Assembly (NCBI RefSeq): GCF_002097715.1
Contig: NZ_CP020737.1
Coordinates: 372,001-436,000, forward strand
Reading direction: 5' to 3'
Source: Burkholderia ubonensis subsp. mesacidophila
GTDB lineage: Bacteria; Pseudomonadota; Gammaproteobacteria; Burkholderiales; Burkholderiaceae
DNA: 64,000 nucleotides
The notes beneath the pieces were generated by a model. That model was given only the letters and a program-made list of their open reading frames with translations. It made no database searches and had not been told where the DNA came from. Below are positions 1 through 64,000 of this stretch, piece after piece. Position 1 is the stretch's first letter; each line of letters starts with the position of its first letter. The translations under genes were made by a program, and so were the position numbers.

Positions 1-1633
1 TGCGGGAGCGCTGCAGCGCGGTGCGCATCGACATCGGACCATCGAAGCCGCCGCCGTAGTTCTTCGGCTCCCACGGCTGGCCGCCCGTTTCCGCGGCGCT
101 GAAGTACAGCGGGCCGTCGTTGATGATCGTCGCCGGCCCGAGCCCCTTGTCGAGCGACGCGGAGTAGATGAACGGCTTGAACGACGAGCCCGGCTGCCGC
201 CACGCCTGCGTGACGTGGTTGAACTTGTTCTTGTTGTAGTCGAAGCCGCCGACGAGCGAGCGGATCGCGCCGTCCTGCGGGACGATCGAGATGAACGCGC
301 CTTCGATCTGCGGCAGTTGCGTGATCGCCCACGCGCCGGCGTCGTTCTTCACGACGCGGACGATCGCGCCCGGACGAATGCGCCGGTTCGGCTGCGCATT
401 GGCCGACAGCGCGCCCGCGGCGAAGCGCAGATTGTCGCCTTCGATCGTCGCGTTGCTGCCGTCGATGAACGCGACGGTGATCTGGCGCGGGCCGGCGGCG
501 GTCACGACCGCCGCGATCAGCTCGCCGTTGTCCGGATGCTCGAGCAGCGCGTCGTCGATCGCCTGTTCGCGATCGTCGGCGCCGGCCGGCAACTCGATGA
601 AGCCCTCCGGCCCGCGATAGCCGTGGCGGCGCTCGTAATCCATGATCCCCTTGCGCAGCGCGCCGTAGGCGACCTGCTGATCGGCGGAATCGATCGTCGT
701 GACGACGTTGAAGCCGCGCGTGTACGTCTCTTCGCGATACTGCGCGTACATCATCTGCCGCACCATTTCGGCGACGTACTCGGCGTGCACGCTGAATTCG
801 CGGCCCGCGCCCTTGACGACGAGCGGCTGCGCGATCGCCTCGTCGTACTGCCCGCGCGAGATGAAGTTCAGCTCGAGCATCCGCTGCAGGATGTATTCCT
901 GGCGCACCTTCGCGCGCTTCGGATTGACGACCGGGTTGTACGCGGACGGCGCCTTCGGCAGGCCCGCCAGCATCGCGGCTTCCGCGAGCGAGATGTCCTT
1001 CAGGTCCTTGCCGAAGTAGACCCGCGCGGCGCTCGCGAAGCCGTACGCGCGCTGGCCGAGATAGATCTGATTCATGTAGACCTCGAGAATCTGATCCTTC
1101 GTCAGCGCGCGCTCGATACGGTATGCGAGCAGCATCTCGTAGATCTTGCGCGTGTAGGTCTTCTCGCTGGACAGGAAGAAGTTGCGCGCGACCTGCATCG
1201 TGATCGTGCTCGCGCCCTGCGTCGCGTGGCCGTTCGTCAGTGCGACGATGCCCGCGCGGAAGATCCCGGTGAGGTCGACTCCGCCGTGGTCGTAGAAGCG
1301 CGCGTCCTCGATCGCGAGGATCGCCTTCTTCAGCGAGTCGGGGACGTCCTTGAAGTGGACGATGTCGCGGCGTTCCTCGCCGAATTCGCCGATCAGCACG
1401 TGATCGGACGTATAGATGCGCAGCGGAACCTTCGGACGATAGTCCGTCAGCGCGTCGAGCGACGGCATGTTCGGCGACGCGACGACGAGCGCATAGCCGA
1501 GCACGAGCCCGCCGCACAGGACGAGCGCCACGCACACCGTAACGAGGCCGATCAGGATCTTCAGCCACCAGGGGCGTTTCTTCGGCTCCGGGGCGGGGGG
1601 CGGGGACGTAGGGGACGTGGATTGCATAGGCAT
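1..1633 (-). CDS. mrcA: Penicillin-binding protein 1A, 5' part (bifunctional transglycosylase/transpeptidase)
   Basis: Class A penicillin-binding protein that polymerises and cross-links peptidoglycan in the periplasm. About 544 residues are visible; the C-terminus lies beyond base 1. After a short Pro-rich cytoplasmic tail comes one membrane anchor (about residues 22-50, WWLKILIGLVTVCVALVL). The GT51 transglycosylase domain then shows EFGEERRDIV, the catalytic-Glu motif AIEDARFYDHGG (near residue 110), QGASTITMQ, and RKIYEMLLAYRIE with KDQILEVYMNQIYLG. Near the window edge PGSSFKPFIY is the transpeptidase SxxK motif with the active serine. Two in-frame ATGs (1633 and 1627) are possible starts and neither has a strong Shine-Dalgarno. 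It diverges from the pilus operon, as is usual for ponA/mrcA beside pilM in proteobacteria. Confidence 0.95.
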   Translation of the reverse strand, partial: MPMQSTSPTSPPPAPEPKKRPWWLKILIGLVTVCVALVLCGGLVLGYALVVASPNMPSLDALTDYRPKVPLRIYTSDHVLIGEFGEERRDIVHFKDVPDSLKKAILAIEDARFYDHGGVDLTGIFRAGIVALTNGHATQGASTITMQVARNFFLSSEKTYTRKIYEMLLAYRIERALTKDQILEVYMNQIYLGQRAYGFASAARVYFGKDLKDISLAEAAMLAGLPKAPSAYNPVVNPKRAKVRQEYILQRMLELNFISRGQYDEAIAQPLVVKGAGREFSVHAEYVAEMVRQMMYAQYREETYTRGFNVVTTIDSADQQVAYGALRKGIMDYERRHGYRGPEGFIELPAGADDREQAIDDALLEHPDNGELIAAVVTAAGPRQITVAFIDGSNATIEGDNLRFAAGALSANAQPNRRIRPGAIVRVVKNDAGAWAITQLPQIEGAFISIVPQDGAIRSLVGGFDYNKNKFNHVTQAWRQPGSSFKPFIYSASLDKGLGPATIINDGPLYFSAAETGGQPWEPKNYGGGFDGPMSMRTALQRSR

Positions 1634-1851
1634 ACCGGGAAACAGTCCCGCGATTATAGCTGGCCGGTATGACCGGTCCTGACGGGTGAGCACCCCTCGT
1701 GCGGCCGCGGGGCGCCGCCCTTCCAGCATAGCGCGCCGGCGCACGCGTTTCGCGGTGTTGGCCGTTCGGCCGACTGCCGGCCGCGCATGCCGCTCGCCAG
1801 AATGGGAGCCTGGGATTGCGGCAGGGGCCGCAGCGATGGCGGGAGGCTGGA

Positions 1852-2778
1852 ATGGGCGGACGATGGACGGTGCGATTCGCGATGGGCAGGCGCACGGCGA
1901 CAGGGATCGACGTCGCCGCGGGCGACGTGAGGGTGGCGGTGCTGAGCCGGCGCAGGCGCGGCGCGGACGTGCGGGTCGAAGGGCTCGAGACGGAGCCGCA
2001 CGGGCTGTCCGACGGGTCCGACGAGGTTCGCTGGGCGGCGGTCGGGCGCGCGCTGTCCGCGGCCGTGTCGCGCCTGGCGGCGCGCGGGGTGCGGTGCGAC
2101 GCGCGCGGCGTGATGGCGCTGCGGGACGACGAGATGCGCACGGCGACGCTCGACCTGGCCGGGCGCGACGACATTCCCGACGCTGCCCGCCAGGCCGCGG
2201 AACGCATCTCCGGGCTGGCGCCGGACAGTCTCGCGTTCGACTGGCGGCAAGACGGCGGTGCGCGGCCCGGCGAGATCGCCATCGCCGCCGCGCCGCAGGC
2301 CGTGCTGCAGCGGCGGGTCGACGCGGCTGCCGTGGCCGGCGTCGATTTGACGGCAATCGACGGCGAGTCGATCGCGGCGCTGCGGGCGCTGCGTTTTGCC
2401 GCGCTGCGCGAGCCGGACGCGCGCGAGCCCTGCTTCGCGCTCTGGTTCGGCGACGCGGGCGTGCGCGGCTGGTGGCTGGAGGGCGGGGCGGCCGTGTCGC
2501 AGTTCACGTTTCCGGATCGCGCGCATGCCGCGCTGCCCGACGCGTTGCGCGCGCTGGTGCGCCGGCCGGCCCGCTGTGCGCTCGTCGGCGGCGACGAGCG
2601 CTGTTTCGCGCGGTTCGACACGTCCATCGCGGAGATCGGCGACCTGCTCGGCGCGAGCGCGATGCCGTTCGAGTGCGCGCGTTGGGGCGGCGAAGCGTCC
2701 GCAACGCAGGCCGGTGCGCCTGGCGGGCCGGCCTTTGCGGTTGCCTTCGGGCTCGCGCTGCGCGGAGTGTGGGAATGA
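1852..2778 (+). CDS. pilM: PilM-like type IV pilus / competence assembly protein
   Basis: Actin-fold cytoplasmic protein expected to dock on the N-terminal tail of PilN in the inner-membrane alignment complex of a type IV pilus or DNA-uptake machine. The start at 1852 is chosen because GGGAGG sits five bases upstream; a TTG further upstream (1816) would only add an unconserved tail. The protein is 308 aa with the N-terminal GIDVAAGDVRVAVL, a typical phosphate-binding beta hairpin of the ASKHA fold, and the later TAIDGESIAALRAL region. It is divergent from canonical 350-aa PilM and resembles the shorter HofM/ComA-like forms. The stop overlaps the next start (ATGA), so it is translationally coupled to pilN. 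Identity rests mainly on position (mrcA / M-N-O-P-Q / aroK). Confidence 0.75.
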   Translation: MGGRWTVRFAMGRRTATGIDVAAGDVRVAVLSRRRRGADVRVEGLETEPHGLSDGSDEVRWAAVGRALSAAVSRLAARGVRCDARGVMALRDDEMRTATLDLAGRDDIPDAARQAAERISGLAPDSLAFDWRQDGGARPGEIAIAAAPQAVLQRRVDAAAVAGVDLTAIDGESIAALRALRFAALREPDAREPCFALWFGDAGVRGWWLEGGAAVSQFTFPDRAHAALPDALRALVRRPARCALVGGDERCFARFDTSIAEIGDLLGASAMPFECARWGGEASATQAGAPGGPAFAVAFGLALRGVWE

Positions 2779-3428
2779 GCGCGCCGACCGTATTTCCGGG
2801 GGCACCGCAGAAGCCGGCGGCCGCGCTCGCGTGGCTCGACCTTGACGGATTCAACCTGCTGCCATACCGCGACCGCCTCGCGCGGGCCATGCGTCGACGC
2901 CGGGCCGCGCAATGCGGCGCGGCGATCCTGCTCGGCATCCTGGGCGTCGTCGCATGGACAGGTGGCGAAGCGTGGCTGCGCATGCGAACCGACGCCGAAC
3001 GCGCTGTCGTCGAGGCGCGGCTGTCGACGCAACAGCCCGAGGTGGACGCGGCGGCGCGCGCTGCGCGGATGGCCACCGCCGCCGCGCGGCGCGACGCGCA
3101 GGCTGTGGAACTGGCGGCGCCTTACCGGCAGGCCACCGAGCTGCTCGCGTTGGCGGCGCGGGTTCGCGACGACGGCATCCGGCTGGAAGCGTTGCGCACG
3201 ACGGCGTCCGGCGCGGTGCTCGACGCAAGGGCCGCGAGTTATCGGGCGGCGGCGCGTTGGCTCGACCGCATCGCGCGCGAACAGCACGGGTGGCGCGTCG
3301 ACGTCGATGCGCTGAAGCCGGCCCCGGCGGAGCCTGCGGGCGCGACGCGGATGCCGTTCCGGTTCTCGGTGCAACTGCGTTGGCACGACGGACCGTTGCA
3401 CGACGCCAGGCAGGAGGAGCGGACATGA
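2775..3428 (+). CDS. pilN: PilN-like type IV pilus inner-membrane protein
   Basis: Bitopic inner-membrane protein of 217 aa. The cytoplasmic N-terminus carries LDLDGFNLLPYRDRLARA, the INLLPWR-type motif that PilM binds in this family (here FNLLPYR, near residues 25-31). A membrane helix follows (about 45-62, CGAAILLGILGVVAWTG), then an Ala/Arg-rich coiled-coil (about 70-120) and a small periplasmic domain. Its role is to form the PilN-PilO bridge between the cytoplasmic motor and the secretin. The start overlaps the stop of the gene before it, and its own stop overlaps the next start (ATGA). Confidence 0.82.
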   Translation: MSAPTVFPGAPQKPAAALAWLDLDGFNLLPYRDRLARAMRRRRAAQCGAAILLGILGVVAWTGGEAWLRMRTDAERAVVEARLSTQQPEVDAAARAARMATAAARRDAQAVELAAPYRQATELLALAARVRDDGIRLEALRTTASGAVLDARAASYRAAARWLDRIAREQHGWRVDVDALKPAPAEPAGATRMPFRFSVQLRWHDGPLHDARQEERT

Positions 3429-4297
3429 CGGCGCTTGCGTATCGATTCGGGAGCAGCGACGGCGGGAGAAACGGCGCGACGCGGCGCGCGCTGCCGGTTG
3501 CGTCGCACGTCGCAGGCTGCGTGCTCGCATTCGGCGCGGTGCTGGCGGGCGGCGTCCATCTCTCAACCGCCGCGGACTGGAGCGGCCTCGCCCGCAGCCG
3601 CGCATCGCTGGATGCCGCCACGGCGCGCGCCGCCGCGGCCGAGCGTGCACTGGCGCAGGCCGCGACGCATCGCGCGGCGCCTGCGAAGACGGATGACGAC
3701 CGCGGTGAGCCGGCGGCGCCCGGCTGGCCGGCGCTGATGCTCGAACTGGCCGAGCTCGCCGCGTCGAGCGGGCTGCGGGTCGTCTCGTTCGAGCCGCAGG
3801 CCGGACCGGGCGCTCGGCAGGAGGTGCGGCGCACGGTGCGCATCGTCGCGGATGGCGGCTTTCCGGCGCTGCGGCGGATGGTGGGCGGGCTGGCGACGTT
3901 GCCGGTGCTGGTCGTGCCGGCGGCGATAAGCGTCGAGCGCGATGGGCGGGCGGCGCGCATCGGGCTGTCGCTCGACGTATTTTCCGCCATGCCGCGCGGC
4001 CGCGCGGCATACGGGGACCGACCGATCGCCGCGGCTTCGCAGGACGCGGATCCGTTCGGTAGCGGGGATGAGCGGGGAACGGGCGACGCGTTGCCGTCCC
4101 GCCTCGCCGGCGTGATGCGGGACGCACGCACCGGCCTCGCCCTGTTCGACGACGGCGCCGGGGCCATTACCGCGGTGGCGGCCGGCGAGGCGGTAGGGGC
4201 GATGCGCGTGGTGCGGGTCGAAGCGGACGCGGTGATGCTGGCGACGACGAACGGGCCGCGCAGGATGGGGCTCGACGACGAGGGCGCGCAATGGTGA
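3425..4297 (+). CDS. PilO-like protein fused to a PilP-like C-terminal domain
   Basis: 290 aa. Residues 1-180 look like PilO: a short cytoplasmic tail, one membrane helix (about 25-47, VASHVAGCVLAFGAVLAGGV), an Ala-rich coiled coil, then a periplasmic ferredoxin-like region (MLELAELAASSGLRVVSFEP onward). From about residue 205 (DADPFGSGDE) the sequence changes to a PilP-type beta-sandwich: LAGVMRDARTGLALFDDG, AITAVAAGEAVGAMRVVRVE, AVMLATTNGPRRMGL. PilP is normally a separate lipoprotein that contacts PilQ. Here no separate pilP exists between this gene and pilQ, and no lipobox precedes the domain. The stop overlaps the pilQ start. Inference: one polypeptide does the jobs of PilO and PilP. Confidence 0.7.
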   Translation: MTALAYRFGSSDGGRNGATRRALPVASHVAGCVLAFGAVLAGGVHLSTAADWSGLARSRASLDAATARAAAAERALAQAATHRAAPAKTDDDRGEPAAPGWPALMLELAELAASSGLRVVSFEPQAGPGARQEVRRTVRIVADGGFPALRRMVGGLATLPVLVVPAAISVERDGRAARIGLSLDVFSAMPRGRAAYGDRPIAAASQDADPFGSGDERGTGDALPSRLAGVMRDARTGLALFDDGAGAITAVAAGEAVGAMRVVRVEADAVMLATTNGPRRMGLDDEGAQW

Positions 4298-5919
4298 GAA
4301 GCATGTTGCGCGCGACAGTCGTCTGGATGGGGATATACGCAGCCGCGGCGTCGGGCGCATTGCCGCCGCTGCCGCGCGTGTGGCCGGCCGCGGCGGGGCG
4401 CGCCGATGTGCCGGACGTGCCGCTGCCGCAAGGCGCCTTCGCCGGCATGGAGCACGCGCCGCTGCCGGCCGAGCTGCCAATGGGGCTGGAGCCGGCGCCG
4501 CGCGCCGCGCCCGCGACGATCGAAGCGACGGCGCCAGTGCTGGAAGGCCCGCCGATCCCGTTGCCGCCGCCGGTGCGCATGAGCGACGCCGCGCGCCGAC
4601 CCGGCGATGCGGACGACGACCGGCGGATCTCGCTGAACTTGCACGGCGTCAGCCTGGCCGCCGCGTTCGACGCGTTTGCCCGGTTCACGGGGCTCAACAT
4701 CATCGTCAGCGAGCAGGTGCGCGGCACGGTATCGCTCCGTCTGAACCATGTCCGCTGGCGGAACGCGTTCGACACGCTGCTCGACACGCACGGGCTCGCG
4801 ATGTCGCGGCGCGACAACGTGATCTGGATCACGCCCGCGGTGGAGCTGGCCGCCCGCGAGCGCGAACGCTTCGAGGCGCACGCGCGGGCTGCGGATCTCG
4901 AGCCGCTCGCCAGCCGCACCTTCGTGCTCCACTATCCGCGTGCGCAGGACGTGCAGCGGCTCCTGAGCGGCGCGGCGGGGCAGCGCCTGCTGTCGAAGCG
5001 CGGGGCGGCGGCGGCCGACGCGCGCACGAACCAGCTGTTCGTCACCGATCTCGCGCCGCGCATCGCGCAGATTGCGGGGCTGATCGACGCGATCGACCGG
5101 CCGTCGAGGCAGGTCCGGATCGAGGCGCGCATCGTCGAGGGCGAGCAGGGCTTTTCGCGCAACCTCGGCGCCCGCCTCGCTTTGCGCGCGCAGGAGCGGG
5201 CGGCGGCGGCGGCCGATGGCGCCGCCTTTGCCGCGGGGACGCGCAACGCGCTCGACCTAGCCGCACGGCCGCTCGGCGGCTTCGAAGCGGCCACGGCCGG
5301 CTTCACGCTGTTCGCCGCGCCGCTGAGCCGCGTGCTCGACGTCGAGCTGAGTGCGCTCGAGGCGCAAGGTCGGGGACAGATCGTGTCGAGTCCGCGCGTG
5401 GTGACGGCCGATCGTGCGAAGGCCATCGTCGAGCAGGGCGCCGAGCTGCCTTACCAGGCGAAGGTCGGCAACGGCATGAGCGGCGTGCAATTCCGCCGGG
5501 CGACGCTGAAGCTCGAGGTCGAACCGCAGATCACGCCGGACGGGCGCGTCGTGCTCGACCTCGACGTCACGAAGGACAGCGTCGGCGAGCCGACCGCGGC
5601 CGGCCCGGCGATCCATACGAAGCACGTGCAGACCCGCGTCGAGGTGGAGGACGGCGGGACGGTCGCGATCGGCGGGATTTACGAGCAGCTGCGCCGGGAC
5701 GATGTGACGCGGGTGCCGCTCTTGGGCAAAATACCGGTTCTGGGTGCACTGTTTCGGCATCGCGCGCAGCGCGACCAGCGCAGTGAGCTGGTCGTCTTCA
5801 TCACCCCGACGGTGGTCGGCGCGCGTTGCGACGCGGCCGGCGGCGGCGAGCCGGCGGCCGGCGAAACCGGCCCGGACGCCGCTGGCCCAGGCTCGACAAG
5901 GCAGCCGCTTTGCCAGTAA
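4291..5919 (+). CDS. pilQ: Type IV pilus secretin PilQ
   Basis: Outer-membrane secretin of 542 aa that forms the pore through which the pilus (or incoming DNA) passes. A signal-peptide-like N-terminus (VVWMGIYAAAASGA) is followed by a Pro-rich linker, an STN domain (about 110-183, including HGVSLAAAFDAFARFTGLNI and GTVSLRLNHVRWRNAFDTLL), a secretin N domain (FVLHYPRAQDVQRLLSG, about 208) and the conserved pore domain. The pore domain shows IVSSPRVVTADRAKAIVEQG and the C-terminal signature VPLLGKIPVLGALFR then SELVVFITPTVV. It is shorter than canonical PilQ (about 700 aa) and I see no AMIN repeats. It is the last gene of the pilus set, 41 bp before aroK. Confidence 0.9.
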   Translation: MVRSMLRATVVWMGIYAAAASGALPPLPRVWPAAAGRADVPDVPLPQGAFAGMEHAPLPAELPMGLEPAPRAAPATIEATAPVLEGPPIPLPPPVRMSDAARRPGDADDDRRISLNLHGVSLAAAFDAFARFTGLNIIVSEQVRGTVSLRLNHVRWRNAFDTLLDTHGLAMSRRDNVIWITPAVELAARERERFEAHARAADLEPLASRTFVLHYPRAQDVQRLLSGAAGQRLLSKRGAAAADARTNQLFVTDLAPRIAQIAGLIDAIDRPSRQVRIEARIVEGEQGFSRNLGARLALRAQERAAAAADGAAFAAGTRNALDLAARPLGGFEAATAGFTLFAAPLSRVLDVELSALEAQGRGQIVSSPRVVTADRAKAIVEQGAELPYQAKVGNGMSGVQFRRATLKLEVEPQITPDGRVVLDLDVTKDSVGEPTAAGPAIHTKHVQTRVEVEDGGTVAIGGIYEQLRRDDVTRVPLLGKIPVLGALFRHRAQRDQRSELVVFITPTVVGARCDAAGGGEPAAGETGPDAAGPGSTRQPLCQ

Positions 5920-5960
5920 GCTGCGCCACACACCAGCAAGATTGAAGCAGAGGAAAGCCG

Positions 5961-6515
5961 TTGCAAGCGCGGGATCCACACGCAAACGTATTTTTCGTCG
6001 GCCTTATGGGAGCGGGTAAGACCACCGTGGGCCGCGCGGTCGCGCGCCGGCTCGACAGGGCGTTCTTCGACTCCGACCACGAGATCGAGGCGCGGACGGG
6101 CGCACGCATTCCGGTGATCTTCGAGATGGAAGGCGAAGCCGGGTTTCGCGACCGTGAAGCGCAGATGATCGCCGAGCTCACGCAGCGCGAGAACATCGTG
6201 CTCGCGACGGGCGGCGGCGCGATCCTGCGCCCCGAAAACCGCGAATGCCTCAAATCCCACGGCATCGTCGTCTACCTGCGCGCCAATCCGCACGATCTGT
6301 GGCTGCGCACGCGCAAGGACAAGAACCGGCCGCTGCTGCAGACGGAAGATCCGAAAGCGCGTCTCGAAGCGCTCTACGAAGTGCGCGATCCGCTGTATCG
6401 GGAATGCGCGGATTTCGTCATCGAAACCGGCCGCCCGTCGGTCAACGGCCTCGTCAACATGGTGCTGATGCAACTCGAAATGGCGGGCGTCGTCGCCAAG
6501 CCTATACAAGCATGA
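5961..6515 (+). CDS. aroK: Shikimate kinase
   Basis: Phosphorylates shikimate to shikimate-3-phosphate with ATP (chorismate pathway, cytoplasm). 184 aa. The start is a TTG preceded by AGAGGAAAG; no better ATG exists upstream of the conserved [16 protein letters not shown]-loop (residues 11-25). Further family marks are FFDSDHEIE (shikimate-binding Asp), the [12 protein letters not shown] motif (about 77-88) and the lid region [11 protein letters not shown]. Its stop overlaps the aroB start, the classical proteobacterial pilQ-aroK-aroB order. Confidence 0.97.
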
Positions 6516-7591
6516 TTACTGTCAACGTCGATCTGGGCGACCGCGCCTATCCGATTCATATTGGCGCCGGCCTGATCGCCCGCACCGAATTGTTCGCGCC
6601 CCACATCAAGGGCTCGTCCGTCACAATCGTCACGAACACGACGGTCGATCCGCTGTACGGCGACGCGCTGCGCGCCGCGCTCGCGCCGCTCGGCAAGCGC
6701 GTGTCGACGGTCGTGCTGCCGGACGGCGAGGCGTACAAGAACTGGGAAACGCTGAACCTGATCTTCGACGGCTTGCTGACCGAACGGGCGGACCGCAAGA
6801 CCACGCTCGTCGCGCTCGGCGGCGGCGTGATCGGCGACATGACGGGCTTCGCGGCCGCGTGCTACATGCGCGGCGTGCCGTTCATCCAGGTGCCGACGAC
6901 ACTGCTGTCGCAGGTCGACTCGTCGGTCGGCGGCAAGACCGGCATCAATCACCCGCTCGGCAAGAACATGATCGGCGCGTTCTACCAGCCGCAGGCGGTA
7001 ATCGCGGACATCGGCGCGCTGACGACGCTGCCCGACCGCGAACTGGCGGCGGGCATCGCCGAGATCATCAAGACCGGCGCGATTGCCGACACCGCGTTCT
7101 TCGACTGGATCGAGGCGAACATCGATGCATTGAACCGTCGCGAGCCCGGCGCACTCGCCGAAGCCGTCAAGCGCTCGTGCGAGATCAAGGCGAGCGTGGT
7201 CGCGGCGGACGAACGCGAAGGCGGCCTGCGCGCGATCCTCAACTTCGGCCACACGTTCGGCCATGCGATCGAAGCCGGGCTCGGCTACGGCGAGTGGCTG
7301 CACGGCGAGGCGGTCGGCTGCGGGATGGTGATGGCGGGCGACCTGTCGGTGCGGCTCGGCCTGCTGGACGAAGCGTCGCGGCAGCGCCTCGACGCGGTAA
7401 TCGCGGCCGCGCACCTGCCGACCCGCGCGCCGGCGCTCGGCGACGCACGCTACATGGACCTGATGCGCGTCGACAAGAAGGCGGAAGCCGGCGCGATCAA
7501 GTTCATCCTGCTGAAGCGCTTCGGCGATACGCTGATCACGCCGGCGCCCGACGAAGCGGTGTTCGCTACACTGGCGGCGACGACCCGGTAA
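6512..7591 (+). CDS. aroB: 3-dehydroquinate synthase
   Basis: Converts DAHP to 3-dehydroquinate, step two of the shikimate pathway; an NAD- and metal-dependent cytoplasmic enzyme. 359 aa, the normal length. Visible motifs are [29 protein letters not shown] (NAD-binding glycine-rich turn), [20 protein letters not shown], and the metal-ligand region [11 protein letters not shown]. It overlaps aroK by four bases and is probably co-transcribed with the pilus genes and with the dGTPase gene 41 bp downstream. Confidence 0.97.
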
Positions 7592-7632
7592 CTGCGGCCC
7601 GGATGCCCCGGCGCCCCTGAGATGGAGGAGAC

Positions 7633-8841
7633 GTGAGCGAGACATCCAGCAGCAAACTGCCCCAGGCCAGCCGCGCATCCGCCGCGCCGGTGGCCGAGCC
7701 GCCGACGCTGGCGGCGCTGGAAGCGCATCTCGCTCCGTATGCCGCGCACGCATCGCAGTCGCGCGGACGGCGCCACCCGGAACCGCCGCCGGCGGCGCGC
7801 ACCGAATTCCAGCGCGACCGCGACCGCATCGTCCACTCGACCGCGTTCCGCCGGCTCGAATACAAAACCCAGGTCTTCGTCAATCACGAAGGCGACCTGT
7901 TCCGCACCCGCCTCACGCACAGTCTCGAAGTCGCGCAGATCGCGCGCTCGGTCGCGCGCAACCTGCGGCTGAACGAGGATCTCGTCGAGGCGATCTCGCT
8001 CGCGCACGACCTCGGCCATACGCCGTTCGGCCATGCGGGGCAGGACGCGCTCAACGCGTGCATGCGCGAGCACGGCGGCTTCGAGCACAACCTGCAGAGT
8101 CTCGCCGTCGTCGACGAGCTCGAGGAGCACTATGGCGCGTTCAACGGCCTGAATCTCTGCTTCGAGACGCGCGAGGGCATCCTCAAGCACTGCTCGCGCG
8201 AGAACGCGCGCAAGCTCGGCGCGCTCGGCGAGCGGTTCCTGCACGGGCGCCAGCCGTCGCTCGAGGCGCAGCTCGCGAACATCGCCGACGAGATCGCGTA
8301 CAACAACCACGACGTCGACGACGGCCTGCGCTCCGGGCTCGTCACGATCGAGCAGCTCGCGGAAGTCGAGCTCTGGCAGCGCCACCACGACGAGGCGCTC
8401 GCCGAATTCCCGCAGCTCGAAGGCCGGCGTCTCGTGCACGAGACGGTGCGCCGCATCATCAACACGCTGATCGTCGACCTGATCGACGAGACCACGCGCA
8501 ATCTCGCACGCATCGCGCCGGCGTCGCTCGACGATGTGCGCGCGGCGGCGCCGATCGTCGCGCACAGCGAAGCGGTCGCCGCGCAGGCGGCGGCGCTCAA
8601 GCGCTTCCTGTTCAAGAACCTGTACCGCCATTACAAGGTCATGCGGATGGCGAACAAGGCGCAGCGCGTCGTCACCGGCCTGTTCGAAGCGTTCCTCGAC
8701 GATCCGCGCCTGCTGCCGCCGCCTTACCAGTCGGATGAACCGGCGAAGCAGCCGCGCCTCGTCGCCCACTACATCGCCGGCATGACCGATCGATTCGCGC
8801 TGAAGGAATACCAGCGGCTGTTCGTCGTCAGCGACAACTAA
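7633..8841 (+). CDS. dGTPase-like HD-domain phosphohydrolase
   Basis: Deoxyguanosinetriphosphate triphosphohydrolase-like protein, 402 aa, expected to hydrolyse dNTPs to deoxynucleoside and triphosphate. The start is GTG with GGAGGA upstream (GAGATGGAGGAGAC). The family block [20 protein letters not shown] is followed by the HD metal site: [16 protein letters not shown] supplies the first His, [16 protein letters not shown] the His-Asp pair, and [18 protein letters not shown] the last Asp. This short form is the common bacterial dgt-like type 2 protein, not the long E. coli Dgt. It closes the aroKB transcription unit. Confidence 0.92.
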
Positions 8842-8858
8842 CTGTCACAATCGATCAC
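8842..8858 (+). promoter_or_regulatory. Possible PhoB half-sites upstream of ugpB
   Basis: CTGTCAC (8842-8848) followed by CGATCAC (8852-8858) resembles two PhoB heptamers (consensus CTGTCAC), the second matching 5 of 7. The spacing is 10 bases instead of 11. ugp operons are Pho-regulated in enterics; here this is only a weak suggestion. Confidence 0.25.
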
Positions 8859-8932
8859 TAGACTTCGCCGGTTCGCTGGCAACGGGAAAGCCGTACATGC
8901 GGTTGGTATCGTTTTCATAGGAGAAGAGGTCG

Positions 8933-10267
8933 ATGAAGAAGAAGCCCGTAGGGACGCTGGTTCGCTCGCTCGTGGTCGGGGGCGCGCTGATGGCCGGCGC
9001 GCAGCACGCAGCATTCGCGGCGACGGAAATCCAGTTCTGGCATGCGATGGAAGCCGCGCTCGGCGAGCGGGTCAACGACATCGCCGCGCAGTTCAACGCG
9101 TCGCAAAGCGACTACAAGATCGTGCCGGTCTTCAAGGGCACCTACGACCAGGCGCTCGCGGCGGGCATCGCCGCGTACCGCAGCGGCAACGCGCCGGCGA
9201 TCCTCCAGGTCTACGAAGTCGGCACCGCGACGATGATGCAGGCGAAGAAGGCGGTGGTGCCCGTCCACGACGTGTTCAAGCAGGCCGGCGTGCCGCTCGA
9301 CGAAAAGGCGTTCGTGCCGACCATCGCGAGCTACTACAGCGACGCGAAGACGGGCCATCTGGTGTCGATGCCGTTCAATAGCTCGACGCCGGTGCTGTAC
9401 TACAACAAGGACGCGTTCAAGAAGGCCGGGCTCGACCCGAACCAGCCGCCGAAGACGTGGGATGAGATCAAGGCCGATGCGGAGAAGCTGCGCAAGTCGG
9501 GCATGGCGTGCGGCTACACGACCGGCTGGCAGGGCTGGATCCAGCTCGAGAACTACAGCGCGTGGCATGGCCTGCCGTTCGCGAGCCGCAACAACGGCTT
9601 CGACGGCACCGACGCGGTGCTCGAGTTCAACAAGCCGCAGCAGGTCGCGCACATCCAGTTCCTGCAGCAGATGGCGAAGGACGGCACGTTCTCGTACGCG
9701 GGCCGCAAGGACGAGGCGTCGTCGAAGTTCTACAGCGGCGACTGCGGGATCATGACGACGTCGTCGGGGGCGCTCGCGACGCTGCACAAGTTCGCGAAGT
9801 TCGATTTCGGCACCGGCATGATGCCGTACGACGCGAACGTGAAGGGCGCGCCTCAGAACGCGATCATCGGCGGTGCGAGCCTGTGGGTGCTGGCGGGCAA
9901 GGACCCGGCGACCTACAAGGGCGTCGCGAAATTCCTCGCGTACCTGAGCTCGCCGGCCGTTGCCGCGAAGTGGCACCAGGACACGGGCTACCTGCCGGTC
10001 ACGACGGCCGCGTACGACCTGACGCGCCAGCAGGGCTTCTACGCGAAGAACCCGAGTGCGGAAACCGCGATCAAGCAGATGATGAACAAGCCGCCGCTGC
10101 CGTACACGAAGGGGCTGCGGCTCGGCAACATGCCGCAGATCCGCACCATCGTCGACGAGGAGTTCGAGCAGGTCTGGGCGCAGAAGAAGGCGCCGAAGGA
10201 CGCGCTCGATTCCGCGGCCACCCGCGGCGACGAGCTGCTGCGCCGCTTCGAGAAGTCGGGCAGCTGA
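8933..10267 (+). CDS. ugpB: sn-Glycerol-3-phosphate ABC transporter, periplasmic binding protein
   Basis: Periplasmic solute-binding protein that captures sn-glycerol-3-phosphate and glycerophosphodiesters for the UgpAEC transporter. 444 aa. A Sec signal peptide ([15 protein letters not shown]... ending AAFA) precedes [19 protein letters not shown], the start of a family 1 solute-binding fold. Further family features are [45 protein letters not shown] (glycerophosphate-contacting region) and [11 protein letters not shown]. The ATG is preceded by AGGAGAAGAGG. First gene of ugpBAECQ. Confidence 0.96.
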
Positions 10268-10363
10268 GCGCGCTGCGCCCTGCGCCGCCGGCCATGTCGC
10301 GCGAACCCGCGCGCCGGCCGGCGGCCGTTCATCCTTGCCGTTTGGCCTGACCGGATCTCCGCG

Positions 10364-11248
10364 ATGCAATCCCGTTCCCGTTTCGGCACGAGCCTGTTGC
10401 CGTACCTGCTGATCGCGCCGCAGCTCGCGATCACCGGCGTGTTCTTCCTGTGGCCCGCCGGCGTCGCGCTGTGGCAGTCGACGCAGATGCAGGACGCGTT
10501 CGGCACGTCGAGCGAGTTCGTCGGCCTCGCGAACTTCACGCACCTGTTCGCCGATCCGCTGTATCTCGACTCGTTTCGCACGACGCTCGTGTTCAGCGCG
10601 CTCGTCACCGTGAGCGGGCTCGTCGTGTCGCTGCTGCTCGCCGCGTGCGCAGACCGCGTGGTGCGCGGCGCGCGCGCGTACCGCACGCTGCTGATCTGGC
10701 CGTACGCGGTCGCGCCGACGATCGCCGCGGTGCTGTGGGCATTCCTGTTCAACCCGAGCATCGGCCTCGTCACCTACGCGCTCGCGAAATCGGGCATCGT
10801 CTGGAACCACGCGCTGAACGGCGGGCAGGCGATGTTCCTGGTCGTGCTCGCGTCGGTGTGGAAGCAGGTGAGCTACAACTTCCTGTTCTTCTACGCGGGG
10901 CTGCAGGCGATCCCGCGCTCGCTGCTCGAGGCGGCCGCGATCGACGGGGCGGGCCCGGTGCGGCGCTTCTTCCACGTGGTGCTGCCGCTCTTGTCGCCGA
11001 CGAGCTTCTTCCTGCTGGTCGTGAACCTCGTCTACGCGTTCTTCGACACGTTCCCGGTGATCGACGCCGCGACCGCCGGCGGCCCGGCGCAGAGCACGAA
11101 GACGCTGATCTACAAGATCTTCGCGGAAGGCTTCCAGGGGCTCGACATCGGCAGCTCGGGCGCGCAGTCGGTCGTGCTGATGGCGATCGTCGTCGGGCTC
11201 ACGGTGATCCAGTTCCGCTTCGTCGAACGCAGGGTGCAATACGCATGA
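10364..11248 (+). CDS. ugpA: Glycerol-3-phosphate ABC transporter permease UgpA
   Basis: Inner-membrane permease of 294 aa with about six membrane helices, beginning [20 protein letters not shown]. The cytoplasmic EAA loop that contacts the ATPase reads [20 protein letters not shown] (about 187-206). It forms the heterodimeric channel with UgpE, whose gene starts inside its stop codon (ATGA, 11245). It follows ugpB after 96 bp that hold no other gene. Confidence 0.95.
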
Positions 11249-12090
11249 TCGAGAATCGCAAGGGCTTCGACCTGTTCTGCCACGCGGTGCTGATCGCGGG
11301 CGTCGCGCTGCTCGTGTTCCCCGTCTACGTCGCGTTTTGCGCGGCGACGATGAGCGCGCAGGAAGTGTTCACGGTGCCGCTGTCGCTCGTGCCGAGCACG
11401 CACCTGTTCGAGAACGTCGCGTACATCTGGCGGCACGGCAGCGGCGGCACGACCGCGCCGTTCGGCCGGCTGCTCGCCAACAGCTTCGCGATGGCGCTCG
11501 GCATCGCGGTCGGCAAGATCGCGGTGTCGATCCTGTCCGCGTACGCGATCGTCTATTTCCGCTTCCCGTTCCGCAATACGGCGTTCTGGATGATCTTCGT
11601 CACGCTGATGCTGCCGGTCGAGGTGCGGATCTTCCCGACCGTGCAGGTCGTGTCGACGCTGCACCTGACGAACACCTACGCGGGGCTCACGCTGCCGCTG
11701 ATCGCGTCGGCGACCGCGACCTTCCTGTTCCGCCAGTTTTTCATGACGCTGCCCGACGAGCTGATGGACGCGGCGCGCATCGACGGCGCGGGGCCGCTGC
11801 GCTTCTTCTGGGACGTCGTGCTGCCGCTGTCGAAGACGAGCATCGCCGCGCTGTTCGTGATCACCTTCATCTACGGCTGGAACCAGTATCTGTGGCCGAT
11901 CCTGATCACGACGGAGGCGTCGCTGTCGACAGCCGTGGTCGGCATCAAGACGATGATCGCGAGCGGCGACACGGCGACCGAATGGCATTACGTGATGGCG
12001 GCGACGCTGCTGGGGATGATTCCGCCGCTCGTCGTCGTGCTGGCGATGCAGCGCTGGTTCGTGCGCGGCCTCGTCGATTCTGAAAAGTAA
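11245..12090 (+). CDS. ugpE: Glycerol-3-phosphate ABC transporter permease UgpE
   Basis: Second permease subunit, 281 aa, about six membrane helices starting [20 protein letters not shown]. The EAA loop reads [21 protein letters not shown] helix-rich C-terminus ends [14 protein letters not shown], typical of MalG-type permeases. The start overlaps ugpA by four bases, so the two subunits are probably made in equal amount. Confidence 0.95.
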
Positions 12091-12122
12091 CCACGGACAC
12101 GCTACGAGGAGAAGGACGACGT

Positions 12123-13208
12123 ATGGCTGCGCTGAGCTTGAGGGGCGTCAGGAAATCCTATGACGGAAAGCTGCAGGTGTTGCACGGGATCGACGTCGAA
12201 ATTGCCGACGGCGAATTCATCGTGCTGGTCGGGCCGTCGGGCTGCGGCAAGTCGACGCTGTTGCGGATGATCGCGGGGCTCGAGAGCGTGACGGACGGCG
12301 AGATCGCGATCGGCGAACGGGTCGTCAACGCGCTGGAGCCGAAGGATCGCGACATTGCGATGGTGTTCCAGAACTATGCGCTGTATCCGCACATGACGGT
12401 CGCGCAGAACATGGGCTACGGGCTGAAGATCCGCGGCGTCGAGCGCACGACGATCGACGCGCGCGTGGCCGCCGCCGCGAAGATCCTCGAGCTCGAGCCG
12501 CTGCTCGCGCGGCGTCCGCGCGAGCTGTCCGGCGGCCAGCGGCAGCGGGTCGCGATGGGGCGCGCGATCGTGCGCGAGCCGTCGGTGTTCCTGTTCGACG
12601 AGCCGCTGTCGAACCTCGACGCGAAGCTGCGCGTGCAGATGCGGCTCGAGATCCAGCGGCTGCATGCGCGGCTTGCGACGACGAGCGTGTACGTGACGCA
12701 CGACCAGATCGAGGCGATGACGCTCGCGCAGCGCGTGATCGTGATGAACCGCGGCCACGCGGAGCAGATCGGCGCGCCGGTCGACGTCTACGAGAAGCCG
12801 GCGACGGTGTTCGTCGCGGGCTTCATCGGCTCGCCGGCAATGAACCTGCTGCACGGGCGGCTGTCCGCGGACGGCGCGACGTTCACCGTCGCGGGCGGCG
12901 GGCCGGAGCTGCCGGTCGCGGGCGCGCCGGGCCTCGGCGCGGAGATCGCGACGGACCGCGACTGGGTGCTGGGCGTGCGCCCGGAGCACATGACGCCGCA
13001 GCCGGGCGTGCCGCATGTCACACTGCCGGTCGATTCGTGCGAGCTGCTCGGCGCGGACAACCTCGTGCACGGCCGCTGGGGCGCGCACGACGTCGCGGTG
13101 CGCCTGCCGCACGCGGACCGCCCCGCGCGCGGCACGGCGCTCGCGGTCGCGCTGCGCGTGCATCGGCTGCACTTCTTCGATCCCGAGACCGGCAAGCGCG
13201 CCGGCTGA
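12123..13208 (+). CDS. ugpC: Glycerol-3-phosphate ABC transporter ATP-binding protein
   Basis: MalK-type ATPase of 361 aa that powers UgpAE. Walker A is GPSGCGKST (about 37-45), the Q-loop lies in [14 protein letters not shown], the ABC signature is LSGGQRQRV, and Walker B is [16 protein letters not shown]. The switch histidine is in [13 protein letters not shown]-terminal TOBE-like regulatory domain (from about residue 240) includes [12 protein letters not shown] preceded by GAGGAGAAGGACG. It lies 32 bp after ugpE. Confidence 0.96.
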
Positions 13209-13235
13209 ACCTGTTCCTGTTGCGAGGCTTTCCGG

Positions 13236-14000
13236 ATGACTTTCCGCCCTGACTGGCCGTACCCGCGCGTCGTCGCCCATCGCGGCGGCGGCACGCTCGC
13301 GCCGGAGAACACGCTTGCCGCGCTCGACGAAGGCGCGCGGCGCGGGCACACGATGGTCGAATTCGACGCGAAGCTGTCGGACGACGACATCACGTTCCTG
13401 CTGCACGACGATACGGTCGACCGGACCTCGGACGGCCACGGGCCGGCGGCCGGGATGCGCTATGCGGAACTGGCGGCGCTCGACGCCGGCGCGTGGTTCG
13501 ACGCGCGTTTCGCGGGCGAGCGGATGCCGACGTTCGAGGCGGCGGCGGCGCGCTGCGTCGCGCTCGGGCTGGCGGCGAACGTCGAGATCAAGCCGTGCCC
13601 GGGCCGCGAGCGCGAGACCGGGCGGCGCGTGGCGGCGGACGCGGCTGAATACTGGCGCGGCGCCGCGGTGCCGCCGCTGTTGTCGTCATTCTCGTTCGAT
13701 GCACTGCAGCACGCGCGCGAGGCGGCGCCCGGGCTGCCGCGCGGGATGCTTTACGAAACTGTGCCGGACGACTGGCGCGCGCAGGCGGTCGACGCGCTCG
13801 GCTGCGTGTCGCTGCACGCGGACCACACGCGGTTCGATGCGCCGCTGGTGCGCGCGATCAAGGCGGCCGGGCTGCGGCTTCTCGTCTATACGGTCAACGA
13901 CCTCGAACGGGCGCGCGAGCTCGTGCGCTGGGGCGTCGACGCGATCTGTACCGACCGGATCGACCTGATCGGCCCGCATGCGCTGGACGGAATCCTCTAA
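13236..14000 (+). CDS. ugpQ: Cytoplasmic glycerophosphodiester phosphodiesterase
   Basis: Hydrolyses imported glycerophosphodiesters to sn-glycerol-3-phosphate plus an alcohol. 254 aa with no signal peptide, as expected for the cytoplasmic UgpQ. The GDPD TIM-barrel motifs are RVVAHRGGGTLAPENTLAAL (catalytic His-Arg and metal Glu), VEFDAKLSDDDI and LLHDDTVDRTSDG (second catalytic His), then NVEIKPCPG. The C-terminal strand is VYTVNDLERARELVRWGVDA. Last gene of the ugp operon, followed by a terminator. Confidence 0.96.
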   Translation: MTFRPDWPYPRVVAHRGGGTLAPENTLAALDEGARRGHTMVEFDAKLSDDDITFLLHDDTVDRTSDGHGPAAGMRYAELAALDAGAWFDARFAGERMPTFEAAAARCVALGLAANVEIKPCPGRERETGRRVAADAAEYWRGAAVPPLLSSFSFDALQHAREAAPGLPRGMLYETVPDDWRAQAVDALGCVSLHADHTRFDAPLVRAIKAAGLRLLVYTVNDLERARELVRWGVDAICTDRIDLIGPHALDGIL

Positions 14001-14025
14001 CGCGCGAGCCTGACGCGAAAAAACG

Positions 14026-14063
14026 ACGCCCCGGCGGGTTTCCGTCCGGGGCGTTCTGCTTTG
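14026..14063 (+). terminator. Rho-independent terminator of the ugp operon
   Basis: Nine-base-pair stem ACGCCCCGG (14026-14034) / CCGGGGCGT (14046-14054), 11-base loop, then TCTGCTTT. The upstream A-run lets it also act, weakly, on ompW transcripts arriving from the other side. Confidence 0.85.
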
Positions 14064-14137
14064 CGGAGGCGTAACGCCAGGAAAATTCCGCTACAAATTG
14101 CAGCGGGATTAACCATTCCCCAAATATTCGACTACGC

Positions 14138-14869
14138 TTAGAAACGGTAGCCGACGTTCAGGTACGTGACGATCGGGTTGAGGTTGATCTTCGCCTTGGA
14201 CGTTTCGTTCAGGGTGCCGACCGGGGTAACCCTGGCCGTCGTGAAGGTCGCGGTGACGCTCACCGGGATGTACGAAATCGACAGGCCGGCGAACCAGTGG
14301 TCGGTGAAGTTGTACGTGAAGCCGGCGTTGAAGACGGGCGCCCACTGGTTGCTGGTCTGCGCGCTGGTCGGGCCGCCGAGCACGCCGTTCTCGAATGCGC
14401 CGTTCGTGATCTTCGCGCCGGTGAACCACACGTACGTCGCGCCGATGCCGACGTACGGCCGGAACTTGGCATTGGCATCGTTGAAGTGGTACCGAAGCAA
14501 CACGGCGGGGCTCCACTGGTATGCGCGGCCGAGCACGCCGAAGTTTTCGAACCGACCCTTGCCGGTGATGTCGAACTTCGGCGGTATCCCCATGACGAGC
14601 TCGGTGGAGATGTGGTCGGTGACGAAGTAGCCGGCCGCGAGACCGATGGTGTCGGCATCGCTGATGCCGGCGCCGGTGTTGGGAACGGACTGGTTGACGG
14701 GTCTGCCGCCGACGCCGTAGACGTACAGCGGATCGCTGCTGTCCTGCGGTGAGAGGTGCAGCCAGCCGGTGCTGACGTAGAAGCTACCTGCGGATTGCGC
14801 GTGCGCCGTACCGCCCGCGAATGTGAACGCGAGCGCTGCGGCCCCCGTAATGGCCAGTTTACGTTTCAT
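14138..14869 (-). CDS. ompW: OmpW-family outer membrane protein
   Basis: Eight-stranded outer-membrane beta-barrel of 243 aa. The start at 14869 is chosen because GGAGGAGACAAA directly precedes that ATG and it begins a good signal peptide (MKRKLAITGAAALAFTFAGG, cut after AHA). The barrel strands alternate hydrophobic and polar residues and include GLAAGYFVTDHISTELVMG, FRPYVGIGATYVWF and WFAGLSISYIPVS. It ends in phenylalanine (VGYRF), the outer-membrane insertion signal. OmpW proteins are thought to carry small hydrophobic molecules. It is a lone gene, convergent with ugpQ. Confidence 0.93.
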   Translation of the reverse strand: MKRKLAITGAAALAFTFAGGTAHAQSAGSFYVSTGWLHLSPQDSSDPLYVYGVGGRPVNQSVPNTGAGISDADTIGLAAGYFVTDHISTELVMGIPPKFDITGKGRFENFGVLGRAYQWSPAVLLRYHFNDANAKFRPYVGIGATYVWFTGAKITNGAFENGVLGGPTSAQTSNQWAPVFNAGFTYNFTDHWFAGLSISYIPVSVTATFTTARVTPVGTLNETSKAKINLNPIVTYLNVGYRF

Positions 14870-15060
14870 TTTGTCTCCTCCGATCAAAGGCGTGCTCATT
14901 ATGACGACTGCGTTTAAAACCAAACAAGCTCGTAAGTTAGAGTTTTCACCCTAGGATTCGCACGACCGTACGATTCAGCGCCGAGAGCGGGAGGATTCTA
15001 CGCAAGTGCGCAAAATTGGACCTTCGGGTATTTCCTAACGCGATCAAACGGACATTCAGC

Positions 15061-15771
15061 ATGGCACGGTTAGCACGACTCTATGTTCCCGACCAGCCGC
15101 AGCACGTGATATTGCGCGGCCTGGATCAGCAACCCGCGTTCGTCGACGACCAGGACTACGAACTCTTCATCGATTGCCTGAAGGCCGCGGCGCGCGATCA
15201 TCACCTGGCGGTGCACGCCTACGTGCTGTTGCCGCGTCAGGTGCAACTGCTCGTGACGCCGAGTGACGAGGCCAGCCTGCCGAAGGCGATGCAGGCGGTC
15301 GGACGTCGCTACGTCGCGCATTTCAACCGACGCTATTCGCGGCGCGGCACCCTGTGGGAAGGCCGGTATCGCGCGACGGTAATCGAAGGCGAGCGGTATT
15401 TCCTGCTTGCGAGCCGGGTGGTCGAGATGAGCCCAGTGCGCGCGCAGCTCGTCGCGACGCCCGACGCCTATCGCTGGTCGAGCTACCGGCATCACGTCGG
15501 GCTCACCGTCGACAGCCTGATCACCGACCATCCGCTCTACTGGGCGCTCGGCAATACGCCGTTTGAACGGCAGCGCTCGTACAAGGAGCTGTGCGAGCAG
15601 CCGCTCGACGAGCGGCAGGCCGACCAGCTGCAGCAGGCGACGCTGAAGGGCTGGGTGCTCGGCGGCGAAACCTACCGCGAATGGGCGGCGCGCACCGCGA
15701 ACCGGCGCGTGTCGCCGCTGCCGCGCGGACGCCCCCGAAAGGTGCGCGAGAACACGCCGCCGATCCAGTAA
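15061..15771 (+). CDS. RAYT-like (IS200/Y1 transposase fold) protein lacking HUH histidines
   Basis: 236 aa with the overall pattern of REP-associated tyrosine transposases: HVILRGLDQQPAF near the start, VHAYVLLPRQVQLLVTP (52-67), RRYVAHFNRRYSRRGTLWEG (82-101), SPVRAQLVATPDAYRWSSYR. In active family members the middle block reads PNHVHLL, giving the HUH metal site; here both histidines are glutamine (Q60, Q62). The usual YIELNPVRA block reads VVEMSPVRA, so a tyrosine normally there is valine. I see no inverted repeats or REP hairpins flanking it. The start was placed at 15061 at the conserved MARLAR; 15016 is an alternative. Probably a domesticated DNA-binding protein rather than a mobile transposase. 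It ends just before a strong terminator and precedes gltB. Confidence 0.8.
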   Translation: MARLARLYVPDQPQHVILRGLDQQPAFVDDQDYELFIDCLKAAARDHHLAVHAYVLLPRQVQLLVTPSDEASLPKAMQAVGRRYVAHFNRRYSRRGTLWEGRYRATVIEGERYFLLASRVVEMSPVRAQLVATPDAYRWSSYRHHVGLTVDSLITDHPLYWALGNTPFERQRSYKELCEQPLDERQADQLQQATLKGWVLGGETYREWAARTANRRVSPLPRGRPRKVRENTPPIQ

Positions 15772-15796
15772 TAAGCGCTGGCAGGCGGACCAGGAG

Positions 15797-15823
15797 GCGG
15801 CGCCGCGGGCGCCGCTTCTTTTT
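15797..15823 (+). terminator. Rho-independent terminator after the RAYT-like gene
   Basis: Stem GCGGCGCC (15797-15804) / GGCGCCGC (15808-15815) with a three-base loop followed by TTCTTTTT. It separates the RAYT-like gene from gltB. The remaining 240 bp to gltB hold no gene I can support and presumably carry the gltB promoter. Confidence 0.88.
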
Positions 15824-16065
15824 GCACCAAAACGATACGGCCCCAATAAAACGGCACCAGATCGATGCATCTGTTTAAGTGGGGTCATATCAAGCGGTTT
15901 TTGTTGCTATTCCTTTGATTCGTCGCGTATATTCCGAATTCCGGTGGCCCCGGGCGAAGCCTGCCCAGCCCACTGTCGGCTGCGCCGCCTCCTGCCGGGA
16001 GCGGGATCGGCGGCAACAAGAAACTGGTTCAACGGCCCTCGAGGCCCCTTTACGACGGTGTCCCC

Positions 16066-20769
<4,704 letters not shown>

Positions 20770-20854
20770 GCGACGAACGACACAGCAGAGGCCGCGCGCG
20801 CCTGACAGGCCGCGTGGCTCCCCCACCCGATACACGGAATCAGAAGAGCACCTT

Positions 20855-22321
20855 ATGGGCAAGGCAACCGGTTTTCTGGAGTTCGAACGCCGCCACGAGG
20901 CGTACGAGGCACCGCTCACGCGCGTGAAGCACTACAAGGAATTCGTCCAGGCGCTGTCCGACGCGGACGCGAAGGTCCAGGGCGCGCGCTGCATGGATTG
21001 CGGCATCCCGTTCTGCAACAACGGCTGCCCGGTCAACAACGTCATCCCGGACTTCAACGACCTGGTGTACCGCCAGGACTGGCGTCAGGCGATCGAGGTC
21101 CTGCATTCGACCAACAACTTCCCGGAGTTCACGGGCCGCATCTGCCCGGCGCCGTGCGAGGCCGCGTGTACGCTCGGGATCAACGAAGACCCGGTCGGCA
21201 TCAAGTCGATCGAGCACGCGATCATCGACAAGGCATGGGCGGAAGGCTGGGTGAAGCCTGAGCCGGCCGCGCACAAGACGGGCAAGAAGGTCGCGGTCGT
21301 CGGCTCCGGCCCCGCGGGCCTCGCCGCCGCGCAGCAACTCGCGCGCGCGGGCCACGACGTGACGGTGTTCGAGAAGAGCGACCGGATCGGCGGCCTGCTG
21401 CGCTACGGGATTCCCGACTTCAAGCTCGAGAAGTGGCTGATCGACCGCCGCATGCGCCAGATGGAAGCCGAAGGCGTGACGTTCCGCACCAGCGTGTTCA
21501 TCGGCAAGGATGCGCTGCCGGATTCGATCGGCAACATGGCGAAGGAAACCATTTCGCCGGCGACGCTGAAGGAGGAGTTCGACGCGGTGGTGATCGCGGG
21601 TGGCTCGGAAACGCCACGCGACCTGCCGGTGCCAGGCCGTGAGCTGGCCGGCATTCACTACGCGATGGACTTCCTGCCGCAGCAGAACCGCGTGAACGCC
21701 GGCGACAAGCTCGTCGACCAGTTGCTCGCGAAGGGCAAGCACGTCGTCGTGATCGGCGGCGGCGACACGGGTTCGGACTGCGTCGGCACGTCGAACCGCC
21801 ACGGCGCGAAGGGCGTCACGCAGTTCGAGCTGCTGCCGCAGCCGCCGGAAGAGGAAAACAAGCCGCTCGTGTGGCCGTACTGGCCGATCAAGCTGCGCAC
21901 GTCCTCGTCGCATGAGGAAGGCTGCGAGCGCGACTGGGCGGTCGCGACGAAGCGCTTCGAAGGCAAGAACGGCAAGGTCGAGAAGCTGATCGCGGCGCGC
22001 GTCGAGTGGAAGGACGGCAAGATGCAGGAAGTGCCGGGCTCGGAGTTCGAGATGAAGGCCGATCTGGTGCTGCTCGCGATGGGCTTCACGCAGCCGGCTT
22101 CTCCGGTGCTCGAGGCATTCGGCGTCGACAAGGACGCGCGCGGCAACGCGCGTGCGGCGACCGAAGGCGATCGCGCGTACTACACGTCGGTCGACAAGGT
22201 GTTCGCGGCGGGCGACATGCGCCGCGGCCAGTCGCTCGTCGTGTGGGCGATCCGCGAAGGCCGCCAGTGCGCGCGCTCGGTCGATGCGTACCTGATGGGG
22301 CATTCGGAACTGCCGCGCTGA
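20855..22321 (+). CDS. gltD: Glutamate synthase (NADPH) small subunit
   Basis: Beta subunit of GOGAT, 488 aa, which oxidises NADPH on FAD and feeds electrons to GltB through two 4Fe-4S clusters. The N-terminal cysteines are visible in [17 protein letters not shown] (about 46-61) and [20 protein letters not shown]. The FAD-binding Rossmann motif is [18 protein letters not shown], and the NADPH motif is [17 protein letters not shown]. The C-terminus holds the second FAD contact [18 protein letters not shown]. Start at the ATG at 20855; the initial [10 protein letters not shown] is the standard GltD N-terminus. Confidence 0.98.
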
Positions 22322-22342
22322 GTATCGCGAGCGGGTTTCGAT

Positions 22343-22379
22343 GAAAGCCGGGCGTTCGAGAGGGCGCCCGGCTTTCTTT
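22343..22379 (+). terminator. Rho-independent terminator of gltBD
   Basis: Twelve-base stem GAAAGCCGGGCG (22343-22354) / CGCCCGGCTTTC (22365-22376), ten-base loop, followed by TTTG. Confidence 0.85.
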
Positions 22380-22435
22380 GTTTACGGTGGATGTCGGGAA
22401 TGGCGGCGGTGCAAAAGCGTCCGGATTCATCTCCG

Positions 22436-22789
22436 TCATTCGCGTCGTGCGCGGTCGACTTGTTCGAACGAGATCACGCGCCCGCGGCAATCGAGCGTGG
22501 CGACATAGTCGCCTTCCTGGGCGCGCAATCCGACACGCCATGTATCGCGCCTCCCTGCACGGAATTCCGGCTTGCCGTGGAACCCGATGTCGGTCAGTCG
22601 CAGTCCGATATCCGTGACATGCACGAGGATCTTGCCCTGCATGCGGCCAATAGGCGGATCTGCGCAATGGCTTTCCTTCGTGTAGCTGAGAAGGGCGCCG
22701 ATCGCAAAAGCCAGCAAGAGGAGCGCGACGATGGACGCCACGAGCCGGAGCGACCAGCGCTGGATGCTGCGCACTATGGCCGGAATCAT
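22436..22789 (-). CDS. Small membrane protein of unknown function (paralogue of the gene upstream)
   Basis: I do not recognise a family. 117 aa from the ATG at 22789, which has GGAGGATG just upstream. The N-terminus [20 protein letters not shown] leads into one strong membrane helix (about 13-36). The remainder is a small periplasmic-looking domain with two cysteines (SHCADPPIG and [13 protein letters not shown]). Residues line up along the whole length with the neighbouring 22821-23210 product: MIP-xx-VR start, one helix, Cys, then PEF/PEY, and a final [VI]ATxDCxGRV motif. The pair therefore arose by tandem duplication; 31 bp separate them and they are likely co-transcribed. Confidence 0.7.
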
Positions 22790-22820
22790 GAGGGCATCCT
22801 CCACGCGTCGTGCGATCCGC

Positions 22821-23210
22821 TCATTCGGAATGCCGGTGAGGACCAACGGAGGGTGACTCGACCGTTGCATAACTGACACGTCCGTTGCAGTCCACCGTCG
22901 CAATCATGGGGCCGTCGCGTCGATTCAGTCGAAGTCCCCACCAGCCCAGCGGCGTCCACCACCCCGTGGAATCGGGGTAGTACTCGGGTTGGCCCTCGAA
23001 ACGTACGCCGGTCAGCTGCACATGCCGCTCGGCGAGAAACGTGAGCACCTTGACGCGTACTGAATCGGCGGACCAGTCAGGGCAAGTGCCTTCGTCGGTT
23101 TCATATCTCGCGACCACGATGACGATGAGCAGTGCAATGAAAAGGGCGGTCGCGATCGTGACGCACCAGAGCGCACAGCGCAGTGCGAGGCGAACGAATG
23201 TCGGAATCAT
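22821..23210 (-). CDS. Small membrane protein of unknown function (paralogue of the gene downstream)
   Basis: 129 aa from the ATG at 23210 (MIPTFVRLALRCALW). One membrane helix spans about residues 8-32, followed by a periplasmic-looking domain with ARYETDEGTCPDWSADS, a Trp-rich turn GWWTPLGWWGLRLN and the shared MIATVDCNGRVSYATVE end. The two cysteines (GTC and VDC) are conserved in the paralogue and may form a disulfide. The initiation signal is weak (GGACGTCACC before ATG), and an in-frame ATG 60 bases further upstream (23270) is possible. No function can be assigned. Confidence 0.65.
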   Translation of the reverse strand: MIPTFVRLALRCALWCVTIATALFIALLIVIVVARYETDEGTCPDWSADSVRVKVLTFLAERHVQLTGVRFEGQPEYYPDSTGWWTPLGWWGLRLNRRDGPMIATVDCNGRVSYATVESPSVGPHRHSE

Positions 23211-23486
23211 GGTGACGTCCTGGCTGCGGAAAGGGGCCGCCGAGACGAAGCGGCGGGCAAACCGTCGCATGATGTATCACGGCGCAAGTCAGTGCGATGC
23301 CGCCGCTTTCTCGGTGATGTCTCGCTGCGAGCGATGTTACTGTGATCGCTTTGTACGGAAGGCGGCAAGAGGACATCGTCTGCCGGAGGCGTGAGCGGCG
23401 GCTGCGGCGCGCGCATGGTGTCGGAACGACGGACATGATGCAGACTCGACGCGGCCCCGGACATGGTCTCCAATCGTCAAAATCCG

Positions 23487-23765
23487 TCGTGCATGGGTTG
23501 ATCCACGCCATCAACGGCGTGTTGTGGAACTACGTGCAAGTGACTGCACTGCTGCTCGGCACGGGCGCGTGGTTCACGCTCCGGTTCTGGATGATCCGGC
23601 TAGGCGCTGTTCCTCGGCATGCGTCTCGTCGGCAGCAAGGACGAGCCTGGCAGCGTCTCGTCGTTCCAGGCGTTCGCGATTGGGCTCGCGAGCCGCGTCG
23701 GCACTGGCGACATCGCCGGCGTTGCGGTCGCGCTGGCGGTCGGCGGGCCGGGGGCGATCTTCCGG
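23487..23765 (+). pseudogene. Truncated, frameshifted fragment of an alsT-type symporter gene
   Basis: About 280 bases match the 5' coding region of the intact symporter gene at 27711-29198 (its bases 27719-27998) almost continuously by eye, in the same orientation. Examples are the shared runs GGCGTGTTGTGGAACTACGT and TCGTCGTTCCAGGCGTTCGC. Near 23601-23608 the copy lacks two bases (GCTAGGCG against GCTGAAGGCG), which breaks the frame. It has no start matching alsT and stops abruptly after GCGATCTTCC, just before the end of the convergent iaaA. It cannot encode a symporter. The 277 bp between 23211 and the fragment contain no gene I can support. Confidence 0.85.
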
Positions 23766-23796
23766 AATTCCTGAAGACCGCGACCCGGCCTGCCAT

Positions 23797-24771
23797 TTAC
23801 CGATAGATGTCGACGTACCGCTGGCCATCCGCTTGAATGACGCCGCGATACATCCCTTCGGTATTGAACGGCATCGAAACGCGCCCGTTGGCGTCGACGG
23901 CAATGAGTCCCCCGCTGCCGCGCTGCTGCGGAATCATCTCGTCGACGACCGCGCGCGCAGCCTCGTCGACCGTCGCATGACCGTACTTCATCCGCGCGGC
24001 GACGTCATGGGCCGCGACGGCGCGGATGAAAGCCTCGCCCGTTCCCGTCGCGGACACGGCCACGCGCGCGTCGGCAAAGGTGCCGCAGCCGATGAGCGGC
24101 GAGTCGCCGATGCGTCCATGACGCTTGTTCGTCAAACCGCCGGTGGACGTCGCGGCGGCCAGATGTCCGTTCGCATCGAGCGCGACGGCGCCGACCGTGC
24201 CGAACTTGTGCTCGCCGTTGATGAGCCGGCTCGCGTCGGAATGCGGCTTTTCGTGAAGCAGCGTCGTGCCGTCATGATCGAGCAATGCGCGTCCGGTATC
24301 GCGCACCGCGAGCAGCTGCTGCCAGCGGAAATCGGTATGGAAGTACTCGGGAGGCTCGAGCGCCAGGCCTTCGCCGGTGGCGAATTGCTCGGCCCCGGGG
24401 CCCGACAGCAGCACGTGCGTGGACCGCTCCATCACGCGCCGTGCCGCTTCGACGGGATTCCGGATGCGCGACACGCCGGCCACCGCGCCGGCGCGCCCGG
24501 TATGGCCTTCCATGACGGCCGCATCCATTTCGTGGGTGCCCGCGTGCGTGAACACGGAGCCGCGCCCCGCGTTGAACAGCGGGCAATTCTCCAGCGAGAC
24601 GACGGCGGCGACGGCGGCGTCGACGCTCGATCCGCCGGCTTGCAGAACCTGCTGGCCTGCCGCGAGCGCTTCCTCGAGCGCGGCGCGATGAGCGGCTTCC
24701 TGCTCCGGCGTCATGGCGCCGCGCTGCAGCGTTCCGGCGCCGCCGTGGATTGCGAGGATGTACTGTGCCAT
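23797..24771 (-). CDS. iaaA: Isoaspartyl peptidase / L-asparaginase (Ntn-hydrolase)
   Basis: Plant-type asparaginase of 324 aa that removes isoaspartyl residues from dipeptides and hydrolyses asparagine. It begins YILAIHGGAGTL, the family's N-terminal HGGAGT motif. NAGRGSVFTHAGTHEMDAAV lies near 67-86. The autocleavage and nucleophile site is HKFGTVGAVALD with Thr192, so alpha (1-191) and beta chains are expected. Substrate-binding TSTGGLTNKRHGRIGDSPLIG and STGTGE-like ATGTGEAF follow. It is the last gene of the minus-strand unit rpiR-POT transporter-iaaA, 31 bp after the transporter. The context suggests uptake of small peptides followed by isoaspartyl-dipeptide breakdown. Confidence 0.93.
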   Translation of the reverse strand: MAQYILAIHGGAGTLQRGAMTPEQEAAHRAALEEALAAGQQVLQAGGSSVDAAVAAVVSLENCPLFNAGRGSVFTHAGTHEMDAAVMEGHTGRAGAVAGVSRIRNPVEAARRVMERSTHVLLSGPGAEQFATGEGLALEPPEYFHTDFRWQQLLAVRDTGRALLDHDGTTLLHEKPHSDASRLINGEHKFGTVGAVALDANGHLAAATSTGGLTNKRHGRIGDSPLIGCGTFADARVAVSATGTGEAFIRAVAAHDVAARMKYGHATVDEAARAVVDEMIPQQRGSGGLIAVDANGRVSMPFNTEGMYRGVIQADGQRYVDIYR

Positions 24772-24802
24772 TTCATGTTCCCTGCGGTATGCGGTTCGAT
24801 CG

Positions 24803-26362
24803 TCAATGCGTGTGCGTCGCGGCCTTGGCCGATTCGTCCCCGACGAGCTTTCTCATCATCGGCATCATCAGGAACAGCAGGGCCGCAACGGCGAAGAGCC
24901 CCGCGGCGATGCCGCCATAGAGCAGCGTCAGCCGTGCCGGGTCGGCCACATAGAAGCCCGCGAAGTAGCCGGCCAGCTTGTAGCCGAACGAGCTGCCGAA
25001 GAACCACAGCCCCATCATCAAGCCGACCAGCTTGACGGGCGCGAGCTTCGTGACGAGGTTCAGGCCGATCGGGCTCAGGCACAGCTCGCCGAACACTTCG
25101 AACAGGAACAGGCCGGCAAGCCAGAGCGGACTGATCTTCACGCCGGCCTGAAGCGACGAGCACAGGACCGCGAACGCGGCATAGCCGACGCCGATCAGCA
25201 CGGGCGCCAGCGCGAGCTTCGCGAGGCTCGACGGTTGACGACGGCCGAGCCGCACCCAGAGCGCCGCGAACACCGGCGCGAGCAGGATCACGTACAGCGC
25301 GGTCAGCGACTGGAACCAGGCCGCGGGCACGACGAAGCTGCCGATGTTCCGCTGCACCATTTCCTTCGCGAAGAGGCTCAGGCTCGAGCCTTTCTGCTCA
25401 TAGGCGGACCAGAACGCGATCGTCACGACGAAATAGATGCCCATCACGGCGAGGCGCTTCCACTCGGCGCGGGTCAGTTGCTCCTGGAGACCCATCATGA
25501 TGACGAGCACGAGCGCATCGAATGCGAGCAGGAACGGCAGCACGTTCTGCCAGTTGTTTCCGGCGAACAGCGTGCCGACGACGGTGAATGCGGCGAGCGC
25601 GCCATAGATCGACCGCTGCAGCGCAACGCCTTGCCGTTTCTGCGTCGACGGAGCGGGCTTCGGCGCGCGCCGGTCGCCGACGTGCTCGAGGCGGCCGCGT
25701 TGCGACCAGAAGACGACGAGACCGAGCAGCATGCCGACGCCAGCCGCGGCAAAACCGAAGTGCCAGCTGTTGACCGGATCGATGCCGAACGAGCGCAGCA
25801 CGTTCTTGAACGGCTCGGCTTCCGCGAGAAAGCCGCAGACGAGCGGCGCGAGGAAGGCGCCGATGTTGATGCCCATGTAGAAGATCGAGAACCCGCTGTC
25901 GCGGCGGTTGTCGTCCTGCGCGTAGAGGCCGCCCACGAGCGCGCTCACGTTCGGCTTGAGCAGGCCCGTTCCGCAGGCGACGAGCACGAGCCCGGCGAAG
26001 AACGTCGGGACCGCGGGAATGGCCATCGTGAAGTGACCGGCCGCGATGACGATGCCGCCGATCAATACCGAGCGGCGCGTGCCGAGCCACTGGTCGGCGA
26101 TGATGCCGCCCGGCAGCGACAGCAGGAAGGCGGCCATCGAATACGTGCCGTAGATCGCCGTCGCATGGGGCGTGTCGTAGCCCAGCCCGCCGAGGTTCGG
26201 GGCCGCGACCATGTACAGCACGAGAATGGCTCGCATGCCGTAGAAGCTGAACCGCTCCCACATCTCGGTGAAGAACAGCGTGGTGAGCCCGCGCGGATGT
26301 CCGGCGAGTCCCGCCGTGTCCTTGAGCGGCTGGATTGTGGCGCTATCGGAGGTAGCGGTCAT
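24803..26362 (-). CDS. POT/PTR-family proton-dependent oligopeptide transporter
   Basis: Inner-membrane di/tripeptide-proton symporter, 519 aa with about fourteen helices. The start at 26362 has GAGGAGACTCAC upstream. The POT proton-coupling motif ExxERF is seen as EMWERFSFYG (E33-F39 region). The signature GGIIADQWLGTRRSVLIGG follows helix 2, and the second PTR signature lies in FSIFYMGINIGAFLAPLVCG. The extended hydrophilic loop with AQRGRLEHVGDRR-type residues is also usual. The C-terminus is short and ends KAATHTH. It is co-oriented with iaaA (31 bp downstream), so peptide import is probably coupled to peptide hydrolysis. Confidence 0.92.
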   Translation of the reverse strand: MTATSDSATIQPLKDTAGLAGHPRGLTTLFFTEMWERFSFYGMRAILVLYMVAAPNLGGLGYDTPHATAIYGTYSMAAFLLSLPGGIIADQWLGTRRSVLIGGIVIAAGHFTMAIPAVPTFFAGLVLVACGTGLLKPNVSALVGGLYAQDDNRRDSGFSIFYMGINIGAFLAPLVCGFLAEAEPFKNVLRSFGIDPVNSWHFGFAAAGVGMLLGLVVFWSQRGRLEHVGDRRAPKPAPSTQKRQGVALQRSIYGALAAFTVVGTLFAGNNWQNVLPFLLAFDALVLVIMMGLQEQLTRAEWKRLAVMGIYFVVTIAFWSAYEQKGSSLSLFAKEMVQRNIGSFVVPAAWFQSLTALYVILLAPVFAALWVRLGRRQPSSLAKLALAPVLIGVGYAAFAVLCSSLQAGVKISPLWLAGLFLFEVFGELCLSPIGLNLVTKLAPVKLVGLMMGLWFFGSSFGYKLAGYFAGFYVADPARLTLLYGGIAAGLFAVAALLFLMMPMMRKLVGDESAKAATHTH

Positions 26363-26418
26363 GTGAGTCTCCTCGGTTTCTCGAAATGTTGAAATGAATG
26401 ACGGCGGCGCTTGCAAGC

Positions 26419-27393
26419 TCACGACGGGTTGTGCGTCTTGCGAGGCGCGCCGGGACCGGCGCCGCCATGCGTGTGATCGACGTCCTGGGTCTCGTTGTCG
26501 CGTGTCGTGTCAGCTTCGGTTTTCGCCGGCGGCGACGGTGCGGTGTCGAACACGAGGTACGGCAGGACGGTTTGCGACAAGGTGGCCGCCATCGCTTTGG
26601 TGTGTGGCGTCGCTTTCAGCACTTCCGATGCCAACGTTTCGATGAGCGCCACCGTGGCCACCGCACTCGATGACAGCACGCGATGCTCGGCGGGGGCCAA
26701 CAGGACGATGTCGGCCGTCGCGGCGAGCGGCGCGGTCGGGTTGTCGGTCAGCGCGACGACGAGCGCGCCGCGTTCGCGGGCAAAGCGCGCAAGCTCGACC
26801 GTGTCGCGCGAATAGCGGGGCAGCGAGATCGCGATCAGCGTGTCGCCGGCGCCGATGTGCGCGATGTGCCGGGCGGCCTGCTCGCTGCCGCCCCCCGCGG
26901 CGGCCCAGACGATCCGCCGGTGATACGGCATCAGCGTGTCGGCAAGCAGGCCGGTCAGATAGGTGCTCAGGCCGAGCCCGAGGCAATACACGGCGTTGCT
27001 CGCGACGATGCGCGCCACCGCCTGGGCCAGCCGCTCAGTCTGCAGCGACGAATCCATCGCTGCCAGGTTGCGCTGGTGATCCGCGAGCCAGGCGCCCATG
27101 CCTTCCTGCGCCGACGATGCCGCCAGTTTCTCCACCGGTTGCAGCGCTTGCCGCACGATCGCGGCTAGGTCCGCCTTCAGCTCAGCAAACCCGCGATAGC
27201 CGGCGTGCTTCGCGAACCGGTTGACGCTGGCGACGGAGCCGCCGCACGCTGCGGCGACGTCCTCGATCGTGAGCATGGCCGCGTCGAGCGAATGGGACGC
27301 CAGCCAGCGCGCGACGGGCTTCAGCGCGTCGGACGCGGTAGCCGACGCATGGTGAATGCGCTCGATCACGCCAGGCAGTTCGGTGTTGCTCAC
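26419..27393 (-). CDS. RpiR-family transcriptional regulator (HTH + SIS domain)
   Basis: DNA-binding regulator of 324 aa from a GTG at 27393; an ATG at 27477 would add 28 unconserved residues. Neither has a convincing Shine-Dalgarno. The N-terminal HTH_6 domain runs about 5-85, with the recognition region IEDVAAACGGSVASVNRFAKHAGYRGF (shown here in part). The SIS sugar-phosphate-binding domain spans about 120-255 (VYCLGLGLSTYLTGLLAD, GDTLIAISLPRYSRDTVELA). The C-terminal tail is hydrophilic. RpiR proteins usually sense a phosphosugar; here the neighbours suggest control of peptide or amino-acid catabolism. It lies 57 bp upstream of the POT gene and diverges from alsT. Confidence 0.87.
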   Translation of the reverse strand: MSNTELPGVIERIHHASATASDALKPVARWLASHSLDAAMLTIEDVAAACGGSVASVNRFAKHAGYRGFAELKADLAAIVRQALQPVEKLAASSAQEGMGAWLADHQRNLAAMDSSLQTERLAQAVARIVASNAVYCLGLGLSTYLTGLLADTLMPYHRRIVWAAAGGGSEQAARHIAHIGAGDTLIAISLPRYSRDTVELARFARERGALVVALTDNPTAPLAATADIVLLAPAEHRVLSSSAVATVALIETLASEVLKATPHTKAMAATLSQTVLPYLVFDTAPSPPAKTEADTTRDNETQDVDHTHGGAGPGAPRKTHNPS

Positions 27394-27446
27394 GAGCAGG
27401 GGAGGTAACGGAAGGGATGTGCGAAGTGTGGTCGAGTGAATGCTGA

Positions 27447-27464
27447 TTTTCAAGTTAGTGAAAA
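27447..27464. promoter_or_regulatory. Candidate operator: TTTTCA-N6-TGAAAA
   Basis: Perfect inverted repeat TTTTCA (27447-27452) / TGAAAA (27459-27464), with a further TGAAAA at 27467-27472. It lies between the GTG start of the RpiR gene and the divergent symporter gene, where an autoregulator would bind. If the RpiR start is really 27477, the site falls inside its coding region and this call weakens. Confidence 0.4.
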
Positions 27465-27710
27465 CGTGAAAATGCATGTTCAGTGACGCCGGAAACGAGA
27501 AGCGGGGGTGCCGGTTCGTCGGCCTGGCTGCATGGCCGATCTCGCCGCTTTTGCTGCGGACGTCGTCTAATCTGAAGACATCCGACGCCGATTTTTCGTC
27601 ATCCTTTTTCCTTTCGTTTTGTAATATTCGTTGCGAATTGTCATATCATGTCGCCCTTCCGGCCACTTTATGCAGCCGGCCATGACTGACCTGATTCAAA
27701 TGGAGACTGG

Positions 27711-29198
27711 ATGGAAACACTCGTGCGTGGGTTGATCGACGTCGTCAACGGCGTGTTGTGGAACTACGTGCTGATCGCGTTGCTGCTCGGCGCGGGCGCG
27801 TGGTTCACGCTGCGGTTCCGGATGATCCAGCTGAAGGCGCTGTTCCTCAGCATGAAGCTGGTCGGCAGCAAGGGCGAGCCGGGCAGCATTTCGTCGTTCC
27901 AGGCGTTCGCGACTGGGCTCGCGAGCCGCGTCGGCACCGGCAACATCGCCGGCGTCGCGGTCGCGCTGACGGTCGGCGGGCCGGGCGCGATCTTCTGGAT
28001 GTGGATGACGGCGCTCGTCGGCATGTCGTCCGCGTTCGTCGAGGCGACGCTCGCGCAGATCTTCAAGGTCTCGCACCCGGACGGCAGCTATCGCGGCGGC
28101 CCCGCGTACTACATCCAGCAGGGCCTGCGTTCGCGCGGCTTCGGCGTGCTGTTCTCGCTGTCGCTGATCCTCGCGTTCGGCTTCGTGTTCAACGCGGTGC
28201 AGGCGAACGCGATCGCGGACGCGTTCCAAACGTCGTTCGGCTGGAGCCGCGAGAGCGTCGGTCTCGCCCTCGTGCTGCTGACCGCGCCGATCATCTTCGG
28301 AGGGATCCGCCGGATCGCGACCGTCGCGCAGGTGATCGTGCCGCTGATGGCGATCGGCTACCTCGCGCTCGCGGTCTATGCGGTCGCGACGCACATCGCG
28401 ATGGTGCCGGGCGTGATCGTGCTGATCGTGAAGAGCGCGTTCGGCCTCGAGCAGGCGGCGGGCGGCCTGACCGGCTATGCGGTCAGCCAGGCGATCGCGA
28501 TCGGCGTGAAGCGCGGGCTGTTCTCGAACGAAGCCGGCATGGGCAGCGCGCCGAACGCGGCGGCAACCGCCAGCACCCGGCATCCGGTCACGCAGGGGCT
28601 GATCCAGATGCTCGGCGTGTTTGTCGACACGATCGTGATCTGCAGCGCGACCGCGTTCGTGATCCTGCTGTCCGGCCAATACGAACTCGGCGCCGGCATG
28701 GAAGGCGCGGCGCTCACGCAGCGCGCGATCTCGAGCCATGTCGGCGACTGGGGAGGCATCTACATGGCGGTCGCGATCTTCTTCCTCGCGTTCTCGTCGG
28801 TGATCGGCAACTACGCGTATGCGGAGGGCAACGTCGATTTCATCACGAAGCGGCGCGGCGTGCTGCCGGTGTTCCGCATCGCGGTGCTCGGGATGGTGAT
28901 GTTCGGCAGCGTTGGCCAACTGCCGCTCGTGTGGGCGATGGCCGATACCAGCATGGGCCTGATGGCGATCATCAACCTGATCGCGATCCTCGCGCTCGGC
29001 AAGTACGCGCACGCCGCATGGCGCGATTACCGTCGCCAGCGCGTCGCAGGCGTCGCCGATCCGGTGTTTACGCGCAACACGATTCCGGAGCTGGCGCACG
29101 TGCTGCCGAAGGACGTCTGGGGCGAGCACGGCCCGCTGCCGCAGCGTCCGGCGGCAGCTCCTGCAACCGGCGTCGCGACGGGCGTCGCGGCGAACTGA
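27711..29198 (+). CDS. Alanine/glycine:cation symporter (AGCS family)
   Basis: Sodium- or proton-coupled amino-acid transporter of 495 aa, about eleven helices. The N-terminus GVLWNYVLIALLLGAGAWFT leads into the family block SSFQAFATGLASRVGTGNIAGVAVAL (shown in part). The substrate-site helix reads GGPGAIFWMWMTALVGMSSA, followed by YRGGPAYYIQQGL and later FSNEAGMGSAPNAAATA, a hallmark of AGCS proteins. GGAG lies nine bases before the ATG. It diverges from the rpiR gene. A broken copy of its first 280 bases lies 4.2 kb upstream, on the far side of the rpiR-POT-iaaA block. Most similar in name to alsT/dagA; the true substrate is unproven. Confidence 0.93.
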   Translation: METLVRGLIDVVNGVLWNYVLIALLLGAGAWFTLRFRMIQLKALFLSMKLVGSKGEPGSISSFQAFATGLASRVGTGNIAGVAVALTVGGPGAIFWMWMTALVGMSSAFVEATLAQIFKVSHPDGSYRGGPAYYIQQGLRSRGFGVLFSLSLILAFGFVFNAVQANAIADAFQTSFGWSRESVGLALVLLTAPIIFGGIRRIATVAQVIVPLMAIGYLALAVYAVATHIAMVPGVIVLIVKSAFGLEQAAGGLTGYAVSQAIAIGVKRGLFSNEAGMGSAPNAAATASTRHPVTQGLIQMLGVFVDTIVICSATAFVILLSGQYELGAGMEGAALTQRAISSHVGDWGGIYMAVAIFFLAFSSVIGNYAYAEGNVDFITKRRGVLPVFRIAVLGMVMFGSVGQLPLVWAMADTSMGLMAIINLIAILALGKYAHAAWRDYRRQRVAGVADPVFTRNTIPELAHVLPKDVWGEHGPLPQRPAAAPATGVATGVAAN

Positions 29199-29200
29199 CG

Positions 29201-29785
29201 ATGAACGGCGACCGGCTCCGTGCATTCGTCGCGCTGATGCCCGACGCGGCGTCGCGCGACGCCTTGCACGCGTTGCCGGTCGCGCGCGGTGCACGGCGCA
29301 CGCAGCCGGAGCAACTGCACGTGACGCTCGCGTTTCTCGGCGCGATCGAGCGCGACCGGTGCGACGCGCTCGCCGCGCGGCTGCCGGCGCTGGCAACGGC
29401 GCACGCATTGCCGCTGCAGCCGGTCGAGCGGCTTGCATGGTGGCCGAGCCTGCCGAAGGCGCGCCTGATCGTCGCGGAGCTCAGCGTCGAGCCGGCGCTG
29501 GTCGCGCTGAACGACGCGCTGGTGGCCGCGTTGCGGGACATCGGCATGCCGACCGATCGCCGGCCGTTTCGGCCGCACGTGACGCTCGCGCGGCTGCCGC
29601 ACTACGCGGTCGGGCAGCCGGCGCACGGCGGCGAGCTGCGCCAGGCGGTCGAATTGCATTTCGAAGCGTTGACGTTGTTCGAAAGCGTGCTGTCGCACAC
29701 GGGGGCGTCGCATCACCCGCTGGTGTCGGCGCCGCTTGCGCTGGCGAATGGGGAGGGAAGAAAAGAGGGGCCGCTGGCGGTGTAG
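29201..29785 (+). CDS. thpR: RNA 2',3'-cyclic phosphodiesterase
   Basis: 2H phosphoesterase of the LigT/ThpR family, 194 aa. Both catalytic HxTx motifs are present: HVTLAF (His40) and, near residue 127, PHVTLARLP. The N-terminal RLRAFVALMPDAASRDAL and the mid-protein LVALNDALVAALRDIGM match the family fold. It opens cyclic phosphate ends or ligates tRNA halves in vitro; its role in vivo is unclear. The ATG at 29201 follows the symporter stop by two bases, so it is probably translated from the same transcript. It ends convergent with the ABC transporter gene. Confidence 0.88.
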   Translation: MNGDRLRAFVALMPDAASRDALHALPVARGARRTQPEQLHVTLAFLGAIERDRCDALAARLPALATAHALPLQPVERLAWWPSLPKARLIVAELSVEPALVALNDALVAALRDIGMPTDRRPFRPHVTLARLPHYAVGQPAHGGELRQAVELHFEALTLFESVLSHTGASHHPLVSAPLALANGEGRKEGPLAV

Positions 29786-29830
29786 GCGGGCCATGACAGG
29801 CGGCGGCCGGGACGCCCGATGCGCACCGGC

Positions 29831-29844
29831 CGCCCGTACGGGCG
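29831..29844. terminator. Possible bidirectional terminator hairpin between convergent genes
   Basis: Perfect palindrome CGCCCGTACGGGCG between the stops of thpR and the minus-strand ABC gene. No T-tract on either side, so termination is only a suggestion. Confidence 0.3.
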
Positions 29845-29846
29845 TG

Positions 29847-31607
29847 TTACGCGGCGACCTTGTCGCTGTCGCTCACGCGTTCGACGTTGATCGTGCCGCC
29901 GTGGTACGCCGCGAGCGATTCGCGGTGCGCGATGCTGACGATCGCGGCCTGCGGCAGCCGCTCGTTGAACAGGTGATAGAGGCGCGCTTCGTTGTCCGCG
30001 TCGAGCGCGCTGGTCGCTTCGTCGAGGAACAGGAAGTCCGGCTTGTGCAGCAGCACGCGCGCACCGGCGAGACGCTGCTGCTCGCCCGGCGACAGCACGC
30101 GCGTCCAGTGCCCGGTCTCGCCGAGCCGGTTGACGAACTCGTCGAGCCGGCACGCGCGCAGCGCGTCGCGGCAGGCGTCGTCGCTGTACGCGTCGGCGGT
30201 GGCCGGGTAGGTAAGCGCGGCCTTCAGCGTGCCGATCGGCAGGTAGCTCGTCTGCGGCACGAACATCATCCGCGCGCTGACCGGCGCATCGATCGCGCCG
30301 TCGCCGAACGGCCAGAGCCCCGCGAGCGCGCGCATGAACGTGCTCTTGCCGGAGCCCGACTTGCCGATCACGAGCCAGCGCGAGCCGGGCTCGATCGTGA
30401 CGCTGCCGATGTCGGCGAGCGCCCGGCCGTTCGGCAGCGCGAGCTTGAGCGACGAGGTCGACAGATACTCGCTATCGACGTAATGCAGGTTGATGCCGCC
30501 GTGCTCGGTCGCGGGAGACACGCTTTCCTTCAGGTGCGACGCGCGCATCACGCGCTTGAATTCGCGTAGACGGTTGACGGTCGCGCGCCATTCGACGAGG
30601 GTGCTGTAACTGTTGATGAACCACGAGAACGAGTCGCTGACGTTACCGAAAGCCTGCGAGATCTGCATGAGCGTGCCGAACGAGAACGCGCCCGCAAAAT
30701 AGGCCGGTGCCGCGGCGATCAGCGGGAAGATGTTCGCGATTTGGCTGTAGAAGTTCAGGACGAAGTTCAGCCGCATGGTGTACTTCATCAATCGCCACCA
30801 GTTTTCGCGAACGCGTTCGAAGAGGTTCCGCCCATTCGAATTCTCGAATGCCGCTCCGTCGTAGAACGCGATCTGCTCGGCGTTCTCGCGCACGCGGATC
30901 ATGCCGAAGCGGAAATCCGCCTCGACTTTTTGTTGCTGGTAGTTGATCGACACGAGCGGGTGGCCTGCCCGATGCATCAGGTACGAGCCGAGCAGCGCGT
31001 AGAGGGCCGCAACCCATACCATGTAGCCGGGAATCACGATGGACGTTCCGGCGACGGGTATCGTCAGCGGGCCCGCGAGCGTCCAGAGGATCACGATGAA
31101 CGAGACGAGCGAGACGGCGGTCGACAGCAACTCGAGTGACAGCACCAGCGTTGTCGTGGCGAACGCCTGAAGGTCGTCGGTAATTCGCTGGTCCGGGTTG
31201 TCGGTCAGACGATCGCGTTCGATCCGGTAGAACGCGCGGTCGTTCAGCCATTCGTCGAGGAACTGGTTCGTGAGCCACTGCCGCCAGCGGAATCCCAGCA
31301 TCTGGCGCAGATAGCGACTGAAGACGAAGAGGATGATCGCGCCGAAAGCGATGGCGCAAAACACGAGCATCAGGTGAGGGAAGTGGCCAGCGTCCTTCGC
31401 CTGCAGGGCGTTCGTGAACTGTCCATACCAGGTGTTGAAGCGCACGCTCAGCCATACGCTCGTCAGGTTCATCACGATGATCGTGACGAGCAGCCCCCAC
31501 GCGATCTTCCATTCGGACGAGACCCAGTAGGGCTTGATGAGGCTCCACGCGGAAACCGGGCGCTCGTCCTGCGGCGCGTCGGGGGCGGTATGGGTCGATT
31601 GGGTCAT
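29847..31607 (-). CDS. SbmA/BacA-like ABC transporter with fused ATPase (YddA/ABCD type)
   Basis: 586-aa half-transporter: a membrane domain with about six helices (from WKIAWGLLVTIIVMNLTSVW to about residue 330) and an ATPase domain (from about 375). Family marks are LTDNPDQRITDDLQAF and YQQQKVEADFRFGMIRVREN in the membrane domain. Walker A is GKSGSGKSTFMRAL, the signature is the ABCD-type LSPGEQQRLAGARVLL, and Walker B is PDFLFLDEATSALD. The start at 31607 has AGGAAG upstream. Relatives import vitamin B12, peptides or very-long-chain acyl groups, so the substrate cannot be told from sequence. A lone minus-strand gene; the 237 bp upstream to the thi promoter contain nothing I can support. 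Confidence 0.88.
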   Translation of the reverse strand: MTQSTHTAPDAPQDERPVSAWSLIKPYWVSSEWKIAWGLLVTIIVMNLTSVWLSVRFNTWYGQFTNALQAKDAGHFPHLMLVFCAIAFGAIILFVFSRYLRQMLGFRWRQWLTNQFLDEWLNDRAFYRIERDRLTDNPDQRITDDLQAFATTTLVLSLELLSTAVSLVSFIVILWTLAGPLTIPVAGTSIVIPGYMVWVAALYALLGSYLMHRAGHPLVSINYQQQKVEADFRFGMIRVRENAEQIAFYDGAAFENSNGRNLFERVRENWWRLMKYTMRLNFVLNFYSQIANIFPLIAAAPAYFAGAFSFGTLMQISQAFGNVSDSFSWFINSYSTLVEWRATVNRLREFKRVMRASHLKESVSPATEHGGINLHYVDSEYLSTSSLKLALPNGRALADIGSVTIEPGSRWLVIGKSGSGKSTFMRALAGLWPFGDGAIDAPVSARMMFVPQTSYLPIGTLKAALTYPATADAYSDDACRDALRACRLDEFVNRLGETGHWTRVLSPGEQQRLAGARVLLHKPDFLFLDEATSALDADNEARLYHLFNERLPQAAIVSIAHRESLAAYHGGTINVERVSDSDKVAA

Positions 31608-31844
31608 GTGCTTCCTGATGTGTAGCCGGCGCGCATGCCGGGCGGTGCCGGGTGCGCGCCGTGAAACGGCGGGCCGGGACAAGGCGCCGCATGATGGCGG
31701 GCGTCGCGGATTGTGGTCCGCCCGTCTTAAACGGTCCTTAACGGCCAGCGGTGAGGCGGCAACCGGCGCGCCCAAGCGCACCGGCCTGCGGGCATTGTGC
31801 CAGAGCGGCGCGCGGCATCGGTGAAATTGCCGACCGGGGACAGT

Positions 31845-31874
31845 TTGCGGCGCTTTCCGCTTTTATGGTCTAAT
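31845..31874 (+). promoter_or_regulatory. Candidate sigma-70 promoter of the thi operon
   Basis: TTGCGG (31845-31850) and TCTAAT (31869-31874, 5 of 6 to TATAAT) with an 18-base spacer. Transcription would begin about ten bases before the riboswitch. Confidence 0.45.
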
Positions 31875-31885
31875 GGCCGTCGACG

Positions 31886-31992
31886 AAACAGGGGTGCTTC
31901 GTGCACGGCCGGCAGAGATTCCGGCGCCGCAGCGAGGCTGAGAGAGACCCTTCGCACCCGATCCGGGTAATACCGGCGCGGGAAGTTTCCGA
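31886..31992 (+). ncRNA. TPP riboswitch (THI element)
   Basis: Contains the conserved THI-box blocks in order: AACAGGGGTGC (31887-31897), GCTGAGAGAGACCC (31937-31950), and GATCCGGGTAATACCGGCG (31960-31978) followed by CGGGAAG. The middle arm is the variable, species-specific hairpin. It lies 220 bp before thiO, and downstream stretches such as GCTGGC (32007) / GCCAGC (32025) could form the expression platform. It should lower thiOSGE expression when thiamine pyrophosphate is plentiful. The region 31993-32215 shows no gene. Confidence 0.93.
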
Positions 31993-32215
31993 TCCCGCCG
32001 GGCTGCGCTGGCTGCGTCCCCATTGCCAGCGCCCTGTTCCGCCCGGCCGGCCTTTGCTGCCGGTTTCGTCCTTTTGGGTACGCGCGACGCGTGTTACGGA
32101 AGGATTCGATGGCCGATCAATCTTCAGTTTTTTGTCCCGCCCCGCGCGCGTTTGCGCGGGATTGCGCACGCGTGTCCGCGCCATATGGACGCGCTTTTCG
32201 CGGGGAGAGCGTCCG

Positions 32216-33352
32216 ATGAGCACGCTGACCTCCCGACCGGATTTCGCCGTGCTGGGCGGCGGCCTCGTCGGCCGCCTGATCGCGTGGCAGCTCGCGGGCG
32301 ACGGGCATCGCGTCGCGCTCTACGAGCGCGGCGGCCCTGACGGCGAGCAGTCGGCCGCGTGGATCGCGGCCGCGATGCTCGCGCCGCTCGCCGAGGCGGC
32401 CAGCGCGGAACTGCTGATCACCGAGCTGGGCGCGGCGTCGCTCGCGCGCTGGCCGCAGTGGCTCGCCGAGCTTCCCGAGCCGGTGTTCTTCCAGCACCAC
32501 GGCACGCTCGTCGTCTGGCATCACGCGGATCGCGCCGAGGCGCCGCTGTTCGAGCGGCGCGTGCGCGCGAACGCGCCGGCCGCGCTGCTCGACGGCGGTC
32601 TCGTCACGCTCGCCGGCGCGCAGGTCGATGCGGCCGAGCCGGCGCTCGCGGGCCGCTTCGCGCGCGGCCTGCTGCTGCCGCGCGAAGGCCAGCTCGACAA
32701 CCGCCAGGCGCTGCGCGCCATTGCCGCGGGCCTCGCGCAGCGCGGCGTCGCCACGCACTGGCACGTCGCGATCGATGCGCACAACCTGCCGGACGCCCAT
32801 TTCACGATCGACTGCCGCGGGCTCGGCGCGAAGCCGGTGCTGCCCGGGCTGCGCGGCATTCGCGGCGAGGTCGCGCGCGTGCATGCGCCCGGCATCGGCC
32901 TGACGCGGCCGGTGCGGCTGCTGCATCCGCGCTATCCGCTGTACATCGCGCCGAAACAGGACGACCTTTACGTGATCGGCGCGACCGAAGTGGAGGGCGA
33001 GGACATGTCGCCCGTCAGCGTGCGCTCCGCGCTGGAGCTGCTGAGCGCCGCGTTCTCCGTGCACCCGGCGTTCGGCGAGGCGCGCATTCTCGAACTGAAT
33101 TCGCAGTGCCGGCCGACGCTGCCCGACCATCGCCCGGCGCTGATCTGGGACGGCGCGGCGACGCTCGCCGTCAACGGCCTGTACCGGCACGGCTTCATGA
33201 TCGCGCCGGAGGTCGCGCACGCGGCGGTCGCGTTCGCCGAGGCGGCGCTGTCCGGCGCGGTGAGCGGCGCGGATGCGTTCGCCGCGTGGCGCGGCGCGGC
33301 GCGCTGGCCGGATCTCCTTCATCACCGCGACGCCGCGCGCCAGCCGGCCTGA
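32216..33352 (+). CDS. thiO: Glycine oxidase ThiO
   Basis: FAD-dependent amine oxidase of 378 aa that turns glycine into iminoglycine for thiazole synthesis. The Rossmann FAD motif is FAVLGGGLVGRLIAWQLAGD (9-28), followed by the second contact GGPDGEQSAAWIAAAMLAP. The DAO C-terminal region has YIAPKQDDLYVIGATEVEG, ELNSQCRPTLPDHRPAL and VNGLYRHGFMIAPEVA. The start at 32216 is preceded by GGGGAGAGCGTCCG. First gene after the TPP riboswitch, so under thiamine control with thiSGE. Confidence 0.93.
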   Translation: MSTLTSRPDFAVLGGGLVGRLIAWQLAGDGHRVALYERGGPDGEQSAAWIAAAMLAPLAEAASAELLITELGAASLARWPQWLAELPEPVFFQHHGTLVVWHHADRAEAPLFERRVRANAPAALLDGGLVTLAGAQVDAAEPALAGRFARGLLLPREGQLDNRQALRAIAAGLAQRGVATHWHVAIDAHNLPDAHFTIDCRGLGAKPVLPGLRGIRGEVARVHAPGIGLTRPVRLLHPRYPLYIAPKQDDLYVIGATEVEGEDMSPVSVRSALELLSAAFSVHPAFGEARILELNSQCRPTLPDHRPALIWDGAATLAVNGLYRHGFMIAPEVAHAAVAFAEAALSGAVSGADAFAAWRGAARWPDLLHHRDAARQPA

Positions 33353-33387
33353 CGCGCGTCACTCCCGTATTCGACGAAGCAAGCCAC

Positions 33388-33585
33388 ATGAATATCCAGA
33401 TCAATCAGCAGACCCTCACGCTGCCCGACGGCGCGACGGTCGCCGACGCGCTCGCCGCGTACGGCGCGCGGCCGCCGTTCGCGGTCGCGCTGAACGGCAC
33501 GTTCGTCGCGCGCACGCAGCATGCGGCGCGCGCACTCGCGGCGGGCGACAAGCTCGACGTCGTGCACCCCGTCGCGGGCGGCTGA
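33388..33585 (+). CDS. thiS: Sulfur carrier protein ThiS
   Basis: 65-aa ubiquitin-like sulfur carrier. It starts MNIQINQQTLTLPDGATVAD and ends in the obligatory Gly-Gly (VHPVAGG) whose C-terminus is made a thiocarboxylate. The central VALNGTFVARTQH is the ThiS beta-grasp core. It lies between thiO and thiG, the usual order. Confidence 0.95.
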   Translation: MNIQINQQTLTLPDGATVADALAAYGARPPFAVALNGTFVARTQHAARALAAGDKLDVVHPVAGG

Positions 33586-33624
33586 ACGCCGCCGGTGCGT
33601 CCCCGACCTTTCCAGGAACACGAG

Positions 33625-34440
33625 ATGACGTCCCTCCCTTCCGCCGATGCGCTGACGCTGTACGGCGTAACCTTCGCAAGCCGCGTGCTGCTCGGCACGT
33701 CGCGCTATCCGTCGCTGCAGTCGCTGTCCGATTCGATCGCGGCCGCGCAGCCCGGCCTCGTGACGGTCGCGCTGCGCCGCCAGATGAGCGGCGGCACCGC
33801 CGAAGCCGGCTTCTTCGACCTGCTCAAGCGCCACGCGGTGCCGCTGTTGCCGAACACGGCCGGCTGCCAGACCGTCGCCGAGGCGGTGACGACCGCGCAC
33901 ATGGCGCGCGAAGTGTTCGAGACCGACTGGATCAAGCTCGAACTGATCGGCGACGACTACACGCTGCAGCCCGACCCGGTCGGCCTGATCGAGGCCGCCG
34001 CGCAGCTGGTCAAGGACGGCTTCAAGGTGCTGCCGTACTGCACCGAGGACCTGGTGATCGGCCGGCGCCTGCTCGACGTGGGCTGCGAGGCGCTGATGCC
34101 GTGGGGCGCGCCGATCGGCACCGGCAAGGGCGTCGTGAACCCGTACGGGCTGCGCGTGCTGCGCGAGCGGCTGCCGGACGTGCCGCTGATCGTCGACGCG
34201 GGGCTCGGCGTGCCGTCGCACGCGTGCCAGGTGATGGAGTGGGGCTTCGACGGCGTGCTGCTCAACACCGCGGTGTCGCAGGCGACCCATCCGGAAATCA
34301 TGGCGCGCGCGTTCGCGCAGGGCGTCGCCGCCGGCCGCGCCGCGTATCTCGCGGGGCCGATGGATGCGCGCGAAACCGCGCACGCGAGCACGCCGGTCGT
34401 TGGCATGCCGTTCTGGCACCAGGACGGAGGCGGCGCGTGA
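33625..34440 (+). CDS. thiG: Thiazole synthase ThiG
   Basis: 271-aa TIM-barrel enzyme that joins deoxyxylulose-5-phosphate, iminoglycine and ThiS sulfur into the thiazole phosphate. Visible family blocks are SRVLLGTSRYPS, TVALRRQM, LLPNTAGCQTVAEAV, and WIKLELIGDDYTLQPDP with the Schiff-base lysine. LPYCTEDLVIGRRLLDVGC, MPWGAPIGTGKGVVNP and IVDAGLGVPSHACQVMEWG complete the barrel. Its stop overlaps the thiE GTG start. Confidence 0.96.
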   Translation: MTSLPSADALTLYGVTFASRVLLGTSRYPSLQSLSDSIAAAQPGLVTVALRRQMSGGTAEAGFFDLLKRHAVPLLPNTAGCQTVAEAVTTAHMAREVFETDWIKLELIGDDYTLQPDPVGLIEAAAQLVKDGFKVLPYCTEDLVIGRRLLDVGCEALMPWGAPIGTGKGVVNPYGLRVLRERLPDVPLIVDAGLGVPSHACQVMEWGFDGVLLNTAVSQATHPEIMARAFAQGVAAGRAAYLAGPMDARETAHASTPVVGMPFWHQDGGGA

Positions 34441-35543
34441 GCGCGGGGCTGGCCGCCGCATTCTGGCCGCCCGCGGACGAGCTGACGGAGGCCGCCGAGC
34501 GGATTCGCGCGCGGCTCGGCGAGTGGCCGCGCGGTGCGGCGTCGTGGCGGCTGTGCGTCGCGCCGCCCGACCTGCCGGGCGACGGCGATCTGCTGATCGT
34601 GTCGGAAGGCGACCATGCGGCGCGCGCGCTGGCGTCGGCTGCGTCGCGGCCGGGATCGTCCGGCGTGACGGTCGTCGAGTACGGCGAGCGCCGCGCGGTG
34701 CTGCACCGCGCGGGCGAGCGCGTCGCGCTCGACGCCGCGCACCCGCTCGCGGACGACTGGATGCCCGCGTTCGCCGCGTTCCTCGATTGCGGCTTCGCGC
34801 CGCCCGACGCGCTGGTGCTCGCGCTCGCGTGGCGCGACGGCGACGAGGCCGCTGCAGACGCATGGCCGGTGGACCCCGCGCGGTTTCCGCGCGTCGCCGG
34901 GCTGCCGCCCGCGCCCGAGCCGGCCTTTGCGCCGTGTCCCGCGCGGCTCGGCCTGTATCCGGTCGTGCCGAGCGCGGAATGGGTCGAGCGGGTGCTGGGC
35001 TGCGGCGTGCTGACCGTGCAGCTGCGCGTGAAGGGTGCCGCGCCGGACCTGCTGCGCGCGGAAATCGAGCGCGCGGTCGCGGCGGGGCGCCGCTATCCGG
35101 ACGCGCGCGTGTTCATCAACGACTACTGGCAGATTGCCGCGGACGCCGGGGCATACGGCGTGCATCTGGGCCAGGAGGATCTCGAGACGGCCGACCTCGC
35201 GGCGATCGCGCGCGTGGGCCTGCGGCTCGGACTATCGAGTCACGGGTATTACGAAATGCTGCGCGCGCTGCATGTGCGCCCGAGCTATCTCGCGCTCGGG
35301 CCGGTGTTCGCGACCACGACCAAGGCGGTTGCCGCGCCGCCGCAGGGGCTCGCCCGGATCGCCCGCTACGCGCGCTTCGCGGGCGCGCGGGCGCCGCTCG
35401 TCGCGATCGGCGGGATCGGGCCGGACACGCTACCGGCCGTGCTGGCGACGGGCGTCGGCAGTGTCGCGGTGGTCAGCGCGGTGACGGGGGCCGCGGACTA
35501 TCGAGCAAGGATTATTGCGTTGCAGCAAATGTTTCCCGGATAA
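34437..35543 (+). CDS. thiE: Thiamine-phosphate synthase ThiE with a large N-terminal extension
   Basis: 368 aa, against about 210 for a plain ThiE. The synthase domain is residues about 165-368: RLGLYPVVPSAEWVERVLG, TVQLRVKGA, VFINDYWQIAADAGAYGVHL and GQEDLETADL. It continues GLSSHGYYEM, YLALGPVFATTTKAVA and LVAIGGIGPDTLPAVLATG, covering the pyrophosphate and HMP sites. The first 160 residues are a separate region; LADDWMPAFAAFLDCGFAPPDA and LVLALAWRDGDEAAADAWPV recall the C-terminal end of an HMP-P kinase (ThiD) but without a visible kinase active site. The start is GTG, overlapping thiG by four bases. It couples thiazole and pyrimidine to thiamine phosphate. Confidence 0.9.
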   Translation: MSAGLAAAFWPPADELTEAAERIRARLGEWPRGAASWRLCVAPPDLPGDGDLLIVSEGDHAARALASAASRPGSSGVTVVEYGERRAVLHRAGERVALDAAHPLADDWMPAFAAFLDCGFAPPDALVLALAWRDGDEAAADAWPVDPARFPRVAGLPPAPEPAFAPCPARLGLYPVVPSAEWVERVLGCGVLTVQLRVKGAAPDLLRAEIERAVAAGRRYPDARVFINDYWQIAADAGAYGVHLGQEDLETADLAAIARVGLRLGLSSHGYYEMLRALHVRPSYLALGPVFATTTKAVAAPPQGLARIARYARFAGARAPLVAIGGIGPDTLPAVLATGVGSVAVVSAVTGAADYRARIIALQQMFPG

Positions 35544-35580
35544 TTTGACATTCATTGACCGGAAGGCCGAGGGCGACGTC

Positions 35581-35610
35581 ACGACATCATTCCGATGCAG
35601 GCCCTATAAT
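35581..35610 (+). promoter_or_regulatory. Candidate sigma-70 promoter of the mla operon
   Basis: Perfect -10 TATAAT (35605-35610) with ACGACA (35581-35586; 4 of 6 to TTGACA) 18 bases upstream. It lies 33 bp before the mlaF GTG and after the thiE stop. Confidence 0.55.
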
Positions 35611-35642
35611 TCGGCGTTCTGCGTATAAGGAATGTCAGCTCC

Positions 35643-36467
35643 GTGAGCGCCCCCACCACCTCCGAGACCCTGCTGGAACTCCGCGACGTCGACTTCGGCT
35701 ACGGCGACCGCCTTGTCCTGTCGAACCTGAATCTGCGCTTCGCGCGCGGGCAGGTGGTTGCGGTCATGGGCGGCTCGGGCTGCGGCAAGACCACCGTGCT
35801 GCGCCTGATCGGCGGGCTCGTGCGTGCGCGCCGCGGCCAGGTGCTGTTCGACGGCGCCGACGTCGGCGCGCAGACGCGCGACGGCCTGTACGCGCTGCGC
35901 CGCAAGATGGGCATGCTGTTCCAGTTCGGTGCGCTGTTCACCGACATGTCGGTGTTCGAGAACGTCGCGTTCGCGCTGCGCGAACATACCGACCTGCCCG
36001 AGGAGCTGATCCGCGATCTGGTGCTGATGAAGCTCAACGCGGTGGGGCTGCGCGGCGCGCGCGACCTGATGCCGTCCGAGGTGTCGGGCGGCATGGCGCG
36101 GCGCATCGCGCTCGCGCGGGCGATCGCGCTCGATCCGCAGCTGATCATGTACGACGAGCCGTTCGCGGGCCTCGACCCGATCTCGCTCGGCATCACCGCG
36201 AACCTGATCCGCACACTGAACCACGCGCTCGGCGCGACCTCGATCCTCGTCACGCACGATGTGCCGGAGTCGTTCGCGATCGCCGACTACGTGTACTTCC
36301 TGGCCAACGGCGGCGTGCTCGCGCAGGGCACCCCCGACGAGCTGCGCGCGTCGACCGATCCGAGCGTGCGCCAGTTCATCGACGGCGCGCCGGACGGCCC
36401 GTTCAAATTTCATTACACGAGCCCGCCGCTCGGCGCGGACTTCGGGCTCGGCGGAGGGCGCGCATGA
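35643..36467 (+). CDS. mlaF: Phospholipid transport ABC ATPase MlaF
   Basis: Cytoplasmic ATPase of the Mla inner-membrane complex that moves phospholipids between membranes. 274 aa. Walker A is [12 protein letters not shown] (about 40-51), Q-loop [14 protein letters not shown], signature [17 protein letters not shown], Walker [16 protein letters not shown], switch His [11 protein letters not shown]. The GTG start follows AAGGAATGTCAGCTCC. First of mlaFEDACB; it overlaps mlaE by four bases. Confidence 0.95.
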
Positions 36468-37231
36468 TCAGCGCGATCGGAAGTTTCGTCAACGGCAGCC
36501 TCGTGCGCGCCGGCTATGGCGCCCGCATGTTCGTGCGGCTCGTGCTGGAATTCTTCCCGCTGCTGCGCCGGCCGCGGCTCGTCACGAAGCAGATTCACTT
36601 CCTCGGCAACTACTCGTTCGTGATCATCGCGGTGTCGGGCCTGTTCGTCGGCTTCGTGCTCGGCCTGCAGGGCTACTACACGCTGAATCGCTACGGGTCC
36701 GAGCAGGCGCTCGGCCTGCTCGTCGCGCTGTCGCTCGTGCGCGAGCTCGGCCCGGTCGTCACGGCGCTGCTGTTCGCGGGCCGCGCGGGCACGTCGCTGA
36801 CCGCCGAGATCGGCCTGATGAAGGCCGGCGAGCAGCTCACCGCGCTCGAGATGATGGCGGTCGATCCGATCAAGACGGTGATCGCGCCGCGCATGTGGGG
36901 CGGGATCATCGCGATGCCGCTCCTCGCGGCGATCTTCAATGCGGTCGGCGTGCTCGGCGGCTACGTCGTCGGCGTGATCCTGATCGGCGTCGATTCGGGC
37001 GCGTTCTGGTCGCAGATGCAGGGCGGCGTGCAGGTCTGGGCCGACGTCGGCAACGGCGTGCTGAAGAGCATCGTGTTCGGGTTCGCCGTGACCTTCATTG
37101 CACTGTTTCAAGGGTACGAGGCGAAGCCGACGCCCGAGGGCGTGTCCCGCGCGACCACCAAGACGGTCGTGTTCGCGTCGCTCGCCGTACTCGGCCTCGA
37201 TTTCCTGCTGACCGCGCTGATGTTCAGCTAA
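36464..37231 (+). CDS. mlaE: Phospholipid transport permease MlaE
   Basis: 255-aa inner-membrane permease of the MlaE/TTG2 family with about five helices. Family marks are [60 protein letters not shown] and [20 protein letters not shown]. It overlaps mlaF at its start and precedes mlaD by 24 bp. Confidence 0.96.
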
Positions 37232-37255
37232 GCCTCAGCCAAGCCATATTTTGGG

Positions 37256-37783
37256 ATGACGATGAAAAAGACTGCTCTCGACTTCTGGGTCGGCCTGTTC
37301 GTGGTGGTGGGCTTCCTTGCGGTGCTGTTCCTTGCGCTGAAGGTCGGCAACATGAGCTCGCTGTCGTTTCAGCCGACCTACTCGGTGAAGATGAAATTCG
37401 ACAACATCGGCGGGCTGAAGCCGCGCGCCGCCGTGAAGAGCGCGGGCGTCGTGGTCGGCCGCGTGAAGGCGATCGGCTTCGACACGAACACGTACCAGGC
37501 GCTCGTGACGATCGATCTCGACAAGCAATACCAGTTCCCGAAGGACTCGTCCGCGAAGATCCTGACGTCGGGCCTGCTCGGCGAGCAGTACGTCGGCCTC
37601 GAGCCGGGCGGCGATTCCGAGATGCTGAAGGCGGGCGACACGATCTCGATGACGCAGTCGGCGATCGTGCTCGAGAACCTGATCGGCCAGTTCCTGTACA
37701 GCAAGGCGGCGGACGCCGGCGGTGCGAAACCGGCCTCCGGCGCGCCTGCCGCGACGGCGCCCGCCGCATCCGGCGCCCAATAA
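37256..37783 (+). CDS. mlaD: Phospholipid-binding MCE-domain protein MlaD
   Basis: 175-aa inner-membrane-anchored MCE protein; the hexamer forms the lipid channel above MlaE. One N-terminal helix (about 10-27, FWVGLFVVVGFLAVLFLAL) precedes the MCE domain (about 40-118, SVKMKFDNIGGLKPRAAVKS and ILTSGLLGEQYVGLEPGGDS). The tail ends in an Ala/Pro-rich stretch. A second ATG six bases downstream (37262) is an equally good start. Confidence 0.94.
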   Translation: MTMKKTALDFWVGLFVVVGFLAVLFLALKVGNMSSLSFQPTYSVKMKFDNIGGLKPRAAVKSAGVVVGRVKAIGFDTNTYQALVTIDLDKQYQFPKDSSAKILTSGLLGEQYVGLEPGGDSEMLKAGDTISMTQSAIVLENLIGQFLYSKAADAGGAKPASGAPAATAPAASGAQ

Positions 37784-37816
37784 CCACACGAGAGATCAAG
37801 AAGAGGGGAAACGAAC

Positions 37817-38743
37817 ATGCAGACGATTCGGATCAGGCACGCCGCGCTTGCGGTGGCTGCGGTAGCCGCGCTGAGCGGCTGCGCCACCGTGCAGACGCCG
37901 ACCAAGGGCGACCCGCTCGAGGGTTTCAACCGGACGATGTACAAGTTCAACGACACCGTCGACACCTATGCGCTGAAGCCGGTCGCGCAGGGCTATCAGT
38001 ACGTGGTGCCGCAGCCGGTGCGCGACAGCGTGACGAACTTCTTCTCGAACATCGGTGACGTCTACATCGCCGCGAACAACCTCGTGCAGTTGCGGATCGC
38101 CGACGGTGTCGGCGACATCATGCGCGTCGTGATCAACACGGTGTTCGGTGTCGGCGGCCTGTTCGACGTCGCGACGATCGCGAAGCTGCCGAAGCACACG
38201 GCCGATTTCGGCGTGACGATGGGCCGCTACGGCATGCCGGCGGGCCCGTACCTGGTGCTGCCGCTGCTCGGCCCGAGCACGGTGCGCGACGCGGCGGGCC
38301 TCGGCGTCGACTATCTCGGCAATCCGCTCACCTACGTGAAGCCGGACGGCCTGAGCTACGGCCTCTTCGGCGTGAACCTCGTGAACACGCGCGCGAACCT
38401 GCTCGGCGCGGGCGACGTGCTGTCAGCGGCGGCGATCGACAAGTATTCGTTCGTGCGCAACGCGTACCTGCAGCGGCGCCAGATGCTGATCAGCAACGCG
38501 CGCGGCGAAGCGGGTGCATCGTCGGACAGCGAAGCGCTGCCGAAGTACGACCTGCCGGACGACGGTGCGGCGGCGCCGGCCGCTGCGTCCGCGCCGACGG
38601 GGGCATCCGGTGCGGTCGCACCGGCGCCGGGGTCGGAAGCGGCCGGTTCGCCGAATCCGGCCAGCGCAACGAACGTGCCGGCGATGCAGGTGACGCCGCC
38701 GGCGCCCGGCGGGCTGCGCATCCCGAGCATCCGGCTGCATTGA
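37817..38743 (+). CDS. mlaA: MlaA (VacJ) outer-membrane lipoprotein
   Basis: 308-aa lipoprotein that removes misplaced phospholipids from the outer leaflet of the outer membrane and passes them to MlaC. Signal peptide with lipobox LSGC (cysteine near residue 22). The VacJ domain follows: DPLEGFNRTMYKFNDTVDTY, ALKPVAQGYQYVVPQPVRD, FFSNIGDVYIAANNLVQ and FGVTMGRYGMPAGPYLVLPL. From about residue 230 there is a low-complexity Ala/Pro/Gly tail that most MlaA proteins lack. In E. coli the gene is unlinked; here it sits between mlaD and mlaC, the arrangement known in Burkholderia. Confidence 0.95.
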   Translation: MQTIRIRHAALAVAAVAALSGCATVQTPTKGDPLEGFNRTMYKFNDTVDTYALKPVAQGYQYVVPQPVRDSVTNFFSNIGDVYIAANNLVQLRIADGVGDIMRVVINTVFGVGGLFDVATIAKLPKHTADFGVTMGRYGMPAGPYLVLPLLGPSTVRDAAGLGVDYLGNPLTYVKPDGLSYGLFGVNLVNTRANLLGAGDVLSAAAIDKYSFVRNAYLQRRQMLISNARGEAGASSDSEALPKYDLPDDGAAAPAAASAPTGASGAVAPAPGSEAAGSPNPASATNVPAMQVTPPAPGGLRIPSIRLH

Positions 38744-38855
38744 TCGGACTTACACTCGTTACAGCCGGAAACGATTATGCCGGTGGCGCACGCGAACTTG
38801 CGCGTAAGCTACCGGCTCCAACCTCCGCATCGACTCATTCATGCAGGTCAATATT

Positions 38856-39485
38856 ATGAAGAAACTGTTCCTGATTCCGGTTTTCGCTGTGCTGTTCTCG
38901 TTTGGCGCCGCAGCCCACGCGGAAGTCGACCAGTCGAATCCGCAGGCGCTGATCAAGACGGCGACGCAGCAGGTGCTCGACGAAGTGAAGCAGCAGACGA
39001 TCAAGCAGGGCGACACGAACCGCATCATCACGATCGTCAACAAGGACATCCTGCCGTACACCGATTTCCGCCGCACCACGCAGCTCGCGATGGGCCGCCA
39101 CTGGCGCGAGGCGTCGCAGGCGCAGCAGCAGCAGGTGCAGGAGCAGTTCAAGCTGCTGCTGATCCGCACGTACTCGGGCGCGATCGCGCAGCTGAAGCCG
39201 GACCAGCAGATCCAGTACCCGCCGTTCCGCGCGAGCCCGGAAGACACCGACGTCGTGGTCAAGACGGTCGCGATGAACAACGGCCAGCCGGTCCAGATCG
39301 ACTACCGCCTGTACAAGACGCAGCAGGGCTGGCGGGTGTATGACCTGAACGTGCTCGGCGCGTGGCTGATCCAGACGTACCAGCAGCAGTTCAACGAGAA
39401 GATCCAGCAAAGCGGTGTGGACGGCCTGATCCAGTTCCTGTCGCAGCGCAACCAGGAGCTTGCCGCCGGCAAGCAGGCGTCGTGA
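38856..39485 (+). CDS. mlaC: Periplasmic phospholipid shuttle MlaC
   Basis: 209-aa periplasmic lipid carrier (Tol_Tol_Ttg2 family). The start at 38856 begins a Sec signal peptide (MKKLFLIPVFAVLFSFGAA, cut after AHA). The mature part includes NPQALIKTATQQVLDEVKQQ, ILPYTDFRRTTQLAMGRHWR and VYDLNVLGAWLIQTYQQQFN. Its stop overlaps the mlaB start. Confidence 0.95.
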   Translation: MKKLFLIPVFAVLFSFGAAAHAEVDQSNPQALIKTATQQVLDEVKQQTIKQGDTNRIITIVNKDILPYTDFRRTTQLAMGRHWREASQAQQQQVQEQFKLLLIRTYSGAIAQLKPDQQIQYPPFRASPEDTDVVVKTVAMNNGQPVQIDYRLYKTQQGWRVYDLNVLGAWLIQTYQQQFNEKIQQSGVDGLIQFLSQRNQELAAGKQAS

Positions 39486-39751
39486 GCGGCTTCGCAGCCG
39501 GTTCCACGCTGACCCACGCGAGCGCGAAGGCCGCGCTCGCGGCGGGGCTCGCGCAGATCGGCGCGGGCGCCACCACCGTCGATTGCGCGGCGCTCGCGGA
39601 ATTCGACTCGTCCGCGCTCGCCGTGCTGCTCGCATGGCAGCGCGCCGCGCAGGCGCGCGGCGCCCGCCTCGACATCCTCAATTTCCCTCCGAAGCTCGCC
39701 AGCCTCGCGCAGGCATACGGCGTCGACGCGCTCATCAACGGGCGACATTGA
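39482..39751 (+). CDS. mlaB: STAS-domain protein MlaB
   Basis: 89-aa cytoplasmic STAS protein that stabilises MlaF. The start is GTG, overlapping mlaC (GTGA). The core TTVDCAALAEFDSSALAVLL carries the STAS Asp-Ser-Ser element (about 40-46), followed by LAWQRAAQARGARLDILNFP. Short but complete for MlaB. The 190 bp to the next gene include a -10-like TATAAT (39838-39843) without a clear -35. Confidence 0.9.
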   Translation: MSGFAAGSTLTHASAKAALAAGLAQIGAGATTVDCAALAEFDSSALAVLLAWQRAAQARGARLDILNFPPKLASLAQAYGVDALINGRH

Positions 39752-39940
39752 CCCTGTCCGACTGAACGCCGGCCCCCGCGGGGCGCCGGCTGCCTGATGG
39801 CCGTCCCCAATGGCCGTCCCGTCCCGCCGGTTTGCCCTATAATCAAGCGTTTTGCGGGGCTGCCGATCCGGCGTCGGGCCCCGTTTTCTTTCGCAGCAAG
39901 CACAGAATAGGCGTCGTGGCCGTTGCGCCGCGCACAGTCC

Positions 39941-40867
39941 ATGTCAGCCATAGAAATCCGTCACGTCAAGAAGCGCTACAAGTCGCTTCAGGCGCTCAAG
40001 GGCGTCAGCCTGTCGGTCGAGGAAGGCGAGTTTTTCGGTCTGCTCGGCCCGAACGGCGCAGGCAAGACCACGCTCATCAGCATCCTCGCCGGGCTCGCCC
40101 GGGCCGACGAAGGCAGCATCTCGGTGCGCGGCCATGACGTCGTCAAGGACTTCCGGGCCGCGCGCCGCGCGCTCGGCGTCGTGCCGCAGGAGCTGGTGTT
40201 CGATCCCTTCTTCACGGTGCGCGAGACGCTGCGGATCCAGTCCGGCTACTTCGGGCTGCGCCACAACGACGACTGGATCGACGAGGTGATGGCCAATCTC
40301 GACCTGACCGAGAAGGCCGACGCGAACATGCGCGCGCTGTCGGGCGGGATGAAACGCCGTGTGCTGGTCGCGCAGGCGCTTGTGCACCGGCCGCCCGTGA
40401 TCGTGCTCGACGAGCCGACCGCCGGCGTCGACGTCGAGCTGCGCCAGACGCTGTGGAAGTTCATCTCGCGGCTGAACCGCGAAGGCCACACGATCGTGCT
40501 GACCACCCACTACCTTGAGGAAGCCGAGTCGCTGTGCGATCGCATCGCGATGCTGCGCCGGGGCGAAGTGGTCGCGCTCGACCGCACCGACGCGCTGCTG
40601 CAGCGCTTCGCCGGCCTGCAGCTGTACCTGCGCCTCGCGCACGGCGCGCTGCCCGGCGAGCTGCGCGCGCTGGAAACCGACCCGGCCGCCCGCGCACCCG
40701 GCGAGCACCTGCTGCGGCTCGCGAGCTACGACGAGGTCGAACGCATCCTCGCGCAATGCCGCGCCGCCGGCTGCACGTTCGACGAGATCGAGGTCAGGAA
40801 GGCCGACCTCGAGGATGTGTTCGTCCAGGTGATGAACGGGGCCGAGGCGATCGAGGGGCTGGCATGA
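39941..40867 (+). CDS. ABC-2 type transporter ATP-binding protein
   Basis: 308-aa DrrA/NodI-type ATPase (E. coli YadG-like). Start at the ATG at 39941, giving MSAIEIRHVKKRYKSLQALK. Walker A is GPNGAGKTTLI, signature LSGGMKRRVLVAQAL, Walker B IVLDEPTAGVDVELR, switch His VLTTHYLEEAESL. The C-terminal regulatory part ends with DEIEVRKADLEDVFVQVMNG. It overlaps its permease by four bases. Substrate unknown; the position between mla and murA suggests envelope work but does not show it. Confidence 0.92.
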   Translation: MSAIEIRHVKKRYKSLQALKGVSLSVEEGEFFGLLGPNGAGKTTLISILAGLARADEGSISVRGHDVVKDFRAARRALGVVPQELVFDPFFTVRETLRIQSGYFGLRHNDDWIDEVMANLDLTEKADANMRALSGGMKRRVLVAQALVHRPPVIVLDEPTAGVDVELRQTLWKFISRLNREGHTIVLTTHYLEEAESLCDRIAMLRRGEVVALDRTDALLQRFAGLQLYLRLAHGALPGELRALETDPAARAPGEHLLRLASYDEVERILAQCRAAGCTFDEIEVRKADLEDVFVQVMNGAEAIEGLA

Positions 40868-41619
40868 GCGGTTTTCAAACGCTGTTCTACAAGGAAATCC
40901 TGCGGTTCTGGAAGGTGTCGTTCCAGACGGTGCTTGCGCCCGTCGTCACAGCGCTGCTGTACCTGACGATCTTCGGCCATGCGCTGACGGGCCGCGTCGA
41001 GGTGTATCCGGGCGTCGAGTACGTGAGCTTCCTCGTGCCGGGCCTCGTGATGATGAGCGTGCTGCAGAATGCGTTCGCGAACAGCTCGTCGTCGCTGATC
41101 CAGTCGAAGATCACCGGCAACCTCGTGTTCATGCTGCTGCCGCCGCTGTCGTACAAGGACATCTACGGCGCATACGTGCTCGCGTCCGTCGTGCGCGGGC
41201 TTGCGGTCGGCACGGGCGTGTTCGTCGTGACGGTCTGGTTCATCCCGATGCAGTTCGCGGCGCCCGCGTTCATCCTCGCGTTCGCGCTGTTCGGCGCGGC
41301 GATCCTCGGCACGCTCGGCCTCATCGCCGGGATCTGGGCGGAGAAGTTCGACCAGCTCGCCGCGTTCCAGAACTTCCTGATCATGCCGCTGACGTTCCTG
41401 TCCGGCGTGTTCTACTCGACGCATTCTCTGCCGCCCGTGTGGCGCGAGATCTCGCGTCTCAACCCGTTTTTCTACATGATCGACGGCTTTCGCTACGGGT
41501 TCTTCGGCGCGTCCGACATCGACCCGCTCGCGAGCCTCGCGATCGTCGCCGGTTTCTTCGTGCTGCTCGCGCTGTTCGCGATGCGGCTGCTCGCGACCGG
41601 CTACAAACTGCGTCATTGA
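40864..41619 (+). CDS. ABC-2 type transporter permease
   Basis: 251-aa permease with six helices (E. coli YadH/NodJ type). The N-terminal FQTLFYKEILRFWKVSFQTV precedes helix 1; the ABC-2 motif FLSGVFYSTHSLPPVWREIS and NPFFYMIDGFRYGFFG lie near the end. It partners the ATPase encoded immediately upstream (ATGA overlap). Confidence 0.92.
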   Translation: MSGFQTLFYKEILRFWKVSFQTVLAPVVTALLYLTIFGHALTGRVEVYPGVEYVSFLVPGLVMMSVLQNAFANSSSSLIQSKITGNLVFMLLPPLSYKDIYGAYVLASVVRGLAVGTGVFVVTVWFIPMQFAAPAFILAFALFGAAILGTLGLIAGIWAEKFDQLAAFQNFLIMPLTFLSGVFYSTHSLPPVWREISRLNPFFYMIDGFRYGFFGASDIDPLASLAIVAGFFVLLALFAMRLLATGYKLRH

Positions 41620-41710
41620 TATGAATCGGCCGCCGCGCGCGGCGCTCGCCGCTCCCGCAGGGGAGCGCGGCGCCGCGCGCGTTCCGGCGCGCACCGACAG
41701 GAGCATCACC

Positions 41711-41950
41711 ATGTTGCCGACTCCCGAACAGGTCAAGCAATACATCGCGGGCGGGCTCGCCTGCACGCATCTGGAAGTCGAAGGCGACGGCCAGCACTTC
41801 TTCGCGACGATCGTGTCGCCGGCGTTCGAGGGCAAGCGGCCGATCCAGCGGCATCAGCTCGTCTACGCGGCGCTCGGCGATCGTATGAAGCAGGAAATCC
41901 ACGCGCTCAGCATGAAGACGCTGACGCCCGCCGAATGGCAGAACGCATAA
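41711..41950 (+). CDS. ibaG: BolA-family protein IbaG
   Basis: 79-aa BolA-like protein, likely a partner of a monothiol glutaredoxin in Fe-S handling. It begins MLPTPEQVKQYIAGGLACTH and carries the family's EVEGDGQHFFATIVSPAFEG. The conserved HQLVYAALGDRM and final EIHALSMKTLTPAEW are typical of ibaG/yrbA next to murA, as in E. coli. Confidence 0.92.
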   Translation: MLPTPEQVKQYIAGGLACTHLEVEGDGQHFFATIVSPAFEGKRPIQRHQLVYAALGDRMKQEIHALSMKTLTPAEWQNA

Positions 41951-41963
41951 CCGGAACCACTGA

Positions 41964-43313
41964 GTGCAAGTCACCGTCAACGAGCGCGACGCCGTCGAGA
42001 GCGTCGCCGCGGCACACCCGGCCGGCAATCGGGATACGCAGGGACATGGGATGGACAAGCTCGTGATCGAAGGCGGCCGCCGGCTGTCCGGCGAGATCGT
42101 CGTATCGGGCGCGAAGAACGCGGCGCTGCCGATTCTGTGCGCGGGCCTGCTGACGGCCGATCCGGTCCACCTCGACAACGTGCCGAATCTGAAGGACGTC
42201 CGCACCACGCTGAAGGTCCTGAACCAGATGGGCGTGAAGAGCGAGACGGACGGCTGCCAGGTGCGGCTCGATGCGTCGGGCGTCGACAACCTCGTCGCGC
42301 CGTACGAGCTCGTGAAGACGATGCGCGCGTCGATCCTCGTGCTCGGGCCGCTGCTTGCGCGCTTCGGCGAGGCGAAGGTGTCGCTGCCGGGCGGCTGCGC
42401 GATCGGCGCGCGGCCGGTCGACCAGCACATCAAGGGCCTGCAGGCGATGGGCGCCGAGATCAGCATCGAGCACGGCTTCATCGAGGCGCGCGCGAAGCGC
42501 CTGAAGGGCGCGCGCATCGTCACCGACATGATCACGGTGACCGGCACCGAGAACCTGCTGATGGCGGCGACGCTCGCCGACGGCGAGACGGTGATCGAGA
42601 ACGCCGCGCGCGAGCCGGAAGTGAGCGATCTCGCGCACCTGCTGGTCGAGATGGGCGCGAAGATCGACGGGATCGGCACCGACCGGCTCGTGATCCAGGG
42701 CGTCGAGCGGCTGCACGGCGCGCGCCACGCGGTGATTCCGGACCGCATCGAGGCCGGCACGTTCCTGTGCGCGGTCGCGGCGGCGGGCGGCGACGTCACG
42801 CTGACGGGCGTGCGCCCGCACATCCTCGACGCGGTGATCGACAAGCTGCGCGAGGCCGGCGTGACGGTCGAGGAAGGCGACACCTGGCTGCGCGTGAAGA
42901 TGGACCGCCGGCCGTCCGCGGTGACGATCCGCACGTCCGAATACCCGGCGTTCCCGACCGACATGCAGGCGCAGTTCATGGCGCTGAACGCGGTTGCGGC
43001 GGGCACCGCACAGGTCGTCGAGACGATCTTCGAGAACCGCTTCATGCACGTGCAGGAGCTGAACCGGCTCGGCGCGAACATCACCATCGACGGCAACACC
43101 GCGCTCGTGACGGGCGTCGACAAGCTGTCCGGCGCGAAGGTGATGGCAACCGACCTGCGCGCGTCCGCGAGCCTCGTGATCGCCGGCCTGCGCGCCGACG
43201 GCGAGACGCTCGTCGACCGCATCTATCACCTCGACCGGGGATACGACCGGATGGAAGCCAAACTGACCGCCGTCGGCGCGAACGTGCGCCGCGTTTCCGG
43301 GAGCCAAGCATGA
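41964..43313 (+). CDS. murA: UDP-N-acetylglucosamine 1-carboxyvinyltransferase
   Basis: First committed enzyme of peptidoglycan precursor synthesis (enolpyruvyl transfer from PEP). 449 aa from a GTG at 41964; an ATG at 42051 would remove a 29-residue tail. [15 protein letters not shown] [14 protein letters not shown] supplies the PEP-binding Lys-Asn. [20 protein letters not shown] carries the fosfomycin-target cysteine. [19 protein letters not shown] [20 protein letters not shown] and [15 protein letters not shown] complete the signature. It overlaps hisG by four bases. Confidence 0.96.
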
Positions 43314-43963
43314 GCGCGCCGCTGACCCTGGCCCTGTCGAAGGGCCGGATTTTCGAGGAAACCCTGCCGCTGCTCGCCGCCGCCGGGGTGCAGGTGACCG
43401 AGGATCCGGAAACGTCGCGCAAGCTGATCCTGCCGACGACCAACCCGGACCTGCGCGTGATCATCGTGCGCGCGAGCGACGTGCCGACCTACGTCGAATA
43501 CGGCGCGGCCGACTTCGGCGTGGCCGGCAAGGACGTGCTGATCGAGCACGGCGGCTCGGGCCTGTACCAGCCGATCGACCTGAACATCGCGCGCTGCCGG
43601 CTGTCGGTCGCGGTTCCCGCCGGCTTCGACTACGCGAAGGCGGTGCGCCAGGGCGCGCGCCTGCGCGTCGCGACGAAGTACGTCGAAGCGGCGCGCGAGC
43701 ACTTCGCCGCGAAGGGCGTGCACGTCGACCTGATCAAGCTGTACGGGTCGATGGAGCTCGCGCCGCTCGTCGGCCTCGCCGACGCGATCGTCGACCTCGT
43801 CAGCTCGGGCGGCACGCTCCGGGCGAACAATCTGGTCGAGGTCGAGGAGATCATGCAGATCTCGTCGCGCCTCGTCGTGAACCAGGCTGCGCTGAAGCTC
43901 AAGCGCGCGGCGCTCAAGCCGATCCTCGACGCGTTCGAACGCGCGTCGCAGAATGGCGTGTGA
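43310..43963 (+). CDS. hisG: ATP phosphoribosyltransferase, short form
   Basis: First enzyme of histidine synthesis. 217 aa, so the short HisG that lacks the regulatory C-terminal domain and needs the partner HisZ. No hisZ lies in this window. Family blocks are [52 protein letters not shown] and the PRPP loop [19 protein letters not shown]. Start overlaps murA. Confidence 0.96.
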
Positions 43964-43986
43964 GCGCACACCGTAACGGAACTTCC

Positions 43987-45315
43987 ATGTCCATCACCAT
44001 CCGCAAGCTCGACTCGACGAGCGAAGGCTTCGATGCCGCACTGCGCGCGCTGCTCGCGTTCGAGGCGAGCGAAGACGACGCGATCGAGCGCTCGGTCGCG
44101 CAGATCCTCGCCGACGTGAAGGCGCGCGGCGACGCCGCGGTGCTCGACTACACGAACCGCTTCGACCGGCTGGGCGCGGACAGCGTCGCCGCGCTGGAGC
44201 TGCCGCAGGACGCGCTGCAGGAAGCGCTCGACGGCCTCGCGCCGAAGGCGCGCGCGGCGCTGGAAGCGGCCGCGGCGCGCGTGCGCGGGTATCACGAGAA
44301 GCAGAAGATCGAGTGCGGCAGCCATAGCTGGCAGTACACGGAAAGCGACGGCACGGTGCTCGGCCAGAAGGTCACGCCGCTCGACCGCGTCGGCCTGTAC
44401 GTGCCGGGCGGCAAGGCGGCCTACCCGTCGTCGGTGCTGATGAACGCGATTCCGGCGCGCGTCGCGGGCGTCGGCGAGATCGTGATGGTCGTGCCGACCC
44501 CGGACGGCGTGAAGAACGACCTCGTGCTCGCCGCGGCGCTGCTCGGCGGCGTCGACCGCGTGTTCACGATCGGCGGCGCGCAGGCGGTGGCCGCGCTCGC
44601 GTACGGCACCGAGACCGTGCCGGCCGTCGACAAGATCTGCGGGCCCGGCAACGCGTACGTCGCGTCGGCGAAGCGCCGCGTGTTCGGCACGGTCGGCATC
44701 GACATGATCGCCGGGCCGTCGGAAATCCTCGTGCTGTGCGACGGCACCACGGACCCGAACTGGGTCGCGATGGACCTGTTCTCGCAGGCCGAGCACGACG
44801 AGCTCGCGCAGTCGATCCTGCTGTGCCCGGACGCTGCGTTCCTCGAGCGCGTCGAGAAGGCGATCGACGAGCTGCTGCCGACGATGCCGCGCGAGGCCGT
44901 GATCCGCGCGTCGCTCGAAGGCCGCGGCGCGCTGATCAAGGTGCGCGACATGGCCGAAGCGTGCAGGATCGCGAACGACATCGCACCCGAGCACCTCGAG
45001 ATTTCCGCGCTGGAGCCGCAGCAGTGGGGCAAGCTGATCCGCCACGCCGGCGCGATCTTCCTCGGCCGCTACACGAGCGAGAGCCTCGGCGACTACTGCG
45101 CGGGCCCGAACCACGTGCTGCCGACGTCGCGCACCGCGCGCTTCTCGTCGCCGCTCGGCGTGTACGACTTCATCAAGCGCTCGAGCGTGATCGAAGTCAG
45201 CGCCGAAGGCGCGCATACGCTCGGCGAGATCGCGTCCGAGCTCGCGTACGGCGAGGGGCTGCAGGCGCACGCGAAGAGCGCCGAATACCGGATGAAAGGC
45301 GGCGGCCAGGGCTGA
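43987..45315 (+). CDS. hisD: Histidinol dehydrogenase
   Basis: Zinc enzyme for the last two oxidations, histidinol to histidine. 442 aa from the ATG at 43987 ([15 protein letters not shown]); a GTG at 43960 would overlap hisG. Blocks seen: [69 protein letters not shown] and [12 protein letters not shown] with zinc ligands. [20 protein letters not shown] lies near the end. Confidence 0.96.
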
Positions 45316-45396
45316 CCCCCGGGCCGCAGACGGGCGCGGCGGCTGCCGCCGCGCCGACCCATTGACGCCGGCGCAACGCACGCCGGCTTGCAGACC

Positions 45397-46476
45397 ATGA
45401 CGACGCCACAAGACATCATTCGCCGCGACGTGCTCGCGATGACGAGCTACCCGGTGCCGGACGCGAGCGGATTCGTGAAGCTCGACGCGATGGAGAACCC
45501 GTACCCGCTGCCCGAACCGCTTGCGGCGGCGCTCGGCGCGCGCCTCGCGCAGGTTGCGCTGAACCGCTATCCGGCGCCGCGCCCGGCCGCGCTCATCGAC
45601 AAGCTGCGCCGCACGATGGGCGTGCCGGCCGCGTGCGACGTGCTGCTCGGCAACGGCTCCGACGAGATCATCAGCATGATGTCGGTCGCGTGCGCGAAGC
45701 CGGGCGCGAAGGTGCTCGCGCCGGTGCCGGGCTTCGTGATGTACGAGATTTCGGCGAAATTCGCGCAGCTCGAGTTCGTCGGCGTGCCGCTCACGGCCGA
45801 CCTGACGCTCGACGTCGATGCGATGCTCGCGGCGATCGCCGAGCACCGCCCGGCGCTCGTCTATCTCGCGTACCCGAACAACCCGACCGGCACGTTGTAC
45901 GACGCCGCCGGCATCGAGCGGATCATCGCGGCCGCACGGCACAGCCTGGTCGTGATCGACGAGGCGTACCAGCCGTTCGCCGAGCGCTCGTGGCTGCCGC
46001 GCGCGGCGGAGTTCGACAACGTCGTCGTGATGCGCACGGTGTCGAAGCTCGGCCTCGCGGGCATCCGCCTCGGCTACCTCGCCGGGCTGCCGGCGTGGCT
46101 CGCGGAGTTCGACAAGGTGCGTCCGCCGTACAACATCAACGTGCTGACGCAGGCGACCGCCGATTTCCTGCTCGACCACCTCGACGTGCTCGACGCGCAG
46201 GCGGCCGAGCTGCGCGCCGAGCGCGCGCGCCTCGCGCAGGCGGTGGCCGCGCTGCCGGGCGCGACGGTGTTCCCGAGCGCCGGCAATTTCCTGCTGGTGC
46301 GCGTGCCGGATGCGGCGGCGGTGTTCGACGCGCTGCTGACCGAGCGGGTGCTGGTCAAAAACGTGAGTAAAATGCATCCGTTGCTGGCCGAATGCGTGCG
46401 GCTGACCGTCGGTTCTCCCGATGAAAACGCCCGCCTGCTGGCCGCATTGAAACTCGCGCTGCCCGGTCGAGCCTGA
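45397..46476 (+). CDS. hisC: Histidinol-phosphate aminotransferase
   Basis: PLP aminotransferase of 359 aa. [16 protein letters not shown] near the start, [14 protein letters not shown] (substrate and PLP contact), VIDEAYQPF (Asp to pyridine N) and [18 protein letters not shown] with the PLP lysine are all present. [20 protein letters not shown] near the end carries the phosphate-binding Arg. Start placed at the ATG at 45397. Confidence 0.96.
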
Positions 46477-46535
46477 CGGCGCCGCGGCGCGAAACGATCA
46501 ATCCCCATTTACATCGACTCAGTCAAGGAATTGCC

Positions 46536-47123
46536 ATGCGTGTGGCGGAAGTCGTTCGCAATACCAGCGAAACGCAGATCCGTGTGAAGCTCAATCTCGA
46601 CGGCACGGGCCAGCAGAAGCTGGCCACCGGCGTGCCGTTCCTCGACCATATGCTCGACCAGATCGCACGACACGGTCTGGTCGATCTCGAGGTCGAGGCG
46701 CATGGCGACACGCATATCGACGACCATCACACGGTCGAGGACGTCGGCATCACGCTCGGCCAGGCGGTCGCGAAGGCGATCGGCGACAAGAAGGGCATCC
46801 GCCGCTACGGCCATTCGTACGTGCCGCTCGACGAGGCGCTGTCGCGCGTCGTGGTCGACTTCTCGGGCCGTCCGGGCCTCGAATTCCACGTGCCGTTCAC
46901 GCGTGCGCGGATCGGCACCTTCGACGTCGACCTATCGATCGAATTCTTCCGCGGCTTCGTGAACCATGCGGGCGTGACGCTGCACGTCGACAACCTGCGC
47001 GGGATCAACGCGCACCACCAGCTCGAGACGGTGTTCAAGGCTTTCGGCCGCGCGCTGCGGATGGCGGCGGAGCTCGACGAACGCGCGGCGGGGCAGGTCC
47101 CGTCGACGAAGGGCAGCCTCTGA
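46536..47123 (+). CDS. hisB: Imidazoleglycerol-phosphate dehydratase
   Basis: Monofunctional IGPD, 195 aa, without the phosphatase domain of E. coli HisB. Metal-ligand motifs are [35 protein letters not shown] and [20 protein letters not shown]. The [13 protein letters not shown] core is typical. 60 bp after hisC. Confidence 0.97.
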
Positions 47124-47191
47124 ACTCCTCCTTCTGACCGGACGCTCGCTCAGGACAACCTCACGGCTTCGGCGCATCGCGCCGGCTTGCG

Positions 47192-47812
47192 ATGGATCTG
47201 CTCAAATCGTTCATTTCGCTGCTCGCGCTGATCAACCCGGTCGGCGCGGTGCCGTTTTTCCTGAGCCTGACCGCGCAGCAGACGGACGACGAGCGGCGCC
47301 GCACGATCCGGATCGCGTCGGTGTCGGTGTTCTGCGTGATCACGGTGACGACGCTGCTCGGCCAGCAGATCATCGACTTCTTCGGCATTTCGGTCGGCTC
47401 GCTGGAGGTCGGCGGCGGGATCATCATGCTGCTGATGGCGATCAGCATGCTGAACGCGCAGGCCGGCAATACCCGCTCGACGCCGGAGGAGCGCCACGAA
47501 GCCGAGCAGAAGGACAACATCGCGGTGGTGCCGCTCGCGATCCCGCTGCTGACGGGCCCCGGCTCGATCAGCACGGTGATCATCTATGCGGCGAACTCGC
47601 GTCACTGGTATGAGCGGGCCGGGCTCGTCGCGATCGGCGCGATCCTCGCCTGCCTGTGTTTCGTCGCGATGCGGCTCGCCGAGCCGATCGCGAACTGGAT
47701 CGGCCGCACCGGTATCAACATCGCCACGCGGCTGATGGGACTGATGCTGTCGGCGCTGGCGGTGGAATTCATCGTCAACGGACTGAGGGCGCTACTGCCT
47801 GCACTGAGATGA
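47192..47812 (+). CDS. MarC-family integral membrane protein
   Basis: 206-aa protein with six helices, beginning [20 protein letters not shown], the MarC/UPF0056 N-terminus. [20 protein letters not shown] is the second family signature. Function of the family is uncertain; early claims of antibiotic resistance for E. coli MarC were not upheld. It lies inside the his run, and its stop overlaps the hisH start, so it is translationally coupled with histidine synthesis. Whether that is functional is unknown. Confidence 0.9.
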
Positions 47813-48450
47813 AAACTTCGATTGCGATTGTGGATTATGGGATGGGCAACCTGCGCTCGGTCGCGCAGGCGCTCAAGCAGGCCGAACCGGCCGCCGACGT
47901 GGCGATCGTCGACACGCCGGCCGCGATTCGCGCGGCCGACCGCGTCGTGCTGCCCGGCCAGGGCGCGATGCCGGACTGCATGCGCTGCCTCGGCGAATCG
48001 GGCCTGCAGGAAGCGGTCCTCGAAGCGTCGCGCACGAAGCCGCTGCTCGGCGTGTGTGTCGGCGAGCAGATGCTGTTCGACTGGAGCGCCGAAGGCGACA
48101 CGAAGGGCCTCGGCCTGCTGCCCGGCAAGGTCGTGCGCTTCGCGCTCGACGGCCAGCTGCAGGACGACGGCTCGCGCTTCAAGGTGCCGCAGATGGGCTG
48201 GAACCGCGTGCGTCAGGCGCAGCCGCACCCGTTGTGGGACGGCGTGCCGGACGACGCCTATTTCTACTTCGTGCACAGCTATTACGTCACGCCGGACAAC
48301 CCGGCGCATACGGTCGGCGAAACGGTCTACGGTGCGCCGTTTACGTCCGCGGTCGCGCGGGACAATCTCTTCGCGACCCAATTCCACCCGGAGAAAAGCG
48401 CGGAAGTCGGGTTGCGTCTGTATCGCAACTTCGTACACTGGAAACCGTAA
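47809..48450 (+). CDS. hisH: Imidazole glycerol phosphate synthase, glutaminase subunit
   Basis: Glutaminase of 213 aa that feeds ammonia to HisF. Class I amidotransferase triad: cysteine in [12 protein letters not shown] (near residue 83), and the His-Glu pair in [33 protein letters not shown] and [12 protein letters not shown] are typical HisH blocks. Start overlaps the MarC gene. The next his gene is 449 bp away across a structured element. Confidence 0.96.
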
Positions 48451-48510
48451 ACGTGGCGCGCGAACCACAGTCGGGGAGCGTGAAACGCCCGCCGCACGGG
48501 GCTCGCCCTG

Positions 48511-48797
48511 GGGCCTGTTCCCGCCAATAACGGGCTTGCGCTGGCCGCCAGAAGGGCCGAGCGCAAGGAATGGGACGCAGCGAATACTGGACGTATTCGC
48601 AAGGAGCATGACGCGGCGATCGGCCCTTCTGGTGGCCAGCCCCGCGAGTGATTTTTTCAAATCAGGGGAACGTGCCTTTCCGGCCGCATTGCAGCGTCGA
48701 TCGTCGCTTGTTTGGCTCGGCCAAACGGCGCTCCTCACTCCTTGCACTGCGACCGGAAAGGCACGTTCGCAAGCCCGTTATTGGCGGGAACAGGCCC
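48511..48797. repeat. 287-bp nested inverted-repeat element (four-way-junction cloverleaf) between hisH and hisA
   Basis: Outer arms are a perfect 30-bp inverted repeat (48511-48540 with 48768-48797). Inside, three hairpins fill the space with no unpaired base between them. Arm 1 is a 20-bp stem, 48541-48560 with 48620-48639, with one G-T pair that would be a G-U wobble in RNA; its tip is CGAATAC-TGGAC-GTATTCG (48581-48599). Arm 2 is CCCC (48640-48643) with GGGG (48665-48668), plus TGATTT-TTTC-AAATCA (48649-48664). Arm 3 is a 15-bp stem, 48669-48683 with 48753-48767, and contains GTTTGG-CTCGG-CCAAAC (48710-48726). Arm 1 also holds an imperfect direct repeat (CAAGGAATGGGACGCAGCG / CAAGGAGCATGACGCGGCG). 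No coding gene is supported in 48451-48899. Transcribed or DNA-level function is unknown. Confidence 0.9.
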
Positions 48798-48899
48798 TAA
48801 GCGCCGAACGAGTTGTACTAAACTAGCGAGACGACGCGACACCGGATGGGCCGGTGCGCGTGCGACTCTTTTCCTTTTCCCAGACGACAACCGATTGCT

Positions 48900-49655
48900 A
48901 TGTTGCTGATTCCGGCCATCGATCTCAAAGACGGTCAGTGTGTGCGCCTCAAACAGGGCGATATGGACCAGGCTACGATTTTCTCCGAGGACCCCGCGGC
49001 GATGGCCCGCAAATGGGTCGACCTCGGCGCCCGGCGGCTCCATCTCGTCGACCTGAACGGCGCGTTCGCCGGCAAGCCGAAGAATCTCGAGGCGATCGAG
49101 GCGATCCTCGAAGAAGTCGGCGATGAAATCCCCGTGCAGCTCGGCGGCGGCATCCGCAGCCTCGAGACGATCGAGAAGTATCTCGACGCGGGCCTGTCGT
49201 ACGTGATCATCGGCACCGCGGCCGTGAAGGACCCGGGCTTCCTGCAGGACGCGTGCAGCGCGTTCGCGGGCAGCATCATCGTCGGCCTCGACGCGAAGGA
49301 CGGCAAGGTCGCGACCGACGGCTGGAGCAAGCTGACGGGGCACGAGGTGATCGATCTCGCGCAGAAGTTCGAGGACTACGGCGTCGAATCGATCGTCTAC
49401 ACGGACATCGGCCGCGACGGCATGCTGCAGGGCATCAACATCGAGGCGACCGTGAAGCTCGCGCAAGCGGTCGGTATTCCGGTGATCGCGAGCGGCGGCC
49501 TGTCGAACCTCAACGACATCGAGAAGCTGTGCGAGGTGGAAGCGCACGGCGTCGAAGGCGTGATCTGCGGCCGTGCGATCTACTCCGGCGATCTCGACTT
49601 CGCGGCCGCGCAGAAGCGCGCGGACGAACTGAACGGCGAGCTCGACAACGCCTGA
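48900..49655 (+). CDS. hisA: ProFAR isomerase (1-(5-phosphoribosyl)-5-[(5-phosphoribosylamino)methylideneamino]imidazole-4-carboxamide isomerase)
   Basis: 251-aa TIM barrel for the Amadori rearrangement in histidine synthesis. [20 protein letters not shown] carries the catalytic Asp at the end of strand 1; [47 protein letters not shown] (second catalytic Asp) and [14 protein letters not shown] follow. The start is the ATG at 48900; the purine-rich spacing upstream is poor. It must either be read from the hisH transcript through the structured element or have its own promoter. Confidence 0.96.
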
Positions 49656-49678
49656 CCCGGCCGTCGTCACCCTTGCCG

Positions 49679-49699
49679 GGGCTGCCCGCCGGGCAGCCC
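49679..49699 (+). repeat. Intercistronic hairpin between hisA and hisF
   Basis: Perfect 9-bp stem GGGCTGCCC (49679-49687) / GGGCAGCCC (49691-49699) with a three-base loop and no T-tract. Possibly an mRNA-stabilising or attenuating hairpin. Confidence 0.5.
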
Positions 49700-49752
49700 T
49701 GACCGGACTGCCGCTCGCGGCCGTCCCTACTTGCGGCACTTGGCGCAACATC

Positions 49753-50526
49753 ATGGCTCTAGCTAAACGCATCATTCCCTGCCTGGACGTGACCGCCGGG
49801 CGCGTCGTCAAGGGCGTCAACTTCGTCGAACTGCGCGACGCGGGCGACCCCGTCGAGATCGCCCGCCGCTATGACGAGCAGGGCGCCGACGAACTGACGT
49901 TCCTCGACATCACCGCGACGTCCGACCAGCGCGACCTGATCCTGCCGATCATCGAGGCGGTCGCGTCGCAGGTCTTCATCCCGCTGACGGTCGGCGGCGG
50001 CGTGCGCGCCGTCGAGGACGTCCGGCGCCTCTTGAACGCGGGTGCGGACAAGGTCAGCATGAACTCGTCCGCGGTCGCGAACCCGCAGCTCGTGCGCGAC
50101 GCGGCCGACAAGTACGGCTCGCAGTGCATCGTCGTCGCGATCGACGCGAAGCGCGTGTCCGCCGACGGCGAGACTCCGCGCTGGGAAGTGTTCACGCACG
50201 GCGGCCGCAAAGCCACCGGGCTCGACGCGATCGAGTGGGCGCGCAAGATGGCCGAGCTCGGCGCGGGCGAGATCCTGCTGACGAGCATGGATCGCGACGG
50301 CACGAAATCGGGCTTCGACCTCGCGCTCACGCGCGCCGTGTCGGACGCGGTGCCGGTGCCGGTGATCGCGTCGGGCGGCGTCGGCTCGCTGCAGCATCTG
50401 GCGGACGGCATCAAGGACGGCCGCGCGGATGCGGTGCTCGCGGCGAGCATCTTCCACTACGGCGAACACACGGTCGGCGAAGCGAAGCGCTTCATGGCCG
50501 ACCAGGGCATTCCGGTGAGGTTGTGA
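49753..50526 (+). CDS. hisF: Imidazole glycerol phosphate synthase, cyclase subunit
   Basis: 257-aa TIM barrel that receives ammonia from His[21 protein letters not shown] holds the catalytic Asp of strand 1. [49 protein letters not shown] (second Asp) and [18 protein letters not shown] follow. The stop is overlapped by the hisI start. Confidence 0.97.
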
Positions 50527-50939
50527 TGAGCACGGATAACGCAATGCCGGCGTGGCTCGACAAGGTCCGCTGGGACGACAACGGCCTCGTGCCGGTGATC
50601 GCGCAGGAAGCGTCGACGAACGACGTGCTGATGTTCGCGTGGATGAACCGCGAGGCGTTGGCGAAAACGATCGAGACGCAGCGCGCCGTCTATTATTCGC
50701 GCTCGCGCAAGCGCCTGTGGTTCAAGGGCGAGGAGTCGGGCCACGTGCAGCATGTGCACGAGGTGCGACTCGATTGCGACGAGGACGTCGTGCTGCTGAA
50801 GGTCGAGCAGGTGTCGGGCATCGCCTGCCACACCGGCCGGCATTCGTGCTTTTTCCAGAAATTCGAAGGCACCGTCGACGGTGGCGACTGGGTCGCGGTC
50901 GAGCCGGTGCTGAAAGATCCCGAACACATCTACAAATGA
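50526..50939 (+). CDS. hisI: Phosphoribosyl-AMP cyclohydrolase
   Basis: 137-aa zinc enzyme, separate from His[41 protein letters not shown] (substrate loop), the metal-binding [10 protein letters not shown] and [11 protein letters not shown] (cysteine ligands) are all present. Start and stop both overlap neighbours by a few bases. Confidence 0.97.
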
Positions 50940-51301
50940 CGCAAACGACCGAAGACACGCTGCTGCGCCTCGCGGCCGTGATCGACAGCCGCAAGGGCGG
51001 CGATCCCGATCAATCGTACGTGTCGCGCCTGTTCCACAAGGGTGACGACGCGGTGCTGAAGAAGATCGGCGAAGAGGCGACCGAAGTCGTGCTCGCCGCG
51101 AAGGACGTGCGCCAGGGCGGCGCGCCGACGGCGCTCGTCGGCGAGGTGGCGGACCTGTGGTTCCATTGCCTCGTGATGCTGTCCCATTACGACCTGAGCC
51201 CGGCCGACGTGATCGCCGAGCTCGAGCGTCGCGAAGGGATGTCCGGCATCGAGGAAAAGGCGCTGCGCAAGCGTCGCGAGCGCGAGGAAAACGGCGGCTG
51301 A
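50936..51301 (+). CDS. hisE: Phosphoribosyl-ATP pyrophosphatase
   Basis: 121-aa all-helical MazG-like enzyme. [20 protein letters not shown] is followed by [16 protein letters not shown] and [20 protein letters not shown], which carry the Glu/Asp magnesium ligands. Last his gene of the cluster. Confidence 0.97.
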
Positions 51302-51369
51302 CGCGCATCGTCGCGCGGCCGCTACTTCGTGGCAAACTGTAAGAATTGTCATCGAACGGGGGTAGCATC

Positions 51370-51759
51370 ATGACCGATACGCCAAGCCAGTTCCCGCCGC
51401 CGGTTCCGGGCAGCGCGGAAAGCGAGCGCCTGAACGGGCTGCGCACGCTGACCCACGTGCTGTACGGGCTCTATGCGGTGCACTGGCTGACGGGCGGCAT
51501 CACGGGTCTCATCGCGATCATCATCAACTACGTGAAGCGCGACGACACGGCCGGGACGCCGTACGCGGACCATTTCGAATGGCAGATCCGCACGTTCTGG
51601 CGCGCGCTGATCGCTTACGTGATCGGCTTCGCGCTGCTGTTCGTCGGCATCGGTTTTCTGGTGCTGGGAGCGGTCTGGATCTGGACGCTGTACCGTATCA
51701 TCAAGGGCTGGCTGTACTTGAACGACAACAAGGCGCTCGATCCGCAGGCGTGGTTCTGA
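51370..51759 (+). CDS. DUF4870-like small membrane protein
   Basis: 129 aa with a Pro-rich N-terminus and three or four helices (LTHVLYGLYAVHWLTGGITG, LIAIIINYVKRDDTAGTPYA, ALIAYVIGFALLFVGIGFLV). Length and the NYVKRDDTAGTPYADHFEWQ loop match the DUF4870/YtpI-like membrane family. Function unknown. It lies between hisE and the HIT gene in the same run. Confidence 0.8.
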   Translation: MTDTPSQFPPPVPGSAESERLNGLRTLTHVLYGLYAVHWLTGGITGLIAIIINYVKRDDTAGTPYADHFEWQIRTFWRALIAYVIGFALLFVGIGFLVLGAVWIWTLYRIIKGWLYLNDNKALDPQAWF

Positions 51760-51787
51760 CACTGCGGCGCGCGCCTCCAGGAGCAAC

Positions 51788-52153
51788 ATGAGTCACGATC
51801 CGAATTGCCTGTTCTGCAAGATCGCGGCAGGCGAGATTCCGAGCACGAAGGTGCACGAGGATGAAGAGTTCGTCGCGTTCCGCGACATCCGCCCGGCGGC
51901 CGAGACACACGTGCTCGTGATTCCGCGCAAGCACCTGCCGACGCTGTCGTCGGCCGGGGAAGAGGACGCGCCGCTGCTTGGTAGAATGCTGGTGCTCGTC
52001 GCGCGCCTGGCCGAGCAGCTCGGCGTGGCCTATCACGGCGGCGAAACCGGTTTTCGCACGGTGATCAATACGGGCCCCGGCGGCGGGCAGGAGGTGTACC
52101 ACCTGCACGCGCATATCCTGGCGGGTCCGCGCCCCTGGCACCGGATGGGTTGA
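51788..52153 (+). CDS. HIT-family nucleotide-binding protein
   Basis: 121-aa histidine-triad hydrolase (Hint-like), expected to act on AMP-NH2-type nucleotides. CLFCKIAAGEIPSTKVHEDE is the N-terminal block with a CxxC zinc pair. The catalytic triad is YHLHAHILAGPRP (HxHxH). ATG with CAGGAGCAAC upstream. Confidence 0.93.
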   Translation: MSHDPNCLFCKIAAGEIPSTKVHEDEEFVAFRDIRPAAETHVLVIPRKHLPTLSSAGEEDAPLLGRMLVLVARLAEQLGVAYHGGETGFRTVINTGPGGGQEVYHLHAHILAGPRPWHRMG

Positions 52154-52243
52154 CGGCGCGGGGCGTTTCCCGCGTCGATGGTCGACGCCGGCGCAGCGCC
52201 GGCGATTTGCGCCGCAAGCGGCGTGGTTGAGGAGAGTTTCATC

Positions 52244-52477
52244 ATGGGTGGATTGAGCATTTGGCACTGGCTGATCGTGCTGCTGATCGTCGCGCTGGTT
52301 TTCGGCACGAAGAAGCTGCGCAACATCGGCAACGACCTGGGCAGCGCCGTGAAGGGTTTCAAGGACGGCATGAAGGACGCCGACGCGCCTTCCGCCGACG
52401 CGCAGCAACTGCCGCGTTCGGGCTCGGTGGACGTCAACGCGAAGGAAACGACGCGTTCCGATTCGAACAAGGCGTGA
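52244..52477 (+). CDS. tatA: Twin-arginine translocase subunit TatA
   Basis: 77-aa pore-forming Tat component. One N-terminal helix ([17 protein letters not shown]), the conserved [20 protein letters not shown] amphipathic helix, then an acidic tail. Start at the ATG at 52244 with GAGGAGAG upstream. The Tat system would export folded proteins such as the Rieske protein encoded downstream. Confidence 0.95.
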
Positions 52478-52503
52478 CGCCGGCACGCTGACGGGCATTC
52501 TCC

Positions 52504-53034
52504 ATGCTGGATCTCGGTCTTTCGAAGATGGCGCTGATCGGCGTCGTCGCGCTCGTGGTGCTCGGCCCCGAGCGCCTGCCGCGTGTCGCACGCACGGCGG
52601 GCGCGCTGTTCGGCCGCGCGCAGCGCTACATCAACGAGGTGAAGGCCGAGGTCTCGCGCGAGATCGAGCTCGACGCGCTGCGGACGATGAAAAGCGATTT
52701 CGAGACCGCCGCGCGCAACGTCGAGACCACGATTCACGACAACCTGCGCGAGCACGAGCAGGACCTGAACGCCGCGTGGCATTCGGCGGTCGGCGGCCCG
52801 ACCGACTCGGTCGATCAGGCGGGCATGCCAGGCTCCGACTCGCCGGCTGCGCCGTCGTGGCGCAGCAGCCCCGCCGCGCTGGTGCCGAAGCGCCGTAACT
52901 GGCGGATCAAGCAGGCGGCGACGCCCGTCTGGTACAAGCGCACCACCACGCGCCGCACGCACGTGCAGTCCGGCGCGGCGCGCGTCGCGCGCCACCAGCC
53001 GGCGAGCCTGCGCCGGCCGGCACGCTTCTTCTGA
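52504..53034 (+). CDS. tatB: Twin-arginine translocase subunit TatB
   Basis: 176 aa. MLDLGLSKMALIGVVALVVL is the N-terminal helix, followed by the TatB hinge GPERLPRVARTAGALFGRAQ and a long coiled coil (about 50-100). The C-terminal third is basic and variable. Forms the substrate receptor with TatC. Confidence 0.95.
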   Translation: MLDLGLSKMALIGVVALVVLGPERLPRVARTAGALFGRAQRYINEVKAEVSREIELDALRTMKSDFETAARNVETTIHDNLREHEQDLNAAWHSAVGGPTDSVDQAGMPGSDSPAAPSWRSSPAALVPKRRNWRIKQAATPVWYKRTTTRRTHVQSGAARVARHQPASLRRPARFF

Positions 53035-53075
53035 GCCGAGCGCATGCTCGCTCGTCAATCCAACCGAGGGCCGGT

Positions 53076-53858
53076 GTGAGCGACCCCCAGCAGAATCCGG
53101 ACGAAGGCCCGGAAGAAACCTTCATCTCCCATCTCGTCGAGCTCCGCGACCGCATCATTCGCGCGGGGCTGTCCGTGATCGTCGTGTTCCTCGGGCTCGT
53201 CTACTGGGCGCCGGACATCTTCCGGCTGCTCGCGCGCCCGCTGATGGAGAACCTGCCGAAGGGCGGCAAGATGATCGTCACGGACGTCACCGGCTCGTTC
53301 TTCGTGCCGATGAAGGTGACGATGCTCGTCGCGCTCGTGATCGCGCTGCCGGTCGTGCTGTACCAGATCTGGGCATTCGTCGCGCCGGGGCTGTACCAGC
53401 ACGAGAAGAAGCTCGTTGTGCCGCTCGTCGGCAGCAGCTACGTGCTGTTCCTGTGCGGGATGGCGTTCGCATACTTCCTCGTGTTTCCGACGATCTTCCG
53501 CGTGATGGCGCACTACAACGCACCGCTCGGCGCGGAGATGTCGACCGATATCGACAATTACCTGAGCTTCGTGCTCGGGATGTTCATCGCATTCGGGGTG
53601 ACGTTCGAGGTGCCGATCGTGGTCGTGCTGCTCGTCCGGATGGGCGTGCTGACCGTGAAGAAGCTGAAGGAGATCCGGCCCTACGTGATCGTCGGCGCAT
53701 TCGTCGTCGCGGCGGTCGTCACGCCGCCGGACGTGTTTTCGCAGCTGATGCTCGCGCTGCCGCTCGTCGTGCTGTACGAGGCCGGGATCATCGCGGCGCG
53801 GTTCTTCGTGCCGAAGCCGCGGGAAGCCGAAGCGGAGAACGGCGAGGCCGCAAGCTGA
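53076..53858 (+). CDS. tatC: Twin-arginine translocase subunit TatC
   Basis: 260-aa polytopic receptor with six helices. EETFISHLVELRDRIIRAGL is the signature that contacts the twin-arginine signal, followed by VTGSFFVPMKVTMLVALVIA and the LYQIWAFVAPGLYQHEKK loop. GTG start. Last gene of the long plus-strand run that began at mlaF. Confidence 0.96.
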   Translation: MSDPQQNPDEGPEETFISHLVELRDRIIRAGLSVIVVFLGLVYWAPDIFRLLARPLMENLPKGGKMIVTDVTGSFFVPMKVTMLVALVIALPVVLYQIWAFVAPGLYQHEKKLVVPLVGSSYVLFLCGMAFAYFLVFPTIFRVMAHYNAPLGAEMSTDIDNYLSFVLGMFIAFGVTFEVPIVVVLLVRMGVLTVKKLKEIRPYVIVGAFVVAAVVTPPDVFSQLMLALPLVVLYEAGIIAARFFVPKPREAEAENGEAAS

Positions 53859-53910
53859 TGGCGTGACGGCGAAGCCGAAGCGGATTCAAGTCGCGATCCA
53901 CATAAGCACA

Positions 53911-53940
53911 AAGGGCAGCCGGTTGGCTGCCCTTTTTTCT
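53911..53940 (+). terminator. Rho-independent terminator after tatC
   Basis: Ten-base stem AAGGGCAGCC (53911-53920) / GGCTGCCCTT (53925-53934) with a GGTT loop and TTTTCT following. It closes the mla-his-tat run. Confidence 0.93.
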
Positions 53941-53972
53941 TGCCCCGACGCGGCGGCGCGCCGCCGGCGACG

Positions 53973-55178
53973 TCACTCGGTGTCGCTGTCCTGCTCGTCG
54001 AGCACCTGCTTCGGCGGCGGCGGGCGCTTGCCGATCACGACGTTCACGTCGAACTCCTTGCCCTTGCGCACGACATGCACCTTGGTCGTTGCGCCCGGCT
54101 TGATCTGCGCGACGACGTTGAGCAGCTTCGTCGTGTCGGTGATCTCCTCGCCGTTGACCGTGACGAGGATGTCGCCCGGCTTGATGCCCGCCTTGTCGGC
54201 CGGGCCGCCCTGCAGCACGCCCGCGACGATCGCGCCCGATTTCTGCTGCAGGCCGAACGATTCGGCGATCTCCGGCGTGACGTCCTGCGGCTCGACGCCG
54301 ATCCAGCCGCGCGTGACCGAGCCCGACGTGATGATGCTCTCGAGCACCGTGCGCGCGGTCGACACCGGAATCGCAAAGCCGATGCCGAGCGAGCCGCCCG
54401 AGCGCGAATAGATCGCCGTGTTGATGCCGAGCAGGTTGCCGTTCACGTCGACGAGCGCGCCGCCGGAGTTGCCCGGGTTGATCGGCGCGTCGGTCTGGAT
54501 GAAGTTCTCGAACGTGTTGATGCCGAGGTGATTGCGGCCGAGCGCGCTGATGATCCCCATCGTCACCGTCTGGCCGACGCCGAACGGGTTGCCGATCGCG
54601 AGCACGACGTCGCCGACGCGCGCCTGGTCGGAGCGGCCGAGCGTGATCGTCGGCAGGTCGGTCATGTTGATCTTGAGCACCGCGAGGTCGGTCTCCGGAT
54701 CGCTGCCGATCACCTTCGCGGTGGCCGTGCGGCCGTCGGCGAGCGCGACTTCGATCTGATCGGCGCCGTCAACGACGTGCTGGTTCGTTAGAATGTAACC
54801 TTCCGGGCTCACGATAACGCCCGAACCGAGGTTGGCCGCCGGCTCGTCCTGCTGCTTGCGGGCGTTGCGGTCACCGAAGAAATAGCGGAACAGCGGATCC
54901 TTCGCGCGCGGATCGGGCGGCAGCGAGCCGTCCTTGCTGGAGAACACGTTGACGACCGCCGGCATCGCCTTTTGTGCGGCGTCGGCGTAAGAGGTGGTCG
55001 CGGGCGCGCCGCCGATGCCGGGCGCGACTTCGCGCAGGGCGACGATCGGCGTGGCGAGCTGCTTGCCGAGCTGTCCTTGCCGTTGCAGCCATTGCGGCTT
55101 GAGCGTCACGACGATGAACATCAGCGCGAGCAGCACCGTGACTGCCTGCGCGAAGAACAGCCAGAAGCGTCTAAGCAT
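53973..55178 (-). CDS. DegS/DegQ-type trypsin-like serine protease with one PDZ domain
   Basis: 401-aa periplasmic protease anchored by one N-terminal helix (about 7-26, with no cleavage site seen). Catalytic triad: His134 in [10 protein letters not shown], Asp164 in [10 protein letters not shown], Ser238 in [12 protein letters not shown]. Glycine loop [15 protein letters not shown] precedes the serine. A single PDZ domain spans about 285-385 ([40 protein letters not shown]). One PDZ plus a membrane anchor is DegS-like, the protease that senses misfolded porins; the fold could equally be called AlgW or MucD-like. It diverges from the Nif3-like gene. Confidence 0.92.
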
Positions 55179-55199
55179 CTGAATGGGCTAGAGGAATAT

Positions 55200-55946
55200 A
55201 TGGATCGGATCGAACTCGAATTGTACTTGAACAATACCCTCGAAACGGCGCGGTTCAAGGACTATTGCCCGAACGGGCTGCAGGTCGAGGGCCGCCGCAA
55301 GATCGAGAAGATCGCGACCGGCGTGACCGCGTCGGCGGCATTCCTCGAAGCGGCGATCGAATGGGGGGCGGATGCCGTGCTGGTCCATCACGGCTATTTC
55401 TGGCGCAACGAGGCGCCGCAGATCACCGGCCGCAAATACCAGCGCCTGAAGCTGCTGCTCGCGAACGACCTGAACCTGTTCGCGTTCCACCTGCCGCTCG
55501 ATGCGCACCCCGAACTCGGCAACAACGCGCAGCTCGGCGACAAGCTCGGGCTGATCGGCGAGTCGCATTTCGGCGAAGGCGACCTCGGCTGGATGGCCAC
55601 GCTGCCGATGCCGGTGACGCTCGAGCACTTCGTCGCGAAGGTCGAGCGGGTGCTCGGCCGCACGCCGCTCGTGCTCGGCGATCCGGACCAGCAGCTGCGC
55701 CGCATTGCGTGGTGCACCGGCGCCGCGCAGAGCTATTTCGACGCGGCGATCGACGCCGGCGCCGACGTGTTCCTCACCGGCGAGGTGTCGGAGCCGGTCA
55801 CGCACGCGGCCGCGGAGAGCGGCGTCGCGTTCGTTGCGGCGGGGCACCATGCGACCGAACGCTACGGAATCCAGGCACTTGGGGTCCATTTGTCCGAGCG
55901 ATTCGATCTCGAACACCTGTTTATCGATATTCATAACCCGGTCTGA
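55200..55946 (+). CDS. Nif3-like dinuclear metal-center protein
   Basis: 248-aa Nif3/YbgI family protein. [20 protein letters not shown] and [20 protein letters not shown] begin the fold. Metal-binding histidines lie in [10 protein letters not shown] (about 59-68) and [12 protein letters not shown] near the C-terminus. [20 protein letters not shown] is the family block between. Biochemical function is not settled; some members hydrolyse folate or GTP. Start at the ATG at 55200. Confidence 0.9.
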
Positions 55947-56164
55947 ACGGCCGGATTGCGGCGGCGCATCGAAAACACGCAATGTAGCAAACGCTTAAAA
56001 GTGAATTGGATTATTCACTCGAGTGGTGGGGGGAAACCCTTAACTATCAACCACTTCGAAGGGATTTTCATTTCCGGGCCTTGTAAATGACGACTCCATT
56101 CGAGCAAACTAGCGGCGGAATGGAAAGTCGTGACGGAAAATCCAACTCAGAAGTGGGGCGTGTG

Positions 56165-56785
56165 ATGCGAGACAAGGAAGAGAAACGCGTCGACAGCGGC
56201 CGCCGTACCTGGCTGATTGCGACATCCGTAGCAAGTGGCGTGGGAGGCGTCGCCACCGTTATCCCGTTCGCGGCGTCGCTGGCGCCGTCGGCGAAAGCGA
56301 AAGCGGCCGGCGCGCCGGTCGAAGTCGATATCGGCGCGCTGAAGCCCGGCGAGATGCTCACCGTGCCATGGCGCGGCAAGCCCGTCTGGGTGTTGAACCG
56401 CACCGACGCGATGCTCACCGACGTGACCAAGGCCGACAAGGAAGTCGCCGATCCGACCAGCAAGAACCCCTATTCGATGCCGCTGCCGGCCTACTGCGCG
56501 AACGAGTACCGCGCGCGGGCCGAGCACAAGAACATCCTCGTCGTGATGGCCGTGTGCACGCACCTCGGCTGTACGCCATCCCAACGCTTCCAGACCGGGC
56601 CGCAGCCGAACCTGCCCGACGACTGGCCGGGCGGCTTCCTGTGCCCGTGCCACGGTTCGACCTACGACCTCGCCGGCCGCGTCTTCAAGAACAAGCCGGC
56701 GCCGCAGAATCTCGACGTTCCGCCCTATATGTTCACGTCCGCGACGACGCTCGTGATCGGCAGGGACGAGAAAGGAGAAGCGTAA
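56165..56785 (+). CDS. petA: Cytochrome bc1 complex Rieske iron-sulfur subunit
   Basis: 206-aa [2Fe-2S] subunit of complex III. A twin-arginine-like N-terminus (GRRTWLIATSVASG, about 12-25) and membrane helix suggest Tat insertion. Cluster ligands are CTHLGC (near residue 130) and CPCHGS (near 160), with the cis-Pro loop FLCPCHGSTYDLAGRVF. The start at 56165 gives the usual length; an ATG at 56087 would add 26 residues. The 218 bp upstream hold the probable petABC promoter. The stop overlaps the petB start. Confidence 0.95.
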   Translation: MRDKEEKRVDSGRRTWLIATSVASGVGGVATVIPFAASLAPSAKAKAAGAPVEVDIGALKPGEMLTVPWRGKPVWVLNRTDAMLTDVTKADKEVADPTSKNPYSMPLPAYCANEYRARAEHKNILVVMAVCTHLGCTPSQRFQTGPQPNLPDDWPGGFLCPCHGSTYDLAGRVFKNKPAPQNLDVPPYMFTSATTLVIGRDEKGEA

Positions 56786-58176
56786 TGGCGACGACCGAAC
56801 ACAACGAAGTCACGACGACGACGACGGGTTTCACCGGCTGGATCGATGCGCGCTTTCCGTGGACGGTCATGCTCAAGAAGCATGTGACCGAGTACTACGC
56901 GCCGAAGAACTTCAACTTCTGGTACTTCTTCGGCTCGCTCGCGCTGCTCGTGCTCGTCAACCAGATCGTCACCGGCATCTTCCTGACGATGAACTACAAG
57001 CCCGACTCGACGCTCGCGTTCGCGTCGGTCGAGTACATCATGCGCGAAGTGCCGTGGGGCTGGCTGATCCGCTACATGCACTCGACGGGCGCGTCGATGT
57101 TCTTCGTCGTCGTCTACCTGCACATGTTCCGCGGGCTGATGTACGGCTCGTACCGCAAGCCGCGCGAGCTCGTGTGGATCTTCGGCTGCGCGATCTTCCT
57201 GTGCCTGATGGCCGAGGCGTTCTTCGGCTACCTGCTGCCGTGGGGCCAGATGTCGTTCTGGGGCGCGCAGGTGATCGTGAACCTGTTCTCGGCGATCCCG
57301 TTCATCGGCCCGGACCTGTCGCTGTGGATTCGCGGCGACTATGTCGTGTCCGACGTCACGCTGAACCGTTTCTTCGCATTCCATGTGATCGCGATCCCGC
57401 TCGTGCTGATCGGCCTCGTGGTCGCGCACCTCGTCGCGCTCCATGAAGTGGGGTCGAACAACCCGGACGGCATCGAGATCAAGAAAAAGAAGGATGCGAA
57501 CGGCATTCCGCTCGACGGCATCCCGTTCCACCCGTACTACTCGGTGCACGATTTCTTCGGCGTGTGCGGGTTCCTGATCGTGTTCGCGCTGATCGTGTTC
57601 TACGCGCCGGAAATGGGCGGCTACTTCCTCGAGGCGAACAACTTCATCCCCGCGAACCCGCTGCAGACGCCGCCGGAGATCGCGCCGGTCTGGTACTTCA
57701 CCGCGTTCTACGCGATGCTGCGCGCGACCACCGACCCGTTCAAGATCGTGCTGATGATCGTGATCGCGCTGCTCGGCGTGCTCGCGCTGGTGCGCGCGCG
57801 CGGCAAGTGGCGGCTCGGGCTGCCGGTGCTGTCGGCCGCGATCGTCGTGTTCATGTACCTGACGGAATCGAAGTTCTGGGGCGTCGTCGTGATGGGCTCG
57901 GCCGTCGTCTCGCTGTTCTTCCTGCCGTGGCTCGACCGCAGCCCGGTGAAGTCGATCCGTTATCGGCCGCTGTTCCACAAGGTGTTCCTTGGGATCTTCG
58001 TGGTCGCGTTCCTGACCCTCGCGTTCCTCGGCACGCGGCCGCCATCGCCGGCCGGGACGGTGATCGCGCAGGTGTGCGCGCTGATCTACTTCGCGTTCTT
58101 CCTCGGCATGCCGGTCTGGACGCCGCTTGGCACGTTCAAGCAGCCGCCGGAGCGGGTGCGCTTCAAGCCCCATTAA
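56785..58176 (+). CDS. petB: Cytochrome b of the bc1 complex
   Basis: 463-aa integral membrane quinol oxidase subunit. Heme-b histidines are in YMHSTGASMFFVVVYLHMFR and FFAFHVIAIPLVLIGLVVAH. The Qo-site motifs are GYLLPWGQMSFWGAQV and, further on, NPLQTPPEIAPVWYFTAFYA (PEW-type PPEIAPVWYF). About eight or nine helices. Start overlaps petA (TAATG). Confidence 0.97.
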   Translation: MATTEHNEVTTTTTGFTGWIDARFPWTVMLKKHVTEYYAPKNFNFWYFFGSLALLVLVNQIVTGIFLTMNYKPDSTLAFASVEYIMREVPWGWLIRYMHSTGASMFFVVVYLHMFRGLMYGSYRKPRELVWIFGCAIFLCLMAEAFFGYLLPWGQMSFWGAQVIVNLFSAIPFIGPDLSLWIRGDYVVSDVTLNRFFAFHVIAIPLVLIGLVVAHLVALHEVGSNNPDGIEIKKKKDANGIPLDGIPFHPYYSVHDFFGVCGFLIVFALIVFYAPEMGGYFLEANNFIPANPLQTPPEIAPVWYFTAFYAMLRATTDPFKIVLMIVIALLGVLALVRARGKWRLGLPVLSAAIVVFMYLTESKFWGVVVMGSAVVSLFFLPWLDRSPVKSIRYRPLFHKVFLGIFVVAFLTLAFLGTRPPSPAGTVIAQVCALIYFAFFLGMPVWTPLGTFKQPPERVRFKPH

Positions 58177-58197
58177 CGTGAGCGAGGAGAGAACGAC

Positions 58198-58956
58198 ATG
58201 AAGAAATTGCTTTCGACGCTCGCGCTGATCGGGGCGACCGCCTGTGCGTTGCTGACGGCGCCGCTGGCCGCCGCGGAAGGTAATTTTCCGCTCGACCGCG
58301 CGCCCGATAACACGGAAAATCTCGTTTCGCTTCAGCACGGCGCGCAATTGTTTGTAAACTATTGCTTGAACTGCCACAGCGCGAACCTGATGCGCTACAA
58401 CCGTCTGACGGATCTGGGCATATCCCAGAAGGAGATCGAAAAGAATCTCCTGTTCTCGACCGACAAGGTCGGCAACACGATGTCCGTCGCGATGCGGCCC
58501 GAAGACGCGAACAACTGGCTCGGCGTGACGCCGCCCGACCTGTCGGTCGAGGCGCGGGCGCGCGGCCGGGACTGGCTGTATACGTATCTGCGGAGCTTCT
58601 ATCGCGACGATGCGCGGCCGACCGGCTGGAACAACGCGGTGTTCGAGAACGTCGGCATGCCCCATGTGCTCTGGCAGTTGCAGGGGCAACGCATCGCGAA
58701 ATTCGAAGACAAGACGGACGAGGAGACGGGCGAGAAGGTGCACACGCTCGTCGGCTTCCAGCAGGTGAGCCCCGGGACGCTGTCGCCGGTGGATTATGAT
58801 TCTGCCGTGGCCGACCTGGTGGCGTACATGACATGGATGGCCGAACCGGCCCAGCAGACCCGCAAGCGCCTCGGCGTCTGGGTGCTGGTGTTTCTCGGCG
58901 TCCTGACTTTCCTGGCCTGGCGGCTCAATGCCGCGTACTGGAAAGATATCAAGTAA
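58198..58956 (+). CDS. petC: Cytochrome c1 of the bc1 complex
   Basis: 252-aa membrane-anchored c-type cytochrome. Signal peptide MKKLLSTLALIGATACALLT; heme site NYCLNCHSANLMRYNRL (CxxCH near residue 56). The sixth heme ligand is the Met of a region such as VGNTMSVAMRPED or FENVGMPHVLW, and the C-terminal anchor is VWVLVFLGVLTFLAW. Last gene of petABC. Confidence 0.96.
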   Translation: MKKLLSTLALIGATACALLTAPLAAAEGNFPLDRAPDNTENLVSLQHGAQLFVNYCLNCHSANLMRYNRLTDLGISQKEIEKNLLFSTDKVGNTMSVAMRPEDANNWLGVTPPDLSVEARARGRDWLYTYLRSFYRDDARPTGWNNAVFENVGMPHVLWQLQGQRIAKFEDKTDEETGEKVHTLVGFQQVSPGTLSPVDYDSAVADLVAYMTWMAEPAQQTRKRLGVWVLVFLGVLTFLAWRLNAAYWKDIK

Positions 58957-58974
58957 CCACGCCTGACCGGCGTG

Positions 58975-59035
58975 GGGCCGGCGCAAGGCGGAACCCGGAG
59001 GAGGGTTCTTCCGCGCGCTGGCCCTCGGCTTTTTT
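58975..59035 (+). terminator. Probable terminator between petC and sspA
   Basis: Imperfect long stem built from GGCC-GCGC-GGAACCC on the left and GGGTTC-TCC-GCGC-GGCC on the right, followed by CGGCTTTTTT. It ends 14 bp before the sspA start, so it may attenuate rather than fully stop readthrough. Confidence 0.6.
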
Positions 59036-59049
59036 GAGGAAACGCAAAT

Positions 59050-59661
59050 ATGATGGTTCTGTATTCCGGCACAACTTGCCCGTTCTCCCAGCGTTGCCGG
59101 CTGGTGCTGTTCGAGAAGGGCATGGACTTCGAGATCCGCGACGTCGACCTGTTCAACAAGCCGGAAGACATTTCGGTGATGAACCCGTACGGCCAGGTGC
59201 CGATCCTCGTCGAACGCGATCTGATCCTGTACGAATCGAACATCATCAACGAGTACATCGACGAGCGCTTCCCGCACCCGCAGCTGATGCCGGCCGACCC
59301 GGTCCAGCGCGCCCGCGCGCGCCTGTTCCTGCTCAACTTCGAGAAGGAACTGTTCGTGCACGTCAGCACGCTCGAGAACGAGAAGGGCAAGGCGGCCGAG
59401 AAGAACCACGAGAAGGCACGCCTCGCGATTCGCGATCGCCTGACGCAGCTCGCGCCGATCTTCGTGAAGAACAAGTACATGCTCGGCGAGGAGTTCTCGA
59501 TGCTCGACGTCGCGATCGCGCCGCTGCTGTGGCGTCTGGATCACTACGGCATCGAGCTGTCGAAGAATGCGGCGCCGCTGATGAAGTATGCGGAACGGAT
59601 CTTCAGCCGTCCGGCGTATATCGAAGCACTGACGCCGTCCGAAAAGGTCATGCGTCGTTAA
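59050..59661 (+). CDS. sspA: Stringent starvation protein A
   Basis: 203-aa glutathione-transferase-fold protein that binds RNA polymerase during starvation. MVLYSGTTCPFSQRCRLVLF shows the thioredoxin-like start (CPFSQ). KPEDISVMNPYGQVPILVER and LYESNIINEYIDERFPHPQL are conserved. sspB follows after 71 bp. ATG preceded by GAGGAAACGC. Confidence 0.95.
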   Translation: MMVLYSGTTCPFSQRCRLVLFEKGMDFEIRDVDLFNKPEDISVMNPYGQVPILVERDLILYESNIINEYIDERFPHPQLMPADPVQRARARLFLLNFEKELFVHVSTLENEKGKAAEKNHEKARLAIRDRLTQLAPIFVKNKYMLGEEFSMLDVAIAPLLWRLDHYGIELSKNAAPLMKYAERIFSRPAYIEALTPSEKVMRR

Positions 59662-59732
59662 GGCATGACGAAGGGCATGACGGAGCGGGGCGCGCAGAGG
59701 GCCGCGTGATCCGCTCCGGTTAGAGGATTGTG

Positions 59733-60254
59733 ATGCAAGAGATTTCAACGAAGCCTTATTTGCTGCGCGCGCTGTACGAGTGGTGCACCGATAACGGTTA
59801 CACGCCGCACATCGCGGTGAGGGTCGACAATTCGACGCGCGTGCCGCGCCAGTTCGTTCGCGACGGCGAGATCGTGCTCAACATCAGCTTCGAGGCGACA
59901 AGCCAGCTGCAGATGGGCAACGAGTGGATCGAGTTCACCGCGCGGTTCTCCGGCAAGGCGCACAAGCTCGAGATTCCGGTGGCCAACGTGCTCGCGATTT
60001 ATGCGCGGGAGAACGGGCAAGGGATGGCGTTCCAGGTCGAGGCGGTCGCGGAGGATGGTCCGGATTCGGGCGACTTCGAGGGCGACGCGCATACGGATGA
60101 GCAGCACGGCGAAGCGCGCGGCGCAGCGACGGGGCTGACGCCCGTGGCCGACACCGGCGCGAACGAAGAACCGTCGGAAGGCGCGGATCAACCGCCGACG
60201 TCCGACGGCGACGGCTCGAAGAGCGGCAGACCTCGCCTCAAGATCGTGAAATGA
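59733..60254 (+). CDS. sspB: ClpXP protease specificity-enhancing factor SspB
   Basis: 173-aa adaptor that delivers ssrA-tagged proteins to ClpXP. The folded domain (about 1-110) has STKPYLLRALYEWCTDNGYT, the substrate groove FVRDGEIVLNISFEATSQL, and VANVLAIYARENGQGMAFQV. An acidic, flexible linker is followed by the ClpX-binding tail RPRLKIVK at the very C-terminus. Start at the ATG at 59733; a GTG three bases upstream is possible. Confidence 0.95.
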   Translation: MQEISTKPYLLRALYEWCTDNGYTPHIAVRVDNSTRVPRQFVRDGEIVLNISFEATSQLQMGNEWIEFTARFSGKAHKLEIPVANVLAIYARENGQGMAFQVEAVAEDGPDSGDFEGDAHTDEQHGEARGAATGLTPVADTGANEEPSEGADQPPTSDGDGSKSGRPRLKIVK

Positions 60255-60273
60255 GGTAGAATCTCCTGCTTAC

Positions 60274-60349
<76 letters not shown>

Positions 60350-60357
60350 TATGAATC

Positions 60358-60388
60358 AAGGGGTTACGTGAATTTCACGTAACCCCTT
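60358..60388. terminator. 31-bp near-perfect palindrome after tRNA-Thr
   Basis: AAGGGGTTACGTGAA (60358-60372) and TTCACGTAACCCCTT (60374-60388) are exact reverse complements around one base. It lies between the tRNA and the integrase. It may terminate the tRNA transcript or serve as an integrase/excisionase arm site; no long T-tract follows. Confidence 0.55.
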
Positions 60389-60446
60389 GTGCTTTCTGGG
60401 TGCTGAAAAGTACATTTTCGGTACAGTCAGCTCTCAGAACAGGTAC

Positions 60447-61490
60447 ATGGCAACCATCGTCAAGACGCCTTCCGGCACGTGGAAGGCCGTCATCCGCAAG
60501 ATCGGCTGGCCGACCACGGCCAAGACCTTCCGCACCAAACGTGACGCCGAGGATTGGGGGCGCCGGACCGAAGATGAGATGGTTCGGGGTGTCTATCTGT
60601 CGCGTGCTCCCTCCGAAAAACTCACGGTGTCAGCCGCGCTGAAGCGGTATATGGAAGAGGTGTCGGTTACCAAGAAGGCGACCACGCAGCGCAGCGAGAG
60701 CTTTTCTGCGAAGCACCTGGAGGCGTTCTTCGGGAAGTATTCGATGGCGGCAGTTAGTGCCGAGCTCGTTGCCAAGTATCGCGACGAACGCCTCGCGGCC
60801 GGCAAATCAAACAACACGGCTCGCCTCGAGCTTGCGATGCTCGGGCATCTCTTCCGGATGGCGATTCAGGAGTGGGGAATTGGCCTGACTTTCAATCCCG
60901 TCGCCAACGTTCGCAAGCCGAGTCCCGGTGCCGGCCGGGACCGGCGATTGAGTCGTGATGAACACCAACGTCTCTTCGCGGCCACCGACGCCCATAGCAA
61001 CCCGATGCTCGGCTGGATCGTGCGACTTGCCGTCGAAACCGGCATGCGATCGTCCGAGATCACGGGCTTGTGTCGCTCGCAAGTAGATTTGGATAGGCGA
61101 GTCGTGACCCTCAGGGATACAAAGAACGGTTCCAGTCGTGTGGTGCCGCTGACGCGTGAGGCAGCCGAAGTCCTCCGCGCAGCCCTGGACAATCCGATAC
61201 GGCCCATTGACACCGATCTCGTGTTCTTCGGCGAGCCAGGGCGAGACGGAAAGCGTAAGCCGTATGTGTTCCAGAAGCTCTGGACCGGCATCGTTCGCGA
61301 CCTCGCGATGGTCGATCTGCATTTCCACGATCTGCGACATGAGGCAGTCAGTCGGCTTGTTGAGGCGGGGTTGAGTGATCAGGAGGTGGCCTCGATCAGC
61401 GGCCATAAGTCGATGCAAATGCTCAAGCGTTACACGCACCTACGAGCTGAAGATCTGGTGCAGAAGCTCGACACTCTTCGACGCGCCTGA
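60447..61490 (+). CDS. int: Site-specific tyrosine recombinase (integrase)
   Basis: 347-aa phage/ICE-type integrase. N-terminal arm-binding part (about 1-60), SAM-like core-binding domain (about 60-160), then the catalytic domain. Active residues visible: Arg201 in TGMRSSEITGL, His294-x-x-Arg297 in FHDLRHEA, His320 in SGHKSM, and the nucleophile Tyr329 in LKRYTHLRAEDL. A lysine in TKNGSSRVVPL is the beta-hairpin lysine candidate. Start at the ATG at 60447 (MATIVKTPSGTWKAVIRK). It reads away from the tRNA, into the element. Confidence 0.94.
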   Translation: MATIVKTPSGTWKAVIRKIGWPTTAKTFRTKRDAEDWGRRTEDEMVRGVYLSRAPSEKLTVSAALKRYMEEVSVTKKATTQRSESFSAKHLEAFFGKYSMAAVSAELVAKYRDERLAAGKSNNTARLELAMLGHLFRMAIQEWGIGLTFNPVANVRKPSPGAGRDRRLSRDEHQRLFAATDAHSNPMLGWIVRLAVETGMRSSEITGLCRSQVDLDRRVVTLRDTKNGSSRVVPLTREAAEVLRAALDNPIRPIDTDLVFFGEPGRDGKRKPYVFQKLWTGIVRDLAMVDLHFHDLRHEAVSRLVEAGLSDQEVASISGHKSMQMLKRYTHLRAEDLVQKLDTLRRA

Positions 61491-61548
61491 TTCAGCCGCC
61501 GGCGTGGTTTGGACGGCCATCGCGCGGAGAGCCGCGATCGATGTTATC

Positions 61549-61573
61549 GAGAGCGTGTACACGCTCTCTTTCT
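61549..61573 (+). terminator. Terminator of the integrase gene
   Basis: Perfect 20-bp palindrome GAGAGCGTGTACACGCTCTC (61549-61568) followed by TTTCT, 58 bp after the integrase stop. Confidence 0.75.
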
Positions 61574-61649
61574 AAATTCCGATTATATGTGCACGTTCCT
61601 TTGTTCTTATTCGGCGAGCGATGTTGTGGTGCTGTAGTGTCAAGGCGCT

Positions 61650-61806
61650 ATAACTTTGTTGATTTATAAAGTTATAACTTTGCGTTTTTATTTACAAAAA
61701 GATGCAAATTAATTGTCGATAAATCTCGTTCTCGAGATTTTTATAAATCATTGATTATTATGTATTTATTTTGCGCTGATTTGAAGTTATAACTTTATAA
61801 AGTTAT
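61650..61806. promoter_or_regulatory. AT-rich region with repeated ATAACTTT/AAAGTTAT palindromes
   Basis: The half-site AAAGTTAT occurs in three clustered arrangements: ATAACTTT (61650-61657) facing AAAGTTAT (61668-61675); the 14-bp palindrome AAAGTTATAACTTT (61668-61681); and the perfect 18-bp palindrome ATAACTTTATAAAGTTAT (61789-61806). Related AAGTTAT sequence recurs at 63084-63097. This gene-free stretch (61491-61897) looks like an operator cluster or an origin-type region upstream of the element's HTH genes. Confidence 0.6.
61721..61742 (+). terminator. Small hairpin with T-run in the AT-rich region
   Basis: AAATCTCG (61721-61728) / CGAGATTT (61733-61740), four-base loop, then TTTAT-type sequence. 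Could be a weak intrinsic terminator inside the AT-rich control region. Confidence 0.35.
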
Positions 61807-61897
61807 GGTGTGTTTGGTGTTGATGTTGGTTGGAGCTTGTTGTTTGTTTTGATTAACCGTAATCTTCCGTTGCGCATAAAAGCAAGGAGTTATTCAG

Positions 61898-62110
61898 GTG
61901 ACTTCAACGGAAGAAAACATCATCGAGCGTTACGGAGCATTGCTGACTCTTCCTCAGGTGGCGGAGTTATTGCATCGCAGCCCTGAGGGACTTCGGGTGA
62001 CGCTCACGCGAGATAACGATGTGTCTCGCAAGTTGCTACCAGCACGGATCAAAATCGGTCGGCGTGTCTTGTTCAAAACGGCTGCAGTTGCGCACTTGTT
62101 CGCGGAATAA
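61898..62110 (+). CDS. Small HTH protein (AlpA/excisionase-like)
   Basis: 70 aa from a GTG with AAGGAG eight bases upstream. LTLPQVAELLHRSPEGLRVT is a helix-turn-helix of the MerR-like type used by AlpA and excisionase proteins; RIKIGRRVLFKTAAVAHLFA is the following wing and helix, where such proteins usually read 'GRRVLF..'. Likely regulates the integrase, excision or transfer genes. Two bases separate it from the next gene. It may bind the AAAGTTAT palindromes directly upstream, which is a guess. Confidence 0.75.
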   Translation: MTSTEENIIERYGALLTLPQVAELLHRSPEGLRVTLTRDNDVSRKLLPARIKIGRRVLFKTAAVAHLFAE

Positions 62111-62112
62111 GT

Positions 62113-62847
62113 ATGCACGGGCGCGTTGATACTACCTTCATCACCGTCCAGCGAGAGTTATACACGTCAGGTCTCGCTCGGGAGCTTGGGTCGGATGCGA
62201 TAAACGTGTGGCTCGCAATCAAATGGCATGCCGATTTCAATACCGGAGTGGGGTATCCGAGTATTCGTCGCCTTATGGATCTAACGAAGCTGGCATCTGC
62301 CACTGTTCAAAAAGCCTTGATGCGGCTCGAAGCGGCTCATTTGCTGAAGAAAGTAGGAAAGAAGGGACGGGCGCAATGCTACCTAGCGCGTGAGCGCTTG
62401 GATGTGACGTCGGAACAGGGAAAGTGCTGTTCGATCGTCATCGACTACGTACCCAGGAGCCTGTCGAAATGGATCGCACGGATCAAGGCCGCATTGGAAA
62501 CCGGCGAGCACGATCCGGACGCATTCGCTCGTGTCGAAGTCGTTCCCGGCGCGGGACTTACGTGGGACTCGAAGACCGGAGAGTTACGTGCGGCCATCCC
62601 TGTTGGCGTTACTCCTCAGGCAGCCGGGCCACCATCTGACAAGCCGCTTTCGCTGCTAGCCGCACGCGTTGCGGAGATAGGGGCGAATGCAATGCGAGGC
62701 CCGGACAACGCAGCAAGCGGCCCGCCAAGGTGCACCAACACCAAGACGGGCCTGACCACAACCCACCTTCCACGAGGTGAATCATGGCTAGAACTGAGTG
62801 TACCTGCAACTCACAGCAACACGAAGCGGCTAACGTCGCTCGTCTGA
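62113..62847 (+). CDS. Winged-helix (HTH_36-like) protein, possible replication or regulatory protein of the element
   Basis: 244 aa. The N-terminal domain (about 10-90) has INVWLAIKWHADFNTGVGYP, PSIRRLMDLTKLASATVQKA and LMRLEAAHLLKKVGKKGRAQ, the pattern of HTH_36 winged helices found in phage and plasmid replication initiators and in regulators. The middle (SKWIARIKAALETGEHDPDA) and the C-terminus, which becomes low-complexity (GPDNAASGPPRCTNTKTGLT), match nothing I know. It follows the small HTH gene by two bases. Its C-terminal 64 bases overlap the next gene in another frame. Confidence 0.7.
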   Translation: MHGRVDTTFITVQRELYTSGLARELGSDAINVWLAIKWHADFNTGVGYPSIRRLMDLTKLASATVQKALMRLEAAHLLKKVGKKGRAQCYLARERLDVTSEQGKCCSIVIDYVPRSLSKWIARIKAALETGEHDPDAFARVEVVPGAGLTWDSKTGELRAAIPVGVTPQAAGPPSDKPLSLLAARVAEIGANAMRGPDNAASGPPRCTNTKTGLTTTHLPRGESWLELSVPATHSNTKRLTSLV

Positions 62848-63014
62848 GAGGCTTGCTGCACAACATCTCCAGGACACAGGAAGCATTCCAGCTTCTCATC
62901 AACTTGAGCAGTTTCGTCGATCCGAGCGATCAAGAGGCGTATTTCACGATGCTTGATCTGCTGTCCCATTCGCTGAAAGACGGCGTGAAGACCTGCATGG
63001 TTAATCTGCGCTAG
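62784..63014 (+). CDS. Small protein of unknown function
   Basis: 76 aa, overlapping the end of the preceding gene. ATG preceded by CACGAGGTGAATC, a good ribosome-binding site, which supports it being translated. The sequence is mainly helical (VARLRGLLHNISRTQEAFQL, EAYFTMLDLLSHSLKDGVKT) with Cys residues near both ends (ECTCNSQ, KTCMVN). No family recognised. Its place just before the transfer genes suggests an element-specific accessory function. Confidence 0.55.
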   Translation: MARTECTCNSQQHEAANVARLRGLLHNISRTQEAFQLLINLSSFVDPSDQEAYFTMLDLLSHSLKDGVKTCMVNLR

Positions 63015-63067
63015 AAGCAGGTCAGCGAAAAAATCTCGAGCCAGAGAAAATTTAAGTAGAAATACTA

Positions 63068-63139
63068 ACGTTACAACGTCGTGAAGTTATAAAGTTACGA
63101 CGTCACAACGCTACAACATCACGACGTTAAAACGTTACA
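63068..63139. repeat. Degenerate tandem octamer array (consensus ACGTTACA)
   Basis: Nine head-to-tail units of 7-9 bp fill 72 bp without gaps: ACGTTACA, ACGTCGTGA, AGTTATAA, AGTTACG, ACGTCACA, ACGCTACA, ACATCACG, ACGTTAAA, ACGTTACA. It ends two bases before the GGAGG of eexN, so it lies in the eexN-virB6 leader or operator. Units share a GTTA core with the AAAGTTAT palindromes at 61650-61806. Confidence 0.7.
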
Positions 63140-63153
63140 CGGAGGATGTGAAT

Positions 63154-63393
63154 ATGAAGAAATGCCTCTACGTCCTGGTTGCCTGCGTTTTGGCCGCCTG
63201 TGGGCAGGAATATCACACCAAGGCTTGGTATATCGAGCATGACGCGGAGCGAGCCAGCAGATTCAAGGTATGCGAGAACGATCCCGCCCAATACCTGCGG
63301 CAAGGTTCAGACTGCCTGAACGCGAAAGAAGCAAACGCGATGGTTGCTTTCTACGGCAAGGAAGCGGCGCTTAAAGCGGCCCGCGAGAAATAA
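63154..63393 (+). CDS. eexN: EexN-family entry-exclusion lipoprotein
   Basis: 79-aa lipoprotein. Signal peptide MKKCLYVLVACVLAACGQEY with a lipobox LAAC (cysteine 16). The mature part follows the EexN pattern: WYIEHDAERASRFKVCENDP then a second cysteine in QGSDCLNAKEANAMVAF, spaced for a disulfide. Such proteins block entry of a second identical conjugative element by acting on its T4SS. ATG at 63154 preceded by GGAGG with eight bases between. virB6 follows after 10 bp, the order seen in P-type T4SS operons. Confidence 0.82.
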   Translation: MKKCLYVLVACVLAACGQEYHTKAWYIEHDAERASRFKVCENDPAQYLRQGSDCLNAKEANAMVAFYGKEAALKAAREK

Positions 63394-63403
63394 GGAGCGA
63401 ACC

Positions 63404-64000
63404 ATGGCCTTCGATGCGGTAACACAGATATTCGACTACATGGATGCTGTGACGCTCCAGATCGTCGCCGAAAACGTTAGCCGGATGATTGCATGGGTCA
63501 CGCCGCTCGCGGCGCTTGGCCTGACCATTATGCTCGTCATAGATGGCGTGGCAACAATGCTGCGGCCGAGCGGCGTACCGCTCACGCACCTCGTGGAGAA
63601 GTTCCTCAAGTATTACGCGATTGTGGGGATCGCCGGCGCCGGAGGCCTGTATGAAACAACGCTGGCCAGTACAGCCATCCACTTGCCCGATGAACTGGCG
63701 TCCAAGCTGCTGATACACGGGAGCCTGGGTGCGAGTAACAGCGCCATAGCAAGCCTGATCGATGGCGCGATCGACCACAGTCTGACCGTCATGCGGACGG
63801 TTTTCGCGAATTCGAGCCTACTGACGAGCACCGGGGTTGGGGCTTTCATTCTCGGCATTGTGCTTGTGCTTTCCACTCTACTGATCTGCGGCGTGGGCGC
63901 TGTCTCGATTCTGATTGCGAAGTTCCTGCTCGCGCTTTCAGTTTGCTTCGGCCCATTCTTCATCTTCATGTTGCTGGCCCCGCCGCTCGCCAATCTCTTC
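63404..64000 (+). CDS. virB6: VirB6/TrbL-family T4SS inner-membrane protein (N-terminal part)
   Basis: 199 residues visible; the gene runs off the window. ATG preceded by AAGGAGCGAACC. Helices: MIAWVTPLAALGLTIMLVID, FLKYYAIVGIAGAGGLYETT, GAFILGIVLVLSTLLICGVG and ILIAKFLLALSVCFGPFFIF, with a long periplasmic loop between (about 85-140). The motif FLLALSVCFGPFFIFMLLAP is the conserved VirB6 helix-loop that lines the substrate path. Along with EexN it marks a type IV secretion operon. Confidence 0.85.
   Translation, partial: MAFDAVTQIFDYMDAVTLQIVAENVSRMIAWVTPLAALGLTIMLVIDGVATMLRPSGVPLTHLVEKFLKYYAIVGIAGAGGLYETTLASTAIHLPDELASKLLIHGSLGASNSAIASLIDGAIDHSLTVMRTVFANSSLLTSTGVGAFILGIVLVLSTLLICGVGAVSILIAKFLLALSVCFGPFFIFMLLAPPLANLF

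Follow-up and report, generated by a model that had tools for sequence, protein, structure and literature searches.

A cloverleaf-forming repeat of Burkholderiales as a probable MITE-like passenger of IS427-like insertion sequences

In Burkholderia ubonensis subsp. mesacidophila, the genes hisH and hisA are separated by a 287-bp element whose terminal inverted repeat encloses three hairpins (Table 1). The window in which it lies is the whole stretch of DNA that was analysed, 64,000 nucleotides of contig NZ_CP020737.1. Does the element regulate the his genes, does it work as a structured RNA, or is it a piece of mobile DNA? A reading made from the letters of the window alone (hereafter, the sequence-only reading) had placed these possibilities side by side.

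Architecture and the hisH-hisA site

An inverted-repeat search recovered the terminal repeat (48511-48540 with 48768-48797; 30 nt, 100%) and the stems of the two arms, 48540-48564 with 48616-48640 (25 nt, 92%) and 48668-48693 with 48743-48768 (26 nt, 92%). Terminal repeats are also near-perfect in relatives. As read from the sequence, arm 1, the middle hairpin and arm 2 abut exactly; the coordinates and anatomy given by the sequence-only reading (a 30-bp perfect inverted repeat, three hairpins, exact abutment) are thus correct. Arms 1 and 2 are approximately reverse complements of each other, with a 74% own-strand match. With inverted repeats nested inside the element, each DNA strand can fold into a four-way cloverleaf.

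Table 1. Positions in the window of the element, its parts and the flanking genes
Feature	Position	Strand	Basis
Whole cloverleaf element (MITE-like repeat)	48511..48797	+	copies in own genome, empty sites, fold
Left terminal inverted repeat, with an outer GGGCCTGTTCCC of the IS5/IS427 end type	48511..48540	+	sequence
Arm 1 hairpin with conserved tip	48541..48639	+	copy alignment, inverted-repeat search
Middle hairpin CCCC...GGGG; CCCGAAGGG in most other-family relatives	48640..48668	+	sequence
Arm 2 hairpin; conserved tip CTTGTTTGGCTCGGCCAAACGGCGC; approximately the reverse complement of arm 1	48669..48767	+	copy comparison
Right terminal inverted repeat	48768..48797	+	inverted-repeat search
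TA, probably the right copy of the duplicated target	48798..48799	.	left side now TG (48509-48510)
hisH, flanking gene outside the element	47809..48450	+	read from sequence
hisA, flanking gene outside the element	48900..49655	+	read from sequence

The predicted RNA fold of 48501-48807 has a free energy of -205.6 kcal/mol (z -13.2), which none of 100 shuffles equals, and the DNA fold of 48511-48797 scores -121.3 (z -15.1), equalled by none of 200 shuffles. By a script criterion, four helices meet without an unpaired base at the junction in 109 of the 142 copies extracted; none of 100 controls, with the interior shuffled and the ends kept, has such a junction. The element carries no transposase and is non-coding. 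Copies are mostly 265-289 bp, with lengths that are not multiples of three; the longest closed ORF (median 79 codons) is a chance ORF, and the stems are wholly different between subfamilies.

The sequence-only reading had also considered an attenuator of hisAFIE. This proposal is rejected because, among 30 hisH-hisA regions that are the best matches from 65 genomes, 27 are empty, one is the intact window copy, and the remaining two (L131 and L140) hold decayed copies that, judged by eye, have lost the left repeat and arm 1. Regions without the element, the kind of site that the sequence-only reading had proposed to look for, are the rule among these 30. An intact insertion is also present in two further genomes (L011 and L031), and the insertion is common to at least five genomes. 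Its position between hisH and hisA and its presence in these genomes are what a regulator of hisAFIE, through attenuation or otherwise, would have in its favor; however, given the empty regions and the two broken copies, we regard such a role as extremely improbable. A consensus scan of 48400-48950 found no promoter- or terminator-like site. At hisH-hisA the element is a passenger, and an ordinary one.

In many empty hisH-hisA sites, CTAA stands at the point corresponding to the start of the window copy's right flank; the left flank of that copy has changed too much to reveal a duplication. Comparison of the broken his copies gives 8 one-sided and 0 paired changes; with the left repeat and arm 1 missing, most pairs are already gone, which makes this comparison weak.

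Three other signals were recorded in the window. Upstream of hisA, GAGTTGTACTAAACTAGCGAGAC at 48810-48832 is present in the 30 loci read (by eye) and is possibly a hisA promoter or another signal. Matches to Rfam mark a TPP riboswitch (RF00059) at 31880-32001 and a tRNA gene (RF00005) at 60274-60346.

Copies, targets and shared ends

The genome that holds the window contains at least 16 full copies (15 span positions 1-287 and one 3-287) and several partial ones, a lower bound obtained from 40 scored candidates of 65. Matches with E 0.001 or better, some of them short, are found in 57 of 65 genomes of the genus and in 86 of 299 genomes of the family, representing 10 of its 25 genera; these counts are likewise lower bounds, with part of the candidates scored. 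The search of Burkholderia genomes for further copies that the sequence-only reading had suggested thus found many; membership in a dispersed repeat family was not visible from the letters of the window alone. Across the order, the pattern of the arm-2 tip occurs in 7 of 399 genomes, namely, the one that holds the window and six in five other families. Eleven loci from those six genomes were inspected, and nine (five genomes, four families) have the same cloverleaf layout with different stems; of the other two, one lacks a terminal repeat and the second is truncated by the end of its contig. Tip 2 was the means of finding these loci, so their likeness counts as independent only outside that tip.

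In a plasmid collection, seven records match, from Burkholderia (four), Caballeronia, Paraburkholderia and Cupriavidus (one each), and three of the seven cover most of the element. A phage collection yielded no match, and a phage origin was rejected. Literature searches in an open-access library turned up no description of this repeat, and the word Burkholderia is absent from PMC2267715.

In several subfamilies (L056/L058/L060, L075-L081, L082-L093 and L092), most or all of the long stems have a sequence different from that of the window copy. Their copies nevertheless retain the layout, the hairpin tips and mostly the outer GGGYCTGTT; exceptions to the last are L091, with GAGTCTGTT, and one L092 copy, with GGGCCTATT. 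In five genomes, extracted copies differ from one another by a median of 5-11%. The closest pairs within each of these genomes are 91-98% alike, so very recent movement is not seen.

Some copies have been altered in other ways. A GC-rich hairpin of 26-28 bp (CCCC-AAGGGGACTTCC type) is inserted inside certain copies (L105 versus L103; L229 versus L021; L110-L112); a regular expression finds it in 23 of 142 copies, and at one site it is polymorphic between species. It is perhaps a second, tiny mobile repeat. In L096 (1000-1035), a collapsed element has terminal repeats that almost touch and no interior, and end positions alone mark G061:C122:3522-3558 and G092:C83:11791-11821 as further candidates. 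L104 is normal except that CAATAGCTACGGCTATTG, a hairpin of unrelated sequence, takes the place of the arm-2 tip.

At 60 of 113 independent sites the element has TA on each side, at 35 on a single side and at 18 on neither. The commonest side sequences, with a slash at the edge of the element, are CTA/G (88) and TTA/G (50) of 225. The TA flanks at independent sites indicate that insertion duplicates TA within a YTAR target. At L038, the joined flanks are 2 nt longer than the empty site in two of three relatives, and the relatives read TCTCGC at the insertion point rather than YTAR; the empty site of L041 is too diverged to define a duplication.

Of the 225 flanks, 101 contain a gene-like frame (at least 270 nt, with third-position GC bias) that ends near the element, and 34 of the stops are TAG codons composed of the flanking TA and the first G of the element. 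A further 13 gene-like frames end at other points within the element, and chance truncation of a gene may therefore account for some of the 34. Because both ends usually start with G, insertion into a YTAR stop codon would rebuild TAG in either direction.

The ends of the element, YTA/GGGYCTGTTYNC, match those of an insertion sequence of the IS5 family (IS427-like). The transposase domain PF13340 is present in 65 of 65 genomes of the genus, and among 30 loci fetched there are two insertion sequences with element-type ends: L288 (CTA/GGGTCTGTTCAC ... AACAGACCC/TAG) and L289 (CTA/GGTCCTGTTCAC ... AACAGACCC/TAG), each of 826 bp. Their type of transposase occupies two frames and belongs to the IS5 family (NF033580, PF13340). 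In PMC3281130, insertion sequences of the IS427 group are tabulated as 832-865 bp long, mostly with a 2-bp duplication and with two overlapping ORFs. On that description, the features of the L288/L289 type fit the IS427 group.

Of 30 relatives of the L288-type transposase that one scan found, 11 have both such ends and 10 have one. The ends are 816-883 bp apart in ten of these 11 relatives and 670 bp apart in the other. The pattern used here is looser than the ends of the element and was set after L288 had been seen; in three control sets of 30 loci each, it finds no pair. In the genome that holds the window and in three other carriers, exact-type ends pair only at the length of the element or less. 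No insertion sequence with the exact ends was found in these four genomes, and the helper may therefore have been lost or be a different one.

Judged by eye from L288 and copies of the element, the likeness covers the outer 12-14 bp and stops after ~14 bp, and inspection shows that the L288 interior is not shared. Because the likeness extends over only ~14 bp, the cloverleaf looks like a passenger and not like a deletion derivative. The shared 12-14 bp could be a convergence within ends of the IS5 type. However, matching ends are best explained if the element is a MITE-like passenger of an IS5-family transposase, and an IS427-like transposase most likely moved it, to judge from the ends. The sequence-only reading had seen a likeness to neither a terminator nor an insertion sequence. 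The first part stands, as an intrinsic terminator was rejected (0 GC hairpins with a T run in the consensus scan of 48400-48950), but the second does not, since an IS427-like insertion sequence has the same outer 12-14 bp and the same target. By contrast, its suggestion of a mobile non-coding element is supported by dispersed copies, empty sites, TA flanks and IS5-family ends.

Two other partners were rejected. Insertion sequences with PF01609 in the genome of the window (7 loci) have best inverted repeats that are of other sequence or unclear, and IS630 (PF13358 in 19 of 65 genomes) gave no convincing end pair at 30 loci: the pair of L323 lies in a neighboring cloverleaf, and three one-mismatch pairs look like chance. 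As separate observations, an insertion sequence with a 379-aa transposase and CAGGCTGTTGAAA ends lies at a cloverleaf end in L120, with L048 (2.70 Mb on C1 of the window's genome), and an IS630-type insertion sequence with a TAGTGTTCCGTCCC end lies at the end of a cloverleaf element in L323. These insertion sequences apparently use the CTAG of the cloverleaf as a target.

Paired changes in the stems

A first alignment comprised 38 of 78 copies, chosen by hand, with long-insert, short, unoriented and similar copies left out. Of its 97 predicted pairs, 48 change on both sides. Watson-Crick pairs fill 2,437 of the 2,495 long-stem cells, the others being G·T (18), A·C (20) and other combinations (20); double changes account for 337 cells, 185 of them of the transversion type. 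From a later set of 142 copies, one unoriented copy was left out of the alignment, in which the window copy appears twice, once as L001 and once as the reference; L060/L080, a pair of a different subfamily, was also skipped. The long stems of this set hold 9,191 Watson-Crick, 58 G·T, 55 A·C and 57 other cells, and tip pairs with a Watson-Crick majority include 83 G·T and 78 A·C. Cell counts in both sets include related sequences many times; as distinct column states, the long stems of the full set have 29 G·T, 31 A·C and 32 other. All structures are RNAalifold predictions from the + strand, a procedure that favors G·T over A·C.

RNase P RNA from the same bacterial family served as a control with the same folding, with 24 loci used of 30 fetched and with matches in 40 of 41 searched genomes. 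It has 256 G·U and 46 A·C cells (63 and 29 as distinct states) and 152 double-change cells. Thus, the stems of the element covary without the strand-specific G·U bias of RNase P RNA.

The same process can be followed at fixed sites, because 14 clusters of copies share both flanks. Along 28 tree steps at such sites, 1,847 comparisons include 23 compensated and 27 one-sided pair changes; random placement of the changes would hit both sides of 1.2 pairs, with a maximum of 6 in 20,000 trials. The sequence-only reading had taken uncompensated stem mutations in homologous copies as evidence against its view. If a state is counted a single time for each site and pair, the intact copies that share a site have 23 one-sided changes, of the kind it had named, and 18 compensated ones, which agree with it. 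For example, L013 and L018 differ at 4 sites, two of which form one pair 90 nt apart, and L036 and L218 differ at 6 sites, two of which form one pair 268 nt apart. Certain pairs vary repeatedly, 163/253 in 5 steps and 166/250 in 3.

At 3 of the 14 shared sites, different species carry the element in opposite orientations. L002 and L189 are inverted relative to each other and 99.3% identical, whereas the next closest extracted copy in both genomes is 95.1% identical. By eye, the arm-1 tip is inverted in L090 and L113. Divergence between orthologs is 22/1,624 plus 53/2,071 in the stems (75/3,695 sites), 55/1,456 plus 74/1,819 in the tips (129/3,275 sites) and 67/675 in the middle loop.

According to PMC8604942, template switching between inverted repeats homogenises the arms and inverts the spacer, and PMC8794818 attributes compensatory stem changes to template switching. 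The absence of a G·U bias, together with the opposite orientations, favors template switching during replication over selection for an RNA. We therefore consider the element to be, probably, a non-autonomous MITE-like element of Burkholderiales that travels as an IS427-like passenger and whose stems are kept paired mainly by template switching. An IS5-family (IS427-like) transposase would act through the outer 12-14 bp on a TA/YTAR target. Replication would switch template between the arms of an inverted repeat, so that one arm is copied onto the other and the stems stay almost perfectly paired; now and then, such a switch would invert the sequence between the arms. Selection on mobility may add to the pairing and probably keeps the hairpin tips. 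Against this explanation count the 18 of 113 sites without flanking TA, the failure of the L038 relatives to read YTAR and the failure to find an insertion sequence with the exact ends in the four carriers searched.

Selection on the folded DNA itself, through a cloverleaf (cruciform or single strand) bound for mobility by a transposase, a host factor or a junction enzyme, is a possibility that deserves some weight, although we do not favor it. It would explain why the layout is retained across the order despite wholly different stems, why most copies have an exact four-way junction, why wobble counts are equivalent on both strands and why, at shared sites, divergence is lower in the stems than in the tips and the loop. 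However, paired changes also accumulate at one fixed site (23 versus 27), where mobility is not under selection, and a transposase is expected to need the ends only. Lower divergence in stems than in tips among orthologs would also be expected under purifying selection. Conservation of the tips across the order exceeds what a mere passenger needs, with tip 2 being conserved there by choice of the pattern. More speculatively, the element might be a DNA parasite defined by shape, in which the cloverleaf and a few apical letters are kept across the order, all helices are renewed wholesale by template switching, the ends are of the IS5 type and the tips are recognised on folded DNA (single-stranded or cruciform) by the transposase or a host junction-binding factor. 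An IHF site, found in 0 of 142 copies, was rejected.

Gene conversion with other genomic copies, rather than self-templating, is an unlikely source of the compensated changes. Isolated pair changes occur in near-identical copies (L013/L018 and L036/L218), whereas a conversion tract should carry more differences, given how far copies within a genome differ. Conversion keeps some weight because the same pairs vary repeatedly and some pair states recur.

A structured RNA had been among the proposals of the sequence-only reading. We judge it improbable that the element is a functional RNA (a small RNA or an mRNA-processing element) that is itself mobile, with pairing kept by selection on the transcript. 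The very stable fold, the double changes at half of the pairs, the layout shared with other families and the mostly intergenic position would all suit such an RNA. Of 57 clear tandem gene sites, 35 have the + strand as the sense strand and 22 have it as the antisense strand, an estimate that is rough because it uses 300-bp flanks and leaves 35 of 112 sites unclear. The tips of the 38-copy alignment are also rich in wobble pairs (169 G·T versus 8 A·C), but four nearly fixed columns, paired by the RNA folding itself, contribute 145 of these cells. Against an RNA, G·T and A·C are balanced in the stems and tips of the full set, unlike in RNase P RNA, and the scan around the element gave no promoter- or terminator-like site. 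A known Rfam family was rejected, with no match to the element up to E 1.

Relation to known repeats and significance

The element shares with insertion sequences of the IS427 group (IS5 family) the ends YTA/GGGYCTGTTYAC and the YTAR context, and its TA resembles the 2-bp duplication that PMC3281130 tabulates for most of them. It differs in lacking a transposase and in inverted repeats that look unrelated beyond 12-14 bp; no cloverleaf was seen by eye in the two insertion sequences read, L288 and L289.

Like bacterial MITEs (reviewed in PMC10969869), the element is short, non-coding and dispersed, with terminal inverted repeats and a target duplication. Dispersed copies with such repeats, duplication and empty sites and no transposase were all found, and IS5-family insertion sequences with the same ends over 12-14 bp, from two genomes of the genus and from relatives, provide a partner. 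The element differs from MITEs in that three further hairpins abut the terminal repeat as a four-way junction, stems are replaced while tips persist, relatives occur in other families, and both orientations are found at shared sites.

Repeats of the Correia, ERIC and YPAL type are palindromic and intergenic, some with TA duplication, but they are smaller and live in other hosts; as these repeats are generally described, the element is likewise palindromic and intergenic and is larger. REP/REPIN sequences are associated with RAYT and carry a tetranucleotide tag. The element resembles REP/REPIN (PMC3733652) in its dispersed hairpins in inverted arrangement, but at 287 bp, with TA flanks and IS5-type ends, it differs from them. 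The element is a widespread new relative of MITEs that forms a cloverleaf and probably travels as a passenger of an IS427-like transposon. Its architecture and mode of stem evolution are unusual.

The tendency to land in stop codons and rebuild TAG suggests how a repeat may spread with little harm. A functional RNA is normally taken as proven by paired changes in its stems, and here such changes are most likely not proof: half of the predicted pairs covary, without strand bias, in a DNA repeat that is most likely parasitic. More than 100 copies form a natural series for measuring the covariation that is made by replication alone, and the comparison of G·T with A·C counts offers a simple control for RNA discovery.
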